Source: an uncultured Methylophilaceae bacterium (GTDB taxonomy: Bacteria > Pseudomonadota > Gammaproteobacteria > Burkholderiales > Methylophilaceae). Taken from it: a stretch of 64,000 bases of DNA. A program made the translations under genes and the position numbers. Below the pieces are notes generated by a model that saw nothing but the letters and a program-made list of their open reading frames with translations, did not search any database and was not told the DNA's origin. The stretch lies in the NCBI GenBank assembly GCA_903834185.1, contig CAILHX010000006.1:1-64000 (forward strand). Reading direction: 5' to 3'. Positions 1-64,000 of this stretch are shown one piece after another. How positions within the stretch are numbered: position 1 is the first letter of the stretch; every line of letters starts with the position of its first letter.

Positions 1-205
1 AGAAACCAGCGTCCATGGTCTTCAGGTCGACCAGGATCTTGTTCTTTGGGAACTTTGCCTTCAGTGCTTCGAGTAACTTGATGCCGTTATGCTTGATGCA
101 AGGGGTGCCGATTTCGAGGATGTCAACGTAAGGAGCTACTTTGGTAGCCAATGCGATGGTGCCGTCGAAATCCAGTGAATCTAATGCCATTTGAGTTAGT
201 GCCAC
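1..205 (-). CDS. hps: 3-hexulose-6-phosphate synthase, 5' end (partial)
   Basis: The enzyme condenses formaldehyde with ribulose 5-phosphate, the first step of the ribulose monophosphate pathway, in the cytoplasm. Only about 68 N-terminal residues lie in the window; the gene runs off the left edge. The visible residues MALDSLDFDG, VDILEIGTPCIKHNGI and KILVDLKTMDAGF match the start of the (beta/alpha)8 barrel of Hps, including the phosphate/metal-binding Glu and Asp-Lys region. The start is a GTG at 205-203, preceded by a strong GGAGGA ribosome site (212-217) six bases away. An ATG six codons in is the alternative start. The family call is secure and is the main evidence that the organism is a methylotroph. 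Confidence 0.93.
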   Translation of the reverse strand, partial: MALTQMALDSLDFDGTIALATKVAPYVDILEIGTPCIKHNGIKLLEALKAKFPKNKILVDLKTMDAGF

Positions 206-337
206 GATTTGTCCTCCAGGTATTGTTTAAAATGAGCATCTAGGATGCCCAAGTAACAGATTGACGATATCAATTGCAGCAGCAATGATACATTTTTTCT
301 CGCTTTGTAACACCTATATCATACACATTTGCAGGAA

Positions 338-625
338 TTAGCCTATATAAGCTTCAAATAGCCCCGATTTTGCGGGTCTGCAGGCCTTGCGGGGAGTCGT
401 CCTGCGTTTAGCTGAGAGGTTATCTCCTGTTGAAAAGCCATATCCCCCAATACTCAAGCTGCCGTTTGTCGCTATGCCTATGTATAGCTTTATGCAAAGA
501 TCAGGTGGTTTTTCCGGATAGCAGCAGGCAATCCTCGTCTGCAAAAAACAGTCAGCGCGATTGTTACCTCGATGCAGGATATGCCATGTAAACGCGGGTA
601 AACTTAAATGTGCGCGGCGAGGCAT
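338..625 (-). pseudogene. REP-associated tyrosine transposase (RAYT) remnant
   Basis: The first 27 residues (MPRRAHLSLP, then WHILHRGNNRADCF) match the conserved N-terminus of RAYT/IS200-like Y1 transposases. After that the reading frame stops looking like the family. Adding one T to the run of six at 543-548 (as read on the minus strand) restores FADEDC, the expected continuation, so a one-base deletion in a homopolymer is likely. The remaining reading frame to 338 has no recognisable transposase sequence, and the catalytic HxH and Tyr regions are absent. It is therefore a truncated, frameshifted relic of about 40 meaningful codons. It sits between hps and fimV with nothing else recognisable in 206-766. 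Confidence 0.7.
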
Positions 626-766
626 GCAAAGAGTTGCAAGGCTGAGTATATGAGTGAAAGTGCAGCATAGGGATATGCGGCTAGCGTGGCCTTGCAGTCA
701 GTGGTAGAGTACCCCTATTACGGATGCTACCAATACATAATAAAATCGTTAATCAGGGTGAGGCTT

Positions 767-3700
767 ATGGTGAATACTGTGCGAAATTCAAATTTTAAAC
801 ATTTCCTTCTGACTATAAGCTTCTCATGGGTCTTGGTTTTTGCTGGCGTCTTTGTTGGCACCCATGCCGAAGCCGCCTCTTTAGGCAAAATCAACGTACT
901 CTCAAATCTCGGTCAGCCGCTCACCGCAGAAATCGCCTTGCTTCCCGCCAATCCGGAAGAGCTTGCCGCCATTAAAGCCAGTATCGCTTCCAAAGAGGCT
1001 TATGCCGAGCAAGGGGTGACCCGTGCCGACGCGCTTTCTGATATTGCGATCAGTGTCGCTACGCTTGCCGATGGACAGTCTGTGCTGCGCTTGACTTCTA
1101 CCGCTCCTATTTCCCAGCCCGCGACAGACGTGCTGGTGCAGGTGGATTGGGGCACAGGCAACCTGACCCGTTTATACACGCTGGTACTGACCCCCGCTCC
1201 GTCTGAATCTGCTCCGGCAGCAGTAAATGTACCTGCGGTGCCCGCTGAACAAGCTGCTCCTGAGGTGACAGGCGAGGCCTTGCCGGATGATGTCGCTGAT
1301 GAATCCGCGATAGATGAGGATCTGACTGCAGAAGTGCCGATGGCAGATGAAGAAGAACTGCCGACACCGGATGAGCAAGTCGCAAGCGAAGACCAGCAAG
1401 AGCAGGAAGATCTGACAGCTTATGTGCCGATGGAAGGCGAAATGGGCTACATGGTCAAGGATGATGATCCGGCTTCCACAGCGGATGAATTTACACCGGG
1501 TGACGATGGATTTACGCCCGGCGGTGAAGAATATGCTCAACAGCCGGTTGAATCCACAGACGAATTGCCGCCTGTAGATGGCGGTGAGCCCGCGATGGAA
1601 AACATTGCGCCTACCGAAGATGCCAAGCTCAGTGACGACCTGACAGCCGAGATTCCCATGGAAGAAATTCCGGCGGATGCTCCGATTGTCGGTCAGCCGA
1701 ACAAATCGGAGTATGCCGTTGCCAAAGGCGATTCGCTGCGCAATATTGCGACACAAATGGCGCAACCGGATGTCAGCCTGGAACAAATGATGATCGGGCT
1801 ATATCGTGCCAATCCGCAAGCATTTACCAATAACGACATGAACCGCCTGAAAAAGGGGCAAATCATGCGTGCACCTACTGCGGAAGAATTAAGCGCCATC
1901 GATCGGGCCAGTGCCGAAAAGGAAGTGCAGGCGCATGTCAAGAACTGGAATGCCTACCGTAACAAGGTTTCCGGCATGGTGGCTAAATCAGCTCCTGCCA
2001 AGAACGACAATCAGCCTTCCTCCAAGGTGAGCGGCAAGATCGCCTCGGTACGTGATCAATCAGAGGCGAATGGCCCACGGGATGTGGTAAAGCTGTCTTC
2101 CGGCACTCCTGGAGCAGTCAGTAGCGGTAAGCAGTCCAAAGCTGCTATGCAGGAACAGATTATTGCCAACCAGAAAGCTCTCGCTGAATCCAACGAGCGT
2201 ATCGCTTTGCTGGAAAAGCAATTGAAAGACGCACAACATCTGCTTGCCTTGCGTGACCAGGCTGCTGCTGCAGATAAAGCTGGTGCTGGCGGAAATGCCG
2301 CCGCGAAAGCAGGTAGCGGGCCGCAGACTTCAATGGATCAATTGCTCAAGGATCCGAAAATGGTGCCCAAGGCGGCTGGAGTGCTGGCAGTTCTCTTTGC
2401 ACTTTGGCTGTTGTTACACCGAAAAAAGGAAAACAAAGCAAAAAAAGATGACGCGCCCACCTCCGCCGTTAACGAGAGTGTGGCGCTCGCAGACTCGCAA
2501 TCAACCCATTCGGAAATCGTCCCGGTCGCCCAGGAAGAGGCAGTAAGTCCGCAAGTAGTTGCTGAAGAAGTTTCTGCTATTGACCTTGTGCAAGAAATGC
2601 AGCAGGCCATGCAAGCCGCTGATTCCTCGGAAACTGCGCCCAAGCAAGAGCGGGACATGGTTGAAGCCATGCAAGAAGCAACTGGTCAAGGAGCTGAACC
2701 GAGCTGGGCAGACGCAGGGCTGCCGTTACCGGAAGAAGCTGCTAGCCCAGCAACAGAAGAAGAGGCTGAGCCGAGTTGGGCAGATGCAGGATTGCCGCTG
2801 CCGGAGGAACCTGAGCCTAGCTGGGCAGATGCAGGGCTGCCTTTGCCGGAAGAAAGTGCTGCCCAAGAAGCAGAGGCAGAGCCAAGCTGGGCGGACGCAG
2901 GGCTTCCGTTACCGGAAGATGATGTGCCAGCAAAAGTGATGCCGGAAGTTATTGCCGAGCAAGGCTCTGAGCCGGATGATGAAGTATTGAGTTTGATGGA
3001 TGTTGAAACGCTCATGCCGGAAGAGTTTGAGCCGCAGACAGAGACGATCGAAACCCCCGAAGTAGTAGCAGAGCCAGCTACCCCTGCGCCGGTAGAAAAG
3101 ACGCCGCCGGAAGTAGCGCCTGACATTGATATTTCAGGTGAAGCCTTCGACTTGGATGATGTATTCGATTCTGACGAAGCATTAGCCGAGATGCTTTCAG
3201 ACCAGCCGGAACAAGCGAAGGCAGACGAAGCTGTCAGCGCGACTACTGAAGAAGCGGCGGAGGATGAAATGGTCGCTGCCGCCATGGAAGGTGGCAATGT
3301 AGATGCAGAAAATCAATTTGAACTGGATGATGTGTTTGGCGATGCCGCTGCTCAGGTAAAAGAAACGCCTGAAGTTGCAGAAACTGCAGAAGAAGATGTA
3401 TTGGGGCTGGATGACCTTGCTGATTTGCTGCCGGAGGATGCCGGCGAGGAAACGCCTGCAACTGCACCCGATGACCACAGTGAGGCTTTAGCTGCAGCAT
3501 TCGATGAATCGGCAACCAAGGATCTGCAGGATCTGGACTTTGGTTTTGACGTTGATCTGGGTGAGGTGAATGAAGACGCTCAGGTGACCAAGGCCGTGGC
3601 ATCCGTTAGCGAACCTGGAGACATTGCATCTGAATCTGTGGAACCTAAAAAGGCAGCAGCCAAAAAAACTGCGGCCAAGAAGCCAGCGGCAAATAAAACC

Positions 3701-3940
3701 AAGAAAGTAGCGGTTGAGGATATTGATCTGGATGTTGCAGGCACGAGTACGCCAGACGCTGCTACAGTTACTAATGAGCCCGGGGAGTCTGCTGAGATTG
3801 ATACCATGCTTGACCTGGTCACGGCCTACATTGATATGAGTGATGAAGAAGGTGCTCGAGAGCTATTGAAAGAGATACTGGAAAAGGGTGGCCCTGAGCA
3901 AAAGGCAAAAGCACAGAAAATGCTGGAAGACCTGGGTTAA
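767..3940 (+). CDS. fimV: FimV family polar hub / pilus assembly protein
   Basis: FimV proteins are inner-membrane hubs that bind peptidoglycan and organise polar type IV pilus and twitching functions. The protein (1057 aa) shows a signal peptide ending near AEA-AS at residue 37, the FimV N-terminal domain beginning SLGKINVLSNLGQPL, and a LysM motif at about 316-375. A coiled coil follows (about 465-510, QKALAESNERIALLEKQL), then one membrane helix at about 533-552 (GVLAVLFALWLLLHRKK). Next comes a very acidic cytoplasmic region and the conserved FimV C-terminal helical domain in the last 48 residues (EIDTMLDLVTAYIDM). Oddities are four copies of EPSWADAGLPLPE and a Lys/Ala patch near 961-980. 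I chose ATG 767, with AGGGTGAGG upstream, over a longer frame from 686 because the signal peptide starts there. A terminator follows. Confidence 0.9.
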   Translation: MVNTVRNSNFKHFLLTISFSWVLVFAGVFVGTHAEAASLGKINVLSNLGQPLTAEIALLPANPEELAAIKASIASKEAYAEQGVTRADALSDIAISVATLADGQSVLRLTSTAPISQPATDVLVQVDWGTGNLTRLYTLVLTPAPSESAPAAVNVPAVPAEQAAPEVTGEALPDDVADESAIDEDLTAEVPMADEEELPTPDEQVASEDQQEQEDLTAYVPMEGEMGYMVKDDDPASTADEFTPGDDGFTPGGEEYAQQPVESTDELPPVDGGEPAMENIAPTEDAKLSDDLTAEIPMEEIPADAPIVGQPNKSEYAVAKGDSLRNIATQMAQPDVSLEQMMIGLYRANPQAFTNNDMNRLKKGQIMRAPTAEELSAIDRASAEKEVQAHVKNWNAYRNKVSGMVAKSAPAKNDNQPSSKVSGKIASVRDQSEANGPRDVVKLSSGTPGAVSSGKQSKAAMQEQIIANQKALAESNERIALLEKQLKDAQHLLALRDQAAAADKAGAGGNAAAKAGSGPQTSMDQLLKDPKMVPKAAGVLAVLFALWLLLHRKKENKAKKDDAPTSAVNESVALADSQSTHSEIVPVAQEEAVSPQVVAEEVSAIDLVQEMQQAMQAADSSETAPKQERDMVEAMQEATGQGAEPSWADAGLPLPEEAASPATEEEAEPSWADAGLPLPEEPEPSWADAGLPLPEESAAQEAEAEPSWADAGLPLPEDDVPAKVMPEVIAEQGSEPDDEVLSLMDVETLMPEEFEPQTETIETPEVVAEPATPAPVEKTPPEVAPDIDISGEAFDLDDVFDSDEALAEMLSDQPEQAKADEAVSATTEEAAEDEMVAAAMEGGNVDAENQFELDDVFGDAAAQVKETPEVAETAEEDVLGLDDLADLLPEDAGEETPATAPDDHSEALAAAFDESATKDLQDLDFGFDVDLGEVNEDAQVTKAVASVSEPGDIASESVEPKKAAAKKTAAKKPAANKTKKVAVEDIDLDVAGTSTPDAATVTNEPGESAEIDTMLDLVTAYIDMSDEEGARELLKEILEKGGPEQKAKAQKMLEDLG

Positions 3941-3953
3941 TGAACGTTGAATG

Positions 3954-3986
3954 AAAAAAGGCCGGGCATCTTGTCCGGCCTTTTTT
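3954..3986 (+). terminator. Rho-independent terminator after fimV
   Basis: A GGCCGG/CCGGCC stem, extended by flanking A and T runs to 12 bp with a 9-nt loop, ends in T6. It starts 13 bases after the fimV stop. Confidence 0.88.
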
Positions 3987-4020
3987 ATTAAAAATCCAGA
4001 GGATTGATTAAAAATCCAGA
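3987..4020. repeat. 14-bp tandem direct repeat
   Basis: ATTAAAAATCCAGA occurs at 3987-4000 and again at 4007-4020, a 20-base period, between the fimV terminator and the next start codon. It probably reflects a small local duplication in the upstream region of the following gene. Confidence 0.75.
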
Positions 4021-4034
4021 CGAAATAGTATTTT

Positions 4035-4679
4035 ATGAAACAGTCTTCGCTACATCCCATTAGCAGGATCATCAGCCTGATCCTGCTGGCTATTGCCCTG
4101 CAAATGGCCAAGTGGAGGGGGCTGGAACTATGCTTCGCTTTACTGCTATTTGCGTTGTGGCAGCAACGTGGAGGTGCAGAGTTGCTGAAGTTATTGAGAC
4201 GCGCGCGCTGGTTGCTATTGTCCATATTGCTTATCTATGCGTTCGCCACACCGGGGGAGTATGTGCCCGGCATACCGATTGCCGTTGCTCCTACTTATGA
4301 GGGGTTAGGCTCAGGGGCGTTGCAAGCCATGAGACTGATCACGATGCTGGCAGCATTGGCTTGGCTGCTGGCAGGTTGTAGTCGTGAGCAATTGATGTCC
4401 GGAATCTATATCTTGCTAATGCCATTCAAACCGCTGGGTGCGAACCCGGAACGCTTTGCGGTGCGTCTATGGCTAACTCTATATTATGTAGAGAGCGCGC
4501 CTGCGGGGCTGATAGCTCGCTTGCGCGAACGCGGCTGGAAATTGCAGCAGCTGATTGATGAGCCGTTGCATGAAGCTTCACCCAACCCCAACAACATCAC
4601 TCTGATGCTTGAGCCGTTAAGGTGGCATGACGTAGCGTTGCTAGTGTTGTGGGTGCCTGTGTTTTGGGTGTTGAGATGA
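4035..4679 (+). CDS. CbiQ/EcfT-like integral membrane protein
   Basis: A 214-residue membrane protein with hydrophobic segments at about 10-50, 60-70, 95-115, 125-135 and 197-213. The cytoplasmic stretch around 160-172 (ARLRERGWKLQQL) resembles the Arg-rich coupling helices of CbiQ/EcfT transmembrane subunits of energy-coupling factor transporters, which contact the ATPase subunits. No ATPase or substrate-binding subunit lies beside it, so a transport role is only inferred. Its stop codon overlaps the truA start (ATGA at 4676-4679), so the two are probably translated from one message. Family assignment is moderate; it could be a degenerate or repurposed member. Confidence 0.55.
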   Translation: MKQSSLHPISRIISLILLAIALQMAKWRGLELCFALLLFALWQQRGGAELLKLLRRARWLLLSILLIYAFATPGEYVPGIPIAVAPTYEGLGSGALQAMRLITMLAALAWLLAGCSREQLMSGIYILLMPFKPLGANPERFAVRLWLTLYYVESAPAGLIARLRERGWKLQQLIDEPLHEASPNPNNITLMLEPLRWHDVALLVLWVPVFWVLR

Positions 4680-5455
4680 AAATCGCCTTGGGGCTGGAAT
4701 ACGATGGCAAGCATTTTTGCGGTTGGCAAAGCCAGACCAACGGCTGTGGCGTGCAGGATGCACTGGAAGCCTCACTGGCGCATATGGCAGGACATCCAGT
4801 GCGGGTTCACGCTGCGGGCAGAACCGATACCGGTGTGCATGCGCTGATACAGGTGGTGCATTTCGAGACTGAAACAGAGCGCCCCGAGAACGCCTGGATA
4901 CGCGGTATAAATGCGCATCTGCCGCCGGTATTGCGGGTACGCTGGGCACAACAGGTGGATACGGAATTCCACGCACGTTTCAGTGCCGAGCGACGCAGTT
5001 ATCAATACCTGCTGCAAGTCAGCCCGGTCGCACCCGCGCTATTGCACGGCAAAGTCGGCTGGTATCACCGTCCGCTGGATTTGGCGTTGATGCGCGAAGC
5101 AGCGGCGCATCTTCTTGGGGAACATGATTTCAGCGCTTTCCGCGCGGCGGAGTGCCAGGCCAAATCACCCATCAAACATTTGCAACATGCCAACATCGTG
5201 CAACTAGGAGAACTGATGCTGTTTGAATTCAGCGCCAATGCCTTCTTGCACCATATGGTGCGCAATCTGGTGGGCAGTCTGGTGTATGTGGGTAAAGGTG
5301 AGCATCCGCCGTCATGGATATTGCACTTGTTACAAGCCAAAGACCGCGCACAAGCCGCCCCGACGTTTGCGCCGGACGGCCTGTATCTGACAGGAGTGCA
5401 CTACGATCCAAAATGGGGATTGCCCGTCTGCGCGCGTAGTTTGCAATCCTATTGA
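4676..5455 (+). CDS. truA: tRNA pseudouridine(38-40) synthase TruA
   Basis: Converts uridines 38-40 of the tRNA anticodon arm to pseudouridine. The 259-residue protein begins MKIALGLEYDG and carries the catalytic motif AGRTDTGVHA with Asp51, then RSYQYLLQV and FLHHMVRNLVG, all typical of TruA. Length is normal for the family. ATG 4676 overlaps the stop of the upstream membrane protein by the ATGA junction. A longer frame from 4649 exists but lacks family similarity in the added residues. In many proteobacteria truA sits between fimV and trpF, as here. Confidence 0.95.
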   Translation: MKIALGLEYDGKHFCGWQSQTNGCGVQDALEASLAHMAGHPVRVHAAGRTDTGVHALIQVVHFETETERPENAWIRGINAHLPPVLRVRWAQQVDTEFHARFSAERRSYQYLLQVSPVAPALLHGKVGWYHRPLDLALMREAAAHLLGEHDFSAFRAAECQAKSPIKHLQHANIVQLGELMLFEFSANAFLHHMVRNLVGSLVYVGKGEHPPSWILHLLQAKDRAQAAPTFAPDGLYLTGVHYDPKWGLPVCARSLQSY

Positions 5456-5475
5456 TCAGCGAAGCCCTAAATTGA

Positions 5476-6531
5476 TTAGGGTTTATCCAGGCTACCCATG
5501 GACTTCGGATACGTGACGATTCCCCATGGCATATCCTTGTCAGCAATACGCTTGGCGACTTCCTTTTTTTCGGTATCTACCACCACAACTTCGCCGGATC
5601 TGCCGCATGCCAGCAGAATATCCTTGTCGTCAGGGCTAAAGCTGAAATGCCAGCAACGCTCGCCGGTGGGGATGTCCTTGAGCTTTGCCAAGGTTTTGGC
5701 ATCGAAAACCTGCAATGCCTTCTCTTTGGACGAAGCGATGTAAAGGTAATTACCGCTTCGGTCAAAAGATACGCCGTAAGGCGATTTGCCAGTGTCTACC
5801 GTCCTGATCGGCTTGAGCTTGCTATCCAGCACCAGGAATTTGTTGGAGAACTCCAGGGTGACAATGTATGTTTTTCCGTCTGGGGATGCCTTGATGCCGC
5901 GCGGACGTTGACCGAACTGGGCAACTGAAATGTTCTCCAGCAGCTTGCCGGATTTCATGTCATGTACGGTGATGGAGTCATCCGATTCATTGGTGACGAT
6001 CAGTTTCTTGCCGTCAGGCGAGAATTCCAGGCCTTCGGTTTCAGGTTTTCCGACGATATCCATGATTACTTTGCTGGTTTTCAGATCAACGATCGCAATA
6101 TGCCCAGGCAGTTTGTCGTCATCGTCATCCTTTTTTGCAGCAGTTGCTTCCGGTTTCTGGGCACCGCCGGTTGTGGGGCTAGGTTCGTAGGTGACGTAGG
6201 CGATATAGTCGTGGACGCGCACGAATTCAGGGTTTTTTCCGATGGCGATCTGCTTGACGACGTTGCCGGTTGCGACATCAATCACGGATAGGTTATCGCT
6301 ATCTTTATTAGCGGTGACCAGTAACTTGCCGTCCGGCGTAATGCCTATGCCACGCGGTCCTTTGGCTTGAATGTCTATCGTGCCGGTCGTTTGCATGGTC
6401 TCAATATCTACGGTGTTGACACCTCCATCCTGATTGGAAACATAGGCGACGCCTTTGCTTCCGGCACTGGCACTAACCGCCACAGCAGACAAAACAATAC
6501 TGATCAATAATCTTGAAAAAGTGGATTTCAT
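5476..6531 (-). CDS. YVTN-family beta-propeller protein, secreted
   Basis: A 351-residue protein with a signal peptide (MKSTFSRLLISIVLSAVAVSASA) and about seven propeller blades, each of the pattern VxNxxDxSVxVxDxxxxK followed by SPDGKxLxV. Examples are ITPDGKLLVTANKDSDNLSV, FSPDGKKLIVTNESDDSITV and SPDGKTYIVTLEFSNKFLV. It is likely periplasmic. Proteins of this type are often found with PQQ-dependent alcohol oxidation systems, and one subfamily is named for that association. Here the PQQ genes are 37 kb away, so a link is only suggestive. A Lys-Asp-rich insertion (AAKKDDDDDK, near residue 130) interrupts one blade. It is transcribed alone, convergent with truA and divergent from trpF. Confidence 0.75.
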   Translation of the reverse strand: MKSTFSRLLISIVLSAVAVSASAGSKGVAYVSNQDGGVNTVDIETMQTTGTIDIQAKGPRGIGITPDGKLLVTANKDSDNLSVIDVATGNVVKQIAIGKNPEFVRVHDYIAYVTYEPSPTTGGAQKPEATAAKKDDDDDKLPGHIAIVDLKTSKVIMDIVGKPETEGLEFSPDGKKLIVTNESDDSITVHDMKSGKLLENISVAQFGQRPRGIKASPDGKTYIVTLEFSNKFLVLDSKLKPIRTVDTGKSPYGVSFDRSGNYLYIASSKEKALQVFDAKTLAKLKDIPTGERCWHFSFSPDDKDILLACGRSGEVVVVDTEKKEVAKRIADKDMPWGIVTYPKSMGSLDKP

Positions 6532-6674
6532 GCGGTATTGCTCCTGAATTGATGAGTTCGAATACGAAAAAGCGCGAGTCTATCTTAAAAAAGCTATTGC
6601 TTGGTCACCGGAAGGGCTTCTTAGTTCAAAAGCTCGCGTGTAATGTAGGGTGCCATGCTGACAGGATGACGCAT

Positions 6675-6703
6675 TTGAGATAACCTATGCCCTTTAGTGA
6701 TAA
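6675..6703 (+). promoter_or_regulatory. Candidate sigma-70 promoter for trpF
   Basis: TTGAGA (6675-6680) and TGATAA (6698-6703) are separated by 17 bases. Transcription would start about 12 bases before the trpF TTG start, giving a very short leader, which fits the lack of a visible ribosome-binding site. It was found by eye only. Confidence 0.35.
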
Positions 6704-6721
6704 CCCTGTTCGGACCTCAAG

Positions 6722-7357
6722 TTGCACGTTCGTACCAAAATCTGCGGGATCACCCGTATTGAAGATGCACTGGCCGCTGTTGCGCATGGCGCGGATGCGA
6801 TAGGCTTGGTGTTTTACCCCAAAAGCCCGCGTTTTGTCAGTATTCAGCAAGCATCTGCAATCGTCTCCAGCCTGCCGCCATTGGTAAATGTTGTCGGCTT
6901 GTTCGTAGACGCTACAGCGGATGAGGTTCGTAGCATAATATCTGGTGTGAGGCTTGATTTGCTGCAATTTCACGGGGAAGAAACGGCTGCATACTGCGCG
7001 CAATTCAATATGCCTTACATCAAGGCAGTGGCAGTGAAGCCTGGGGTGGATCTGCTGGCATATGCCCAGCAATTCAACGCAGCCAAGGGGCTGCTGCTGG
7101 ATGCGTATCAGAAGGGATTGGCAGGCGGTACAGGGCAGATATTTGACTGGAAACTGATTCCCGCGGATATGAGCAAGCCGGTTATTCTGGCGGGTGGCTT
7201 GAATGCTGACAATGTGATGCAAGCAATGTCGCAGGTGCACCCTTATGCAGTGGATGTAAGTGGTGGAGTAGAAAGTGAAAAAGGTATCAAGGACGCTGCA
7301 AGGATTGCGGCATTTATCAAGGCAGTAGAAAGGTTTAACTCAGCCCATGAAATATGA
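6722..7357 (+). CDS. trpF: Phosphoribosylanthranilate isomerase
   Basis: Catalyses the Amadori rearrangement of phosphoribosylanthranilate in tryptophan synthesis. The 211-residue barrel has the catalytic Cys8 (KICGIT) and Asp127 (LLLDAY), plus the phosphate-binding segments [10 protein letters not shown] and VDVSGGVES. The start is a TTG at 6722: an in-frame TAA lies at 6701-6703 and no ATG or GTG lies between. No good Shine-Dalgarno sequence precedes it. The gene overlaps trpB by 11 bases and starts an eight-gene, same-strand run to purF. Confidence 0.94.
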
Positions 7358-8546
7358 TTTTCCCGATGCCGCAGGTCATTTCGGTCCTTACGGTGGACGG
7401 TTCGTCGCCGAGACGCTGGTAGAAGCACTGGATGAGCTGAAGGAGATGTATGAGAAATACAGGCTGGATCCTGAGTTTCTGGCTGAGTTTGCCTATGACC
7501 TGAAGCACTATGTGGGGCGCCCCAGTCCAATCTACCACGCCGAGCGCATCTCCAAACATTGCGGCGGAGCGCAGATCTATCTGAAGCGCGAAGACCTGAA
7601 TCATACCGGCGCGCACAAGGTGAACAACTGTATCGGTCAGGCATTGCTGGCAAAGCGCATGGGCAAGCCCAGAGTCATTGCCGAGACCGGGGCAGGGCAG
7701 CATGGCGTGGCCACGGCTACTGTAGCTGCCCGCATGGGGCTGGAATGCGTGGTGTACATGGGTGCGGAGGATGTGAAGCGGCAATCGCCCAATGTATTCC
7801 GCATGAAGCTGCTGGGGGCGACTGTGGTACCGGTCGAGTCCGGCTCCAAGACGCTGAAAGATGCATTGAACGAAGCCATGCGCGATTGGGTGACCAACGT
7901 TTCAGATACGTTCTACATTATAGGCACGGTGGCTGGCCCGCACCCTTATCCGATGATGGTACGGGATTTTCAGGCAGTGATAGGTACTGAAGCCAAGCAG
8001 CAGATGCAGGAAATGCTGGGTCGTCAGCCGGATGCGATCCTGGCATGCGTGGGTGGCGGTTCGAACGCGATGGGAATCTTTTATCCCTACATCGAAGAGA
8101 AGAATGTACGTCTGATCGGGGTGGAAGCCGGTGGTTTTGGTCTGGAGACCGGCAAGCATGCCGCGCCGCTCACGGCACACAGCCCGGCCGGAGTGCTGCA
8201 TGGCAACCGTACCCGATTGATGCAGGATGCCGGCGGGCAAATCATAGAAACCCATTCGATTTCCGCCGGACTGGACTACCCCGGAGTCGGGCCGGAACAT
8301 GCCTGGTTGCAGGATATCGAGCGTGCCGAATATGTGGCGATCAACGACGATGAGGCGATGCAGGCATTTCATACGCTGTGCCGCATGGAAGGTATCATTC
8401 CCGCGCTTGAATCCAGCCATGCCGTTGCACATGCCATGAAGATAGCACCCACCATGCCCAAGGATGCGGTGCTTTTGGTTAACCTTTCAGGTCGCGGCGA
8501 CAAAGACATCAACACCGTTGCCAGACTTTCTAATATCACTCTCTAA
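7347..8546 (+). CDS. trpB: Tryptophan synthase beta subunit
   Basis: The PLP-dependent beta subunit joins indole and serine to form tryptophan. The 399-residue protein has the PLP lysine at position 91 in [11 protein letters not shown], the ETGAGQHG loop, the phosphate cup GGGSNAMG, and a C-terminal SGRGDKD motif. Length is normal. It starts inside the end of trpF and its stop shares one base with the trpA start, so expression of the three genes is translationally coupled. Confidence 0.98.
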
Positions 8547-9337
8547 TGTCAAGAATATCCAATACGTTTGCTGCACTCAAAACACAAGGCAAAAAAGCCC
8601 TGATTCCCTACATCACTGCAGGCGACCCCAACCCATCCCTGACATTACCTCTGTTGCATGGTTTGGTGGAAGCGGGGGCGGACATGATAGAGCTGGGCAT
8701 CCCGTTTTCCGACCCGATGGCAGATGGCCCTGTGATTCAGCGTGCCAGTGAACGCGCGCTGGCGTATAGCGTCAGTCTTACCGATGTGCTGGGGATGGTG
8801 GCCGATTTCCGCAAGCAGAACCTGAGCACGCCCATTATCCTCATGGGTTATGCCAATCCGATCGAAGCCATGGGTCAGGCGAAATTCGCCGAGTTAGCCA
8901 AGGCCGCCGGTGTGGATGGCGTGCTGACGGTCGATTATCCGCCTGAGGAATGTCAGGAATTCGTAGGGCTATTAAAAGCACAAGCGCTAGACCCCATTTT
9001 TCTGCTGGCACCGACTTCCAATGCTGAACGCGTTCATTCTGTTATCAAGTCGGCAAACGGTTTTGTGTATTATGTCTCTCTCAAGGGTGTTACGGGTGCG
9101 AGTCATCTGGATATCGACGAAGTCGCAAGCAAGGTAGCCGCGATACGCTCACAGACTGATTTGCCGATAGGTGTTGGTTTCGGTGTGCGCGATGCAGCAA
9201 CGGCAAAAGCCGTAGCGGCAATCGCCGATGCGGTGGTGATCGGTAGCCGCACGGTGCAGGAAATTGAGTCTTCCACTCCGGAAGATGTGGTGGAAAATGT
9301 TAAACGGCTCATGCGCGAAATTCGCGCGGCAGTGTAA
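8546..9337 (+). CDS. trpA: Tryptophan synthase alpha subunit
   Basis: Cleaves indole-3-glycerol phosphate to indole and glyceraldehyde 3-phosphate, channelling indole to TrpB. The 263-residue barrel has the catalytic Glu49 ([10 protein letters not shown]) and Asp60 (MADGPVIQ) at the same positions as the E. coli enzyme, and the phosphate-binding GVGFGVRD segment. The ATG overlaps the trpB stop (TAATG). It is followed 30 bases later by accD. Confidence 0.97.
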
Positions 9338-9367
9338 CTTCTAGGTAACCTAAGGTAAAACTTCACT

Positions 9368-10234
9368 ATGAGTTGGTTGCAAAAATTACTTCCCCCCAAG
9401 ATCAAGCGCACGCTCGGGGATACAAAAAAGACCGTGCCGGAAGGACTGTGGAGCAAATGTCCGACTTGTGAGTCAGTGCTGTACCGTACCGATCTCGAGA
9501 AAAATCAGGAAGTATGCCCCAAGTGCGGGTTCCATAACCGTATCGGTGCGCGTGCCAGACTTGATCAGGTGCTGGATGCCGAAGGGCGCATGGAGATCGG
9601 TAGTGAAGTCACCCCGCTGGATCCGCTCAAATTCAAGGATAGCAAAAGTTACGCCGAACGCATCAAAGCCAGTCAGAAGGATACCGGCGAGACCGATGCG
9701 CTGGTGGTGATGCAAGGTAGTATCAATACCGTTCCCGCTGTGGTTGCGGCATTCGAGTTTCGTTTCCAGGGTGGTTCAATGGGCTCAGTGGTAGGAGAAC
9801 GTTTTGTGCGTGGAGTGAATGCCTGTATAGATCACAAACTGCCCTTTATCTGTTTTGCCGCCAGCGGCGGTGCACGTATGCAGGAAGGTTTATTCTCGTT
9901 GTTGCAAATGGCCAAGACCAGTGCCGCACTTACCGCATTATCTCGTGCAAAATTACCTTTCATTTCAGTATTGACTGACCCCACAATGGGGGGTGTTTCA
10001 GCCAGTTTTGCCATGCTGGGCGACGTGATCCTGGCTGAACCGGGCGCATTGATAGGGTTTGCCGGACCACGCGTGATTGAACAGACCGTGCGTGAAACTT
10101 TACCTGACGGTTTTCAGCGCGCCGAGTTTTTGCTGGAACATGGTGCTGTTGACCTGATCGTGGACAGACGCGAGATGCGTGATAAATTGGTGAAACTGAT
10201 TTCCAGTCTGATGCGCCTGCCCGAAAATGGCTGA
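9368..10234 (+). CDS. accD: Acetyl-CoA carboxylase carboxyltransferase subunit beta
   Basis: The beta half of the carboxyltransferase transfers CO2 from carboxybiotin to acetyl-CoA, the first step of fatty-acid synthesis. The N-terminal zinc ribbon has Cys31, Cys34, Cys50 and Cys53 (CPTC, CPKC). The crotonase-like domain shows [12 protein letters not shown] and [11 protein letters not shown]. Length (288 aa) is typical. Its place between trpA and folC is conserved in many proteobacteria. Confidence 0.97.
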
Positions 10235-10266
10235 ACCAGCTCCTCATATTATTTGCATACCAGGCA

Positions 10267-11538
10267 ATGCCTGATTCCACTAAACAGCCAGCTGATCTGG
10301 CTGGCTGGCTGGCCTATCTTGAAATATTGCATCCCAAGACCATCGCCATGGGTCTGGAGCGCGTCGATGAAGTAAAACAACGCCTGAGTCTGAATCCTGA
10401 TTTTCCCATCATTACCGTTGCCGGGACGAATGGCAAAGGTTCAACATGCGCCATTTTGGAAAGTATACTCATGCGAGCCGGCTACAGCGTTGCCTGCTAC
10501 AGCTCGCCGCACCTGATAAATTATAATGAACGGGTCAGAGTGGCCGGTAACGATACCAGCGATGATGATCTGTGCCGTGCATTCGCCGCTGTTGAACAGG
10601 CGCGGGGCGATGTAGTGCTGACCTATTTTGAATTCGGTACGCTGGCGGCGATGTGGTATTTCATTCAAAGCAAAGTAGACGTGGCAGTGCTGGAAGTAGG
10701 GCTGGGTGGCAGATTGGATGCAGTGAACGCATTCGCCCCCGATAGCGCCATCATCACCTGTATCGATATAGATCACGTGGAGTTCCTAGGGAATAGTCGT
10801 GACAGTATCGGTTTTGAAAAAGCGGGCATCTACCGTGCCGGTGTGCCGGCGATCTGCGGAGATGACAGTCCACCTGCATCCATTCCTCGCCAGGCGCAGA
10901 AGATCGGGGCGGATTATCGCCAGATCGGGGTGGATTTCGGTTTTGATGAATATGCGGATACATGGGATTTCTGGTCGCAAGGCGAACGTATTCCAGACCT
11001 GCCCAAGCCGTCATTAGCCGGACATTACCAACTCAATAATGCTGCATGTGCATTGCAGGCGTTGTGTTTGCTACCGCTCAATATAGAACGGAAAGTGATG
11101 AAGAGCGGGCTGCAACAGGCTACCCTGCAAGGGCGCTATCAGAAAATATCAGAGCAGCCGGAAGTGATCGTGGATGTTGCACATAACCCACATGCGGCGC
11201 GAAGTCTGGCACTGAACTTACGCAACAATCCCCCCACAGGGCGTACCATTGCAGTATTTGCCATGCTGGCAGACAAGGATATAGCAGGTGTGGTGAGGAT
11301 GATGCAGCAGGAAGTGGATGTCTGGTATGTGGCAGGTATTCAGCAGGGCCGCGGAGCCGGGCATGAAAAACTGGCGCATGAAGTGCGCTCGATGCTACCG
11401 CAAGCGATCTTGTTTGCAATTCCAACAGTGGCTGAAGCATACATGCAGGCATGTCGTAGCGCCGTCGAAAATGATAGAATTATCGCATTCGGCTCTTTCT
11501 ACACCGTCGCCGATGTGCTCCGGGCTTCCTTAAACTAG
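10267..11538 (+). CDS. folC: Bifunctional folylpolyglutamate / dihydrofolate synthase
   Basis: Adds glutamate to dihydropteroate and to reduced folates, which matters for one-carbon carriers. The 423-residue protein has the Mur-ligase P-loop VAGTNGKGST (51-60), YSSPHL, VLEVGLGGRLDA, the HVEFLG loop and the C-terminal domain segment VDVAHNPHAA. The ATG at 10267 is the first in frame after accD, 32 bases downstream. Length and motifs are normal. Confidence 0.96.
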   Translation: MPDSTKQPADLAGWLAYLEILHPKTIAMGLERVDEVKQRLSLNPDFPIITVAGTNGKGSTCAILESILMRAGYSVACYSSPHLINYNERVRVAGNDTSDDDLCRAFAAVEQARGDVVLTYFEFGTLAAMWYFIQSKVDVAVLEVGLGGRLDAVNAFAPDSAIITCIDIDHVEFLGNSRDSIGFEKAGIYRAGVPAICGDDSPPASIPRQAQKIGADYRQIGVDFGFDEYADTWDFWSQGERIPDLPKPSLAGHYQLNNAACALQALCLLPLNIERKVMKSGLQQATLQGRYQKISEQPEVIVDVAHNPHAARSLALNLRNNPPTGRTIAVFAMLADKDIAGVVRMMQQEVDVWYVAGIQQGRGAGHEKLAHEVRSMLPQAILFAIPTVAEAYMQACRSAVENDRIIAFGSFYTVADVLRASLN

Positions 11539-11550
11539 ATTAGGTTCATT

Positions 11551-12255
11551 ATGGCTACTGAACAATTGACCGATCAGGAAAAAGATTTCAGGAGACGTGC
11601 GCGTCGACGCTTGATCGGTGCAGTGGCGTTAGTGCTATTGATGGTGACCGTGCTACCGATGCTGCTGGATGATCGAAGTGATCAGAATATGCCGGCAGCG
11701 GATGTTGCGATCAGCATCCCCAGTCAGGATGATACTGGTTTCACCTCCAAGATCGTGCCGGTCACTCCCGCTGTGACTGCTAAGCCAGCCCCCGCTGCTC
11801 CCATGGCACCAATTCCCGAACCTTCTGCCTCAGCATCACCCGCTCCGCTTGCAGCCCCTGCAATACCTGCACAACCTGCCAAAGTAATTGAAAAGCCATC
11901 TACACAAGCTGCAGCAGCCCAACCTATAGTGCAAATGGAGCCGCCGCTGGCTCCCGCAGCGAAAGAGTCCCCTAAGAAGGCAGACAAGGCTGACCCACCT
12001 GTAACGCAAAAGGTAACTCCCAAAAAAGGGATGGTGTCGGTACAGATCGGCGTATTCTCTGATGCTGCGAAAGTAAAACAAGTACAGGCAAAGATCGCAG
12101 CATTGGGTTTGAAATCGGGAATCGAGACTTTGAATACGCCTACAGGGCCAAAATTACGTATGCGTAGCGGTCCTTACGACACCAGGGCGGACGCAGAACA
12201 GGCATTGGAGACCTTGAAAGGTGCTGGATTCAGCCCCATATTGGTCATGCATTGA
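11551..12255 (+). CDS. SPOR-domain protein, DedD-like
   Basis: A bitopic protein of 234 residues: a basic cytoplasmic N-terminus (RRRARRRLIG), one membrane helix at about 20-38, a Pro/Ala-rich periplasmic linker (about 70-150), and a C-terminal SPOR domain from about 160. The SPOR domain contains VQIGVFSDAAKV and LRMRSGPYDTRADAE. SPOR domains bind denuded septal peptidoglycan, and DedD helps cell constriction in E. coli. The folC-dedD-cvpA-purF order matches E. coli, which supports the DedD assignment. Confidence 0.85.
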   Translation: MATEQLTDQEKDFRRRARRRLIGAVALVLLMVTVLPMLLDDRSDQNMPAADVAISIPSQDDTGFTSKIVPVTPAVTAKPAPAAPMAPIPEPSASASPAPLAAPAIPAQPAKVIEKPSTQAAAAQPIVQMEPPLAPAAKESPKKADKADPPVTQKVTPKKGMVSVQIGVFSDAAKVKQVQAKIAALGLKSGIETLNTPTGPKLRMRSGPYDTRADAEQALETLKGAGFSPILVMH

Positions 12256-12276
12256 GCAACAGGATTTGAGATAACT

Positions 12277-12774
12277 GTGACTGTTTTTGATTATGCCGTA
12301 CTGGGGATTTTAGGTGCTTCCATCCTGTTGAGTCTGATGCGTGGTTTTGTGCGGGAAGCACTGGGTTTGGCGAGTTGGGTGGTGGCATTGTTTATGGCGC
12401 GTAGCTATGCAGTCACAGTCGCGCACATGCTGCCGAATGCGATTCCCAACGAGAGTTTACGTATGCTGGCAGGCTTTGTGATGGTGTTTTTGGCAACTTT
12501 GCTGGCGACTAGTTTGCTGACGATCTTTATCAGCGAGCTGGTTAAAAAAATGGGCTTGAGTGTGATGGATCGTGGCTTGGGTGCTATATTCGGTATGACT
12601 AGAGGAGTACTGATTGTGGGCGTGCTTGTTATGCTGGGAGGGTTAACCTCATTGCCACAACGTGAAGAATGGCGTGACGCCATGCTCAGCGCCCCGCTGG
12701 AAGATATGGTGATCAAGGCTTCGTCCTGGCTGCCGCAAGACTTTACCAAACATTTGAAGTTTGACCAGAGCTGA
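12277..12774 (+). CDS. cvpA: CvpA family membrane protein
   Basis: A 165-residue protein with four predicted membrane helices (about 1-20, 26-45, 62-88 and 103-125), including the family signature [13 protein letters not shown] near the N-terminus. In E. coli CvpA lies directly before purF and is named for its effect on colicin V production; its biochemical role is unsettled. The start is GTG 12277, the first plausible start after the dedD-like stop. The stop lies seven bases before purF. Confidence 0.88.
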
Positions 12775-12781
12775 CAAAACC

Positions 12782-14329
12782 ATGTGCGGAATTATAGGTA
12801 TCGTAGGCAAAAATCCAGTTAACCAGTCCCTGTACGACGGGCTACTGGTGCTCCAACATCGCGGACAGGATGCTGCAGGTATTGTGACTTGCGATGGCGA
12901 CACTTTCTATATGCACAAGAACAACGGCATGGTGCAGGACGTGTTTCAAACGCGTCATATGCGTGGCCTGGTTGGCAATTCAGGTATCGCGCATGTGCGA
13001 TATCCTACGGCAGGGTCCCCATCGGCGGCTGAAGCACAACCCTTCTACGTCAATTCGCCGTTTGGCATCGTGCTCGGGCACAACGGAAATCTCACCAACT
13101 CTGCCCAACTCAAGGAAGAAATGTTCCGGCAGGATCTGCGTCACATCAATACCACTTCCGATTCCGAAGTGTTGTTGAATGTTCTGGCACATGAGATCGA
13201 AAGCCAGTCTTCAGGGTATGTGACGCTTGATAACAGCATGATCTTTGATGCAGTGACCGGTGTGCATCGTCGTTGTCGAGGCGCTTACGCCGTGGTGGCG
13301 ATGATTGCGAATTACGGTTTGCTGGCGTTTCGCGATCCTTTCGGCATACGTCCTCTGGTGATAGGCAAGGCCGAAACCGAGAAGGGCACAGAGTATGTTG
13401 TAGCTTCAGAGAGTGTGGCTTTGGATGTTCTGGGTTTTACTCTGGTACGCGATGTTGCGCCGGGCGAGGCGGTATTTATAGATCTGGACGGCCATTTCTA
13501 CTCGCAACAATGCGCCGAGAATCCCGTACTGAACCCCTGTATTTTCGAATATGTCTATCTGGCACGCCCTGATTCCGTCATTGACGGTGTTTCCGTGTAT
13601 CAAACGCGGTTGCATATGGGTGAAAGTCTGGCTGAGAAGATACATCGCGAATGGGCACATCATAATATCGACGTGGTGATCCCGATCCCGGACACCAGCC
13701 GCCCTAGCGCGCTCCAATTGGCGAATGCCCTGAACCTGACTTATCGTGAAGGGTTTATCAAGAATCGTTATATCGGCCGCACCTTCATCATGCCGGGGCA
13801 GGAACTGCGGCGCAAATCCGTCAGGCAGAAACTTAACCCCATAGGAATGGAGTTCAAGGGAAAGAACGTACTGCTGGTGGATGATTCCATCGTGCGTGGT
13901 ACGACTTCAGAGCGTATTGTGCAGATGGCACGTGAAGCAGGCGCACACAAAGTATTTTTTGCCTCTGCGGCACCGCCGGTTCGTTTCCCCAACGTGTACG
14001 GTATTGATATGCCGAGTGCGGACGAGCTCTTGGCCACGCACCACCGGACCGATGAGGATATTTGCCATGCCATCGGGGCAGATGCCTTGATCTATCAGGA
14101 TCTCGATGCGCTGGTGAGAGATATCAAGTTGGGAAATCCGGACATCATGAAATTCGATTGCTCATGTTTTGATGGCAACTACGTCACCGGCGACGTGAGT
14201 GCTGCTTATCTGAGTGCTATAGAAGCGGCAAGAAAAGACGGTGCGAAATTCAAGAAGCCGAGTAATTCAACTACGCAACTGGACCTGAATCTGGTGAGCT
14301 TGGAAGAAGAACAGGAAGAGACTGTTTAG
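12782..14329 (+). CDS. purF: Amidophosphoribosyltransferase
   Basis: Transfers the glutamine amide to PRPP, the first committed step of purine synthesis. I placed the start at ATG 12782 so that the catalytic Cys becomes residue 1 once the Met is removed (MCGIIGIVG). The longer frame from 12761 would bury it. The glutaminase domain has HRGQDAAGI and RYPTAG. The PRPP motif [14 protein letters not shown] is at about 363-376. Total length is 515 aa. The C-terminus ([14 protein letters not shown]) follows the E. coli pattern rather than that of the iron-sulfur enzymes. It ends the trpF-purF run. Confidence 0.97.
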
Positions 14330-14488
14330 GCTGTTAGAAAATGAACGTGCACTTTGCTGGAGACGGTGGTCGTAGCAAACAGCCATTTTAGTAAGTGAAT
14401 TGACAAAAGCCTGGCCTATGCATTAATCTACCTACTGCGCCGATTTGAAATGATTTAGATTTCAGCTTGCGGGCGCGTTAAAAATACA

Positions 14489-14540
14489 GCTAAAGCGAGT
14501 CTAAAAAAGCCCGTTTTAGCAATCGCTAACGGGCTTTTTT
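14489..14540 (+). terminator. Terminator-like hairpin 31 nt before metZ (possible attenuator)
   Basis: AAAAAAGCCCG (14503-14513) pairs with CGGGCTTTTTT (14530-14540), with inner TTAGC/GCTAA pairing, a 4-nt loop and a T6 tail. It could simply terminate purF. However, only 31 bases separate it from the metZ ATG, too few for an ordinary promoter. GCTAAA at 14489-14494 can pair with TTTAGC at 14515-14520 and break the stem, so regulated read-through into metZ is possible. The rest of 14330-14488 shows no gene. Confidence 0.75.
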
Positions 14541-14571
14541 ATTGCCCGAAATTTGAAAAGAGGCATGCCAT

Positions 14572-15738
14572 ATGACACAGCAATATAAACCGGAAACCAT
14601 TGCAGTAAGAACAGGTAGTCAACATACGCCATTCGGAGAGAATTCCGAGGCGATGTTCCTGACGTCGAGTTTCGTATTCGATAACGCAGCACAGGCAGCG
14701 GCGCGTTTTGGCGGGCAGGAGCCAGGCAATATCTACTCACGCTTCACCAACCCCGGCGTTACCATGTTCCAGGATAAGCTGGCTGCACTGGAAGGCGCGG
14801 AATATTGCGTGGCGACCGCCAGTGGCATGGCGGCGATACTGGCTTGCGTGATGGGCTTATGCTCGGCAGGTGACCACATCGTCGCCTCGCGCAGTATCTT
14901 TGGCACCTCGGTGCAATTGTTTGCCAATATCCTCAAGCGTTGGGGTTTGCAAACCACTTTTGTGTCGCTGACCGATTTGACTGCCTGGGAAGCAGCGGTG
15001 AAGCCCAACACCAAATTGTTTTTCGTGGAAACGCCGTCCAATCCGTTATTGGAAGTATGCGATATTGCGTTGCTGGCAGATCTGGCGCATCAATCCAACG
15101 CTTTACTTGTGGTGGATAATTGCCTGTGCACGCCGGTGTTGCAAAAACCGCTGCAACTAGGTGCAGATATCATTATTCACTCTGCCACCAAATACATTGA
15201 TGGTCAGGGACGTTGCCTGGGCGGAGCCGTGCTAGGAAAGAAAGATGTGCTTGAGCCGGTGTACGGTTTTTTACGTACAGCGGGGCCGAGCATGAGCGCG
15301 TTCAATGCCTGGGTGTTCCTGAAAGGGCTGGAGACCTTGTTCGTGCGCATGGAGGCACATTCAAGAAATGCGCTGGCGTTGGCGCAATGGCTGGAATCTC
15401 AGCCACAAGTGGCACGTGTCTACTACCCTGGTCTGGAATCGCATCCTCAGCACCAGCTTGCAATGCAGCAGCAAAAATCAGGTGGCGGTGTGGTGTCATT
15501 CGATGTGAAAGGCGGCAAGGACGCAGCCTGGCGTCTGATAGACGCAACGCAGATGCTATCTATCACGGCCAACCTGGGCGATGCCAAAACCACCATCACG
15601 CATCCGGCGACCACCACCCATAGCCGGGTAAGTCCGGAAGAGCGTGCGGCAGCGGGTATCGGCGACGGTCTGATACGGATCGCGGTCGGGCTGGAAAACG
15701 TGCTGGATGTTCAGGCGGATATCAAGCGTGGGCTATAG
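14572..15738 (+). CDS. metZ: O-succinylhomoserine sulfhydrylase
   Basis: A PLP-dependent gamma-family enzyme that makes homocysteine from O-succinylhomoserine and sulfide, so it uses the product of the sulfate-reduction genes at 48-56 kb. The 388-residue protein begins with a TIAVRTG segment, has YSRFTNPGV, TASGMAAI, the PLP lysine at 207 (HSATKYIDG) and the C-terminal IRIAVGLE. The downstream-of-purF position matches metZ in Pseudomonas and many betaproteobacteria, favouring MetZ over MetB or MetY. AAAAGAGG precedes the ATG. Confidence 0.92.
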   Translation: MTQQYKPETIAVRTGSQHTPFGENSEAMFLTSSFVFDNAAQAAARFGGQEPGNIYSRFTNPGVTMFQDKLAALEGAEYCVATASGMAAILACVMGLCSAGDHIVASRSIFGTSVQLFANILKRWGLQTTFVSLTDLTAWEAAVKPNTKLFFVETPSNPLLEVCDIALLADLAHQSNALLVVDNCLCTPVLQKPLQLGADIIIHSATKYIDGQGRCLGGAVLGKKDVLEPVYGFLRTAGPSMSAFNAWVFLKGLETLFVRMEAHSRNALALAQWLESQPQVARVYYPGLESHPQHQLAMQQQKSGGGVVSFDVKGGKDAAWRLIDATQMLSITANLGDAKTTITHPATTTHSRVSPEERAAAGIGDGLIRIAVGLENVLDVQADIKRGL

Positions 15739-15757
15739 CCCTTAGTGCAATTTACAG

Positions 15758-16621
15758 TCAGCCTAAAATTGTTTGTGTAGCTGCATCTGGATCCAATAAG
15801 CGCCACTCTATGATCCCGATGTAGCCGTCTTGCGCCGCGACCACGATAGACAAGCCGTTCACGTGTATCGGAATGCCAGGCTTGTGGTTATGTGGTTCTT
15901 CCCAGCCCACTGCGCGCTTAAGGCAGATGGGCACCTCATTGATATATGCCATACACTCGATCAGGCCAAAAGCTCTTAGCCGTCGCAATATATCGGCTAC
16001 GTTTTGCGAGAAGTCTAGGGTTCTATCCTGCTCAGTCCATAGCTTGGTGTAATTACTTTCATTGGCTTGTGGTTTTGCATGGAGCCAAAGCGCTGTAAAG
16101 TTGGCTGCGATATGGTGAGCAAGCTGTTTGGCAGCTATCTGGATCTTCAAGTCCAGGCTCTCATGGCATTCATCCGCTGTCATGGGGAACTGTTTGAAGT
16201 CAAGAATATCGCCTGCATCGAACTCATCTGTGACCTGATGACAAGTGACCCCCCATGTTGCTTTTTTATTGAGCACAGCTTGCACCATGGGATAAGGGCC
16301 GCGACTATCTGGCAGGAGGGACGGATGAAAGTTGATCGCGTATTTTAAATAAGGTCGCCAGTCAGGTACGCGCCAGGCGTAACTGGCGATGATGAGGATG
16401 TCGCAACCCTGTAGTGCAAGCTCCTGCAGGTCACTTTCCGATAATCGCGAGAATTGCACGTCCAGCGCCAACCGCTGAGCATACTCGACGACGGCTTTGC
16501 TATGGCAAGTGCGGTGATCTTCATGACTGGTGAATAGTTTTACCGGCTGCCAACCTGCATTCACGAAGGCTTCAAATATGCCCATGTAACGATCACTCGC
16601 TGTAATCGCGAATCGCATCAT
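15758..16621 (-). CDS. Formyltransferase-fold protein (Fmt/GART-like)
   Basis: A 287-residue protein with a formyltransferase N-terminal domain: Asn97 and His99 in INFHPSLLPDSRGPYP, and Asp135 in FDAGDIL. These match the catalytic Asn-His-Asp triad of methionyl-tRNA and GAR formyltransferases. The C-terminal part (about 200-287) resembles a short Fmt-type C domain. It is not the canonical Fmt: the tRNA-binding C domain is small and no def gene is adjacent. A sugar- or amino-acid N-formyltransferase, or a formyl hydrolase, is possible. It is convergent with metZ and stands alone. Two consecutive ATGs (16621, 16618) may start it. Confidence 0.7.
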   Translation of the reverse strand: MMRFAITASDRYMGIFEAFVNAGWQPVKLFTSHEDHRTCHSKAVVEYAQRLALDVQFSRLSESDLQELALQGCDILIIASYAWRVPDWRPYLKYAINFHPSLLPDSRGPYPMVQAVLNKKATWGVTCHQVTDEFDAGDILDFKQFPMTADECHESLDLKIQIAAKQLAHHIAANFTALWLHAKPQANESNYTKLWTEQDRTLDFSQNVADILRRLRAFGLIECMAYINEVPICLKRAVGWEEPHNHKPGIPIHVNGLSIVVAAQDGYIGIIEWRLLDPDAATQTILG

Positions 16622-16700
16622 CAGTTCTCACTATAACTTTTTAGTACCTGATGATGGTGCCAGTGTGATGTATCGTGATTATTTCTTTACTGCAGGGTTT

Positions 16701-16726
16701 TGTAACACCCTGTAACGCTATGTAAC
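16701..16726. repeat. Three TGTAAC repeats at exact 10-bp spacing
   Basis: TGTAAC begins at 16701, 16711 and 16721. The three copies lie on one helical face, in the 301-base gap between the divergent formyltransferase gene and gyrA. They could be a regulator-binding array. No other gene-like signal was seen in 16622-16922. A TGCTAAAAT extended -10 candidate for gyrA lies at 16832-16840. Confidence 0.6.
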
Positions 16727-16922
16727 AGCAGCTTTTGTGCAGTCGAATGAAGCCCTTTGATATGGCTCGTAGCGACAGTTCAATGATGCTATTTTTACCT
16801 GCCAAAGAGGCATGATTTGGTCACCGTATCGTGCTAAAATTCGGAGGTTTTTTGCAATGCCGGACGGGCATAAAAGTCGACACAAAAAACAACATAAAAT
16901 CAATTAACTACCGAAGCTGCTC

Positions 16923-19466
16923 ATGGACCAATTTGCCAAAGAAACAATACCTGTAAGTCTAGAAGAAGAAATGCGCCGTTCCTACCTTGATTACGCGATG
17001 AGCGTGATCGTGGGGCGTGCCTTACCGGATGTCAGAGATGGCCTTAAACCTGTGCATAGACGCGTTTTATACGCCATGCATGAGTTATCGAACGACTACA
17101 ATCGGCCCTACAAAAAGTCAGCGCGTATCGTCGGTGATGTGATCGGTAAATACCACCCGCACGGAGACACTGCGGTATACGACACTATTGTACGTATGGC
17201 ACAGGATTTTTCGTTGCGCTATATGCTGGTTGACGGTCAGGGGAACTTTGGCTCGGTGGATGGCGACAATGCCGCCGCCATGCGTTATACCGAAATCCGC
17301 ATGGCCAGAATCGCTCATGAATTGCTGGCCGATCTGGACAAGGAAACAGTCAATTTTGGTGACAACTATGATGGCTCTGAACATGAGCCGCTGGTGTTGC
17401 CAGCCAAGATACCCAATCTTTTAATCAACGGCAGCTCAGGTATCGCCGTGGGCATGGCCACCAATATCCCGCCGCACAATCTCAATGAAGTGATCGATGC
17501 CTGTCTGGCAGTATTGAAAGATGGTGAGATCGGCATTGAAGAATTGATCGAGATCGTGCCGGCACCGGACTTTCCAACGGCGGGCATCATCTATGGAACG
17601 GTAGGCGTGCGCGAAGGATACCGCACCGGACGCGGCCGCTGTGTAATGCGCGCGCGTACCCATTTCGAGGATATCGGCAAAGGTGAGCGCCAGGCCATCA
17701 TCGTCGACGAATTACCGTATCAGGTGAACAAAAAGACACTGATCGAGAAGATCGCCGAACTGGTCAACGACAAGAAGATAGAAGGCATCTCCGACCTGCG
17801 CGACGAATCGGATAAATCCGGTATGCGCATGGTGATCGAACTCAAGCGCGGCGAAGTGCCTGAAGTCGTGCTGAACAATCTGTACAAGCAAACGCAGCTT
17901 CAAGACACGTTTGGCATGAACATGGTAGCCCTGGTAGACGGGCAGCCGCGCCTGCTGAATCTGAAGCAGATGCTGGAGGCCTTCCTGCGTCACAGACGCG
18001 AAGTGGTCACACGCCGTACCGTATTCGAACTGAAAAAGGCCAGGGATCGTGGTCATGTGCTGGAAGGCCTTGCGGTGGCGTTGGCGAATGTAGATGAGAT
18101 GATCGCCTTGATCAAGGCTGCGCCTACGCCTCCTGACGCCAAGCGCGAGTTGATGGCGCGTAGCTGGAAATCCACGGTGGTGCAGGAAATGCTGCAGCGT
18201 GCAGCGGCAGATGCTTCGCGGCCTGAAGGTCTTGATGAAGCCTATGGCTTGAAAAAGAATGGCTATATGCTGTCCGATGTGCAGGCGCAGGAAATCCTGC
18301 AAATGCGCTTGCAACGCCTGACCGGACTAGAACAGGACAAGATCGTCAGCGAGTATAAAGAGGTGATGGATACCATTGCCGATCTGCTGGATATTCTGGC
18401 CAAGCCTGAACGCGTAACCGAGATCATTGTCGGCGAACTGGCAGCAGTGAAGCAGCAATTCGGCGACAAGCGTCGCAGCGAGATCGTGCATAACGCACAG
18501 GACCTCAGCCTTGAAGACCTGATCACGCCACAGGATGTGGTGGTGACACTGTCGCATACCGGCTATGTCAAATCGCAACCGCTGGATGAATATCGCGCGC
18601 AACGTCGTGGCGGCCGTGGCAAACAGGCTGCCGCCACCAAGGAAGACGACTTTATCGACAAGATGTTCGTTGCCAATACGCACGATTACATCCTTTGCTT
18701 CTCCAGCCGTGGTCGCGTTTACTGGCTCAAGGTCTATGAAGTGCCGCAGGGTAGCCGCATCAGTCGCGGCAAGCCTATCGTCAATCTGTTCCCGCTGGAA
18801 GAGGGCGAGAAGATCAACGCCATCCTGCCGGTGAAGGAATTCGACGAAAATCACTTTGTATTCATGGCGACCTCTCAGGGTGTGGTTAAGAAGTCACCGC
18901 TTACTGATTTCGCCAATCCTCGCCGTTCCGGCATTATCGCGGTGAATCTGGACGATGATGACTATCTCATCGGTGCCGAGATCACCAATGGCAGCAATGA
19001 CATCGTGCTGGTTTCCAACGGCGGCAAGGCGGTATGGTTCGATGAGGAAGACGTAAGACCTATGGGACGCACTGCGCGAGGTGTACGTGGCATGAAGCTG
19101 CAAAAGGATCAGCAGGTACTGTCGCTGCTGATCGCGGATAGCGACCAGCAGACGGTATTGGTTGCCACTGAAAATGGTTACGGCAAGCGCACAGTACTGG
19201 CAGACTTCAGGCATTCCGGTCGTGCCACGCAGGGCGTCAAGGCGATTGCCACCAGTGAACGTAATGGCTTGGTGGTGGCAGCACGACTGGTGAATGACGA
19301 CGACGAGATTATGCTCATCACCACAGGTGGCGTGTTGATCCGTACCCGCGTCAAGGAGATACGCGAGCTGGGTCGTGCCACGCAGGGCGTGACACTGATC
19401 AATCTGGGCGAAGGCGAAAAGCTTTCCGGCCTGGAAAAAGTGGTGGAGACCGACGACGAAGAGTAA
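16923..19466 (+). CDS. gyrA: DNA gyrase subunit A
   Basis: The breakage-reunion subunit of gyrase. In the 847-residue protein the active-site Tyr122 lies in [10 protein letters not shown]. The quinolone-resistance region reads [12 protein letters not shown], so position 83 is Thr and position 87 is Asp. The GyrA box QRRGGRGKQ in the C-terminal wrapping domain separates it from ParC. Six beta-pinwheel repeats follow (for example ENGYGKRT and GGVLIRT). It begins the conserved gyrA-serC-pheA order; serC starts 61 bases on. Confidence 0.98.
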
Positions 19467-19527
19467 GGTTAATAAGTTGATTCATAACCATTAGTGATCC
19501 ATAGCAACTTGTGAAGAGAGAGTGTAT

Positions 19528-20610
19528 ATGCCGCAGATTTTAAATTTCAGCGCTGGCCCTGCGATGCTACCAACGGAAGTGCTGAAACACGCGCAGTCTG
19601 AATTACTGGATTGGCGCGGCTCCGGCATGTCGGTATTGGAAATGTCGCATCGCGGCAAGGAGTACATGAACATACAAGCCGAGGCAGAGGCCGACCTGCG
19701 CGAGTTGTTGAATATCCCTGCCAATTACAAGGTGCTGTTCTTGCAGGGTGGTGCGTCTACCCAGTTCTCCAATATCCCCATCAATCTATTGCGTGGCAAA
19801 AAGACAGCGGATTATCTTAATACGGGTGAATGGTCGAAGAAGGCTATTGCTGAAGCCAGCAAATACTGCGAGGTGAATGTGGTGGCGACTTCGGAGGACA
19901 AGAATTTCAGCTACGCGCCTACGCAAGATCAATGGAAATTGAATCCCGATGCGGCCTATGTGCATTACACCTCAAACGAGACCATAGGCGGTGTTGAAAT
20001 ATTCTGGACACCGGATACCGGTGATGTGCCACTGGTGGCGGATATGTCGTCGCACATACTGTCGCGCCCGATCGATGTCAGCAAATATGGTTTGATCTAT
20101 GCCGGCGCGCAAAAAAATATCGGCCCTGCAGGTTTGACTATCGTGATCGTGCGTGAAGATCTGTTGGGTGAAGTCCTGCCTGGCATGCCTGTCATGAGCG
20201 ACTACAAGATCCATGCTGACAACGATTCCATGTACAACACCCCGCCTACTTATCCCATATACATTTCCGGACTGGTGTTCAAGCTTCTCAAGAGCAGGGG
20301 GGGGCTGGCAGCGATGGAACAGGTCAATATCCGTAAGTCCAAACTGGTCTATGACTATCTGGACTCTACCGATTTCTACCACTGCCCGACAGCAATAGAA
20401 AACCGTTCGCGCATGAATATTCCGTTCATGCTGAAGAATGAAGCGCTGGATGATGAATTCATCAAAGAGGCGAAAGCACAGGGTTTGATCCAGTTGAAAG
20501 GCCATCGTTTGTTAGGCGGTATGCGTGCATCCATCTACAATGCCATGCCGGAAGAAGGCGTCAAAGTGCTGGTTAATTTTATGAGGAATTTCGCTGTTAA
20601 CCATGCTTAA
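19528..20610 (+). CDS. serC: Phosphoserine aminotransferase
   Basis: A class V PLP aminotransferase that makes 3-phosphoserine for serine synthesis and also acts in the pyridoxal pathway. The protein starts MPQILNFSAGPAMLP. The PLP lysine is Lys196 in AGAQKNIGPAG, and HRLLGGMRASIYN ends the enzyme. I chose ATG 19528 over GTG 19522 because the AGAGAG ribosome site (19515-19521) is better spaced. Length is 360 aa, as expected. It is followed by pheA. Confidence 0.97.
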   Translation: MPQILNFSAGPAMLPTEVLKHAQSELLDWRGSGMSVLEMSHRGKEYMNIQAEAEADLRELLNIPANYKVLFLQGGASTQFSNIPINLLRGKKTADYLNTGEWSKKAIAEASKYCEVNVVATSEDKNFSYAPTQDQWKLNPDAAYVHYTSNETIGGVEIFWTPDTGDVPLVADMSSHILSRPIDVSKYGLIYAGAQKNIGPAGLTIVIVREDLLGEVLPGMPVMSDYKIHADNDSMYNTPPTYPIYISGLVFKLLKSRGGLAAMEQVNIRKSKLVYDYLDSTDFYHCPTAIENRSRMNIPFMLKNEALDDEFIKEAKAQGLIQLKGHRLLGGMRASIYNAMPEEGVKVLVNFMRNFAVNHA

Positions 20611-20645
20611 ACCGCATTGTTGAACTGAATAGCTGAACTGAATAA

Positions 20646-21713
20646 ATGAGTGACGAGCTAAAAAAATACCGCGAACAGATAGACGCCATCGACAACCAGA
20701 TGCTCAAACTGGTGAGTGAGCGTGCGAGTCTCGCGCGTACCATAGGCAGCCTGAAAGATGATGGGGTGATCTATCGTCCGGAGCGCGAGGCGCAGGTGTT
20801 GCGCCGACTGCTGGAGCAGAATCTGGGGCCGTTGACCGGGGAAGCGATTACCGCTATTTTTCGCACCGTGATGTCGCACTGTCGCGCGTTGGAAAAGGAA
20901 TTATCGGTGGCCTTCCTGGGGCCTTTAGGCACCTACAGTGAAGAAGCTGCCAACAAGCAGTTTGGGAACCTGTCTGCGCCCATGCAATGCGATAGCATTG
21001 ATGAAGTCTTCAGAGCGGTGGAATCCGCCAAGGCTGACTATGGTGTGGTGCCGGTGGAGAATTCCACCGAAGGCGCAATCGGGCACACACTGGATCTGCT
21101 CTTAGCCACGCCGTTACAGGCCTGCGGCGAGATAGATCTGGCAGTGCACCATAATCTGCTGTGCAAGAGTGAAAGCCTGAGCAAGATACGTAAGGTGTAC
21201 TCCCATGCCCAGTCTTTATCGCAATGCCATGAGTGGTTGAGTCAGAATCTGCCCAAGGTCGAGCTGCAGGCGGTGTCCAGCAATGCCGAAGCAGCGCGTC
21301 TGGCGACTGAAGATGGTAGTGTTGCAGCCATTGCCAGCCGCCGTGCCGGTGAGATTTACGGCCTGGATATTTTGGCTGAGAATATCGAGGATGATCCTAA
21401 AAATACCACGCGCTTCCTGGTGATCGCCAATCATGACGTGGCGCCTTCAGGGCGCGATAAAACCTCGCTGGCCATGGCTACACGTAATATTCCGGGCGCG
21501 GTGGTTGAATTACTGGCACCGCTGGCTGAAAATGGAGTGAGTATGAGCAAGCTGGAATCCCGCCCGGCACAGCTTGGTTTATGGGAGTATGTGTTTTTTG
21601 TGGATATTGAAGGCCACAGGCTAGATGAAAAGGTCGCCAAGGCGTTACAATCACTCCAGAAGAAAGCTGCATTTTTGAAGGTACTGGGGTCATATCCGGT
21701 AGCTGTGATTTAG
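20646..21713 (+). CDS. pheA: Bifunctional chorismate mutase / prephenate dehydratase
   Basis: Makes phenylpyruvate from chorismate. In 355 residues it has an AroQ chorismate mutase (about 1-85, [19 protein letters not shown]). A prephenate dehydratase follows (about 88-265, [12 protein letters not shown], the catalytic NTTRFLVI), then an ACT regulatory domain (about 275-355, with ESRP) that should bind phenylalanine for feedback control. It lies 35 bases after serC. In related genomes hisC or a tyrA/aroA pair often follows; here cheY, aldehyde dehydrogenase and DUF779 genes intervene. Confidence 0.97.
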
Positions 21714-21760
21714 AACCATTTAAAAAACCAACCATTTATAGAACCGAATGGAGCAACAAC

Positions 21761-22150
21761 ATGGCTGATAAAAAAATGAAGTTTCTGGTAGTGGATGATT
21801 TCTCCACTATGCGCCGGATTGTGATGAACCTGTTGAAAGAGCTGGGTTATTCCAATATGGAAGAAGCGGAGGACGGTGTAGTCGCGCTGAAGAAACTCCA
21901 AGCTGAAAAATTCGATTTCGTTGTGACCGACTGGAATATGCCGAATATGACCGGTCTGGAATTACTGGTGGCCATCCGCAAAGACGATAAGCTCAAAGGC
22001 TTGCCTGTGTTGCTGGTCACCGCCGAAGCCAAAAACGATAACATCGTAGCGGCGGCGCAGGCAGGAGCCAGTGGTTATGTGGTGAAACCCTTCACCGCAG
22101 TTATCCTGGAAGAAAAGCTCAACAAGATCATTGAAAAGCACGGGCTTTAA
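21761..22150 (+). CDS. cheY: CheY chemotaxis response regulator
   Basis: A single receiver domain of 129 residues with every key CheY position at the E. coli numbering: Asp12/Asp13, phospho-acceptor Asp57 (VTDWNMPN), Thr87, Tyr106 and Lys109 (VVKPF). The N-terminus [21 protein letters not shown] and the C-terminal helix also match true CheY, which binds the flagellar switch FliM when phosphorylated. No other chemotaxis gene is near, so it is an orphan locus here and CheA must be elsewhere. It is transcribed after pheA with a 47-base gap. Confidence 0.92.
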
Positions 22151-22174
22151 ACAAAAGCACGGGTTTTTAAGCGG

Positions 22175-22205
22175 AGCAGGGCGTGCTGAAGCGTCCTGTT
22201 CTTTT
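22175..22205 (+). terminator. Probable weak terminator after cheY
   Basis: AGCAGGGCG pairs with CGTCCTGTT (two G-U pairs) across an 8-nt loop and is followed by CTTTT. It lies 25 bases after the cheY stop. The T tract is short. Confidence 0.5.
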
Positions 22206-22318
22206 ATGATTTCCTTATGGCATTCCCTTTCAGCACCTCCAACGATATTTTCCAGGTTGCTTAATCGCAACTTAAGTCATTCCTGTCATTGACTAATCAT
22301 GTGCTTACTTATATACTG

Positions 22319-22342
22319 TTTTAGTCTTATATAAGACTAAAA
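22319..22342. promoter_or_regulatory. Perfect 24-bp palindrome, candidate operator of the aldehyde dehydrogenase gene
   Basis: The half-site TTTTAGTCTTAT is followed directly by its exact reverse complement with no spacer. It ends 109 bases before the aldehyde dehydrogenase ATG in a 301-base gap that has no gene. It lacks a loop and a T tract, so it is better explained as a dimeric regulator site than as a terminator. Confidence 0.7.
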
Positions 22343-22451
22343 TCGAATCGCTTTATTTGATTTTGCTTGCAACAAGCTGAAAACTGGATAAAGTGGCAAT
22401 TGGAGAACAGCGTGTAGTCGTTCATAAAAAAACATCTTTGAGGAGTGCGTC

Positions 22452-23975
22452 ATGGGTCTAATGGAAAGTTTGAGTGGTTTAGGTGTCAAGAGCCCTTACA
22501 AGGCTAAGTACGAGAACTATATAGGCGGTAAATGGACGGCTCCGGTAGATGGACAGTATTTCGATAATATCAGCCCGGTAACCGGCAAAGTGTTTTGCCA
22601 AGTTGCACGTTCCAATGAAAAGGATGTAAATCTGGCATTGGATGCAGCGCATGCTGCAAAGGAAGCCTGGGGTAAAACATCCTATAGCGCGCGCGCTATT
22701 ATCCTGAACAAGATTGCCGATGTCATGGAGGCTAACCTTGCCACCATTGCATTAGCTGAAACGCTAGACAACGGCAAGCCGTTACGCGAAACGACCTATG
22801 CCGATATTCCTCTGGCTATTGACCACTTCCGCTACTTTGCGGGCTGTATCCGTGCTCAGGAAGGCAGCACTTGCGAGATTGATGATACGACCGTTGCCTA
22901 TCATTTCCATGAGCCTCTGGGCGTTGTTGGTCAAATTATTCCATGGAATTTCCCTATTCTCATGGCGGCATGGAAACTGGCACCAGCACTTGCTGCGGGT
23001 AACTGCATTGTCATGAAGCCAGCAGAACAGACTCCGGCGTCGATCCTGGTCGTGCTGGAGTTGATAGGCGACCTGCTTCCGCCGGGGGTGCTGAATGTGA
23101 TCAATGGTCATGGTCTCGAAGCTGGTAAACCTTTGGCATCAAGTTCAAGAATCGCCAAAATCGCATTTACAGGCTCAACTTCAGTTGGTCGTATGATTAT
23201 GCAATATGCATCCCAGAATCTGATTCCAGTTACCTTGGAACTCGGCGGCAAATCTCCCAATATCTTCTTTGAAGACATCATGGATGCAGATGATGACTAT
23301 TTCGATAAGTGTCTGGAAGGTTTCGCGATGTTTGCGCTGAATCAGGGCGAAGTCTGTACTTGCCCATCGCGTGCACTCATTCAGGAATCCATCTACGACA
23401 AATTCATCGAGCGCGCCATCAAGCGTGTCAAGGCCATCAAGCAGGGAAATCCATTGGACATGACAACCATGATTGGCGCTCAGGCTTCGAGCGAGCAGAT
23501 GGAAATCATCATGTCCTACATCAACCTGGGCAAGGAAGAGGGCGCGCAAGTGCTAACCGGCGGCAATGCCACCAAGTTGGCAGGCGAACTGAGCGAAGGT
23601 TATTACATCGAACCTACCGTGTTCAAAGGCAATAATAAAATGCGCATTTTCCAGGAAGAGATTTTCGGACCGGTGCTTTCCGTGACCACCTTCAAGGATG
23701 AAGCAGAAGCACTTGCCATTGCAAATGACACGATGTACGGCCTTGGCGCAGGTGTCTGGTCGCGTGATGGTAACCGTGCGTTCCGCATGGGGCGTGGTAT
23801 TCAGGCAGGTCGCGTGTGGACCAACTGTTACCACCTCTATCCGGCACATGCTGCATTCGGCGGCTACAAGCAATCCGGTATCGGTCGTGAGAACCACAAG
23901 ATGATGCTCGATCATTACCAACAAACCAAGAATTTGCTGGTCAGCTACAGCCCCAAGGCTTTAGGTTTCTTCTAA
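22452..23975 (+). CDS. NAD-dependent aldehyde dehydrogenase (AldB/ExaC-like)
   Basis: Oxidises aldehydes to carboxylates. The 507-residue enzyme has the NAD-binding Rossmann region [19 protein letters not shown], the general base Glu263 ([10 protein letters not shown]), and the nucleophile Cys302 in [13 protein letters not shown] with Cys304 next to it, as in AldB/ExaC enzymes. [11 protein letters not shown] ends the oligomerisation region. A strong GAGGAG site precedes ATG 22452. A DUF779 gene follows, a pairing common for this subfamily. In a methylotroph the substrate may be acetaldehyde or another short aldehyde; this is inferred. Upstream lies the 24-bp palindrome. Confidence 0.92.
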
Positions 23976-24005
23976 TTCCAGCTGGTTGCAGCAGAGAGCG
24001 TAAAG

Positions 24006-24045
24006 CGGGTGAGGCAATGTAAGTAAAATGTCTCACCCGTTTTTT
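24006..24045 (+). terminator. Terminator between aldehyde dehydrogenase and DUF779 genes
   Basis: CGGGTGAG (24006-24013) pairs with CTCACCCG (24032-24039), followed by T6. It would reduce read-through from the dehydrogenase gene into the DUF779 gene. Confidence 0.82.
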
Positions 24046-24099
24046 ATTGATACACTGGATATGACGTAATCATTGCATGTGCAGATTAAAGGAATCAGT

Positions 24100-24480
24100 A
24101 TGACAGCGTCCCGTATTGTAGCAACGCCAGCAGCTTCGGCTCTGCTTGAAGAACTCAAGGCAAAGCATGGCCGGTTAATGTTCCATCAGTCTGGAGGTTG
24201 TTGTGAGGGTAGTGCGCCGATGTGCTTGCAGGAAGGTGAAATGTTTATCGGCAGCTCTGACGTCAAGCTGGGCGTGATCAATGATGTACCGTTTTACATG
24301 GCCAAGTTTCAGTACGAATACTGGGAACACACGCATTTAACGCTGGATGCAATTCCTGGTCACGGCGGTATGTTTTCGCTGGAGCAGGGTACGGGCAAAC
24401 ACTTCCTTATACGATCACGCCTGTTTACCGATGAAGAATGGGAGCAACTGAAGCAGCAACCCGTGGAGCAATGCGGCTAA
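24100..24480 (+). CDS. DUF779 family protein
   Basis: A 126-residue protein of a family that regularly sits beside AldB/ExaC-type aldehyde dehydrogenases. The family is of unknown biochemistry. The conserved HQSGGCCEGSAPMC segment (about 39-52) holds three cysteines and a His that could bind a metal, and TLDAIPGHGGMFSLE is also conserved. ATG 24100 has AAAGGA nine bases upstream and is preferred over a TTG at 24073. A terminator follows. A role in maturing or assisting the dehydrogenase is a guess from context. Confidence 0.85.
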   Translation: MTASRIVATPAASALLEELKAKHGRLMFHQSGGCCEGSAPMCLQEGEMFIGSSDVKLGVINDVPFYMAKFQYEYWEHTHLTLDAIPGHGGMFSLEQGTGKHFLIRSRLFTDEEWEQLKQQPVEQCG

Positions 24481-24524
24481 CTCTTACGCTTACAACGGCT
24501 CATCATGTAAAATACCCAACTATC

Positions 24525-24545
24525 GCGGCTATAAGCCGCTTTTTT
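24525..24545 (+). terminator. Terminator after DUF779 gene
   Basis: GCGGCT-ATA-AGCCGC stem-loop with a T6 tail, 45 bases after the DUF779 stop and 44 bases before the hisC start. Confidence 0.85.
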
Positions 24546-24589
24546 ATTTAGCAATTCTAAAAGGCAGAGCTGGGAATTTAGAACAAATC

Positions 24590-25699
24590 ATGGCGTGTGA
24601 TTCACTACAACAACTGGCTCCTGAATACATCCGGGCTATCGCGCCCTATCAGCCGGGTAAACCTATCGCCGAATTGGCGCGGGAGATGGGGCTGGATGAG
24701 CGCGATATCATCAAGCTGGCATCCAACGAAAACCCGCTGGGTGTAAGCCCGCTGGCGAAGCCAGCGATCGTCGAGGCATTGGCGGGAATCAGTCTGTATC
24801 CGGATGGCAATGGCTTTGCTCTGAAGCAGGCCATCTGTCAAAAATTCGGTGTAAGTATGGAGCAGATCGTACTGGGTAACGGCTCCAACGACGTACTGGA
24901 TCTTGTCGCTAGAGCGTTCCTTGGTTCAGGCACGCAGGCGGTATATTCGCAACATGCGTTTGCCGTGTATCCGTTGGTGACGATGGCCACCGGTGCCAAA
25001 GGAATCACGGTACCGGCCAGTGATTTCGGGCATGACCTCGCAGCCATGCGCAGTGCCATCACCACGCAAACACGCGTGGTGTGGATCGCCAACCCGAATA
25101 ATCCGACCGGCACGCTGCTGGATAAAAGCGCCTTGCACGACTTCTTAAGCCATGTTCCTGACAACGTGCTGATCGTGCTGGATGAGGCTTATGACGAATA
25201 CCTGCCGGATGCCTTAAAATCCGCCAGCATCGAGTGGTTAAGGCAATTCGACAATCTGGTGGTCACCCGTACCTTATCCAAGGCTTACGGGCTTGCGGGG
25301 TTACGTGTAGGCTTCGCTCTAGCCAGTGCCGGTGTGGCGGATATGATGAACCGGGTCAGGCAACCGTTCAATGTGAATAGTGTGGCGCAGGCAGCCGCTG
25401 TTGCCGCATTGGCAGATGATGATTTCGTCAAGGCAACTTATGAACTTAATCGTGCGGGAATGACCCAAATCACCCAAGGTTGCAAACGATTGGGTTTAGA
25501 CTTTATTCCGTCGCATGGCAACTTTGTCAGTGTACGCGTAGAGAATGCCGCCAACGTTTATCAAGGCCTGCTGAAAAAAGGCGTGATTGTGCGTCCTGTA
25601 TCAGCCTATGAACTGCCCGATTATTTACGGGTGAGTATAGGGTTGGAAACTGAAAATGCCCGCTTTTTGCAGGCTCTGGAAGAGATCATTACCAAATGA
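24590..25699 (+). CDS. hisC: Histidinol-phosphate aminotransferase
   Basis: A class I/II PLP aminotransferase for histidine synthesis; in this gene neighbourhood it may also transaminate aromatic precursors. The 369-residue protein has LASNENPLG near the N-terminus, LGNGSNDVLD, NPNNPTGT, the PLP lysine at 231 (RTLSKAYGLAGLRVG) and the C-terminal LRVSIG. It overlaps the DAHP synthase gene by four bases (ATGA), which links it to the shikimate pathway. The usual betaproteobacterial order places hisC after pheA; the intervening three genes look like an insertion or local rearrangement. Confidence 0.94.
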   Translation: MACDSLQQLAPEYIRAIAPYQPGKPIAELAREMGLDERDIIKLASNENPLGVSPLAKPAIVEALAGISLYPDGNGFALKQAICQKFGVSMEQIVLGNGSNDVLDLVARAFLGSGTQAVYSQHAFAVYPLVTMATGAKGITVPASDFGHDLAAMRSAITTQTRVVWIANPNNPTGTLLDKSALHDFLSHVPDNVLIVLDEAYDEYLPDALKSASIEWLRQFDNLVVTRTLSKAYGLAGLRVGFALASAGVADMMNRVRQPFNVNSVAQAAAVAALADDDFVKATYELNRAGMTQITQGCKRLGLDFIPSHGNFVSVRVENAANVYQGLLKKGVIVRPVSAYELPDYLRVSIGLETENARFLQALEEIITK

Positions 25700-26796
25700 G
25701 CAGTAGCGAAAATACAGAAAAACTTGCGACAGACGATGTACGCATCAAAGAGATCAAGGAGCTGGTGCCCCCTGATGTGTTGTTGCAGACATTGCAAGAG
25801 AGTGCCGTGGCCACCAGGAACATCCTTGCCACTCGCGCCGCCATTCACCGCATTCTGTATGGTGGCGACGACCGCCTGCTGGTGATTGTCGGGCCATGTT
25901 CCATACACGATACCAAGGCTGGGCTGGAATACGCCAAACGTCTGGTGGTCGAGCGTGATCGCCTGAAAGACGAATTGCTGATCGTGATGCGTGTTTACTT
26001 TGAAAAACCGCGCACCACCGTAGGCTGGAAAGGACTGATCAACGATCCTTATCTGGATGGTAGCTTCAAGATCAACGAGGGGCTGCAACTGGCAAGGCGC
26101 TTCCTGCTGGATGTGAACGAGCTGGGCATGCCTGCCGGTATCGAATTCCTCGACACCATCACCCCGCAATACACGGCGGATCTGGTGAGCTGGGGTGCCA
26201 TCGGCGCACGTACCACCGAATCGCAGATACACCGCGAACTGGCTTCGGGGCTGTCTTGTCCGGTAGGGTTCAAGAACGGGACCGATGGTAATATCCGGGT
26301 GGCGATTGATGCCATCAAGGCTGCCGCCAGCCCGCACCATTTCCTCTCGGTCACCAAGGCTGGCCATTCCGCCATCATTTCCACTTCAGGTAATGAAGAC
26401 TGCCACATTATCCTGCGCGGCGGCAAAATACCGAACTACGATGCCGTCAGTGTTGAAGCCGCATGCAAAGGCCTGGCAGGCACAGGCCTGGCACCCAAGA
26501 TCATGATCGACTGCAGTCATGCCAATAGCCGCAAGCAATATCAGTTGCAGATGGAAGTCGCACGCGACGTGGCGGGGCAGCTTGCGCAGGGCGATGACCG
26601 CATCATGGGGCTGATGGTGGAGTCGCACCTGTTCGAAGGCCGCCAGGATCACACGCCGGGTTGCCCGCTGGAATACGGCAAATCCATCACCGATGCCTGC
26701 CTGGGCTGGGAAGACAGCGTGAAACTACTCGATACTCTGGCGGAAGGTGTGCGCGCACGCCGTCGTGGGCATGAAATGGAAATCGACGAGCAGTAA
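25696..26796 (+). CDS. aroG: 3-deoxy-7-phosphoheptulonate synthase (class I)
   Basis: Condenses PEP and erythrose 4-phosphate, the entry step to aromatic amino acids. The 366-residue protein has the AroF/G/H motifs LVIVGPCSIHD, MRVYFEKPRTTVGWKGLINDP, GARTTESQ, PVGFKNGTDG, and the metal ligand region IMIDCSHANS. Which feedback isozyme it is cannot be told by eye; the symbol is used for the family. It starts within the hisC stop and ends at a bidirectional terminator. Confidence 0.94.
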   Translation: MSSSENTEKLATDDVRIKEIKELVPPDVLLQTLQESAVATRNILATRAAIHRILYGGDDRLLVIVGPCSIHDTKAGLEYAKRLVVERDRLKDELLIVMRVYFEKPRTTVGWKGLINDPYLDGSFKINEGLQLARRFLLDVNELGMPAGIEFLDTITPQYTADLVSWGAIGARTTESQIHRELASGLSCPVGFKNGTDGNIRVAIDAIKAAASPHHFLSVTKAGHSAIISTSGNEDCHIILRGGKIPNYDAVSVEAACKGLAGTGLAPKIMIDCSHANSRKQYQLQMEVARDVAGQLAQGDDRIMGLMVESHLFEGRQDHTPGCPLEYGKSITDACLGWEDSVKLLDTLAEGVRARRRGHEMEIDEQ

Positions 26797-26817
26797 GGCC
26801 CCGTATTTGGAGGCAAT

Positions 26818-26846
26818 AAAAAAAGGCTGCTCACGCAGCCTTTTTT
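26818..26846. terminator. Bidirectional terminator between aroG and leuB
   Basis: An A7 run, GGCTGC-TCAC-GCAGCC and a T6 run form a symmetric hairpin between two convergent genes, so it can stop transcription from both sides. Confidence 0.88.
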
Positions 26847-26869
26847 ACTGGTCACAGTCGCTGTGTCAT

Positions 26870-27934
26870 TTACATCGATGCGACCACTTGGTCGCCCATC
26901 TCAGAGCAAGATACTTTCTTCATCCCCGCTTCAAAGATGTCACCGGTACGGTAGCCCGCAGCCAGCACTTTCTTCACTGCACCTTCTATACGTGCTGCCG
27001 CTGCTTCATTGTTGAAGGTATAGCGCAGCATCATGGCGGCGGAAAGTATGGTTGCCAGCGGGTTCGCCAGGTTCTTGCCGGCGATGTCCGGTGCCGAACC
27101 GTGCGCAGGCTCATACAGCCCTTTTTTGGTCTCGTTGAGCGAGGCTGAGGCCAGCATGCCGATGGAGCCGGTGAGCATGGAAGCTTCGTCAGACAGGATA
27201 TCGCCGAAGATGTTGCCGGTGACGATCACATCAAATTGCTTGGGGTTACGAATGAGTTGCATGGCGGCGTTATCCACGTACATATGCGTCAGCTGCACTT
27301 GTGGATATTCTTTAGCCACGTCGATCACGATCTCTTTCCAGAATTCAGTGGTTTCCAGCACGTTGGCCTTGTCTACCGAGCACAGCTTCTTTTGCCGCTT
27401 CATGGCGATACCGAACGCTACGTGTGCGATACGGCGCACTTCGGATTCGGTGTAGATCATGGTATTCAGCGCTTCGCGCTCGCCTTTGTCATTCACACGC
27501 ATGCCGCGCGGCTGTCCGAAATAGATGTCTCCGGTGAGTTCGCGCACGATCATGATATCCAGCCCTGCTACTACTTCGGGCTTCAGGGTAGAGGCATTTG
27601 CCAGTTCCGGGAATAACACCGCCGGGCGCAGGTTGGCGAATAGTCCCAAGTCCTTGCGGATACCGAGCAGACCGCGTTCCGGGCGCAGTGGTCTATCCAG
27701 TGTGTCGTATTGCGGGCCGCCAACAGCGCCCAGCAGTACCGCATCGGCGGCACGGCAGATTTTCTGGGTGAATTCAGGGTAGGGCGCGCCATAGGCATCG
27801 TAGCCCGCACCGCCCAGTGGCGCTTCCTCGAACTCCATATTCAGGCCTTCGCTACGTAACACTTCCAGCACGCGCATGGCTTGTGCAATGATTTCCGGGC
27901 CTATGCCATCACCTGGCAGAACTGCGATCTTCAT
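26870..27934 (-). CDS. leuB: 3-isopropylmalate dehydrogenase
   Basis: Oxidatively decarboxylates 3-isopropylmalate in leucine synthesis. The 354-residue protein has [72 protein letters not shown] and [15 protein letters not shown]. These cover the substrate-, metal- and NAD-binding segments. The start at 27934 has a GGAGAG ribosome site. The order on the minus strand is leuC-leuD-leuB, with a 99-base repeat-rich gap between leuD and leuB. Confidence 0.97.
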
Positions 27935-27959
27935 TATGTACTCTCCATTATTAGTTTGT

Positions 27960-28022
27960 AGTCGTTAGTCGTTAGTTGGTAGTTGGGTTGTGTCGTTAAC
28001 TAACGACTATCCACTAACGACT
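27960..28022. repeat. Two-plus-two inverted repeat in the leuD-leuB gap
   Basis: AGTCGTTAGT occurs at 27960-27969 and 27967-27976; its reverse complement ACTAACGACT occurs at 27999-28008 and 28013-28022. Either pair can form a 10-bp stem. No T tract follows on either strand. Confidence 0.75.
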
Positions 28023-28033
28023 CTTCATTCACA

Positions 28034-28672
28034 TTATGCAAATAACCAGGGCTGTGCGGCCTTGTGTCTGGATTCAAAAGCCCGGATCTCGTCGGCATGC
28101 TGCAAAGTCAGGCCTATCTCATCCAGGCCATTCATCAGGCAGTGCTTGCGATGCGGCGTGATGTCGAATGTGAACGATGCGCCCGATGGCATGGTGACTG
28201 TTTGCGACTCCAGATCGACCTTGAGACGATAGCCTTCGCTGGCGCTACATTCGGCGAACAGTTTATCCACCACCTCGTGACTTGCGACGATGGGCAGAAT
28301 GCCGTTCTTATAGCAGTTGCCATAGAAGATATCGGCGAACGATGGCGCGATGATGACCTGAAACCCAAAGTCTTCTATCGCCCAGGGCGCATGTTCACGG
28401 CTGGAGCCGCAGCCGAAATTCTCTTTGGCCAGCAGTATCTGCGCGCCTTTGTAGCGTGGCTGGTTAAGCACGAAAGATGTATTCAGCGGGCGCGTGCTGC
28501 AATCCATGCCGGGCTCGCCGTGGTCGGTGTAACGCCATTCGTCGAACAGGTAAGGGCCAAAGCCGGAGCGCTTGATGGATTTCAAAAACTGCTTGGGGAT
28601 AATGGCGTCGGTATCCACATTGGCACGGTCCAATGGACATGCCAATCCGTCGATTTTGGTAAATGCTTTCAT
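28034..28672 (-). CDS. leuD: 3-isopropylmalate dehydratase small subunit
   Basis: The small (swivel) subunit of isopropylmalate isomerase. The 212-residue protein has the aconitase-C signature [26 protein letters not shown] and [19 protein letters not shown] precedes the ATG at 28672. It lies 12 bases after leuC and works as a heterodimer with it. Confidence 0.97.
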
Positions 28673-28684
28673 ATTTATATTCTC

Positions 28685-30091
28685 CTATTGCGTGCGAATG
28701 TCGACGAAATGGCCGGCTATCGCGGCTGCGGCAGCCATCTGCGGGCTGACCAAATGAGTACGACCACCCTGACCCTGACGGCCTTCGAAGTTACGGTTGG
28801 AAGTAGAAGCGCAACGCTCGCCCGGAGACAATTTATCCGCATTCATGGCCAGGCACATGGAACAGCCCGGCTCTCGCCATTCAAAACCGGCGTCGGTGAA
28901 TATCTTGTCCAGGCCTTCTTCCTCTGCTTGACGCTTGACGATACCCGAGCCCGGCACCACCAGTGCCAACGTGATATTGCTGGCTTTCTTTTTGCCCTTG
29001 AGCACGGTAGCTGCTGCGCGCAGATCTTCAATGCGTGAATTGGTGCAGGAGCCGATGAATATCTTGTCCAGCTTGATCTCTTCTATCGGCGTATTGGCGG
29101 TCAATCCCATATATTTGAGCGCATTTTCGATGCTGGTGCGCTTGGTAGGATCGCTTTCCTTGGACGGGTCAGGCACGCGCGAGCCTATCGGCAACACTTG
29201 TTCCGGCGAGGTACCCCAGGTGACTTGCGGTGCGATGTCTTCGCCGCGCATCTCCACCACCACATCGAATACTGCGTCGTCGTCCGAGCGCAAGGTATTC
29301 CAGTAAGCTACAGCTGCATCCCAGTCTGCGCCTTTAGGTGCATGTGCCTTACCTTTGAGATAGGCAGATGTTTTCTCGTCAGGCGCTATCATGCCGGAGC
29401 GCGCACCGGCTTCGATCGCCAGGTTGCACACGGTCATGCGTCCTTCCATGGAAAGGCTGCGGATCACCGAGCCTGCGTACTCTATGGTGTAACCGGTGCC
29501 GCCAGCAGTACCGATACGGCCTATCACGGCTAACGCCACATCCTTGGCAGTCACGCCCAAGCCCAATTGACCTTCGATCCTGACCAGCATGTTCTTGGCT
29601 TTTTTCGCCACCAGGGTTTGCGTGGCGAGTACGTGCTCAACTTCCGAAGTGCCGATGCCATGCGCGAAAGCGCCGAAAGCGCCGTGAGTGGAAGTGTGAC
29701 TGTCGCCGCATACCACGGTCATGCCGGGTAAGGTCGTACCGTTTTCCGGGCCGATGACATGGATGATGCCCTGGTTCGCATTCTTGAAAGGAAAATAAAC
29801 CAAAGCGCCGAATTCCTTGATGTTGCTATCCAGCGTTTCCACCTGCAAACGCGAGATCGGGTCTTCGATACCCTTGTCCCAATCCTTGGTGGGCGTGTTG
29901 TGGTCGGGGTTGGCCACCACGGAGCCTTTGCGCCATTGTTTGCGCCCCGCCATGCGCATGCCTTCATAGGCTTGCGCGCTGGTGACTTCATGCACCAGAT
30001 GGCGGTCTATATAAAGCAGGCAGGTACCGTCTGCTTCCTCGCGCACAACGTGCGCTTCCCATAATTTATCGTATAAAGTTTTGCCAGCCAT
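28685..30091 (-). CDS. leuC: 3-isopropylmalate dehydratase large subunit
   Basis: The large subunit of isopropylmalate isomerase, carrying a [4Fe-4S] cluster. In the 468-residue protein the cluster cysteines are in IGSCTNSR and in GCSMCLAMN, and [13 protein letters not shown] is the aconitase signature. I placed the start at 30091 ([16 protein letters not shown]), which has AGGAGG just upstream. A longer open frame to 30151 lacks family similarity. The 236-base upstream region is shared with a divergent regulator gene. Confidence 0.97.
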
Positions 30092-30117
30092 GATTCCTCC
30101 TAAATAAAAATTACTGT

Positions 30118-30214
30118 GAAAGTCATCTGCTACGTTGTGCGGTGCTCGCAATCCTCATGTACAAACACTTACATTCCGGTTGCTGCGCTCCGTACGCCCT
30201 GCATATGAACTTTC
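30118..30214. repeat. 97-bp imperfect inverted repeat in the leuC leader region
   Basis: GAAAGTCATCTGC (30118-30130) is mirrored by GCATATGAACTTTC (30201-30214). Inside, further imperfect pairing leads to an ATGTA/TACAT tip around 30158-30174. Transcribed with leuC it would fold as one long interrupted hairpin. Similar sequences are, to my memory, dispersed in related betaproteobacterial genomes; I cannot check that here. Confidence 0.5.
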
Positions 30215-30292
30215 TCGCTACATTTTTAGACGGCTTCTTAAAATATGAGTGCAGCATATGCGCTTTTTAATACCGTAACAAGAATAGTTGTT

Positions 30293-30302
30293 ATACTAGT
30301 AT
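30293..30302. promoter_or_regulatory. Palindrome ATACTAGTAT upstream of the MmyB-type regulator
   Basis: A perfect 10-bp palindrome with GTT/AAC flanks, 25 bases before the regulator start, where a promoter would lie. It is a candidate autoregulatory operator. Confidence 0.4.
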
Positions 30303-30327
30303 CAACACTAATACTCTATGTAACTAA

Positions 30328-31134
30328 ATGGATACCAGACGCAAGGAATTGGGTGAGTTTTTACAGGTACTACGCCAACGCAGTGCACCTGAAGAATTCG
30401 GTTTTCCCCTCGGCAGTCGCCGTCGCACCAAAGGCTTGCGCCGCGAAGAAGTCGCGCAATTGGCCGGCATCAGCCCTACCTGGTACACCTGGATAGAGCA
30501 GGGGCGTGAGGTGAACGTCTCTGCCGAGGCATTGGACAGGCTGGCGCAAGTGATGAAACTGTCGCGCTCTGAACGGGATTATCTGTTCGACATCGCAGGC
30601 AGGCGCGACCCCAAGGCCACACATACCGAGGAAGATTCTGTCCCCGAAGCGCTGGTGGCAATGCTTACCGACATCCGCATACCTGCCTATATCATGGGGC
30701 GCTACTGGGATGTTCTGGCATGGAACGATGCCGCAAGTGAGTTATTTGTGGGCTGGCTGGATCGAAAGTCGCGGTCAAAATCTCAATCAAAAACGACGCC
30801 TCTACCCAATCTGCTGCGTTATGTGTTTCAAATACCGGAAGCACAACTTTTCGTGGAAAACTGGGAAGTGCGCGCGCGTCGGCTGACGGCAGAATTTCGT
30901 GCCGATTGCCGCAGCCGTCTGGATGAGCCGGGAGTACAGCAGTTGGTCACCGAGCTCATACAGTCCAGCCCGGAATTCGCCAGATTCTGGCAACAACATG
31001 ACGTGCTGGAGCGGCAGGGGGGGCAACGTTCCTTCAATCATCCCAAGCTCGGCCTGATTGATTTTCAGCAGGTCACCTTGCGACCTGTGGAGCAGGATCA
31101 GTTAAAACTGGTACTTCTAAGGCCTAATCCTTAA
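30328..31134 (+). CDS. XRE-type regulator with MmyB-like ligand-binding domain
   Basis: A 268-residue transcription factor. The N-terminal helix-turn-helix (about 27-80) shows GLRREEVAQLAGISPTWYTW and the conserved IEQGRE. The C-terminal region (about 105-265) has the pattern of MmyB-like domains, a PAS-related fold reported to bind fatty-acid-like ligands: IMGRYWDVLAWNDAA, NLLRYVF and the FQQVTLRP end. It is divergent from leuC and its last four bases overlap the end of cimA. Its targets are unknown; leu regulation, the neighbouring promoter or unrelated genes are all possible. Confidence 0.85.
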   Translation: MDTRRKELGEFLQVLRQRSAPEEFGFPLGSRRRTKGLRREEVAQLAGISPTWYTWIEQGREVNVSAEALDRLAQVMKLSRSERDYLFDIAGRRDPKATHTEEDSVPEALVAMLTDIRIPAYIMGRYWDVLAWNDAASELFVGWLDRKSRSKSQSKTTPLPNLLRYVFQIPEAQLFVENWEVRARRLTAEFRADCRSRLDEPGVQQLVTELIQSSPEFARFWQQHDVLERQGGQRSFNHPKLGLIDFQQVTLRPVEQDQLKLVLLRPNP

Positions 31135-32714
31135 GCAGTGATTTTTGAGTGTTCCTGATCGCGCATCAGCTTATACTCGATCGAATCCACCAGCGCGCGC
31201 CATGAAGCTTCAATAATATCGGTGGAAACACCTACCGTAGTCCAGCTTTCGTTATGGTCGGTAGATTCGATCAGCACGCGTACCTTGGCGGCCGAAGCCT
31301 GGTCGGAATCCAGTACCCTGACTTTATAATCGGTAAGCTTGATCTCTTTGATGGCAGGGTAGAAACGCTCCAGCGCTTTGCGCATGGCCTTATCCAGCGC
31401 GTTGACCGGACCATCGCCCTCGGCTGTGGCAGACTCTTCCTGGCCCCCAACCACGATACGCAGAGTGGCGCTGGAATTGATCTCATTCAGCGAAGGTTCG
31501 TGCACTACCACCTTGTATTCTTTGAGGTCGAAAAAAGGCTGGTATTGACCGAGCATCTTGCGCACCAGCAGGTCGAATGAGCTCTCCGCATTCTCGAACT
31601 GATAACCATCGTGCTCCAGCGCTTTGATGCGCTCCAATATCTGCTTGGTCTCGGCGGAGTCTTTATGCAGGTTGGGATCTATGGCGTTGATCTTGCCCAG
31701 AAGTGCGCTACGGCCTGCCACTTCCGATACCAGGATATGGCGGGCATTGCCTACCGACTCCGGGTTGATGTGCTCGTAAGAAACGGGGTTTTTACTGACT
31801 GCGTCGATGTGCATGCCGCCTTTGTGCGAGAACGCATCGTTACCGACATAAGGCGCTTTTTCGTTATGCGTCATATTGGCGACTTCACTGACAAAGCGGG
31901 CGACGGAGGTCAAGTGCTGCAGTTTTCCCTGTGGCAGACACTCCAATCCCATTTTGAGCTGCAGATTGGGGATGATGGAACATAGATTGGCATTACCGCA
32001 ACGTTCGCCGATGCCATTGATGGTGCCCTGCACCTGAGTTGCACCGGCCTGTATCGCCATCATTGAGTTGGCGACGGCCATTTCGCTATCATTGTGGCAA
32101 TGGATCCCTAACGGCGTGGAAAATTTCTCCGCCACCTTTTTGGTGATGTCGAAAATCTCATTGGGAAATGTGCCACCATTGGTATCGCACAAGCACAGGT
32201 AATCCGCTCCTGCATCAGCCGCAGCGCTCAGGGTTTGCAAGGCATAATCGGCGTTGGCTTTATAACCATCGTAGAAATGCTCGGCATCGAAAACCACTTC
32301 TTTGTCCTGTGCTTTCAGATAGCGGATGGTATCCGCGATCATGTTCAGGTTTTCTTGCAAACTAGTACGCAGAATGTCGGTGACCTGGTAATCCCAGCAC
32401 TTGCCGAAAATAGCGACGGCGGCAGTGTTGGCGCGTAACAGGGATTTCAGATTGTTATCCGCCTCTGCAGCGATTCCTACCTTGCGTGTACTGCCAAAGG
32501 CAATGATCTTCGCGTGTTTTAAATCCAGTTCGCCGACACGGGCAAAGAATTCCAGATCCTTGGGGTTGGAGCCGGGATTGCCTGCTTCGATATAACTGAC
32601 GCCCAGTTCGTCCAGCTTTTCCACGATCTTGATCTTGTCCTCGACCGAGAACGAGATTCCCTGAGCCTGCGCGCCATCACGCAGGGTTGAGTCATAGGCA
32701 AAAATCTTTGTCAT
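31131..32714 (-). CDS. cimA: Citramalate synthase
   Basis: Makes (R)-citramalate from pyruvate and acetyl-CoA, giving 2-oxobutyrate for isoleucine without threonine deaminase. The 527-residue protein has the HMGL-like catalytic start YDSTLRDGAQAQG, the metal site GIHCHND, and a C-terminal LeuA-dimer regulatory domain (about 395-520, GPVNALDKAMRKAL). DSTLRDGAQA and NGIGERCGN are typical of the CimA branch rather than LeuA. The leuBCD genes beside it act on the citramalate intermediates as well as on leucine precursors. Confidence 0.92.
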   Translation of the reverse strand: MTKIFAYDSTLRDGAQAQGISFSVEDKIKIVEKLDELGVSYIEAGNPGSNPKDLEFFARVGELDLKHAKIIAFGSTRKVGIAAEADNNLKSLLRANTAAVAIFGKCWDYQVTDILRTSLQENLNMIADTIRYLKAQDKEVVFDAEHFYDGYKANADYALQTLSAAADAGADYLCLCDTNGGTFPNEIFDITKKVAEKFSTPLGIHCHNDSEMAVANSMMAIQAGATQVQGTINGIGERCGNANLCSIIPNLQLKMGLECLPQGKLQHLTSVARFVSEVANMTHNEKAPYVGNDAFSHKGGMHIDAVSKNPVSYEHINPESVGNARHILVSEVAGRSALLGKINAIDPNLHKDSAETKQILERIKALEHDGYQFENAESSFDLLVRKMLGQYQPFFDLKEYKVVVHEPSLNEINSSATLRIVVGGQEESATAEGDGPVNALDKAMRKALERFYPAIKEIKLTDYKVRVLDSDQASAAKVRVLIESTDHNESWTTVGVSTDIIEASWRALVDSIEYKLMRDQEHSKITA

Positions 32715-32778
32715 TTAATATTAACTGTGAGGTATCGCAAGTGGCGCTATTATGCCAAAGATCGAGCCGGGTGCGTGG

Positions 32779-33411
32779 CTATGAGGGAATTATGCGGGGA
32801 GTCTTCAGGCCTTCAAGGTAGGTGTGAACCAGTTGCTCTGCTTCTTTGCTAAGGGAAAAGGATTCGGGGTTAAGTATCCAGCTGGAAATCAGTCCGTCTA
32901 TCAGCGCATGCATGCCGATTGCGGCGACTCGTGCGTTCAGGGTCTTAGGCAGACAGTTCTGGTCGATCGCGGATTGTATGCTTTGTTCGATCTGCTCAAG
33001 ACAGCCTGCACGACTTTCCAGTTGTCTTTCTCTGGCAACAGCCATCTCGTCTACCAATTCGCATTTATGGTTGACGATATCGAACACACGACGCGTTTGG
33101 GCATCGGCTGCAACATGTTTTAGCACCGTCACTGCACTGGTCTGAAGGAAGGAAAGAGGTGTTGCAATCTGCTCTGCATTTAGTCGGTCTATCATTTCAT
33201 CAATAGGCATTTTCACTCGTTCCAGCATGGCGTGGAACAAATCGGCCTTATTCTTGAAATGCCAGTAGATGGCCCCTCTGGTCAGGCCTGCAGCCGCGGC
33301 GATCTCAGACAGGGAAGTGCGCGCCACGCCTTTTTCGTTGAACACACTTTCAGCCGCATCCAATAAAAGGTTACGGGTTGCTTCGGCATCTTCTTTTGTT
33401 CGTCGGACCAT
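32779..33411 (-). CDS. TetR-family repressor, AcrR/TtgR type
   Basis: A 210-residue regulator. The N-terminal HTH (about 27-60) reads RTSLSEIAAAAGLTRGAIYWHFKNKADLF, nearly the consensus of the AcrR/TtgR group. The ligand-binding C-terminal domain is typical in length. It is divergent from an RND efflux operon, and an AcrR-like palindrome lies between the two. It very likely represses the pump and itself until a drug or metabolite binds. Confidence 0.92.
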   Translation of the reverse strand: MVRRTKEDAEATRNLLLDAAESVFNEKGVARTSLSEIAAAAGLTRGAIYWHFKNKADLFHAMLERVKMPIDEMIDRLNAEQIATPLSFLQTSAVTVLKHVAADAQTRRVFDIVNHKCELVDEMAVARERQLESRAGCLEQIEQSIQSAIDQNCLPKTLNARVAAIGMHALIDGLISSWILNPESFSLSKEAEQLVHTYLEGLKTPRIIPS

Positions 33412-33458
33412 ATTTTGCTTATGAATTCAGGCCCGGAAAAATGGGCAAAAATTTCTCT

Positions 33459-33484
33459 TTACATACATGCATGAATGTATGTAA
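33459..33484. promoter_or_regulatory. AcrR-type operator in the divergent efflux promoter region
   Basis: TTACATACAT and ATGTATGTAA form perfect 10-bp arms around a 6-base centre. The arms are, as I recall the E. coli site, the same TACATACAT/ATGTATGTA arms that AcrR binds. It sits between the repressor gene and the pump operon. Confidence 0.88.
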
Positions 33485-33575
33485 GATTAACACGGATTGG
33501 ATTAAACCCGCAATCATCCATTTGTAGCCTATTCATTTTAGCCTGACCATTTCAAGCCCGACTAAGGATTCGATT

Positions 33576-34778
33576 ATGTATGTTGTCTCAGCCATTAATC
33601 AAAACAAGCTAACCAAGCCGCTGCTGGCTATTCTGTCGGTGGTAGCATTAAGCGCCATATTGACTGCCTGCAAGGGTGGCAATTCTCAAGGTGGCATGCA
33701 AATGCCGCCGGCGCAGGTGTCGGTACAGGTAGTAACGGCAAAAACGGTGCCCGTGGATATGGAATATACCGGACAGATATCCGGGGTGCGTGATGCTGAA
33801 GTACGTGCGCGCGTCACTGGAGTGCTGCTGAGCAGAAACTATGTGGAAGGTGCTGTGGTACGGGAAGGGCAATCCCTATTCACCATAGACCCCGCGCCTT
33901 ATCAGGCGGCGCTGGCAAGAGCAGAGGCCGATATGGCAAGTGCGGAAGCCAAGCATGCACAAGCGATGCGTGATGTCGCCAGACTTAAGCCACTGATAGA
34001 GGCGAAAGCGATTTCGCAAAAAGATTACGACGATGCAGCCTCTGCCGAACAGATTTCCGCCGCTGACGTCAAATCTGCCGACGCACGGGTCACCGATGCC
34101 AGGCTGAATCTCAGTTATACCCGCGTTGCCGCACCGATCTCCGGAGTGACTGGTCGTATACAGGTGACAGAAGGTGCGTTGATCTCGGGTCCCGACATCC
34201 TGTTAACCACCATCACCCAGACCAGCCCCATTTACGCTATTGCCAGCGTGTCGGATAACGACCAGTTGCGTTTGAACCATGATGTGCAGGCAGGTGAGCT
34301 GCAGTTGCCCAAGGATGGTCGTTTCGATGTCTCGGTGAAGCTGGCCGATGGGTCGGCTTATCCCTATAGCGGAAAAGTGAATTTTGCGGATATCCGCCTG
34401 AATCCTGCAACCGGCACCAGCGAAGTGCGTGCTGCGCTGCCCAATCCGAAAGGCATTCTGCGTCCAGGCCAGTTCGTGCGCGTGAAATTGAGTGGTGGCA
34501 AGCGTCTGAATGCATTGCTGGTGGCTCAACGTGCAGTGCTGGAAGGCCCGCAGGGTAAATACGTCTACGTAGTAAACGCCAAGAGCCAGGTTGAGAGCCG
34601 ACCCGTTGAAGAGGGCGACTGGGCGGGCGAGCAATGGGTGATCAACAAAGGCTTGCAAGTCGGCGATAAGGTAATCGTGGATGGCGTGGCCAAAATCGGT
34701 CCGGGTGCACCAGTGAATGTCACCGAAACCGTCACATCCACTCCAGATAAGGCGGCTAACGCGCCTGTTGCAAATTAA
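33576..34778 (+). CDS. RND efflux periplasmic adaptor, AcrA/MexA type
   Basis: The membrane-fusion subunit that links the pump and the outer-membrane channel. The 400-residue protein is a lipoprotein: hydrophobic stretch about 14-31 and lipobox ILTAC with Cys32. It has the lipoyl/hairpin region (YTGQISGVRDAEVRARV, coiled coil about 110-165), the beta-barrel segment TGTSEVRAALPNP and a membrane-proximal domain. First gene of the pump operon; the pump gene starts 17 bases after its stop. Confidence 0.95.
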   Translation: MYVVSAINQNKLTKPLLAILSVVALSAILTACKGGNSQGGMQMPPAQVSVQVVTAKTVPVDMEYTGQISGVRDAEVRARVTGVLLSRNYVEGAVVREGQSLFTIDPAPYQAALARAEADMASAEAKHAQAMRDVARLKPLIEAKAISQKDYDDAASAEQISAADVKSADARVTDARLNLSYTRVAAPISGVTGRIQVTEGALISGPDILLTTITQTSPIYAIASVSDNDQLRLNHDVQAGELQLPKDGRFDVSVKLADGSAYPYSGKVNFADIRLNPATGTSEVRAALPNPKGILRPGQFVRVKLSGGKRLNALLVAQRAVLEGPQGKYVYVVNAKSQVESRPVEEGDWAGEQWVINKGLQVGDKVIVDGVAKIGPGAPVNVTETVTSTPDKAANAPVAN

Positions 34779-34795
34779 GTAAGGCGGCGAAAATA

Positions 34796-37700
34796 ATGTT
34801 TTCAAATTTCTTTATCAAACGCCCGATTTTTGCGGCGGTTCTATCCATCTTCATCGTTATTGCCGGTCTGGCATCTATGCGTACCTTGCCGATCGCGCAA
34901 TATCCCGAGATCGCGCCACCTGTGGTGACGGTACGTGCTGTTTATCCCGGGGCATCCGCAGCAGTGCTGGAACAGACCGTGGCTTCGCCGCTTGAGTCTC
35001 AAATCACGGGTGTGGAAGATATGATGTATATGAGTTCCACCTCTGCCTCCAACGGTGTTGTGGAAATCCAGATCACATTCAACATTGGTGCCGATGCTGA
35101 TAAGGCAGCACTCAACGTCAATAACCGCGTCAAGCAAGCCGAGGCACGTTTGCCGGAAGAAGTGCGGCGCCAGGGGGTGACGGTGGAGAAAGGCTCATCT
35201 TCATTCCTGCAGGTGATCGCGTTCTATTCTCCGGACGGTCGTTACAACGATATTTTCACGAGTAATTACGTTACCCTGAACGTGCTGGATCGCATCAAGC
35301 GCATTCCGGGTACCACCAATGTGCAGATTTTCGGTGCCAAGGATTACGCCATGCGCATCTGGCTCAAACCGGAGCGTCTGACGCATCTGGGAATTTCAGT
35401 AAATGAGGTGGTCGCTGCCATACAAAGCCAGAATGCCCAGTTCGCCCCGGGCAAAGTAGGCCAGCCGCCTACCGACAATGGGCAGGAATTGGTATATACC
35501 ATTTCCGCCCAGGGTAGATTGAGTGACCCGAAACAGTTTGAGCAAATCATTGTCCGTGCTGACAATAAAGGCGGTATCGTCCGTCTTTCCGACGTGGCGA
35601 GAGTGGAACTGGGTTCCAAGGACTATGATTTCAGAGGTCGCGTCAGCGGTAAGAACGCCACGCTGATGGGTGTATTCCTTCAACCGGGTGCCAATGCGCT
35701 GGGTGTGGCGGAGGAAGTCAACAAGACCGTGGCCGAGCTAGCCAAATCCTTCCCGCCGGGACTGGAGCGTGCAGTGGTGTACGACACCACCAGATTCGTC
35801 AAAGTGTCTATCCATGAGGTAGTGAAGACTCTGTTCGAAGCCATGGTGCTGGTATTCCTCGTGGTGCTGCTGTTCCTGCAAAACCTGCGAGCGACATTGA
35901 TCCCCACGCTGGCAGTACCTGTGTCATTAATAGGGACATTTGCCGGTTTGCATGTATTGGGATATTCCATCAATACCCTGACGTTATTCGGCATGGTGCT
36001 GTCCATCGGTATCGTGGTGGACGATGCCATTGTGGTGCTGGAGAACGCCGAACGTCTGATGCATGATCAAAAACTATCCGCGCGTGATGCTGCGATGGAA
36101 GCAATGCGCGAGGTCACCAGCCCTATCATCGCCATCATGCTGGTGCTGGTCTCGGTGTTCGTGCCGATCGCGTTCATGGGCGGTTTGGCTGGTGAGCTCT
36201 ATCGACAGTTCGCTATTACCATCTCAATCTCCGTGGTGATTTCCGCGCTGGTTGCACTGACGTTGACGCCCGCTTTGTGCGCCATCATCCTGAAACCGGA
36301 ACGTCATGAAAATGTGAACGCATTCTATAGATGGTTCAACAAGTTCTTCGCTTCGGTCACAAAACACTATACCGGTGGCGTGAGCTGGCTTATCAAGCGC
36401 ACTGCAGTTGGTCTGGTATTGTTTACGGTGATGATCGCTGCCGTGGTCGTGTTGTGGAAATTCACGCCAACGTCGCTGGTTCCGGATGAAGATCAAGGCT
36501 ATTACATCAGTGCCGTATTCCTGCCGGATGGTGCCAGCCTGGAACGTACAGACAAGGTTGTGGGCAAAGTGACACAGGCTATTCTGTCCAACCCTGCAAA
36601 TCAATTCTCGGTGGCCTTTACCGGCATGGACTTTTTGGGGGGCTCTTTCAAGAATAGCGCCGCGACCATTTTTGTGCCGCAAGTGCCGTGGGATCAGCGC
36701 AAGATGCCGAGTCAAGCGCTGGTAGGAGAGTTTTTTGGCAAGACAGCAGGCATCAAGGAGGCATTGGTGCTGGCATTCAATCCGCCAGCCATCTTCGGCC
36801 TTGGCAATTCCGGAGGTTTTGAGGTCAACATCCAGAACAAGGGAGACGGTGGCGCCAAGCGCTTGAGCGAAGTGACCCAGCAGTTTCTGGCCAAGGCTGC
36901 CCAGGATCATACCTTTGCATTTGTGCAAACCTTGTGGCGTTATAACACGCCGCAGCTGTATATCAACGTGGACAGGGAGCGTGCAGCTTCGTTGGGTGTC
37001 AACCTGCAGGATGCCTTCAACACCTTGTCGGCGACCATGGGAACCTTGTATGTGAACGACTTCAACAAACTGGGGCGTACCTGGGAAGTGCTCATGTCGG
37101 CAGATCAGGAATATCGTCGTAAACCCGAAGATGTGCTGGCGATGTATGTGAAGTCGTCGAATAATCAGATGGTGCCGCTATCGGCATTTGCCAAAGTGGA
37201 ATACAGCACCGGTCCGGATACGCTGACACGTTTCAACAACCTGCCTTCGGTGAAGATCCTGGGTAATGCTGCGCCAGGCGTGAGCTCCGGCCAGGCAATC
37301 GCCGAGGTGGAAAAGCTGATGAATCAAGTACTGCCTCCAGATTTTACTTATGAATGGAGTGGTAGTGCGTTCCAGGAGAAACGTACCGGTGGAGCTTCGA
37401 ATATCGCCCTGGTGCTGGCTGCCATTATGATGTTCTTTATTCTTGCGGCGTTGTACGAAAGCTGGTTATTACCATTCTCGGTACTGCTGGCGCTGCCATT
37501 TGGCGTGTTCGGCGCACTCGCTATTGTCTGGGTACGCAATCTGGCTTTTGCCCTGATATTCCCCGGCATACCGATTCCGCCGCTTGCCAATGACGTGTAC
37601 TTCCAGATCGGTCTGGTGACTTTGCTGGGTCTGGCTGCGAAAAACGCTATTCTGATCGTGGAATTCGCCATCATGAAGCAAAAGGAAGATGGTTTGAGCG

Positions 37701-37972
37701 TGGTTGATGCGGTAGTTGAAGCGGCCAGGTTGCGCTTCCGCCCCATTCTGATGACTTCCATGGCATTTATTCTGGGCGTAGTACCGCTGGTATTCTCGAC
37801 AGGCGCTGGTGCCGGCGCGCGGCAATCGGTCGGTACCGGGGTCATGGGCGGCATGTTGGGAGCGACTTTCCTGGCGATTTTCTTTGTGCCGCTGTTCTTC
37901 AAATGGCTGGATCACAAGCCACACCATATACCTGAGAGTAAAGCAGCAGTAGGAGATACGAATGAGCATTAA
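34796..37972 (+). CDS. RND multidrug efflux pump, AcrB/MexB/TtgB type
   Basis: A proton-driven inner-membrane exporter of the HAE1 family, 1058 residues with 12 expected helices and two large periplasmic loops. The N-terminus MFSNFFIKRPIFAAVLSI is the family signature. The proton-relay residues are present: Asp409 and Asp410 (VVDDAIVVLENAERLM) and Lys949 (LAAKNAILIVEFA). It exports hydrophobic drugs or solvents through the outer-membrane factor encoded next, whose gene overlaps by 11 bases. Confidence 0.96.
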   Translation: MFSNFFIKRPIFAAVLSIFIVIAGLASMRTLPIAQYPEIAPPVVTVRAVYPGASAAVLEQTVASPLESQITGVEDMMYMSSTSASNGVVEIQITFNIGADADKAALNVNNRVKQAEARLPEEVRRQGVTVEKGSSSFLQVIAFYSPDGRYNDIFTSNYVTLNVLDRIKRIPGTTNVQIFGAKDYAMRIWLKPERLTHLGISVNEVVAAIQSQNAQFAPGKVGQPPTDNGQELVYTISAQGRLSDPKQFEQIIVRADNKGGIVRLSDVARVELGSKDYDFRGRVSGKNATLMGVFLQPGANALGVAEEVNKTVAELAKSFPPGLERAVVYDTTRFVKVSIHEVVKTLFEAMVLVFLVVLLFLQNLRATLIPTLAVPVSLIGTFAGLHVLGYSINTLTLFGMVLSIGIVVDDAIVVLENAERLMHDQKLSARDAAMEAMREVTSPIIAIMLVLVSVFVPIAFMGGLAGELYRQFAITISISVVISALVALTLTPALCAIILKPERHENVNAFYRWFNKFFASVTKHYTGGVSWLIKRTAVGLVLFTVMIAAVVVLWKFTPTSLVPDEDQGYYISAVFLPDGASLERTDKVVGKVTQAILSNPANQFSVAFTGMDFLGGSFKNSAATIFVPQVPWDQRKMPSQALVGEFFGKTAGIKEALVLAFNPPAIFGLGNSGGFEVNIQNKGDGGAKRLSEVTQQFLAKAAQDHTFAFVQTLWRYNTPQLYINVDRERAASLGVNLQDAFNTLSATMGTLYVNDFNKLGRTWEVLMSADQEYRRKPEDVLAMYVKSSNNQMVPLSAFAKVEYSTGPDTLTRFNNLPSVKILGNAAPGVSSGQAIAEVEKLMNQVLPPDFTYEWSGSAFQEKRTGGASNIALVLAAIMMFFILAALYESWLLPFSVLLALPFGVFGALAIVWVRNLAFALIFPGIPIPPLANDVYFQIGLVTLLGLAAKNAILIVEFAIMKQKEDGLSVVDAVVEAARLRFRPILMTSMAFILGVVPLVFSTGAGAGARQSVGTGVMGGMLGATFLAIFFVPLFFKWLDHKPHHIPESKAAVGDTNEH

Positions 37973-39431
37973 AAACGAAAACACATTCACTGCCGCTAGA
38001 TTAGGCTTGAGATACGGCTTGCTGGGTTTTTCCATACTGCTGCTGAGTGGTTGTGCCAACCTGATGGGCATCATGCCTTTCTCCAAGCCGGAAGTGGAGA
38101 CGCCCCAAGCCTGGCCGTCATTGCCGCAGAATGCCGTGGCAGCGAGCGATGTGGAATGGTGGAAGCTGTATCATGATGACACCTTGAATGCACTGGTGGC
38201 AGAAGGACTGGAACATAATCATGACATCGCGCTGGCTGCTGCCAGAATTGAGCAGGCACGTGCACAAGTGACCTTGGCAAGTGCTGATCAAGACCCTACT
38301 GCATATGCCAATTTCGGGCCTACGTATAATCAGAACTCGCAATCGGATACCTTTAAACTGCCCAGACGAACCAGGCAATGGGATGCCAAGCTCAATGTTT
38401 CCTACGAGGTAGACTTGTGGGGAAAGTACAGTCGTGCCACCGAAGCGGCCAGGGCTGATTTGCTGGCGAGCGAATCAGCACAGGACACGGTAAGAAATAC
38501 GCTGACTGCGCAACTGGTTCAGGGGTATTTCGCGATTCAGGCGTTGGACAAGCAGATCATGGTTGCGCAGCGCACAGAAGAAACGCGCAGGGATTCACTG
38601 AAGTTGCAACAAATGAGACTGGATGCCGGTATCTCGTCAGAGTTTGAAGTACGGCAATTGGAAGCTGATCTGGCTGCCGTACAGGCAGAGATACCTGCGC
38701 TCAAGAACCAGCGCGTGCAGCAGAACAATGCCTTGACCGTATTGCTCGGCCGGTCACCCAAAGTCATGGTGGAAAATAGCATAGCTACCGCAGATACAGC
38801 GGTGACGCCCGAAAATGTAGTTCCTGCCGGCTTGCCGTCGGAACTGCTGCTGCGCCGACCTGACCTGCGTGAAGCGGAGCAGAGGCTGGAAGCAGCCAAC
38901 GGCCGTGTTGCTGTGGCGCGTACCGCTTATTATCCATCCATTACGCTAACGGGTTTCTTTGGTGGTGAGAGCCAGTCATTGAGTGACCTGTTTTTGGGAC
39001 CGGCGCGTATATTCAGTTTTGCGGCAGGTCTTACGCAGCCGATCTTTGATGGCAAGCGTATCGGCGCCTCGGTGAAGGAGGCTCAGGCAACAGAAGATCA
39101 GGCCATTGCTCAATACCGCCTGGCAATCGCAAATGCCTTCCGTGAAGTGCAGGATGCACTCTCGGCGCAACAAGCGGCAAGAGAGATACAAATGGCCGAC
39201 AGTGCCCGGGTAGCAGCTTTGCAGAAGGCATTGGGTCTTGCAAGATTGCGTTATAGCAACGGCGTATCCAGTCAACTGGATGTGCTGGATGCAGAGCGTA
39301 ACCTGCTGCAATCTGAGATTGACTTCATTGATGCGGAGCGTTTGCAACGTTTTGCGGTGGCTGATCTGTTCAAAGCCATGGGTGGTGGCTGGCACGCTGA
39401 AAAAACAGCTGCCGCAACCAAACCTGACTAA
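37962..39431 (+). CDS. Outer-membrane efflux factor, NodT/OprM type
   Basis: A TolC-like trimeric channel lipoprotein of 489 residues with lipobox LLSGC (Cys31). Two OEP repeats (about 75-265 and 285-475) carry SYEVDLWGKYSRATEAARADL, LLLRRPDLREAEQRL and YSNGVSSQLDVLDAERNLL. Its start lies 11 bases before the pump stop. It completes the three-part pump and is followed by a strong terminator. Confidence 0.95.
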   Translation: MSIKNENTFTAARLGLRYGLLGFSILLLSGCANLMGIMPFSKPEVETPQAWPSLPQNAVAASDVEWWKLYHDDTLNALVAEGLEHNHDIALAAARIEQARAQVTLASADQDPTAYANFGPTYNQNSQSDTFKLPRRTRQWDAKLNVSYEVDLWGKYSRATEAARADLLASESAQDTVRNTLTAQLVQGYFAIQALDKQIMVAQRTEETRRDSLKLQQMRLDAGISSEFEVRQLEADLAAVQAEIPALKNQRVQQNNALTVLLGRSPKVMVENSIATADTAVTPENVVPAGLPSELLLRRPDLREAEQRLEAANGRVAVARTAYYPSITLTGFFGGESQSLSDLFLGPARIFSFAAGLTQPIFDGKRIGASVKEAQATEDQAIAQYRLAIANAFREVQDALSAQQAAREIQMADSARVAALQKALGLARLRYSNGVSSQLDVLDAERNLLQSEIDFIDAERLQRFAVADLFKAMGGGWHAEKTAAATKPD

Positions 39432-39454
39432 GTATAAAGATTACCCGGGAAAGA

Positions 39455-39488
39455 CGTAAAAAAAGCTGCGTTTGCAGCTTTTTTTACG
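39455..39488. terminator. Bidirectional terminator between efflux operon and fadL-like gene
   Basis: A perfect 15-bp stem, CGTAAAAAAAGCTGC with its complement, around a GTTT loop. A and T runs on either side serve both convergent genes. Confidence 0.93.
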
Positions 39489-39517
39489 GGTTAGGAAAAT
39501 GCCCGATCTACAAAATT

Positions 39518-40819
39518 CTAAAAATTGTAAGTGACTTGTACGCTGAGAATGTTTACGTTACTGTCGTAACTGCCGGTTACAACATCCCTTAGCGCAGCTA
39601 CTGTTGAATCGGTGGTTTTGTTGAGGGAGGTGCTTTTGACGAAAATATGCGTGTAACCTACATCCAGATCTGCGGCCGGCGTGATTTTGTAGCTTGCACC
39701 GAACGCTAGCCAGATGCGGTCATTGTCGGGGATGCGCGCTGTGCGGGAAGCATCAGGAACCGGGCTTTCGTCATAAGCTAGGCCGCCGCGCAGCTTAAGC
39801 GCATCGTTCAAATGGTAAGTAGTACCTGCGGAAACACGCACCGTATTTTTCCAGTTTTCCACCGTGTTGCTGACCACTGCTCCCGAGCTGCGAATGGCGG
39901 TGAGATTGTTGAAGGTACTCCAGTCCGTCCATGTCAAATCGGCCATCACATCGAGTTTGTCATTAAGCTGGTGAAACAAAGAGCCGGAGAGGCTATCAGG
40001 CAAAGTCAGTTTGGCAGTGATGGCACCATTGGGGAAAGCGGCTACCAATGCACCGGGAGTTCCAGCCGGAAGCGTAAAGTCGACATTGCCCCCTAGCTTC
40101 TGATGCACCTGAGAGCGGTAAGCCAAACCCAGACGGGTGGTGTCGTTGCACTGGAATATGACACCCGCATTCCAGCCCAAGCCCCAATCATCGCCTTTGA
40201 GATGTGCCAAACCATCAAAATTCTGACGTAACGCGGCAACACCGGTCAGCGTGCCAATATCTACCGCATTGCTCAGCACTGCTGAAGCATGCATTGCCGA
40301 TACGCCAAACCCAAGAGATATCCGGTCGGTCGCCTTGAACGCGATGGATGGGTTGATATTGATAGTATTGAGTTCGGATTTGAGAGCCTGATATCGACCC
40401 ACCCAGCCATTTTCGTAGTCAGTCTTCAAGCCGAACGGAGCACTGATACCTAAGCCTAGCTTGATATCCGGTGTGATCGCTTTGCTGAAAAAGATGTTAG
40501 GTACAAGCGACAAGTCGCCTGCGTCTCCGCCATTCCCTCCGGCAGTATGCGCCCCCAGCGCCGAATGTGATCCGTTATTGCTGAACTCTGCTGAAGGGCG
40601 GATCGCATGTCCGGAGACGGCTAACTGCTCATCCGGCAGATAGGTCATGCCTGCGGGGTTAAAGAATATGGTGCTGGCATCTTCGGCAGCGGCTGGACCT
40701 CCGGCAAAGGCATTACCCATGCCACTGGCGCTTTGTTCGATCAGCGCGAACCCGGCCGCTGAAGCTGTCAGCGACGCAGTACTAAAAATTGCTGCAATTA
40801 AAACAGTGCTCTTTTTCAT
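39518..40819 (-). CDS. FadL/OmpP1/TodX-family outer-membrane transporter
   Basis: A 433-residue outer-membrane beta-barrel with a signal peptide ending ASA-AG. The N-terminal plug motif GFALIEQSASGMGNAFAGG and EDASTIFFNPAG are the FadL signature, and the C-terminal residue is Phe (VQVTYNF). These channels carry long-chain fatty acids or hydrocarbons across the outer membrane by lateral diffusion. The long-chain acyl-CoA synthetase gene 24 bases upstream, on the same strand, suggests uptake and activation of fatty acids. AGGGGGG precedes the ATG. Confidence 0.9.
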   Translation of the reverse strand: MKKSTVLIAAIFSTASLTASAAGFALIEQSASGMGNAFAGGPAAAEDASTIFFNPAGMTYLPDEQLAVSGHAIRPSAEFSNNGSHSALGAHTAGGNGGDAGDLSLVPNIFFSKAITPDIKLGLGISAPFGLKTDYENGWVGRYQALKSELNTININPSIAFKATDRISLGFGVSAMHASAVLSNAVDIGTLTGVAALRQNFDGLAHLKGDDWGLGWNAGVIFQCNDTTRLGLAYRSQVHQKLGGNVDFTLPAGTPGALVAAFPNGAITAKLTLPDSLSGSLFHQLNDKLDVMADLTWTDWSTFNNLTAIRSSGAVVSNTVENWKNTVRVSAGTTYHLNDALKLRGGLAYDESPVPDASRTARIPDNDRIWLAFGASYKITPAADLDVGYTHIFVKSTSLNKTTDSTVAALRDVVTGSYDSNVNILSVQVTYNF

Positions 40820-40843
40820 TGCATCCCCCCTGTAAAAAGTTGA

Positions 40844-42652
40844 CTACAGATAACCGAGATACATCGCTTCGTATTCTTGTCGGTAACGATCTAAAACGTC
40901 TGTGCGCTTTAATTTCTGCGTGGCTGTCAGCAAGCCATTTTCTGTGGACCAAGCCTCTGCAATCAACGTAATTCGGCGGATTTTCGCATAACCGGGAAAA
41001 TGTTTCATCTGCGCGTCTATTCTGGACAAAACGAATTGTTTTGCCTGCGGGCTTTGCAACACATCCGGCCATGAGCTTCCGAAATCCGTCGTTGCTGTCG
41101 CTATGCGCCATTGTTCATGGTTTAGCACAGCCAGTGCACTTAAATAAGCTTTTCCTTCGCCTACCACCATGACCTGCTCGAATAAGGGATCATTCTGGGT
41201 CGCGGCTTCTATATCCACCGGGGGTACTTTTTCACCATTGGATAACACGATGATCTCTTTGATACGACCGGTAATGTATATCCTGCCTTCATCATCTAGC
41301 CGCGCCACATCTCCGGTATCCAGCCAGCCATCTTCGGTGCAGATCGCCTTGGTCGCTTCGGGGTTGTTCCAATAGCCTTGCATCAAATGCGGGCCTTTGG
41401 TGAGCAACGCCCCATTCTCGGCGATACGCACCTGAATGCCGGGAATGATCTTGCCTACACTTGCTGGCTGGTTGTCGGCAACACGGTTGACGCTGATGAC
41501 CGGGCTGGTTTCGGTGAGACCGTAACCTTGCAGTATCGGTAATCCCAGACCGATAAAAACTCTGGAGATATCAGGCGATAATGCGGCTCCACCGGAAATG
41601 GAGAAACGTAAATGTCCGCCGAGCTTACCAAGTACCTTATCGGCTACCAGTCGCTTGCACAAAGGCCATAGCAATAATCGTGGATGCCAGGATTTGCGCT
41701 TTTGCTGATACTCAAAACGATGGTGCCCGACCTTTACCGCCAGTTTGAATAACACGGTCATCATGCGAGGTGCCTGGCCCAGTTTCTGATTTATCCCTGC
41801 AAGAATGCGCTCATAGACGCGAGGTACGCAAATGATCAATGTCGGCTTGATGGTAATCAGGTCTTCCTGCAACTGCTGCATCGAGCGTGCATAGACCAGT
41901 GTCGCGCCTGCCATGACCAACAGGTAATAACCGATGGCGCGCTCAAGGATGTGCGACAAGGGCAGGAACGAGAGGAAAATATCGTCAATGAACACATCGA
42001 ACGTCTGCAACGACCCCCATGCGTTATAAAGCAGGTTGGCGTGACTGAGCATCACCCCTTTGGGGTTGCCGGTGGTGCCGGAGGTGTAAATGATGGAGGC
42101 TAGTTGCTGTGGGTCGGTACTAAGGTGCTGAAATTCCTTGTTACCATGACCCAGCCACTCGCTGGCACTGCGCAACAAGGGGTTGCCGTCCGTCACAGCT
42201 CTCAGGCAAATGACACGCGTCAGGCTGGAAACATTCGCACAAGCAGCGCTCAGTCGAGTCCAGTGCTGCCCACTGTCCAGTAGCAACAGTTTGGCACCGC
42301 AATCCTGTAATACATAAGCGACGTTTTCTGCACGATCCGAGGTGTACAGTGGCACAGTGACCAATCCCAGCCCCAAAGCTGCCTGATCGAATATCACCCA
42401 TTCGGGACAGTTTCTGAGCATGACTGCGATCCGGTCACCGGGTTGCAGTCCTTCTGCTTGCAAGGCCGCTTGCCACAATCCTATCTGCTCCAGTGCCTGT
42501 GACCAGGTGATCGCTTGCCAGCGCTGCTCAACTTGCTCGAAGTAATGACAAAACTTCTTTTCCGGATGGCGTAGTGCACGCTGATGAAATAAGCCATCCA
42601 GAGTCAAAGCCTGTTCAGGATGTATGATGTCTTTGGTCGTGAACTTATGCAT
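40844..42652 (-). CDS. Long-chain acyl-CoA synthetase (AMP-forming)
   Basis: A 602-residue ANL-superfamily enzyme with IIYTSGTTGNPKGVMLSH (AMP-binding P-loop), YGLTETSPVIS, DTGDVARLDDEGRIYITGR and the C-terminal Lys loop KLKRTDVLDRY. The pattern fits the bacterial FadD15-like long-chain group. It activates fatty acids for lipid synthesis or degradation. It forms a likely operon with the FadL-family gene. Which chain lengths it uses cannot be told from the sequence. Confidence 0.88.
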   Translation of the reverse strand: MHKFTTKDIIHPEQALTLDGLFHQRALRHPEKKFCHYFEQVEQRWQAITWSQALEQIGLWQAALQAEGLQPGDRIAVMLRNCPEWVIFDQAALGLGLVTVPLYTSDRAENVAYVLQDCGAKLLLLDSGQHWTRLSAACANVSSLTRVICLRAVTDGNPLLRSASEWLGHGNKEFQHLSTDPQQLASIIYTSGTTGNPKGVMLSHANLLYNAWGSLQTFDVFIDDIFLSFLPLSHILERAIGYYLLVMAGATLVYARSMQQLQEDLITIKPTLIICVPRVYERILAGINQKLGQAPRMMTVLFKLAVKVGHHRFEYQQKRKSWHPRLLLWPLCKRLVADKVLGKLGGHLRFSISGGAALSPDISRVFIGLGLPILQGYGLTETSPVISVNRVADNQPASVGKIIPGIQVRIAENGALLTKGPHLMQGYWNNPEATKAICTEDGWLDTGDVARLDDEGRIYITGRIKEIIVLSNGEKVPPVDIEAATQNDPLFEQVMVVGEGKAYLSALAVLNHEQWRIATATTDFGSSWPDVLQSPQAKQFVLSRIDAQMKHFPGYAKIRRITLIAEAWSTENGLLTATQKLKRTDVLDRYRQEYEAMYLGYL

Positions 42653-42801
42653 GACGGCGAATTTTTAAGTTTTTATTGGGTGAGTGTAGACCAGTGTAAA
42701 GTAGTTTGGATTTTAAGTGGAGACTGGCTAATGAAAACCATGAGTCCAATTTGGTGGTTTTGGCACTGTGAATGAATAGGCTGAAGTAACACAATGCACT
42801 C

Positions 42802-42816
42802 GAACGTAAAACGTTC
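42802..42816. promoter_or_regulatory. Dyad GAACGT-AAA-ACGTTC upstream of pqqA
   Basis: A perfect 6-bp dyad with a 3-base centre, 55 bases before the pqqA start. It may be an operator or the top of the leader. Nothing gene-like was seen in 42653-42801. Confidence 0.4.
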
Positions 42817-42821
42817 TAGTA

Positions 42822-42835
42822 GGTGGGCAACCACC
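42822..42835 (+). promoter_or_regulatory. GGTGG-GCAA-CCACC hairpin in the pqqA leader
   Basis: A 5-bp GC-rich stem with a GCAA tetraloop, 35 bases before pqqA. Its stem bases are complementary to those of the hairpin after pqqA. The ribosome site AAGGAG (42857-42862) is eight bases before the ATG. Confidence 0.5.
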
Positions 42836-42870
42836 GTACCATTAACAATAATCCATAAGGAGATTTTATT

Positions 42871-42942
42871 ATGTGGACCAAGCCAGCTGCTACCGAAATG
42901 CGTTTCGGTTTTGAAGTAACCATGTACGTTTGCAATCGCTAA
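42871..42942 (+). CDS. pqqA: PQQ precursor peptide PqqA
   Basis: A 23-residue ribosomal peptide whose Glu15 and Tyr19 (in FEVTMYV) are cross-linked and excised to form pyrroloquinoline quinone. The peptide begins MWTKPAATEMRFG and ends CNR, matching the family, with the Glu-x3-Tyr spacing intact. AAGGAG lies eight bases upstream. It is followed by a hairpin with a T tract, so pqqA mRNA should exceed that of the downstream genes. pqqB starts 104 bases on. Confidence 0.97.
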   Translation: MWTKPAATEMRFGFEVTMYVCNR

Positions 42943-42956
42943 TCTGCGAAAGCTGA

Positions 42957-42986
42957 CAAAGCCACCGCAAGGTGGCTTTGTTTTTT
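42957..42986 (+). terminator. Strong hairpin terminator between pqqA and pqqB
   Basis: A perfect 10-bp stem CAAAGCCACC/GGTGGCTTTG with a GCAA tetraloop and T6. As pqqB-E lie beyond it, it probably acts as a partial terminator, or those genes have their own promoter. Confidence 0.92.
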
Positions 42987-43046
42987 ATGATGTATGCTTT
43001 AATTGAAATCTTAGTATTTTAATCAACAGAAGAGTCAAGAGAGTTT

Positions 43047-43961
43047 ATGCATATTCATGTATTAGGCGCAGGTGCCGGCGGCGGGTTTCCTCAATGGAAC
43101 TGTAACTGCCAAAATTGCGATGGCTTGCGTAAAGGCACCATCAAAGCCACCAGGCGCACACAATCTTCGATTTGTGTGAGTGCCGACGGCATCAATTGGG
43201 TGTTGTTCAATACTTCCCCGGATGTGTTGCAACAGATACAGGAGTTCCCGCCTTTACAGCCCGGACGTGCGATACGCGACAGCGGTATTGTCGGTATCGT
43301 GCTGATAGATGCACAGATAGATCACACCACCGGTTTGCTGATGCTGCGCGAGGGGCAGGTCAGGCGCGAAATATATTGCACTGATATGGTGTATCAGGAC
43401 TTGACCACCGGTAATCCCTTACTCAATATCCTGGGGCATTACTGCGGTGTGAATCATCACCCTGTACTGACCGATGGCAGTTCGTTCACAGTGCCCGGCG
43501 CTGACGATCTGAAATTTACTGCAGTTGCGTTGAAAAGTGCAGCGCCACCTTATTCCCCGCACCGTAATGATCCGCATCCCGGCGACACGATAGGGGTGTT
43601 GATCGAAGATACCAAAAACGGCACGAAATGTTTTTATGCTCCGGGCCTGGGCGAGATAGAACCGCATTTGCCGCCGCTGATGAAGCAAGCCGATTGCATC
43701 ATGGTGGATGGTACGTTCTGGACCAATACCGAAATGATGGATATGGGGCTGATGACTAAAAAGGCCCGCGACATCGGGCACAATCCGCAATCCGGCCCGG
43801 GCGGCATGATAGAAGTACTGGATGGGTATCCCGAAGCCCGCCGCGTGTTGATTCATATCAACAATACCAACCCGATTCTGCGGGAAGATTCGGCGGAACG
43901 TGCCGTGTTGAACAAGCATGGCATCGAGGTTGCCTATGATGGTATGGACATCGTTTTATGA
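43047..43961 (+). CDS. pqqB: PQQ biosynthesis protein PqqB
   Basis: A metallo-beta-lactamase-fold protein of 304 residues that acts on the cross-linked tyrosine during PQQ synthesis. The family start HVLGAGAGGGFPQWNCNC is followed by IDAQIDHTTGLL, with a modified metal motif, and the C-terminal segments FWTNTEMM and RVLIHINNTNPIL. GAGAG precedes ATG 43047. The next gene, pqqC, starts 34 bases after its stop. Confidence 0.97.
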   Translation: MHIHVLGAGAGGGFPQWNCNCQNCDGLRKGTIKATRRTQSSICVSADGINWVLFNTSPDVLQQIQEFPPLQPGRAIRDSGIVGIVLIDAQIDHTTGLLMLREGQVRREIYCTDMVYQDLTTGNPLLNILGHYCGVNHHPVLTDGSSFTVPGADDLKFTAVALKSAAPPYSPHRNDPHPGDTIGVLIEDTKNGTKCFYAPGLGEIEPHLPPLMKQADCIMVDGTFWTNTEMMDMGLMTKKARDIGHNPQSGPGGMIEVLDGYPEARRVLIHINNTNPILREDSAERAVLNKHGIEVAYDGMDIVL

Positions 43962-43995
43962 AATTTAAAATTGGATTATTGGGGAGTTGGCAGCA

Positions 43996-44748
43996 ATGAC
44001 TGAGAAACTGAAACCCTGGAGCAGGGAAGAGTTTGAAGAGAAATTACGTGAAAAAGGTAAGGGATACCATATTTATCACCCGTTTCACGTGATGATGTAT
44101 GAAGGCAAGCTGAGCAAAGAGCAGTTGCAGTGTTGGGTTGCCAACCGCTTCTATTACCAGATAGGTATCCCGCAAAAAGATGCGGCGATCTTGTCCAATT
44201 GCCCGGACAAAGAAGTGCGCAAACAGTGGATAGTGCGTATTACCGACCATGATGGCGTGGGCGATGCCGAGGGCGGCATTGAGGCGTGGATCAAGCTGGG
44301 GCAGGCTGTGGGCCTCAGTCGGGACGACGTGACATCATTGCGCATGGTGAGTCCGGGGGTTCGCTTCGCGGTGGATGCCTATATCAACTTTGCTCGTCAG
44401 CGGCCATGGCAGGAGTCTGTGTGTTCGTCATTGACGGAACTGTTCGCGCCGCATATACACCAGCAGCGGATCAGCTCCTGGCCGACCATGTATCCGTGGA
44501 TAAAGGAAGAGGGATTAACCTATTTCAAGAAACGTCTGACGGAAGCACGTCGCGACGTGGAACAGGGCTTGAGTGTGACTCTGGACTATTTCAGCCAAAG
44601 CCGCGAGATGCAATTGCGCGCGCTGGAAATTCTGCAATTCAAACTCGATATTCTTTGGGTGATTGCCGATTCCATCATGCTGGCTTCTACCGACATCAAA
44701 GTGGAAGATCGCGATTATTTGCGTCAACCGGTGATTGAATTTAAGTGA
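43996..44748 (+). CDS. pqqC: Pyrroloquinoline-quinone synthase PqqC
   Basis: A cofactor-free oxidase that closes the ring and performs the final oxidation to PQQ. The all-helical protein (250 aa) has [36 protein letters not shown] and [21 protein letters not shown] with the catalytic His, Tyr and Arg positions. ATG 43996 has GGGGAG nine bases upstream and is preferred over TTG 43987. PqqC and PqqD are separate here, unlike the fused protein of Methylobacterium. Confidence 0.97.
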
Positions 44749-44758
44749 ACCATTGAAA

Positions 44759-45040
44759 ATGGAAAATAACATACAACATTCAGATATATACGCGATTGCA
44801 CTGCATCATCGCTTTCAATGGGAAGAAGCGCAGCAAAGTTACGTGATACTTTTCCCTGAAGGCATGGTCAAACTGCATGGTGGTGCAGGCGAAGTGCTGA
44901 AACGAGTAGACGGCAAGGCCACCGTGGGCGAGATCGTGGCCGAACTGAAAGCGGCTTTTCCCGATGCAGACGATATCGAGAATGACATTATCGGCATGTT
45001 CGATCTGGCCTACGGCAAGGCCTGGCTGCGCAAGATTTAG
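44759..45040 (+). CDS. pqqD: PqqA-binding chaperone PqqD
   Basis: A small winged-helix RRE-type protein (93 aa) that binds PqqA and presents it to PqqE. It has HHRFQWEEAQQSYVILFPEGMVKL and VDGKATVGEIVAEL, typical of the family. ATG 44759 starts 11 bases after pqqC; no clear ribosome site is visible, so translation may be coupled to pqqC. A TTG at 44735 inside pqqC is an unlikely alternative. Confidence 0.95.
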   Translation: MENNIQHSDIYAIALHHRFQWEEAQQSYVILFPEGMVKLHGGAGEVLKRVDGKATVGEIVAELKAAFPDADDIENDIIGMFDLAYGKAWLRKI

Positions 45041-45074
45041 GCCACAGCCTTTATTGAAGGACTAGGAGTAACAC

Positions 45075-46310
45075 ATGACACAGGCAACATCTTTAGCTGA
45101 ATCGGTTGTGCAAAAGGAAATACACGCACAAGCCCAAAACAATGGCGTAGCTGCAAATATCACCCATACCCAGCCGTTGTGGCTGCTGGCTGAGGTGACA
45201 TATCGCTGCCCGTTGCACTGCGCGTTCTGTTACAACCCTACCGATTACGACAAACATACCCAAAACGAACTCACCACAGAGCAATGGATCAATGTATTGC
45301 GTGATGCTCGAAAAATGGGGGCGATACAGTTGGGCATCTCCGGGGGCGAACCGCTATTGCGCGACGACATTGAAGACATCGTGATCGAAGCAAAAAAACT
45401 GGGCTATTACAGTAATCTCATCACCTCCGGTGTCGGGCTGACAGAAAAACGCATACAGGCATTTAAAGATGGCGGTCTGGATCACATCCAGCTTTCCATG
45501 CACGACATCACCGAAGAGATCAACAACTTCATCACCAGTACCAAGACCTTCGAGTTGAAGAAAAAAGTGGCGGCCATGATCAAGAATCATGGCTATCCCA
45601 TGGTACTGAACGTAGTCATCCACAGGTACAACATCGACCATATTCAAGAGATACTGGAAATGGCGGAAAAGCTGGGTGCCGATTATGTCGAGCTTGCCAA
45701 TACCCAGTACTACGGCTGGTCGCTGGTGAATCGCAACCAATTGATGCCGCTCAAAGAACAGATCGACCATGCGGAGAAAATTACCAACGAGTTCCGCCAG
45801 AAAGTCGGAAACAAGATGAAGATTTTCTTCGTGGTGCCCGACTATTTTGCCAATCGTCCCAAGAAGTGCATGAACGGCTGGGGCGAAGTATTCATGATCG
45901 TGACCGCCAACGGTGATGTGCTGCCTTGCCACTCGGCGCGCGTACTACCCAATATGGAGTTCCCCAACGTGCGCGACAAGGGCCTGGAATGGGCGTGGAA
46001 AGACTCTCCGGCATTCAATAAATATCGCGGTAACAACTGGATGAAAGAACCATGCCGTACCTGTCCGGAGCAGGCTAACGACCTGGGAGGCTGCCGTTGC
46101 CAGGCATTCCTGTTATCCGGCGATGCAGAAAGTGCAGACCCGGTATGCAGTTTATCGCCTAGTCATCATTTAATCGAAGAAGCGATCGAGAACTCCAAGA
46201 ATCCGGTGCTGCAGGCGCAGCCGATTATTTTCAGAACAGACAAAAACTCCAAGAAATACGCCAGCGGCGAATCGAGAGAGCGGGTAGAAGAGTTTCACGC
46301 GCTGCCATAA
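45075..46310 (+). CDS. pqqE: Radical SAM enzyme PqqE
   Basis: Forms the Glu-Tyr carbon-carbon bond in PqqA. The radical SAM cluster motif is Cys45, Cys49 and Cys52 (RCPLHCAFCYNP). The SPASM-type auxiliary cluster cysteines follow in the C-terminal half (PCHSAR, CRTCPEQANDLGGCRCQAF). At 411 residues it is slightly longer than most, with a roughly 30-residue N-terminal extension before TQPLWLLAEVTYRC. AGGAG precedes the ATG. It is the last gene of the cluster; no pqqF peptidase gene is seen. Confidence 0.97.
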   Translation: MTQATSLAESVVQKEIHAQAQNNGVAANITHTQPLWLLAEVTYRCPLHCAFCYNPTDYDKHTQNELTTEQWINVLRDARKMGAIQLGISGGEPLLRDDIEDIVIEAKKLGYYSNLITSGVGLTEKRIQAFKDGGLDHIQLSMHDITEEINNFITSTKTFELKKKVAAMIKNHGYPMVLNVVIHRYNIDHIQEILEMAEKLGADYVELANTQYYGWSLVNRNQLMPLKEQIDHAEKITNEFRQKVGNKMKIFFVVPDYFANRPKKCMNGWGEVFMIVTANGDVLPCHSARVLPNMEFPNVRDKGLEWAWKDSPAFNKYRGNNWMKEPCRTCPEQANDLGGCRCQAFLLSGDAESADPVCSLSPSHHLIEEAIENSKNPVLQAQPIIFRTDKNSKKYASGESRERVEEFHALP

Positions 46311-46342
46311 TTGCGTTTAACCACACCATACTGTCTATAATC

Positions 46343-46371
46343 AAAGGCGCACGGCAAGTGCGCTTTTTTTT
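46343..46371 (+). terminator. Terminator after pqqE
   Basis: GCGCAC-GGCAA-GTGCGC with flanking AAA/TTT pairing and a T8 tract, 32 bases after the pqqE stop. Confidence 0.9.
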
Positions 46372-46395
46372 GAGGTTTACTATTAATTCCTGGGC

Positions 46396-47589
46396 ATGAA
46401 AAAATCATCCAATATTCTGGCACTGGTGTTGGCCGGCCTTGCCGCACTGGCACCGTTTGCCATAGATACCTATCTGCCTGCTTTCCCTACACTGGAAAGG
46501 GCGTTGCATGGCACTACGGTGGATATTCAGCATAGCCTGACCTTCTATCTGTTGCCTTATACGCTGATGACGCTCTGGCATGGAGCCATCTCCGACTCCA
46601 TCGGGCGCATCGCCACCATCAAATGGGGGCTGGGGGTCTTTGTACTAGCTTCCGTGGGTTGCGCGCTTGCTCCCAATGTCGAGACTTTATGGTTTTTCCG
46701 TGCGCTGCAAGGCTTATCCGGTGGCGCCGGTAATGTTGTCGCGCGCGCCATGGTGCGTGATTTGTTTGAAGGGGCACAGGCACAGCGCGTGATGGCAACC
46801 GTGCAGATGCTGTTCGGCATTGCACCTGCTGTGGCGCCGATGATAGGTGGCGTTCTGCTGGGCATACACTGGCAGGCTATTTTCATCTTTCTGGCCCTGT
46901 ATGCAGCGTTGGCACTGTGGGCAGCTATCAGATACCTGCCGGAAACCATGCCTCCTTCCAAGCGCCAACCGCTTTCAGCAGCACAGGTACTCAAAGATTA
47001 CAGTTTGATCTTCAAGGATAAGGATTTCATTTTAGTGGTGATTGCGCTCGGCGCCAATTTCGCAGGTTTCTTCGTCTACGTACTGGCAAGCCCGGTATTC
47101 CTGATCAAGCATCTGGGCTTGAATCACCACCAATTCGGTTTTATGTTCATGCCCACCGTGTGCGGCATGATACTGGGGTCTTTTCTTGCCAAGCGCGCCG
47201 CTGGGCGCTATCCGCGGCAACAGGTGGTGAGGGTGGCGTATGTCTGGATGGCTGCGGTCGCCGTCCTTAATTTAATCATCTGTTATACCTTGCCTGCAAA
47301 GCCGATTTATAACATCTTGCCCATAGCCCTGTTCAACATTGGTATGGCGCTAGCCATGCCCATATTATCGCTGACCGCATTGGATAGATACCCCAAAATA
47401 CGTGGCACAGCGGCTTCCGGCCAAACATTTATCCAGATGCTGCTTTCTACCGTTTCGGCAGGCGTAGTCGTGCCGCTACTATGGTATGCGCCATCAGGGC
47501 TGGCATGGGCGATGGCGGGGTATTTGTTACTGGGTTGGCTGGCGTTAAGGAATAGTGAGTTCTGGAAAGTCGAAAATATAAAAGCATAA
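46396..47589 (+). CDS. Bcr/CflA-type MFS drug exporter
   Basis: A 397-residue transporter with 12 hydrophobic segments. The start LVLAGLAALAPFAIDTYLPAFP is typical of the DHA1 Bcr/CflA group. The loop 2-3 motif is WHGAISDSIGRIATIKWGL, and motif C-like IAPAVAPMIGGVLL is in helix 5. It probably exports small hydrophobic drugs or amino acids such as cysteine; the substrate is not determined by the sequence. It follows the pqqE terminator and should have its own promoter. Confidence 0.88.
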   Translation: MKKSSNILALVLAGLAALAPFAIDTYLPAFPTLERALHGTTVDIQHSLTFYLLPYTLMTLWHGAISDSIGRIATIKWGLGVFVLASVGCALAPNVETLWFFRALQGLSGGAGNVVARAMVRDLFEGAQAQRVMATVQMLFGIAPAVAPMIGGVLLGIHWQAIFIFLALYAALALWAAIRYLPETMPPSKRQPLSAAQVLKDYSLIFKDKDFILVVIALGANFAGFFVYVLASPVFLIKHLGLNHHQFGFMFMPTVCGMILGSFLAKRAAGRYPRQQVVRVAYVWMAAVAVLNLIICYTLPAKPIYNILPIALFNIGMALAMPILSLTALDRYPKIRGTAASGQTFIQMLLSTVSAGVVVPLLWYAPSGLAWAMAGYLLLGWLALRNSEFWKVENIKA

Positions 47590-47626
47590 CGCCAATGTTC
47601 ACCTGTTGCGCATACTCTGGATTTGA

Positions 47627-47917
47627 CCGTGCAATAACAACAAAAGCCCGAAAGATTCATACTTTCAGCCTTTTGTGATGGCATGGGATTCCCCTCAACT
47701 TCGTTTTGCAGTGCGGGAACCGTTTCCAAGCCGGTCGTCTGACGCGACTATCATTGTTGGGAATGTATCTGATATTCAGCCGTTGATACTTGAATCGCAT
47801 ATGCCCGAAAACGGAATCATCTTTAGTGACGGGCTTGAAGCTGATTATTTAAAATTTAATGCAGGGACAGTTGCCGAGATAAAAATAGCAGATCGACAAG
47901 GTAAGCTGATCGTATAA
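47627..47917 (+). pseudogene. C-terminal fragment of an NAD-kinase-like gene
   Basis: The open frame to 47917 reads LRFAVREPFPSRSS, then ESHMPENGIIFSDGLEADYLKF and NAGTVAEIKIADRQGKLIV. I recognise this as the C-terminal part of an NAD(+)/NADH-kinase-like family. The upstream part, with the GGDG nucleotide-binding motif, is missing: an in-frame stop lies at 47624-47626 and the exporter gene ends at 47589. No ribosome site precedes the possible starts GTG 47675 or ATG 47678. It looks like a 3' relic left by a deletion. A small functional protein is less likely. Assignment is from memory of family patterns. Confidence 0.55.
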
Positions 47918-47978
47918 GGCGAATCTTTTAATCAGGATTAGTCAATTATTGAATAAAGCTCACCTGCACTATTTAGAG

Positions 47979-48302
47979 CTATTCTTTCAACAAGCCCAAC
48001 TTGCCTTTTGTTGCAGCAAATTGATCAGCGTCGGGTAACGGATCCTTGCGTGCAGTAATGACCGGCCATACTTTGGACAACCGCGCATTGAGGGCGATGA
48101 ATTCCTGCTGATCTGCAGGCACGTCATCTTCGGCGAAGATGGCTTCTACCGGGCACTCTGCCACGCACAAGGTGCAGTCTATGCACTCATCCGGGTTGAT
48201 AGCCAGAAAATTAGGGCCTTCCACGAAGCAATCTACCGGGCAAACATCTACGCAGTCGGTATATTTGCATTGAATACAACTCTCAGTAACAACGTAGGTC
48301 AT
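47979..48302 (-). CDS. fdxA: 7Fe-8S ferredoxin FdxA
   Basis: A 107-residue ferredoxin with one [3Fe-4S] and one [4Fe-4S] site: Cys9, Cys17 and Cys21 in [19 protein letters not shown], and Cys40, Cys43, Cys46 and Cys50 in [13 protein letters not shown]. The C-terminal extension ending KLGLLKE is typical of the proteobacterial FdxA group. GGAGT precedes ATG 48302. It lies 222 bases after cysN on the same strand. It could donate electrons to sulfite reductase, for which no CysJ flavoprotein gene is seen here; that is inference. Confidence 0.94.
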
Positions 48303-48405
48303 TTTTCTACTCCACTCTCAATTTATATTAATTTTACCTGTTTGCAGCCTTTGCCTCAAACGATCCCGCTAAACATTTCAACTATTATGTGAATAACCTC
48401 TACAC

Positions 48406-48511
48406 GTCATTCCAGAAACCGCGAAGCAGTTATGAAATCGAGCTGTGGAATCCAGTTACGGCATCTAACTATTTGGTACACTAACTGGATTCCAGCTTGC
48501 GCTGGAATGAC
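48406..48511. repeat. Nested inverted repeat (REP-like) between cysN and fdxA
   Basis: GTCATTCCAG (48406-48415) mirrors CTGGAATGAC (48502-48511), and inside GGAATCCAGTTA (48447-48458) mirrors TAACTGGATTCC (48482-48493). A small CCAGC-TTG-CGCTGG hairpin lies in the right arm. This is the pattern of dispersed TCATTCCAG-type intergenic repeats. The 222-base gap holds no gene. Confidence 0.8.
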
Positions 48512-48524
48512 TTAAGTGGTTTTG

Positions 48525-49811
48525 TTAAATTATCATTCCTGCACCTACTGTGTTATTGCTCGATTCGTCGATGACGATGAACGCTCCCGTAGCGCGGTTA
48601 TCGGCATAGCTATCCACTGCCAGAGGCTTTGCCAGCTTGAATTCGATGCGGGCGATATCATTCATGTTCAGACCCTGTGCAGCCTGATGTTCCAGCGTAT
48701 TCACATCCACTTTATAAGCAATGCTGCCCACTTTTGCCTTGGACTCGCGTGTGGTGTGGCGGATGGTATAAGTACGGGCGGTGGACAGCGGTGTTTCAGA
48801 CAGCCAGCAGATCATGGCTTCGATCTGCTTCACCGGTTCTTTGGCATCGCTGGCTCTTACGATCATATCGCCACGCGAGATGTCGATTTCATCTTCAAGC
48901 AAAAGCGTAACGGATTGTTCAGAGATGGCGGTTTGCAACTTGTCGTTGCCTAACTGGATGGCTTTGACCGTGCTGCCTTGGCCGGAGGGCAGGACGGTGA
49001 CTTTGTCGCCGACTGCGATCTCGCCCGATTCCACGCGCCCCATAAAGCCGCGGAAATCATGCAATTCAGGGTCGTCTGAGGCTTGCGGGCGGCACACGTA
49101 TTGCACCGGAAAGCGGAAGCTATCATTGTGCTCGGTGCATGTGGCGGGTACTTGTTCCAGTATTTCCAGCAGGGTTTCGCCGCTGTACCAGGGCATGGCA
49201 TCGTTTCTGTCCACGAGCATATCGCCGTTGAGCGCCGACATGGGAATGAAGCGGATATCGCTGCCATTGTTCGCCAGCCCGATCTGCGCCGCGAATGCCA
49301 GATAGTCGGTGCGAATTTTGTCGAACACTGCCTGATCGTGATTCACCAGGTCCATCTTGTTCACGGCAACCACGATATGGGGGATGCCCACCAGATGTGC
49401 CAGGAAGCTATGGCGACGGGTTTGCGTCAACACGCCTTTGCGCGCATCAATCAGAATGATAGCCAGATTGGCTGTGGAAGCCGCTGTGACCATATTGCGC
49501 GTGTACTGTTCGTGTCCTGGGGCATCGGCGATGATGTATTTGCGCGTACCGGTACTGAAGTAACGGTAGGCGACATCAATGGTGATACCTTGTTCGCGCT
49601 CCGCTTGCAGGCCGTCGGTGAGCAGGGACAGATCCACAGCATCCATGCCGCGCTTATTGGAGGTGCGGGTGATGTTGGTGAGCGTATCTTCGAGTATGGT
49701 CTTGGTGTCGAACAGCAGGCGGCCGATCAGGGTACTTTTGCCGTCGTCTACGCTACCGCAGGTCATGAAGCGCAGCAGGCCGTTATCTTGTGGTTGCATA
49801 AGGTTGTTCAT
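48525..49811 (-). CDS. cysN: Sulfate adenylyltransferase subunit 1 (GTPase)
   Basis: The GTPase subunit that drives APS formation by CysD. The 428-residue protein has the translation-factor GTPase motifs GSVDDGKST (19-27), DAPGHEQY and NKMD, and a C-terminal barrel domain. There is no APS-kinase (CysC) fusion. The ATG overlaps the stop of the upstream TPR gene (ATGA, 49808-49811) without its own ribosome site, so translation is coupled to that gene. Confidence 0.96.
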   Translation of the reverse strand: MNNLMQPQDNGLLRFMTCGSVDDGKSTLIGRLLFDTKTILEDTLTNITRTSNKRGMDAVDLSLLTDGLQAEREQGITIDVAYRYFSTGTRKYIIADAPGHEQYTRNMVTAASTANLAIILIDARKGVLTQTRRHSFLAHLVGIPHIVVAVNKMDLVNHDQAVFDKIRTDYLAFAAQIGLANNGSDIRFIPMSALNGDMLVDRNDAMPWYSGETLLEILEQVPATCTEHNDSFRFPVQYVCRPQASDDPELHDFRGFMGRVESGEIAVGDKVTVLPSGQGSTVKAIQLGNDKLQTAISEQSVTLLLEDEIDISRGDMIVRASDAKEPVKQIEAMICWLSETPLSTARTYTIRHTTRESKAKVGSIAYKVDVNTLEHQAAQGLNMNDIARIEFKLAKPLAVDSYADNRATGAFIVIDESSNNTVGAGMII

Positions 49812-51508
49812 TTTAAGTTGGTTGAAAATGTTGAATGCAGGGCGGTGATGATTTGATTGACGACATCGCTCCAGTCATCGTTGGTTTGCTGGCGAAACAG
49901 GCGTGCAGAAGGGTACCACGGGCTGTCTGACCGCTGTTCCAGCCAGCGCCAGTCAGCATGTTTGGTCAGCATCATCCATAGCGGTTTATTCATAGCACCC
50001 GCCAGATGTCCGACCGAGGTGCATACCGAAATCACGATATCCATCTGGTCTATGAGCGCCGCTGTGTCGGAAAAGTCCGATAGCTTATGTAATTTTAATT
50101 GAGGGAAAGTATTTAATATTGCCTGGTCTTGCGGACGGATATCTTTTTGCAGGCAGTGGAAGTCGTAGTCCTCTGCAAGTAGCGCACTTATCTCTTCCAA
50201 CGGCATACTGCGATGTCGGTCATTGGGGTTGATAGTTGCGCCATTCCATATCAAACCAATTTTCGGTCTCGCACTGACACCTACTTTTGCTTGCCATTCT
50301 TCGCGCTTTGCTGGCGAAGCATTTAAGTAGGGCACTTGATTGGGTATGTTGGCTAGCGTGGTGTTCAAGGAAAACGGCAAACTCAACAGCGGGTAATGTA
50401 AATCATAATCGGGCAGAGCCTCGCCTGTGCCATATAAACTTACCTTACAGGGCAGGCTGGACATCAATGACTTGAGCGCAGGGGCTACTACGAATGCCAC
50501 ATGGGCGCCTTGCGTCACCAGTAAAGGAATATAACGGCTGAACTGGATGGTATCTCCCATGCCCTGTTCGGTATGGATCAGTATGGTTTTGCCATGCAAC
50601 GATGCTTTGCCATCCCAGCGTTTTTCAGCAGGGTAGGGGTCATGCAAACCCAAAGCCTTATTGATCCAGCGCCATTCGTAGAGCTTCCATCCTTCTTCCC
50701 ACTCACCTTTCAGCAATTTGATGGCAGATTTATTCCAATGCACACCTGCATGTTGCGGCTGTAGAGTCAGTACATGGTCATAGTCAACCAAAGCATCATC
50801 AAAACGACCAAGCTCTTCGAACACCATACCGCGGTTGAGATAGCCGTCTGTGAAGTCCGGCTTGAGGCTGAGAGCCTGGTTATAGCTCTCCAGTGCTTCG
50901 TCCAGGCGCTGTAAGTAGCGCAACGCATTGGCGCGGTTATTGAATGCATCTGCAAAATCCGGTTGGAGTTTGATGGCCATGTCATAAGCAGCAACTGCTT
51001 CTTCATTTCGTTTCAGGCCCAGTAGCGCATTGCCGCGCAGGTTGTGGGCAAGAGCATTTTCCGGCTTGAGGCGGATGGCATGCTCGGCATCGACTAGTGA
51101 AGCAGAAAAATCCATCAATTGATGATGGGTATAGGCGCGACCAACGTAAGCGTCAGCATGCTCCGGCTTCAGCGCGATGGCCTGACGGTAGCTGGAAATG
51201 GCATCTTGTAAACGCCCCAGTGCCTGCAACGCATTGGCCAGATTGATCTGGATGTCATGTTGCCGGGGATGTAATGCCGCTGCTTTTAATAGCCACTCTG
51301 CAGCCGGCGCATGCAAGCTGAGCTGCAGGTAGAGCGTACCCAATAGCGTGGGCGCATCTGGATGGCCGGGGTTATGTGCCAGCAGTTCAAGATACGCCGA
51401 TTCCGCCTGTAACCATTGGCCTGCCTGGTGTGCAGTCAAAGCCCGGCGGTAGCATTCTGTAGGGTTGTGAATGGGCGGGTTCATCGCAGTAGCGGATGCA
51501 GTCATCAT
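49808..51508 (-). CDS. TPR protein with glycosyltransferase-9-like C-terminal domain
   Basis: A 566-residue protein. Residues about 18-290 are roughly eight tetratricopeptide repeats, for example AISSYRQAIALKPEHADAYV, AVAAYDMAIKLQPDFADAFN and ALESYNQALSLKPDFTDGYL. The C-terminal half (about 300-560) resembles heptosyltransferase-like GT9 domains: IHTEQGMGDTIQFSRYIPLL, KIGLIWNGA and ALIDQMDIVISVCTSVGHLAG. No signal peptide is seen. It starts eight bases after cysD and overlaps cysN by four, so it is made with the sulfate activation enzymes. Such TPR-GT9 proteins are usually linked to protein or surface glycosylation. Its function here is unknown. Confidence 0.8.
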   Translation of the reverse strand: MMTASATAMNPPIHNPTECYRRALTAHQAGQWLQAESAYLELLAHNPGHPDAPTLLGTLYLQLSLHAPAAEWLLKAAALHPRQHDIQINLANALQALGRLQDAISSYRQAIALKPEHADAYVGRAYTHHQLMDFSASLVDAEHAIRLKPENALAHNLRGNALLGLKRNEEAVAAYDMAIKLQPDFADAFNNRANALRYLQRLDEALESYNQALSLKPDFTDGYLNRGMVFEELGRFDDALVDYDHVLTLQPQHAGVHWNKSAIKLLKGEWEEGWKLYEWRWINKALGLHDPYPAEKRWDGKASLHGKTILIHTEQGMGDTIQFSRYIPLLVTQGAHVAFVVAPALKSLMSSLPCKVSLYGTGEALPDYDLHYPLLSLPFSLNTTLANIPNQVPYLNASPAKREEWQAKVGVSARPKIGLIWNGATINPNDRHRSMPLEEISALLAEDYDFHCLQKDIRPQDQAILNTFPQLKLHKLSDFSDTAALIDQMDIVISVCTSVGHLAGAMNKPLWMMLTKHADWRWLEQRSDSPWYPSARLFRQQTNDDWSDVVNQIITALHSTFSTNLK

Positions 51509-51516
51509 ACGCAGGA

Positions 51517-52446
51517 TTAAAAGTAGCCTTCCTTCTTGCGTTGCTCCATGGAGGCATCCGATGTCTGGTCATCAAGGCGCGTGGCGCCGCGTTCGGTGAT
51601 GGTAGTGGTCGCAGTCTCCAGTACGATTTTGCTTACCGTGTCGGCATCAGAAGAAACCGGGGCGGTACAGGTGATGTCACCCACGGTACGGAAGCGGACT
51701 TGCATGGCGATGATTTCCTCACCCGGTTTTGGCTGGTTGAGCATCTCGCCATTGGCAAGTGGAACGTTGATTGGGACGATAGCGCCGCTGCGCATGACGA
51801 TAGGCCGAGTATGCGCGAAATAGATGCTGGGCAGTTCCAGATTCTCGCGTTCAATGTACTGCCACACGTCCATTTCAGTCCAGTTGGAAATGGGAAAAGC
51901 GCGGATATTCTCGCCCTTGTGCGTGCGGGCGTTGTACAGGTCCCACAGTTCCGGGCGCTGATTTTTGGGATCCCACTGACCGAATTCATCGCGGAAGCTC
52001 ATGATGCGCTCCTTGGCTCTGGCTTTTTCCTCATCGCGGCGCGCACCGCCAATACAGGCGTCGAATTCGAATTCGGTGATTGCTTCCAGTAGCGTTACGG
52101 ATTGGTGCTTGTTGCGCGGTTCATTCTCATTCTTTAGCACCACTGTTCCGCGTGCCATGGAATCTTCCACTGAGCGCACGATCAAGCGTTCACCTAACTC
52201 GGCAGCGCGTTTGTCGCGGAAATCGATGACTTCCTTATAGTTGTGGCCGGTATCTATATGCAGCAGTGGAAACGGGAATCTGCCGGGGCGGAAAGCCTTT
52301 TCGGCAATACGCAACATACACAGGGAGTCCTTGCCGCCGGAAAACAGCAGCACCGGACGTTCGCACTGGCCGGCGACTTCGCGCATGATATGGATGGCTT
52401 CGGCTTCCAGCCAGTCTAGATGTGAGAGTGTTTTTGTTGTATTCAT
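51517..52446 (-). CDS. cysD: Sulfate adenylyltransferase subunit 2
   Basis: The catalytic subunit of ATP sulfurylase that makes adenylyl sulfate (APS). The 309-residue protein has the PP-loop VLLFSGGKDSLCMLR, IDTGHNYKEVIDFRD, GGARRDEEKARAKERI and the C-terminal family end KEGYF. It works as a heterodimer with CysN. A 154-base gap with inverted repeats separates it from the upstream cysH. Confidence 0.97.
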   Translation of the reverse strand: MNTTKTLSHLDWLEAEAIHIMREVAGQCERPVLLFSGGKDSLCMLRIAEKAFRPGRFPFPLLHIDTGHNYKEVIDFRDKRAAELGERLIVRSVEDSMARGTVVLKNENEPRNKHQSVTLLEAITEFEFDACIGGARRDEEKARAKERIMSFRDEFGQWDPKNQRPELWDLYNARTHKGENIRAFPISNWTEMDVWQYIERENLELPSIYFAHTRPIVMRSGAIVPINVPLANGEMLNQPKPGEEIIAMQVRFRTVGDITCTAPVSSDADTVSKIVLETATTTITERGATRLDDQTSDASMEQRKKEGYF

Positions 52447-52458
52447 AAAAGCCTATTT

Positions 52459-52545
52459 TTAGCCACAGATGGTCACAGATAAAAGAGGGGAAATCGCAAA
52501 TTATTTTTATCTGTGTTCATCAGTGTTTATCTGTGGTTATAAAAA
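52459..52545. repeat. CACAGAT inverted-repeat element between cysH and cysD
   Basis: TAGCCACAGATGGTCACAGA on the left is mirrored by TTTTTATCTGTG and TTTATCTGTGGTTAT on the right (52504-52540). Repeats of the ATCTGTGGTT / AACCACAGAT type are common dispersed intergenic elements in bacteria. The gap contains no gene. Confidence 0.75.
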
Positions 52546-52600
52546 TTATTTTCTAAATGTGGTTGTGTCGTTGATTTGTTTTTATCTGCGGCTAATAAAA

Positions 52601-53281
52601 TCATATTTTTACGTGCAAGCCGCATTCTTTCGCAGTTTCATTTTCCCACCACCAGCGTCCGGCGCGGATATCCTCGCCCATGGCGATACTGCGGGTGCAA
52701 GGCGCGCAGCCTATGCTGGGGTAGTGTTTATCATGTAGTTCGTTGTAGGGGACATTGTTGCCACGGATGTATTCCCACACTTCTTTCTCGCTCCAGTCGG
52801 CCAGCGGATTGAATTTACCCAAGCCGTGTTCGGCATCAAGCTCTTCGAAGGCCAGATTGGCGCGATCCTCGGACTGGCTGCGGCGCATGCCGGTGATCCA
52901 TCCTTTTTTGCCTTGCAATGCGCGTCCTAATGGTTCCACTTTGCGGATACCGCAGCAGTTTTTGCGCATTTCCAACGAGTTGTAAAATGCGTTAATGCCA
53001 TTTTTTTCCACGAAAAACTGAATCACGTCAGCTTGCGGATAATATATTTCCAGCTTGACCTTGCTGCCGTAAGTCTCCTGCACCTTGGCCAGCAGGTCGT
53101 AGGTTTCCGGATTAAGCCTGCCTGTATCCAGCGAAAAAATAGTGATGCCGGGTGCGTGCCTGGCGATCAGATCAGTCAGCACCATATCCTCAGCCCCCAG
53201 ACTGCTGGCAAGGGTGGCGGGAGAGAATTCGCGCGCTATTCGCTGCAACAAGGCGATGGTATGTTCTAGTTTGGACATCAT
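52601..53281 (-). CDS. cysH: Adenylyl-sulfate (APS) reductase
   Basis: Reduces APS to sulfite with thioredoxin. The 226-residue protein has the PP-loop ASSLGAEDMVL. It also has the paired cysteines of the iron-sulfur type, NCCGIRKVEPL and GCAPCTR, which bind a [4Fe-4S] cluster. PAPS reductases lack these, so the substrate should be APS, consistent with no cysC. GRWWWE near the end is conserved. Starts at 53281 or 53278 are equally possible. Confidence 0.94.
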   Translation of the reverse strand: MMSKLEHTIALLQRIAREFSPATLASSLGAEDMVLTDLIARHAPGITIFSLDTGRLNPETYDLLAKVQETYGSKVKLEIYYPQADVIQFFVEKNGINAFYNSLEMRKNCCGIRKVEPLGRALQGKKGWITGMRRSQSEDRANLAFEELDAEHGLGKFNPLADWSEKEVWEYIRGNNVPYNELHDKHYPSIGCAPCTRSIAMGEDIRAGRWWWENETAKECGLHVKI

Positions 53282-53297
53282 TCAGTCTGGGTTTTGT

Positions 53298-53954
53298 TCA
53301 ATCTATGTCATCCACCGGCGTGATCATCGCTGCGCCGCGGCTGGGTTGATAGGATGGTCGCGCAATACGACGCCATACAGGTTGCGGGATATCGACTGCG
53401 CCCTGATATGGTTCAGAGAAGTCACGCAAGCTAGCCAGGGCGTCTGCGGCGGAGCGGTCGGCTCGGATAACATAAGCATTGAAGCCAGAGCGTCGCATAT
53501 AAAACAATTGGTCGCGCAAGACGTCGCCAATCGCGCGCAGTTGATTGCGGAATCCATAACGTGTGCGTAACAGAGTGGCCAGACTATAGCCGCGCCCGTC
53601 AATAAAGCGTGGGAAATTGATGGCAATGACGGGCAACTGATTGATGTCGGTAATGCTGGAGATCAAGTCTTCCACCAGTTCAAAGCTTTCCAGCCAAATG
53701 CCTAATGTTCCTGCTTCCAGGCGCGATTCCAGCTCTGTTTTACGGGCTTGCCATATGCTGAATGGAACGATCACCTTGCCATTATCGGGGATCAAGGTGC
53801 CAGCGATCTGTTCAGATGTCGCTGCTACTTCGCCGGTGAGTTTGAATATCACCACTTTGCCCGCCTGCTTGCGTACCTCTTCCTCGACCACTGGAAGGGT
53901 GACCAGCGTCCATTCATCTGTGACCACTGCATTATCCACGATGAGTTTAGACAT
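53298..53954 (-). CDS. DUF934 family protein of the sulfite reductase operon
   Basis: A 218-residue protein from a family found almost always beside cysI or cysH in betaproteobacteria and pseudomonads; its role is unknown. Conserved segments are INFPRFIDGRGYSLATLLRTR and LRAIGDVLRDQLFYMRRSGF, with the acidic end VDIPQP. The start at 53954 (MSKLIVDNAVV) has AGGAGG and overlaps the end of cysI by eight bases. A longer frame to 54065 lies inside cysI and is unlikely. Confidence 0.9.
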   Translation of the reverse strand: MSKLIVDNAVVTDEWTLVTLPVVEEEVRKQAGKVVIFKLTGEVAATSEQIAGTLIPDNGKVIVPFSIWQARKTELESRLEAGTLGIWLESFELVEDLISSITDINQLPVIAINFPRFIDGRGYSLATLLRTRYGFRNQLRAIGDVLRDQLFYMRRSGFNAYVIRADRSAADALASLRDFSEPYQGAVDIPQPVWRRIARPSYQPSRGAAMITPVDDID

Positions 53955-55626
53955 GAGCTGCCTCCTTCCTGTCCCGGCCAGCGTACACATTGGCCTTGAA
54001 TGGAGCGATGCCGAGCCGGCGCACGCTATCAATAAAGCGTTCGTCGTCGTGACGCTCCTGCACATACACCTGCAACAGCTTTTCTACCACTCCGGGTATT
54101 TCGTCTGCCGCGAATGAAGGGCCTATCACTGTCCCCAGGCTGGCATCGTTGCCCTGTTTTCCGCCTATGGAAACCTGGTACCACTCGGAACCGTCCTTAT
54201 CCACACCCAGTATGCCGATATGCCCTACATGGTGATGGCCGCAAGCATTCATGCAACCTGAGATGTTGAGCTCGATATCGCCGATATCATGCAGGTAATC
54301 GAGATCATCGAATCTTTCCTGTATCGCCATCGCGATAGGGATACTTTTCGCATTCGCCAGGCTGCAGAAGTCTCCGCCCGGGCAGCAGATGATATCGCTG
54401 AGCAGGCCGATGTTGGGCGTAGCCAGTCCATGGGCGCGAGCAGCCTGCCACAGAACATACAGATCGGTGATTTTGACATCTGCCAGAATGAGATTCTGTT
54501 CGTGCGAAACACGCAGTTCACCAAAGCTGTAGCGTTGAGCGAGATCTGCAACCGCCTCCATTTGCTCTGTGGTAGCGTCGCCAGGGGCAATGCCGGTGGG
54601 TTTGAGCGACAGGGTCACGGCACGATAGCCTGGAATCTTGTGCGCATGAACACAACGCTTTACCCAATTGGCAAAGCCAGGTTCGGTGGCCAGTTTGGTG
54701 TCAAAGGACACCGATGAAGCATCCAGTTTTTCATAAGCAGGAGGCGCAAAATATTGACTGACGCGCTCAAACTCTTGAGGGGTGATGGTATTCGGGCCAT
54801 CTTTGATCTGTGCCCATTCTTCTTCGACCTGGCGCTTAAATTCGTCAACTCCCAAGGCCTTTACCAGAATCTTGATACGCGCTTTAAAGGAGTTATCGCG
54901 CCTGCCGTAACGATTGTAAACGCGAATAACCGCTTCGCAGTAGGTTATTGCGTGTTGCCAAGGCAGGTCGTCACGTATTTTGCTACCGAGGATGGGTGTG
55001 CGGCCAAGGCCGCCACCAGCCCAAACTCTCAGGGTAAGCTCACCTGCAGCATTGCGGTACAGGTCGAGCCCGATGTCATGCATTTGAATCACGGCACGAT
55101 CTTCAGCTGCACCATTGACAGCGATCTTGAATTTACGTGGCAGGTAAGCGAACTCCGGGTGGAACGTACTCCACTGGCGCAAGATCTCCGCTAGCGGACG
55201 CGGGTCTACGATCTCATCCGGCGCTATGCCAGCGAAATGGTCGGTAGTGATGTTGCGGATGCAATTGCCTGAGGTCTGGATGCCGTGCATCTGCACTGTG
55301 GCAAGTTCAGCCAGAATGTCCGGTACTCTTTCCAGCGGCGGCCAGTTGTACTGTATATTCTGGCGTGTCGAAAAATGCGCGTATCCGCGGTCATATTCGC
55401 GCGCAATGTGCGCCAGCATGCGTAGTTTTTTGGATGACAACAGGCCATAAGGAATGGCGATTCTGAGCATGGGCGCATAACGCTGTATATATAAACCGTT
55501 TTGCAGCCGTAGCGGGCGGAATTCATCTTCGGTCAATTCACCTGCCAGAAAACGTCGTGTCTGGTCGCGGAACTGCGCCACTCTCTCGTCTACATTGCGT
55601 TGATCTATCTCGTCATATTGGTACAT
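53947..55626 (-). CDS. cysI: Sulfite reductase, siroheme subunit (CysI-like)
   Basis: Reduces sulfite to sulfide. The 559-residue protein has two ferredoxin-like halves (HFSTRQNIQYNW, SGNCIRNITTDHFAG) and the siroheme-[4Fe-4S] cysteine motifs ICCPGGDFC and GCMNACGHHHVGH. The form paired with DUF934 probably takes electrons from ferredoxin or an unknown partner, as no CysJ gene is seen in the window. It starts 25 bases after the TauE-like gene and is translated with the DUF934 gene. Confidence 0.93.
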   Translation of the reverse strand: MYQYDEIDQRNVDERVAQFRDQTRRFLAGELTEDEFRPLRLQNGLYIQRYAPMLRIAIPYGLLSSKKLRMLAHIAREYDRGYAHFSTRQNIQYNWPPLERVPDILAELATVQMHGIQTSGNCIRNITTDHFAGIAPDEIVDPRPLAEILRQWSTFHPEFAYLPRKFKIAVNGAAEDRAVIQMHDIGLDLYRNAAGELTLRVWAGGGLGRTPILGSKIRDDLPWQHAITYCEAVIRVYNRYGRRDNSFKARIKILVKALGVDEFKRQVEEEWAQIKDGPNTITPQEFERVSQYFAPPAYEKLDASSVSFDTKLATEPGFANWVKRCVHAHKIPGYRAVTLSLKPTGIAPGDATTEQMEAVADLAQRYSFGELRVSHEQNLILADVKITDLYVLWQAARAHGLATPNIGLLSDIICCPGGDFCSLANAKSIPIAMAIQERFDDLDYLHDIGDIELNISGCMNACGHHHVGHIGILGVDKDGSEWYQVSIGGKQGNDASLGTVIGPSFAADEIPGVVEKLLQVYVQERHDDERFIDSVRRLGIAPFKANVYAGRDRKEAAHV

Positions 55627-55651
55627 CTTTAATTTTCCTAAGCTTCAGTCT

Positions 55652-56449
55652 TTAAGCGAGCACGAATTTTAATCCAACCAGCAGTAATATGGAGGCCAAT
55701 ACCGGACGCAAAATCCTTTCCGGTATCTTTGCCCCCAACAGGCTGCCTAACCATATTCCTGGGAGCGAACCTACCAGCAAGCTGCCGAGCAAGGCAAAAT
55801 TCACATGCCCCAATGTCCAGTGGCCGAATCCTGCAATTGCCGTGAGCGGGATGGCATGCGCCAGGTCAGTCCCTACCACTTTTAGCGTACTCATTTTTGG
55901 ATACAGGAACAGGATGGCGATCGTGCCCAATGCGCCGGCACCCACCGAAGACAGGGTGACCAATACCCCCAATACTGCCCCGGTAAAGATAGTGGCAGGG
56001 ATTTGCATATTGTTAAAGCGCCCGCTACTGATCTTGATATTTTCAATTTCACGTTCCACATCGTTGCGCGTCAAAACGCTACGAATGAGGATGGCACATG
56101 CGGTCAGTATCAGCGCGACACCCAGAGAATAGGTGACCAGAGTGCTTACTTCCTTGCCTACGGCTAACAGATGTTTGATGACAAAAATGGTCATGATGGA
56201 AAATGGCAGGCTACCTATGGACAGCGTTCTGACCACACGCCAGTCTACCGATTGATGTTTGTCATGATGGACCCATACGCCACCGGTTTTGGTAATGGCG
56301 GCAAATAACAGGTCGGTTCCTACAGCCACTAATGGTTTGAATCCGAACAGGAATACCAATAGCGGCGTCATCAGTGAACCACCGCCTACACCAGTTACTC
56401 CAACCAATACGCCGACCAGAAAGCCGGAAGCGATATAACCTATGCTCAT
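55652..56449 (-). CDS. TauE/SafE-family sulfite/sulfonate permease
   Basis: A 265-residue membrane protein with about eight helices. The N-terminal GVLVGVTGVGGGSLMTPLLV and the internal LSSVGAGALGTIAIL are the repeated family motifs. Members move sulfite, sulfonates, thiosulfate or related anions. As first gene of the sulfate-assimilation operon, divergent from a CysB-type regulator, it most likely handles sulfate or sulfite; the direction of transport is not shown by the sequence. Confidence 0.87.
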   Translation of the reverse strand: MSIGYIASGFLVGVLVGVTGVGGGSLMTPLLVFLFGFKPLVAVGTDLLFAAITKTGGVWVHHDKHQSVDWRVVRTLSIGSLPFSIMTIFVIKHLLAVGKEVSTLVTYSLGVALILTACAILIRSVLTRNDVEREIENIKISSGRFNNMQIPATIFTGAVLGVLVTLSSVGAGALGTIAILFLYPKMSTLKVVGTDLAHAIPLTAIAGFGHWTLGHVNFALLGSLLVGSLPGIWLGSLLGAKIPERILRPVLASILLLVGLKFVLA

Positions 56450-56494
56450 CAGAAACTCTAACCTTAGCGAAAGGCTGCCACTATAGCAGTGGCT

Positions 56495-56525
56495 TTATGC
56501 TAAACGAAATAATATGTTATGCTAA
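56495..56525. promoter_or_regulatory. Direct repeat TTATGCTAA in the divergent cys promoter
   Basis: TTATGCTAA occurs at 56495-56503 and 56517-56525, a 22-base period (two helical turns). It lies in the 116-base gap between the TauE-like gene and the CysB-type gene, where LysR-family regulators usually bind. Confidence 0.5.
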
Positions 56526-56565
56526 TTCATGTGATTTTGTTATATAGACTTTATATAGGGAAGCG

Positions 56566-57486
56566 ATGAAACTCCATCAGATGCGTTATATACGTGAAGT
56601 GGCACGCCAGAATCTCAATGTTTCTACGGCGGCCGAGGCTCTGCATACCTCGCAACCCGGAGTGAGCAAGCAGATACAGCTATTGGAACAGGAACTCGGC
56701 ATCCAGATATTCCAACGTAGTGGCAAGCGTTTGACCGGCATCACTGAACCCGGACAAATCGTGCTGGACATGGCCGAACAGATATTGCGTGAAGCAGAGA
56801 ATATCAAACGTGTAGGCGAAGATTTCACCAAGGTCAATGAAGGCAGCCTATCCATTGCTACCACGCATACCCAGGCGCGTTATCGCCTACCTCCTGCCAT
56901 CAAGGGTTTTGTAGAGCGCTATCCCAATATCCGCTTGCATATCCACCAGGGAAACCCGTCGCAAGTCACTGACATGGTGGTCAGCGGCGAGGCGGATATC
57001 GGTATCGCCACCGAAGCCATTGCCAACCATCCGGACCTGGTCGCCTTGCCTTGCTATATATGGAACCGTTGTATCGTGGCACCGCACAGTCATCCGATAT
57101 TAAGCGATCGGCCACTGACACTAAAAAAACTGGCAACATATCCGATGGTGACTTACGACCTGGGATTTGCCGGTAGTAATACCGTCCGGATGGTATTCGA
57201 AAAGCAGGGCGTCACCCCTAACATCGTACTGACAGCGATCGATTCCGACGTGATCAAGACCTATGTCGAAATGGGTCTGGGTGTCGGATTGCTGGCCAAG
57301 ATGGCATTCGACACCGAGCGCGATAAAGGATTGAGTATGCTGGATGCTTCCAATCTGTTTCCCGACAGTACCACTTATCTGGGTGTGCGCAAGGATGCCT
57401 ATCTGCGCTCATATATGTATGACTTTATTGAATTAATTGCGCCGCATCTGAATCGAAAAGCAGTCAATATCGCGTTACAGGCATAG
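56566..57486 (+). CDS. cysB: CysB-type LysR-family regulator
   Basis: An activator of cysteine synthesis and sulfate assimilation that responds to O- or N-acetylserine. In the 306-residue protein the winged HTH (about 1-60) reads MKLHQMRYIREVARQNLNVS and TSQPGVSKQIQLLEQELG, and the effector domain has TTHTQARYRLP. These are the CysB/Cbl group signatures. GGGAAG precedes the ATG. It is divergent from the cys operon it presumably controls and followed two bases later by the DUF302 gene. Confidence 0.92.
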   Translation: MKLHQMRYIREVARQNLNVSTAAEALHTSQPGVSKQIQLLEQELGIQIFQRSGKRLTGITEPGQIVLDMAEQILREAENIKRVGEDFTKVNEGSLSIATTHTQARYRLPPAIKGFVERYPNIRLHIHQGNPSQVTDMVVSGEADIGIATEAIANHPDLVALPCYIWNRCIVAPHSHPILSDRPLTLKKLATYPMVTYDLGFAGSNTVRMVFEKQGVTPNIVLTAIDSDVIKTYVEMGLGVGLLAKMAFDTERDKGLSMLDASNLFPDSTTYLGVRKDAYLRSYMYDFIELIAPHLNRKAVNIALQA

Positions 57487-57488
57487 GG

Positions 57489-57986
57489 GTGTTGAGGGTG
57501 TTCAAGTTACTGCTGCTACTACTCAGTCTGTTCCCGGCCATGTTGCTGGCAGCGCCCATGCCGGAGATTGATGCTGATTCCCCTATTTATGAAGTTCCCG
57601 TTGCCGCTGGTGTGAGTTATGATGATGTTGTCACAAGTTTGAAGGTGGCTGCGGAAGGTGAGAATTTCGTCAGCCCTGCAACTTTTCCCATAGGCGAACA
57701 TATGCGGCAACGTGGTTTGCCTGTAGATGGCGTGATGGAGGTCAGAACCTATTGTAATTTGGGTTTGGGTGCTGAAATATTTCTGGATCACCCCGAGTTT
57801 TTGGTATTTGCACCTTGTCGTATCGCCATCTATGAGAAAAAAGGGCAGTTGTATCTGGCGATGGATAGACCCAGCTTTGATTTGAAGTATATTAAAAACC
57901 CAAGTGAGCGAGCCAAAAAAGCCGCACAACAACTTGAAGATACGCTAATCTCGATTCTGGGAAAAGCGCGTAACGGTGAGCTATAA
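57489..57986 (+). CDS. DUF302 domain protein, exported
   Basis: A 165-residue protein with a signal peptide (FKLLLLLLSLFPAMLLAAP) and a DUF302-like domain (about 40-150; VAAGVSYDDVVTSLKVAAE, ATFPIGEHMRQRG). DUF302 proteins are of unknown function, sometimes predicted to bind small ligands or to assist redox chemistry in the periplasm. The start is uncertain: GTG 57489, TTG 57492 and GTG 57498 all lie in frame just after the cysB stop, with AGGGG at 57485-57489. It may be co-transcribed with cysB. Confidence 0.75.
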   Translation: MLRVFKLLLLLLSLFPAMLLAAPMPEIDADSPIYEVPVAAGVSYDDVVTSLKVAAEGENFVSPATFPIGEHMRQRGLPVDGVMEVRTYCNLGLGAEIFLDHPEFLVFAPCRIAIYEKKGQLYLAMDRPSFDLKYIKNPSERAKKAAQQLEDTLISILGKARNGEL

Positions 57987-58010
57987 AACGGCATAAAAAC
58001 AGGAGGCGGT

Positions 58011-58568
58011 ATGGAAAACTATCAGGTGTGGTTTTTACGGCGTAACGGCGAGTTGATAGGCTCCTTTCCCGATGCGCTATTGGCGCAACATATCGTACTT
58101 GGACGAGTGCATGATGGCGACGAAGTCAGCATCGATGCCCACTACTGGGTCAAGCCTGAAGAGGTGGAGGCTTTACGACAAGTAGTCGATAATCTGATAG
58201 GCGTAGGCGGCGGCGAAGATTCTAGCAATCCGGAATGGCGCAACGACAGGCTAAAAGCTGCGATGCGCTGGTTGGATGAACGCAAGGCCCCGGATCGTCG
58301 TTCAGCCGAAGATGAAGCGGCCGCAGCCAAATGGGCGGCCATGCGCGGCAATAATGAGCGCCGCGTGACACCGGAATCGCCGGAAATTCTTGAGTACCGC
58401 AAGAACCGTGCAGTGATCGAAGCTTCATTACGCCGCCCTAGCCGCAACTATACGCCGGCCATTATTTTGCTGATCGTTATCCTGCTGGGTATTGTGGTTT
58501 ATGCTGCGATGTCAGGCACGGTGATCAGTCCGTTCCACATTGATTGGGAATCACTGCGGCGTAAATAG
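58011..58568 (+). CDS. Small membrane protein with GYF-2-like N-terminus
   Basis: A 185-residue protein. The N-terminal 50 residues (YQVWFLRRNGELIGSF, HYWVKPEE) resemble the GYF_2/DUF4339 motif, in which W and G residues form a peptide-binding fold. A charged middle region (about 60-145) and one membrane helix near 148-168 (AIILLIVILLGIVVYAAM) follow, so it is likely a tail-anchored inner-membrane protein. AGGAGG precedes the ATG at good spacing. I do not recognise a specific function. Confidence 0.7.
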   Translation: MENYQVWFLRRNGELIGSFPDALLAQHIVLGRVHDGDEVSIDAHYWVKPEEVEALRQVVDNLIGVGGGEDSSNPEWRNDRLKAAMRWLDERKAPDRRSAEDEAAAAKWAAMRGNNERRVTPESPEILEYRKNRAVIEASLRRPSRNYTPAIILLIVILLGIVVYAAMSGTVISPFHIDWESLRRK

Positions 58569-58669
58569 TCTGGTGGTTTTGATGAGCCCGATAAGATAAC
58601 CAGTACTTGTTCTTGCCGGGGGCAGAAGCCGCAATTCCTAAAAATCCATAATTACTGGCGGTCATCTCC

Positions 58670-58697
58670 AGTTGTCATGAACCCAAGTTGTCATGAA
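58670..58697. repeat. Tandem duplication over the pseudouridine synthase start
   Basis: AGTTGTCATGAA occurs at 58670-58681 and 58686-58697, a 16-base period. The second copy contains the start codon used (58693). The first copy's ATG (58677) is out of frame. Confidence 0.7.
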
Positions 58698-59433
58698 TGA
58701 ACCTGAAAAAATACGTCTTTCCAAGCTGATGTCCGCACAAGGCCTTTGCTCGCGGCGCGAGGCAGATACCTACATTGAACGTGGCTGGGTGTTCGTGGAT
58801 GGCGTGCAGGTCAGCGAGTTGGGCAGCAAGGCCTACCCCACGCAAAAGATCACTCTCAATAAAGCTGCCCAGGAAAGTCAGCAAGCAAGAGTGACCATCC
58901 TGCTGCACAAGCCCATGGGTTACGTTTCCGGTCAAGCGGAAGACGGGCATAAGCCAGCCGCGATGTTATTTACAGCCGATACACGTTATGCAGGCGATAC
59001 CGTGCCTATGCAGTATCATCCGCTGCAAAGCAAAGGCATGGCTCCTGCCGGGCGTCTGGATATAGATTCCACAGGGTTGCTGGTGCTTACACAGGATGGT
59101 CGCATTGCCAAGCAACTCATCGGAGAGAATTCTCCCATAGATAAAGAGTATCTGGTGCGCGTGCAGGGTAGCCTGTCTGAAAAGAACCTTGCCCTGTTGA
59201 ATCATGGCTTACCTCTTGACGGGGCGCCATTAAAACCTGCTCAAGTCTCGTGGCAAAATCAGGATCAGTTACGATTTGTGCTACAAGAGGGGAAAAAACG
59301 CCAGATTCGCCGCATGTGCGAGATGGTAGGTTTGAAAGTGGTCGGGCTGAAACGCGTACGTATCGGTAAAGTGATGTTGGGGGATTTGCCGCCTGGACAA
59401 TGGCGATATTTAAGAGCAGGCGAACGGTTCTAA
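58693..59433 (+). CDS. RsuA/RluB/E/F-family rRNA pseudouridine synthase
   Basis: Isomerises a uridine in rRNA. The 246-residue protein has an N-terminal S4 RNA-binding domain (about 8-55, RLSKLMSAQGLCSRREADTY), the catalytic Asp motif APAGRLDIDSTGLLVLT, and the C-terminal GKKRQIRRMCEMVGLKVVGL. The pattern fits RluF-like 23S enzymes better than RsuA, but the exact uridine is not certain, so no symbol is given. There is no recognisable ribosome site. A tandem repeat spans the start. Confidence 0.9.
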   Translation: MNEPEKIRLSKLMSAQGLCSRREADTYIERGWVFVDGVQVSELGSKAYPTQKITLNKAAQESQQARVTILLHKPMGYVSGQAEDGHKPAAMLFTADTRYAGDTVPMQYHPLQSKGMAPAGRLDIDSTGLLVLTQDGRIAKQLIGENSPIDKEYLVRVQGSLSEKNLALLNHGLPLDGAPLKPAQVSWQNQDQLRFVLQEGKKRQIRRMCEMVGLKVVGLKRVRIGKVMLGDLPPGQWRYLRAGERF

Positions 59434-59590
59434 TAAACCGGGACTTTTAAAACAAACCCAGGCAGAGGAAACATAAAGAGGTCGTAGCAGGATTTTATGA
59501 AGTCTTTGCAACAAGGCAGATTAACCAGCCATAAATAAAAAGGTGTGGCTCGGGTCAATGATGCGGGGGCGCTACGTGCTATGGGATGGA

Positions 59591-61741
59591 TTAGTGCGTT
59601 GCCTTCAGCACCAGATTCATGAAATCATTTACCTCTATCGGCTTGCTGAACAGGTAACCTTGTAGCTCATCGCAGCCGATGTCACGCAAGAAGTCACGCT
59701 GAAACTCTGTTTCTACTCCTTCCGCAATCACCTTTAACCCCAGATTATGCCCCAGCGTTACAATGGCTTTCAGAATTGCAGAATTAGCGGGCGTTTGTTC
59801 CAGATTGTAAACAAACCCCTGGTCTATCTTCAGTCTGTCTATCGGAAAGTCTTTCAGATAGGTCATGCTGGAGTACCCAGTACCAAAATCGTCTATCGCC
59901 AGCTTGACCCCGATGGCCTTAAGTTCATGCAAAGTGCTGATGAATGTACCGATGTCGTCAGCCAGGGTGCTTTCCGTGATCTCCAGCTCGATGTATTGAG
60001 GGTCAGCCCCGGTGCGCGTGATAATCTCCGCGATATGTTGTGCCAGCCCTTTGCGCTGGAACTGACGCGGCGATATGTTGATTGATACCAGGATAGGCCG
60101 GCCGAATTTTTTCAAAAACACATGCGATTGCAAACAGGCGGTATTCAAAACCCAATCACCGATCTCCTCTATCAACCCTGTTTCTTCGGCGATAGGAATA
60201 AAACGGGCAGGGGAGATCATGGTGCCGGCTTCCGGAACCCAGCGTATCAAAGCCTCGGCACCGTTGACCCGGTTATCTTCGATATCCACCTTGGGTTGAT
60301 AATACAAAATTAGCTCTTCACGCTTGGTGGCATTGCGCAACTTGCGTTCGATATCCATGCGTTCTTGCAGGATGGCATTTAGTTTGTGCGTGTAGTACTG
60401 GAAGTTATTCCTGCCGCTTTGCTTGGCCTTGTACATCGCGGTGTCTGCATTTTTCAGCAGCACGTTAGCCTGAGTAGCGTCTTCTGGATAGATGCTGATC
60501 CCGATGCTGCATGAAATCCTGAATTCCAGTCCATTCAGCATCACCGGTTGCGAAATTGCGTCCAGTACGCGCTTCATGGTATGCGTGACGTAATCGTTCT
60601 TTTGTATGCTTGTAAGCAGGATGACGAATTCGTCGCCACCCAGTCTGACGACGGTATCACTGTCACGAACCAACGCTGATAGGCGCTCGGATATGGTCAA
60701 CAGCAGCGTGTCGCCAGCGTCATGTCCCAGGCTGTCATTAATGTGTTTGAACTGGTCAAGGTCAACGAACGCTACTGCCAATCTGGTGTGATAGCGTTCG
60801 GCAAAGTTAATGGATTGTTGCAGGCGGTCTTCAAGCAGGTAACGGTTAGGTAGCCCTGTCAGGCTGTCATGAGTGGCCTGATGCTGAATCTGCGCCTCGA
60901 AGGTACGGCGCTCGGTGATGTCCTCGACTGTACCTTCGTAATAAAGTACTTCTCCTGCATCGTTCTTGACCGTGCGCGCATTTTCAGAGATCCAGATAAT
61001 TTCACCATCCTTGCGATAGACTTGGGACTCGAAGTTTTGTACCTTGCCATGCAGGTCCATCAGCATCCTGAATTCATCGCGTCTGCCCGGATCGACATAG
61101 AGCTGAGTCTGGATGTTGACCAGATCGCTCATCATGTCCTTCACCGATTCATGCCCATATATTCTGGCCAAAGCAGGATTTGCATCCAGATACTGACCGG
61201 ATAGCGAGGTCTGGAATATCCCCTCGATCGCGTTTTCGAAAATGGAGCGATAGCGGATCTCGGCATCGCTTAATGCCTGCTCATGATCTTTCTTCTGACT
61301 GATATCCTGAATGAATCCTTCGATCGCGACCACCACGTCCAGGTCATCATAGATCGCCACACCGCGTTCCCACACCCAGCATAAAGTGCCGTCAGCCTGA
61401 ATAATTCGGTATTCGATATTGAACCGCTCATGCTCTCTGATGGCATCGCTGATTTTGTTGCGAACAGATTCGCGATCATCCGGATGTGTGATGTTTTCGT
61501 ATGATGTCACGCGATTGAATAACAGATCCTGCGGGGAGTAACCGGTCAGTTGCTTGCAGCCACTGCTGACGAATACCATGGTCCAATGCTCATCGGGCAG
61601 GCAGCAATATACCAAGCCATCCAGATTATCCATGAGCGAATCCAGCATCAGGCCACGGTCTTGCAAGCGTAATCTCAGATGGTCGTTAATTTTTTGTGTG
61701 TCCGCTGGTCGGTTCATACAGGTATTTATGTAAGCAACCAC
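59591..61741 (-). CDS. PAS-PAS-GGDEF-EAL cyclic-di-GMP enzyme
   Basis: A 716-residue cytoplasmic signalling protein. There are two PAS domains with PAC tails (about 35-150 and 163-280), then a GGDEF diguanylate cyclase domain (about 295-450, with intact RLGGDEF). A C-terminal EAL phosphodiesterase domain follows (about 465-712, with EALIRW, ITESTLADD and DDFGTGYSS). Both catalytic signatures look intact, so it could make or degrade cyclic-di-GMP. No membrane segment is seen. It could control motility, pili (fimV is in the window) or biofilm. Met1 or Met9 may be the start. Confidence 0.92.
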   Translation of the reverse strand: MVAYINTCMNRPADTQKINDHLRLRLQDRGLMLDSLMDNLDGLVYCCLPDEHWTMVFVSSGCKQLTGYSPQDLLFNRVTSYENITHPDDRESVRNKISDAIREHERFNIEYRIIQADGTLCWVWERGVAIYDDLDVVVAIEGFIQDISQKKDHEQALSDAEIRYRSIFENAIEGIFQTSLSGQYLDANPALARIYGHESVKDMMSDLVNIQTQLYVDPGRRDEFRMLMDLHGKVQNFESQVYRKDGEIIWISENARTVKNDAGEVLYYEGTVEDITERRTFEAQIQHQATHDSLTGLPNRYLLEDRLQQSINFAERYHTRLAVAFVDLDQFKHINDSLGHDAGDTLLLTISERLSALVRDSDTVVRLGGDEFVILLTSIQKNDYVTHTMKRVLDAISQPVMLNGLEFRISCSIGISIYPEDATQANVLLKNADTAMYKAKQSGRNNFQYYTHKLNAILQERMDIERKLRNATKREELILYYQPKVDIEDNRVNGAEALIRWVPEAGTMISPARFIPIAEETGLIEEIGDWVLNTACLQSHVFLKKFGRPILVSINISPRQFQRKGLAQHIAEIITRTGADPQYIELEITESTLADDIGTFISTLHELKAIGVKLAIDDFGTGYSSMTYLKDFPIDRLKIDQGFVYNLEQTPANSAILKAIVTLGHNLGLKVIAEGVETEFQRDFLRDIGCDELQGYLFSKPIEVNDFMNLVLKATH

Positions 61742-61977
61742 TCAAATGAATGCAAGCTTTGTGCCATTAATTTAAAGGTTGAATTTCAAGTAGATGGATA
61801 ATTTCAGCAGTTAGTAATCAAAACGCCCGCACCCGATAAATGCATTCATATGCATATTGCCCCATCTCAGTGCGAAACGGAAAAATAATTTCATTTTGAA
61901 CGTAGCAGGAACGATTTTCTTTAACATTTGTAGTGTAGGAAATCGTACAGGGCAGCTAAAAAGCTGATTAGATTGAC

Positions 61978-64000
61978 CTAACTGCTGAAATGTCTGGGTG
62001 CGGGCTTTTTAAAGTTGCCGACTCTGCCTTTGACTTCAGTTGCTCGGCGTTTGACAGCGGCTTTAGCACTTCCCATAGGCTGATAGCTAGGCACCAAGTG
62101 TTGCTTGCCGTTACCGATCAGGTCCGCTCTTCCCATTTCCTTGAGTGCATCACGCAGAATAGGCCAGTTGTTGGGATCGTGGTAACGCAAAAATGCCTTA
62201 TGCAGCTTGCGCTTGCCGCTGGCTCTGGGTATCGCGACATCTTCACTGGATTTAGTGACCTTGCGTAACGGGTTTTTGCCACTATGGTACATGGCAGTTG
62301 CCATAGCCATGGGGGTAGGGGTGAAAGTCTGCACCTGATCCAAACGGAAGTTGTTTTGTTTGAGCCATAATGCCAGATTCAGCATATCTTCATCGGTGGT
62401 TCCCGGGTGTGCAGCGATGAAATAGGGGATGAGGTATTGTTCCTTGCCGGCTTCCTTGCTGAATTTCTCGAACATGGCTTTAAACTCGTTATAAGCCCCC
62501 ATGCCCGGCTTCATCATTTTGGAAAGCACGTTTTCTTCGCTATGTTCCGGCGCGATCTTCAGATAGCCGCCTACATGGTGCTGCACGAGCTCCTTGACGT
62601 ATTCCGGTGATTTGACGGCGAGATCGTAACGCAGTCCGGAACCTATCAGTACCTTTTTGATGCCTGGCAGCGCGCGCGTCTTGCGGTAGAGCTGGATCAG
62701 GGATGAATGGTCGGTATTCAGGTTTTCACAAACACCGGGATAAACGCATGATAGTTTGCGACACGCGGATTCTATTTTCTCGCTTTTACAGGCGATACGA
62801 TACATATTCGCGGTGGGGCCGCCGAGATCGGAGATCACGCCGGTAAAACCTTCCACCTTGTCGCGGATCTCTTCCACTTCTTTTAGTATGGATTCTTCAG
62901 AGCGGCTCTGGATGATACGACCTTCGTGTTCGGTGATACTGCAAAAAGTACAGCCGCCAAAGCAGCCGCGCATGATATTGACCGAGAAACGTATCATCTC
63001 CCATGCAGGTATTCTGGCTTTGCCGTAAGCGGGATGCGGCGCACGGGCATAGGCGAGATCGTAAACATAATCCATTTCCCTGGTGGAGAGCGGTATAGGT
63101 GGCGGATTCAGCCAGACTTCTCTATCTCCATGGCGCTGTACCAGGGCACGCGCGTTACCGGGGTTGGCTTCCAGATGCAATACGCGTGATGCGTGGGCAT
63201 ACATTACCGAGTTCACTGCCACCAGTTCGTAATCGGGCAAACGCACTACCTGGCGCTCACGCGGTACTTTTGCCGGGCGGTGGATGACGATGGGCTGTAA
63301 TTCGCTGGTATTCGATGCTTCCGCTGCAGTGGTCGCAGCGGTACTGCATGATGATGCGGCTTCCATCGCATACGGGTCTGGGAGCGCATCCATGCGGCCG
63401 GGTTTATCCATTTGCGTGGAAGCTACTTCCAGCCATCCTTCCGGGATCTCTTTACGCAGTATGGCGCTACCGCGCAGATCGGTGATGTCTTGGATGAGTT
63501 CGCCTTTGGCAAGCCTGTGTGTCAGCTCCACCAACGCACGTTCGGCATTGCCGTAGAGCAGGATGTCTGCCTTGCTGTCTACCAGAACCGAACGGCGTAC
63601 TTTGTCTGACCAGTAATCGTAATGTGCGATCCTGCGCAAACTGGCTTCTATGCTACCGATGACTAAAGGCACATCTGCATAGGCCTCGCGGCAACGTTGT
63701 GAATACACCAGGATCGCTCTATCCGGACGTTTGCCGGCAACGCCTTCCGGCGTATAGGCATCATCAGAGCGTATCTTGCGCTCGGCAGTATAGCGGTTGA
63801 CCATGCTATCCATGTTGCCCGCAGTGATCCCAAAGTACAGGTTAGGTTTGCCCAGCGTTTTGAATGCGTCTGCCGACTGCCAATCGGGCTGGGCGATGAT
63901 GCCGACTCGAAAGCCCTGTGCTTCCAGTAGACGCCCAATCAATGCCATGCCAAAACTGGGATGGTCGATATAAGCATCACCGGTGACCAGGATTACGTCA
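61978..64000 (-). CDS. YgiQ-family radical SAM protein (partial, 5' end beyond window)
   Basis: A radical SAM protein of unknown reaction. The cluster motif is GCFGGCTFC, followed by [18 protein letters not shown]. Other family segments are [32 protein letters not shown], and a basic C-terminal tail ([23 protein letters not shown]). The frame stays open through the right edge, where the residues [18 protein letters not shown] match the YgiQ N-terminus. The true start therefore lies outside the window and the ATG at 63948 is internal. About 674 residues are visible. Confidence 0.92.

Follow-up and report, generated by a model that had tools for sequence, protein, structure and literature searches.

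What does a 24-bp perfect palindrome do in front of an aldehyde dehydrogenase gene, and which protein would read it? This question is raised by a locus in a 64-kb stretch of DNA from an uncultured Methylophilaceae bacterium (hereafter the window), in which an earlier sequence-only reading had singled out the palindrome as a likely control element.

The palindrome and the promoter of exaC

The palindrome occupies positions 22319-22342 (no strand assigned) and consists of TTTTAGTCTTAT followed directly by ATAAGACTAAAA, with full self-complementarity and zero spacer. It ends 109 bases before the ATG (22452) of the dehydrogenase gene, as the sequence-only reading had described, and is the longest perfect palindrome of the window, the runners-up being 16 and then 14 bp. 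That reading had also held a chance origin to be very unlikely, in agreement with the expected numbers of perfect 24-bp palindromes: 0.0055 per 64 kb under a first-order Markov model, 0.0086 per 64 kb with local composition, and 4 × 10−5 inside the 301-bp intergenic region upstream of the gene. The gene itself (22452-23975, forward strand; 507 aa; PF00171) had been labeled AldB-like. We show that it does encode an aldehyde dehydrogenase but that exaC (acetaldehyde dehydrogenase) is a better name than aldB, its product scoring 948.9 bits against NCBIfam NF050026 (cut-off 900). Downstream on the same strand lies a DUF779 gene (24073-24480; PF05610), a usual neighbour of this aldehyde dehydrogenase and named in the same pair in plasmid records, which may or may not be part of the exaC transcript. 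In the gap between the two genes (24005-24050), GGGTGAG...CTCACCCGTTTTTT was spotted by eye as a repeat that resembles a terminator but has a long loop.

Upstream of exaC, a CheY-like response regulator gene (21761-22150, forward strand; ORF and domain match) runs in the same direction, so the site has no competing divergent gene, and a terminator-like hairpin 3' of that gene (22173-22202, forward strand; terminator scan) suggests that exaC has its own promoter. The sole sigma-70-like promoter predicted between the two genes pairs a putative −35 box TTGACT (22289-22294) with a putative −10 box TATACT (22312-22317), both on the forward strand. This TTGACT-N17-TATACT arrangement (22289-22317) has 10 of 12 consensus matches, and shuffles yield 0.6 such hits in 401 bp. 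The predicted transcription start, near 22324, falls within the palindrome, which extends from about −5 to +19 relative to it.

We rejected an intrinsic terminator at the palindrome, which the sequence-only reading had also thought unlikely: the terminator scan returned none there, and the structure has no loop and an AT-rich rather than G+C-rich stem. Elsewhere in the window, two isopropylmalate dehydrogenase/aconitase-type genes flank an inverted repeat of TAGTCGTTAGTCGTTAGTT units (27959-28016), and an imperfect 21-nt inverted repeat with a 20-nt spacer, CACAGATGGTCACAGATAAAA, is found at 52464-52525.

The core motif and its proposed regulator gene across genomes

The whole 24-mer occurs once in the genome, with up to 3 mismatches allowed, and in a search of 60 relatives the window itself was the sole match. 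That search alone looked like non-conservation; a search with the 14-bp core GTCTTATATAAGAC (22324-22337, no strand assigned) then revealed conservation. The core, which is a literature motif, is common to gntR (sdhR) promoters and the exaC promoters of relatives. It has 16 copies in 13 of the 61 genomes of the order, against 0 for the reversed control. Half of the copies (8/16) directly precede a GntR/UTRA gene, several of these beside malate dehydrogenase, and among the others are sites ahead of genes for isocitrate lyase or fructose-bisphosphate aldolase.

The window's genome has one GntR-family gene, of the HutC/UTRA type (G000:C8:50618-51352, 244 aa), whose product carries a GntR DNA-binding domain (PF00392, 5.7 × 10−20) and a UTRA domain (PF07702, 5 × 10−27). 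Beside it, one strand bears citrate synthase, PrpB-like, HpcH/HpaI, MaoC-type hydratase and CitE genes, and the other bears, in a row, gntR itself, malic enzyme, sdhC (Sdh_cyt), sdhA and a gene for an sdhB-like Fe-S protein. This SdhR ortholog sits between the citE/prpBC-like genes and malic enzyme-sdhCAB, and its linkage to succinate dehydrogenase genes is borne out by the sdhA score (928 bits vs a cut-off of 727). Its own promoter carries the motif in a spaced form, with half-sites ATGTCTTATATATTACATAAGAC, so that in the window's genome the compact palindrome occurs only before exaC. At this promoter (L048:1501-1521, G000:C8), the GTCTTAT and ATAAGAC half-sites stand 7 bases further apart, and same-genus genomes have the compact form. 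The regulon of the window's genome was sought by patterns only. A second near-perfect copy, TTATGTCTTGTATAAGACATAA, with one core mismatch, was observed at G000:C55:18440-18453 (L047:1501-1514), flanked by the end of an MCP gene and by small ORFs that match no known family.

Ahead of their own genes, the 29 best relatives of the regulator have (A)TGTCTTATATAAGAYAT or a close variant, and nearly all relatives show the compact form. The motif-bearing regulators are clustered on a protein tree (2 changes vs a shuffled mean of 10.8; 0/500 shuffles as low), with one sister set of paralogs inside this part of the tree lacking the motif. A sister group of HutC paralogs in the order (L309 and L310, from G058 and G038) shares a different upstream element, GTCAACTAGATGAGTT, which is probably another regulator's site. 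Of 187 Methylophilaceae genomes, 119 contain the motif RTCTTATATAAGAY and 122 the regulator; comparison of the two listings gave 115 genomes with both, 7 with the regulator only, 4 with the motif only and 61 with neither (Fisher P = 4 × 10−36, an optimistic value, as related genomes overstate independence). All 4 motif-only genomes are <80% complete. Among near-complete genomes, 79 have both, 4 the regulator only and none the motif only, the motif being absent from all 36 near-complete genomes without SdhR. The reversed-pattern control was found in 5 genomes, against 119 for the true motif. In other family members, sites precede genes for malate:quinone oxidoreductase, acetyl-CoA acetyltransferase, acetate-CoA ligase, an acetyl-CoA synthetase-like protein, fructose-bisphosphate aldolase and H+-pyrophosphatase, so the candidate targets there appear to be mostly in central carbon metabolism and acetate handling.

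We scored the regions upstream of exaC with a matrix built from the regulator-promoter sites and found a site of at least 8 bits in 20 of the 59 regions whose genomes have SdhR and in 0 of the 28 whose genomes lack it (P = 1 × 10−4, likewise optimistic; SdhR presence was labeled by hand, and one genome supplies two regions). The core precedes exaC in G004 and G026, two genomes of another genus, immediately 3' of a −10-like TATCCT. In genomes of genus g7, the sites are found at roughly −226 to −268 relative to the start codon, which places them upstream of, rather than on, a conserved TTGATT-N17-TATTGT promoter; control may therefore not have the same sign everywhere. In G065 (L220), a spaced form, GTCTTATATATGATATATAAGAC, stands before exaC and resembles the G000:C8 regulator promoter. 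The same-genus drafts G001 and G002 (72-81% complete) have the regulator and its site but yielded no exaC ortholog, so they do not bear on the exaC site. In a named-genome collection, 79 exaC loci, most of them from outside the family, were scored and none had a site (top score 1.4 bits); therefore, the exaC link looks confined to Methylophilaceae.

Because the core is kept before exaC in relatives and before the regulator gene in almost all relatives that possess it, and tracks the presence of the regulator, we read the palindrome as a regulator's site. Overall, these genome comparisons strongly support a real regulatory site; its motif is known, and its candidate target is new as far as the literature searched shows. 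The sequence-only reading had named a lack of conservation in relatives and of regulator-linked copies as the outcome that would speak against it, and the opposite was found on both counts. Its proposal of a dedicated repressor or activator holds for the regulator site, given the conservation and the regulator linkage, but not for the dedication, as the core matches the motif of SdhR, a shared regulator of the sdh/methylcitrate region.

Proposed control of exaC and its alternatives

The palindrome is very probably a site for the SdhR ortholog, the one GntR-family regulator found in the genome, which would most likely repress exaC until released by a central-carbon metabolite. We infer that an SdhR dimer would occupy both GTCTTAT half-sites, between which the predicted exaC start falls; as the site covers that start, the bound repressor would block RNA polymerase and keep exaC repressed. 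Increased central carbon flux might then raise the ligand of the UTRA domain and release SdhR, and exaC would be made alongside the sdh, malic enzyme and methylcitrate-type genes. Such a scheme suggests that acetaldehyde dehydrogenase is switched jointly with TCA and methylcitrate genes, and not by a regulator of its own.

Activators are rarely placed at or directly after a −10 box, which is where the site stands in the window, in G004/G026 and in G029, and the closest solved full-length relatives of the regulator, YvoA and DasR, are both named repressors. It is thus rather unlikely that SdhR binds the palindrome to activate exaC, or acts both ways, even though the g7 sites upstream of the promoter would suit an activator, which may be the case in those relatives, as would the joint rise in situ of a gntR gene and its methylcitrate cluster in two Methylotenera species, described in passages of PMC3728764. 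A different regulator dedicated to aldehydes might explain why the outer arms TTTTA/TAAAA deviate from the SdhR consensus and why the exact 24-mer is single in the genome, but we regard it as very unlikely, given that none of the 28 SdhR-less relatives keeping exaC has such a site before it and that no DNA-binding regulator gene immediately adjoins exaC.

The predicted transcript starts within the palindrome and its first bases could pair, as would be expected of a 5'-end hairpin that protects the exaC mRNA or controls its translation. However, the folding of the leader does not surpass that of shuffled sequences (z = −0.9), and the leader has no Rfam match, the stem is AU-rich, and the g7 motif lies upstream of the promoter, so it is not transcribed from that promoter; a role in RNA is accordingly highly improbable. 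Finally, a functionless chance palindrome would be compatible with the about two thirds of SdhR-positive relatives that lack a site before exaC, but its probability is close to negligible against an expectation of 0.0055 per window and a core that matches the literature motif of a regulator encoded in the same genome.

Comparison with known SdhR operators and the methylcitrate cluster

For SdhR, which is a HutC-subfamily GntR regulator, the published motif is TCTTATGTCTTATATAAGACATAAGA (Suvorova et al. 2015, PMC4494728, citing Suvorova et al. 2012, J Bacteriol 194:3234, regarding SdhR). The inner 14 positions are identical at exaC (14/14; 18/26 overall), and, as with known SdhR operators, a regulator gene of the same subfamily stands beside sdh genes, here in the same genome as the site. 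In contrast, the outer TCTTAT...ATAAGA boxes are absent at exaC, where 4 of the 12 outer positions match and A/T-rich arms take their place; a lower affinity is therefore possible, and the site scores 17.4, the weakest regulator-promoter site in the matrix scoring 20.0. Many regulator-promoter sites of the family retain the left outer box only, so outer symmetry is not universal, and we therefore name the palindrome an SdhR-type operator. The target, exaC, is a further difference. It is new for SdhR as far as the literature searched shows, the RegPrecise regulon lists lying outside that search; the parts are known, and the link between SdhR and exaC is new to us.

The protein itself shares with ExaC a score above the curated cut-off and the DUF779 neighbour; no unusual feature was seen in it, and only its upstream control is in question. 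For the regulator, the closest solved sequence over the ligand domain (residues 86-243) is PDB 3cnv, a putative GntR-family regulator (E = 1 × 10−37), although that entry comprises the ligand domain alone and its name assigns no function.

Passages of PMC3728764 call it unknown what the methylcitrate cycle does in Methylotenera and similar methylotrophs. Through the proposed operator, the central-carbon regulator SdhR would extend to a gene outside the TCA cycle, and a common operator before exaC would connect the regulator of the methylcitrate cluster with one particular oxidation step, which would leave a short substrate list. Tentatively, SdhR in Methylophilaceae could be a switch that links the methylcitrate/sdh cluster to the oxidation of aldehydes (acetaldehyde or propionaldehyde) to acids by ExaC; this would suggest that the cluster naturally serves C2/C3 aldehydes or acids in these methylotrophs. 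The same passages, which mention neither an operator nor a target beyond the cluster, place the gntR of the methylcitric-acid-cycle cluster (mmol_0754, m301_0692) among the genes most over-expressed in situ in two Methylotenera species. In Methylotenera as here, gntR lies within the methylcitric-acid-cycle gene cluster, and from this gene context we infer that it is the same gene as the SdhR ortholog.
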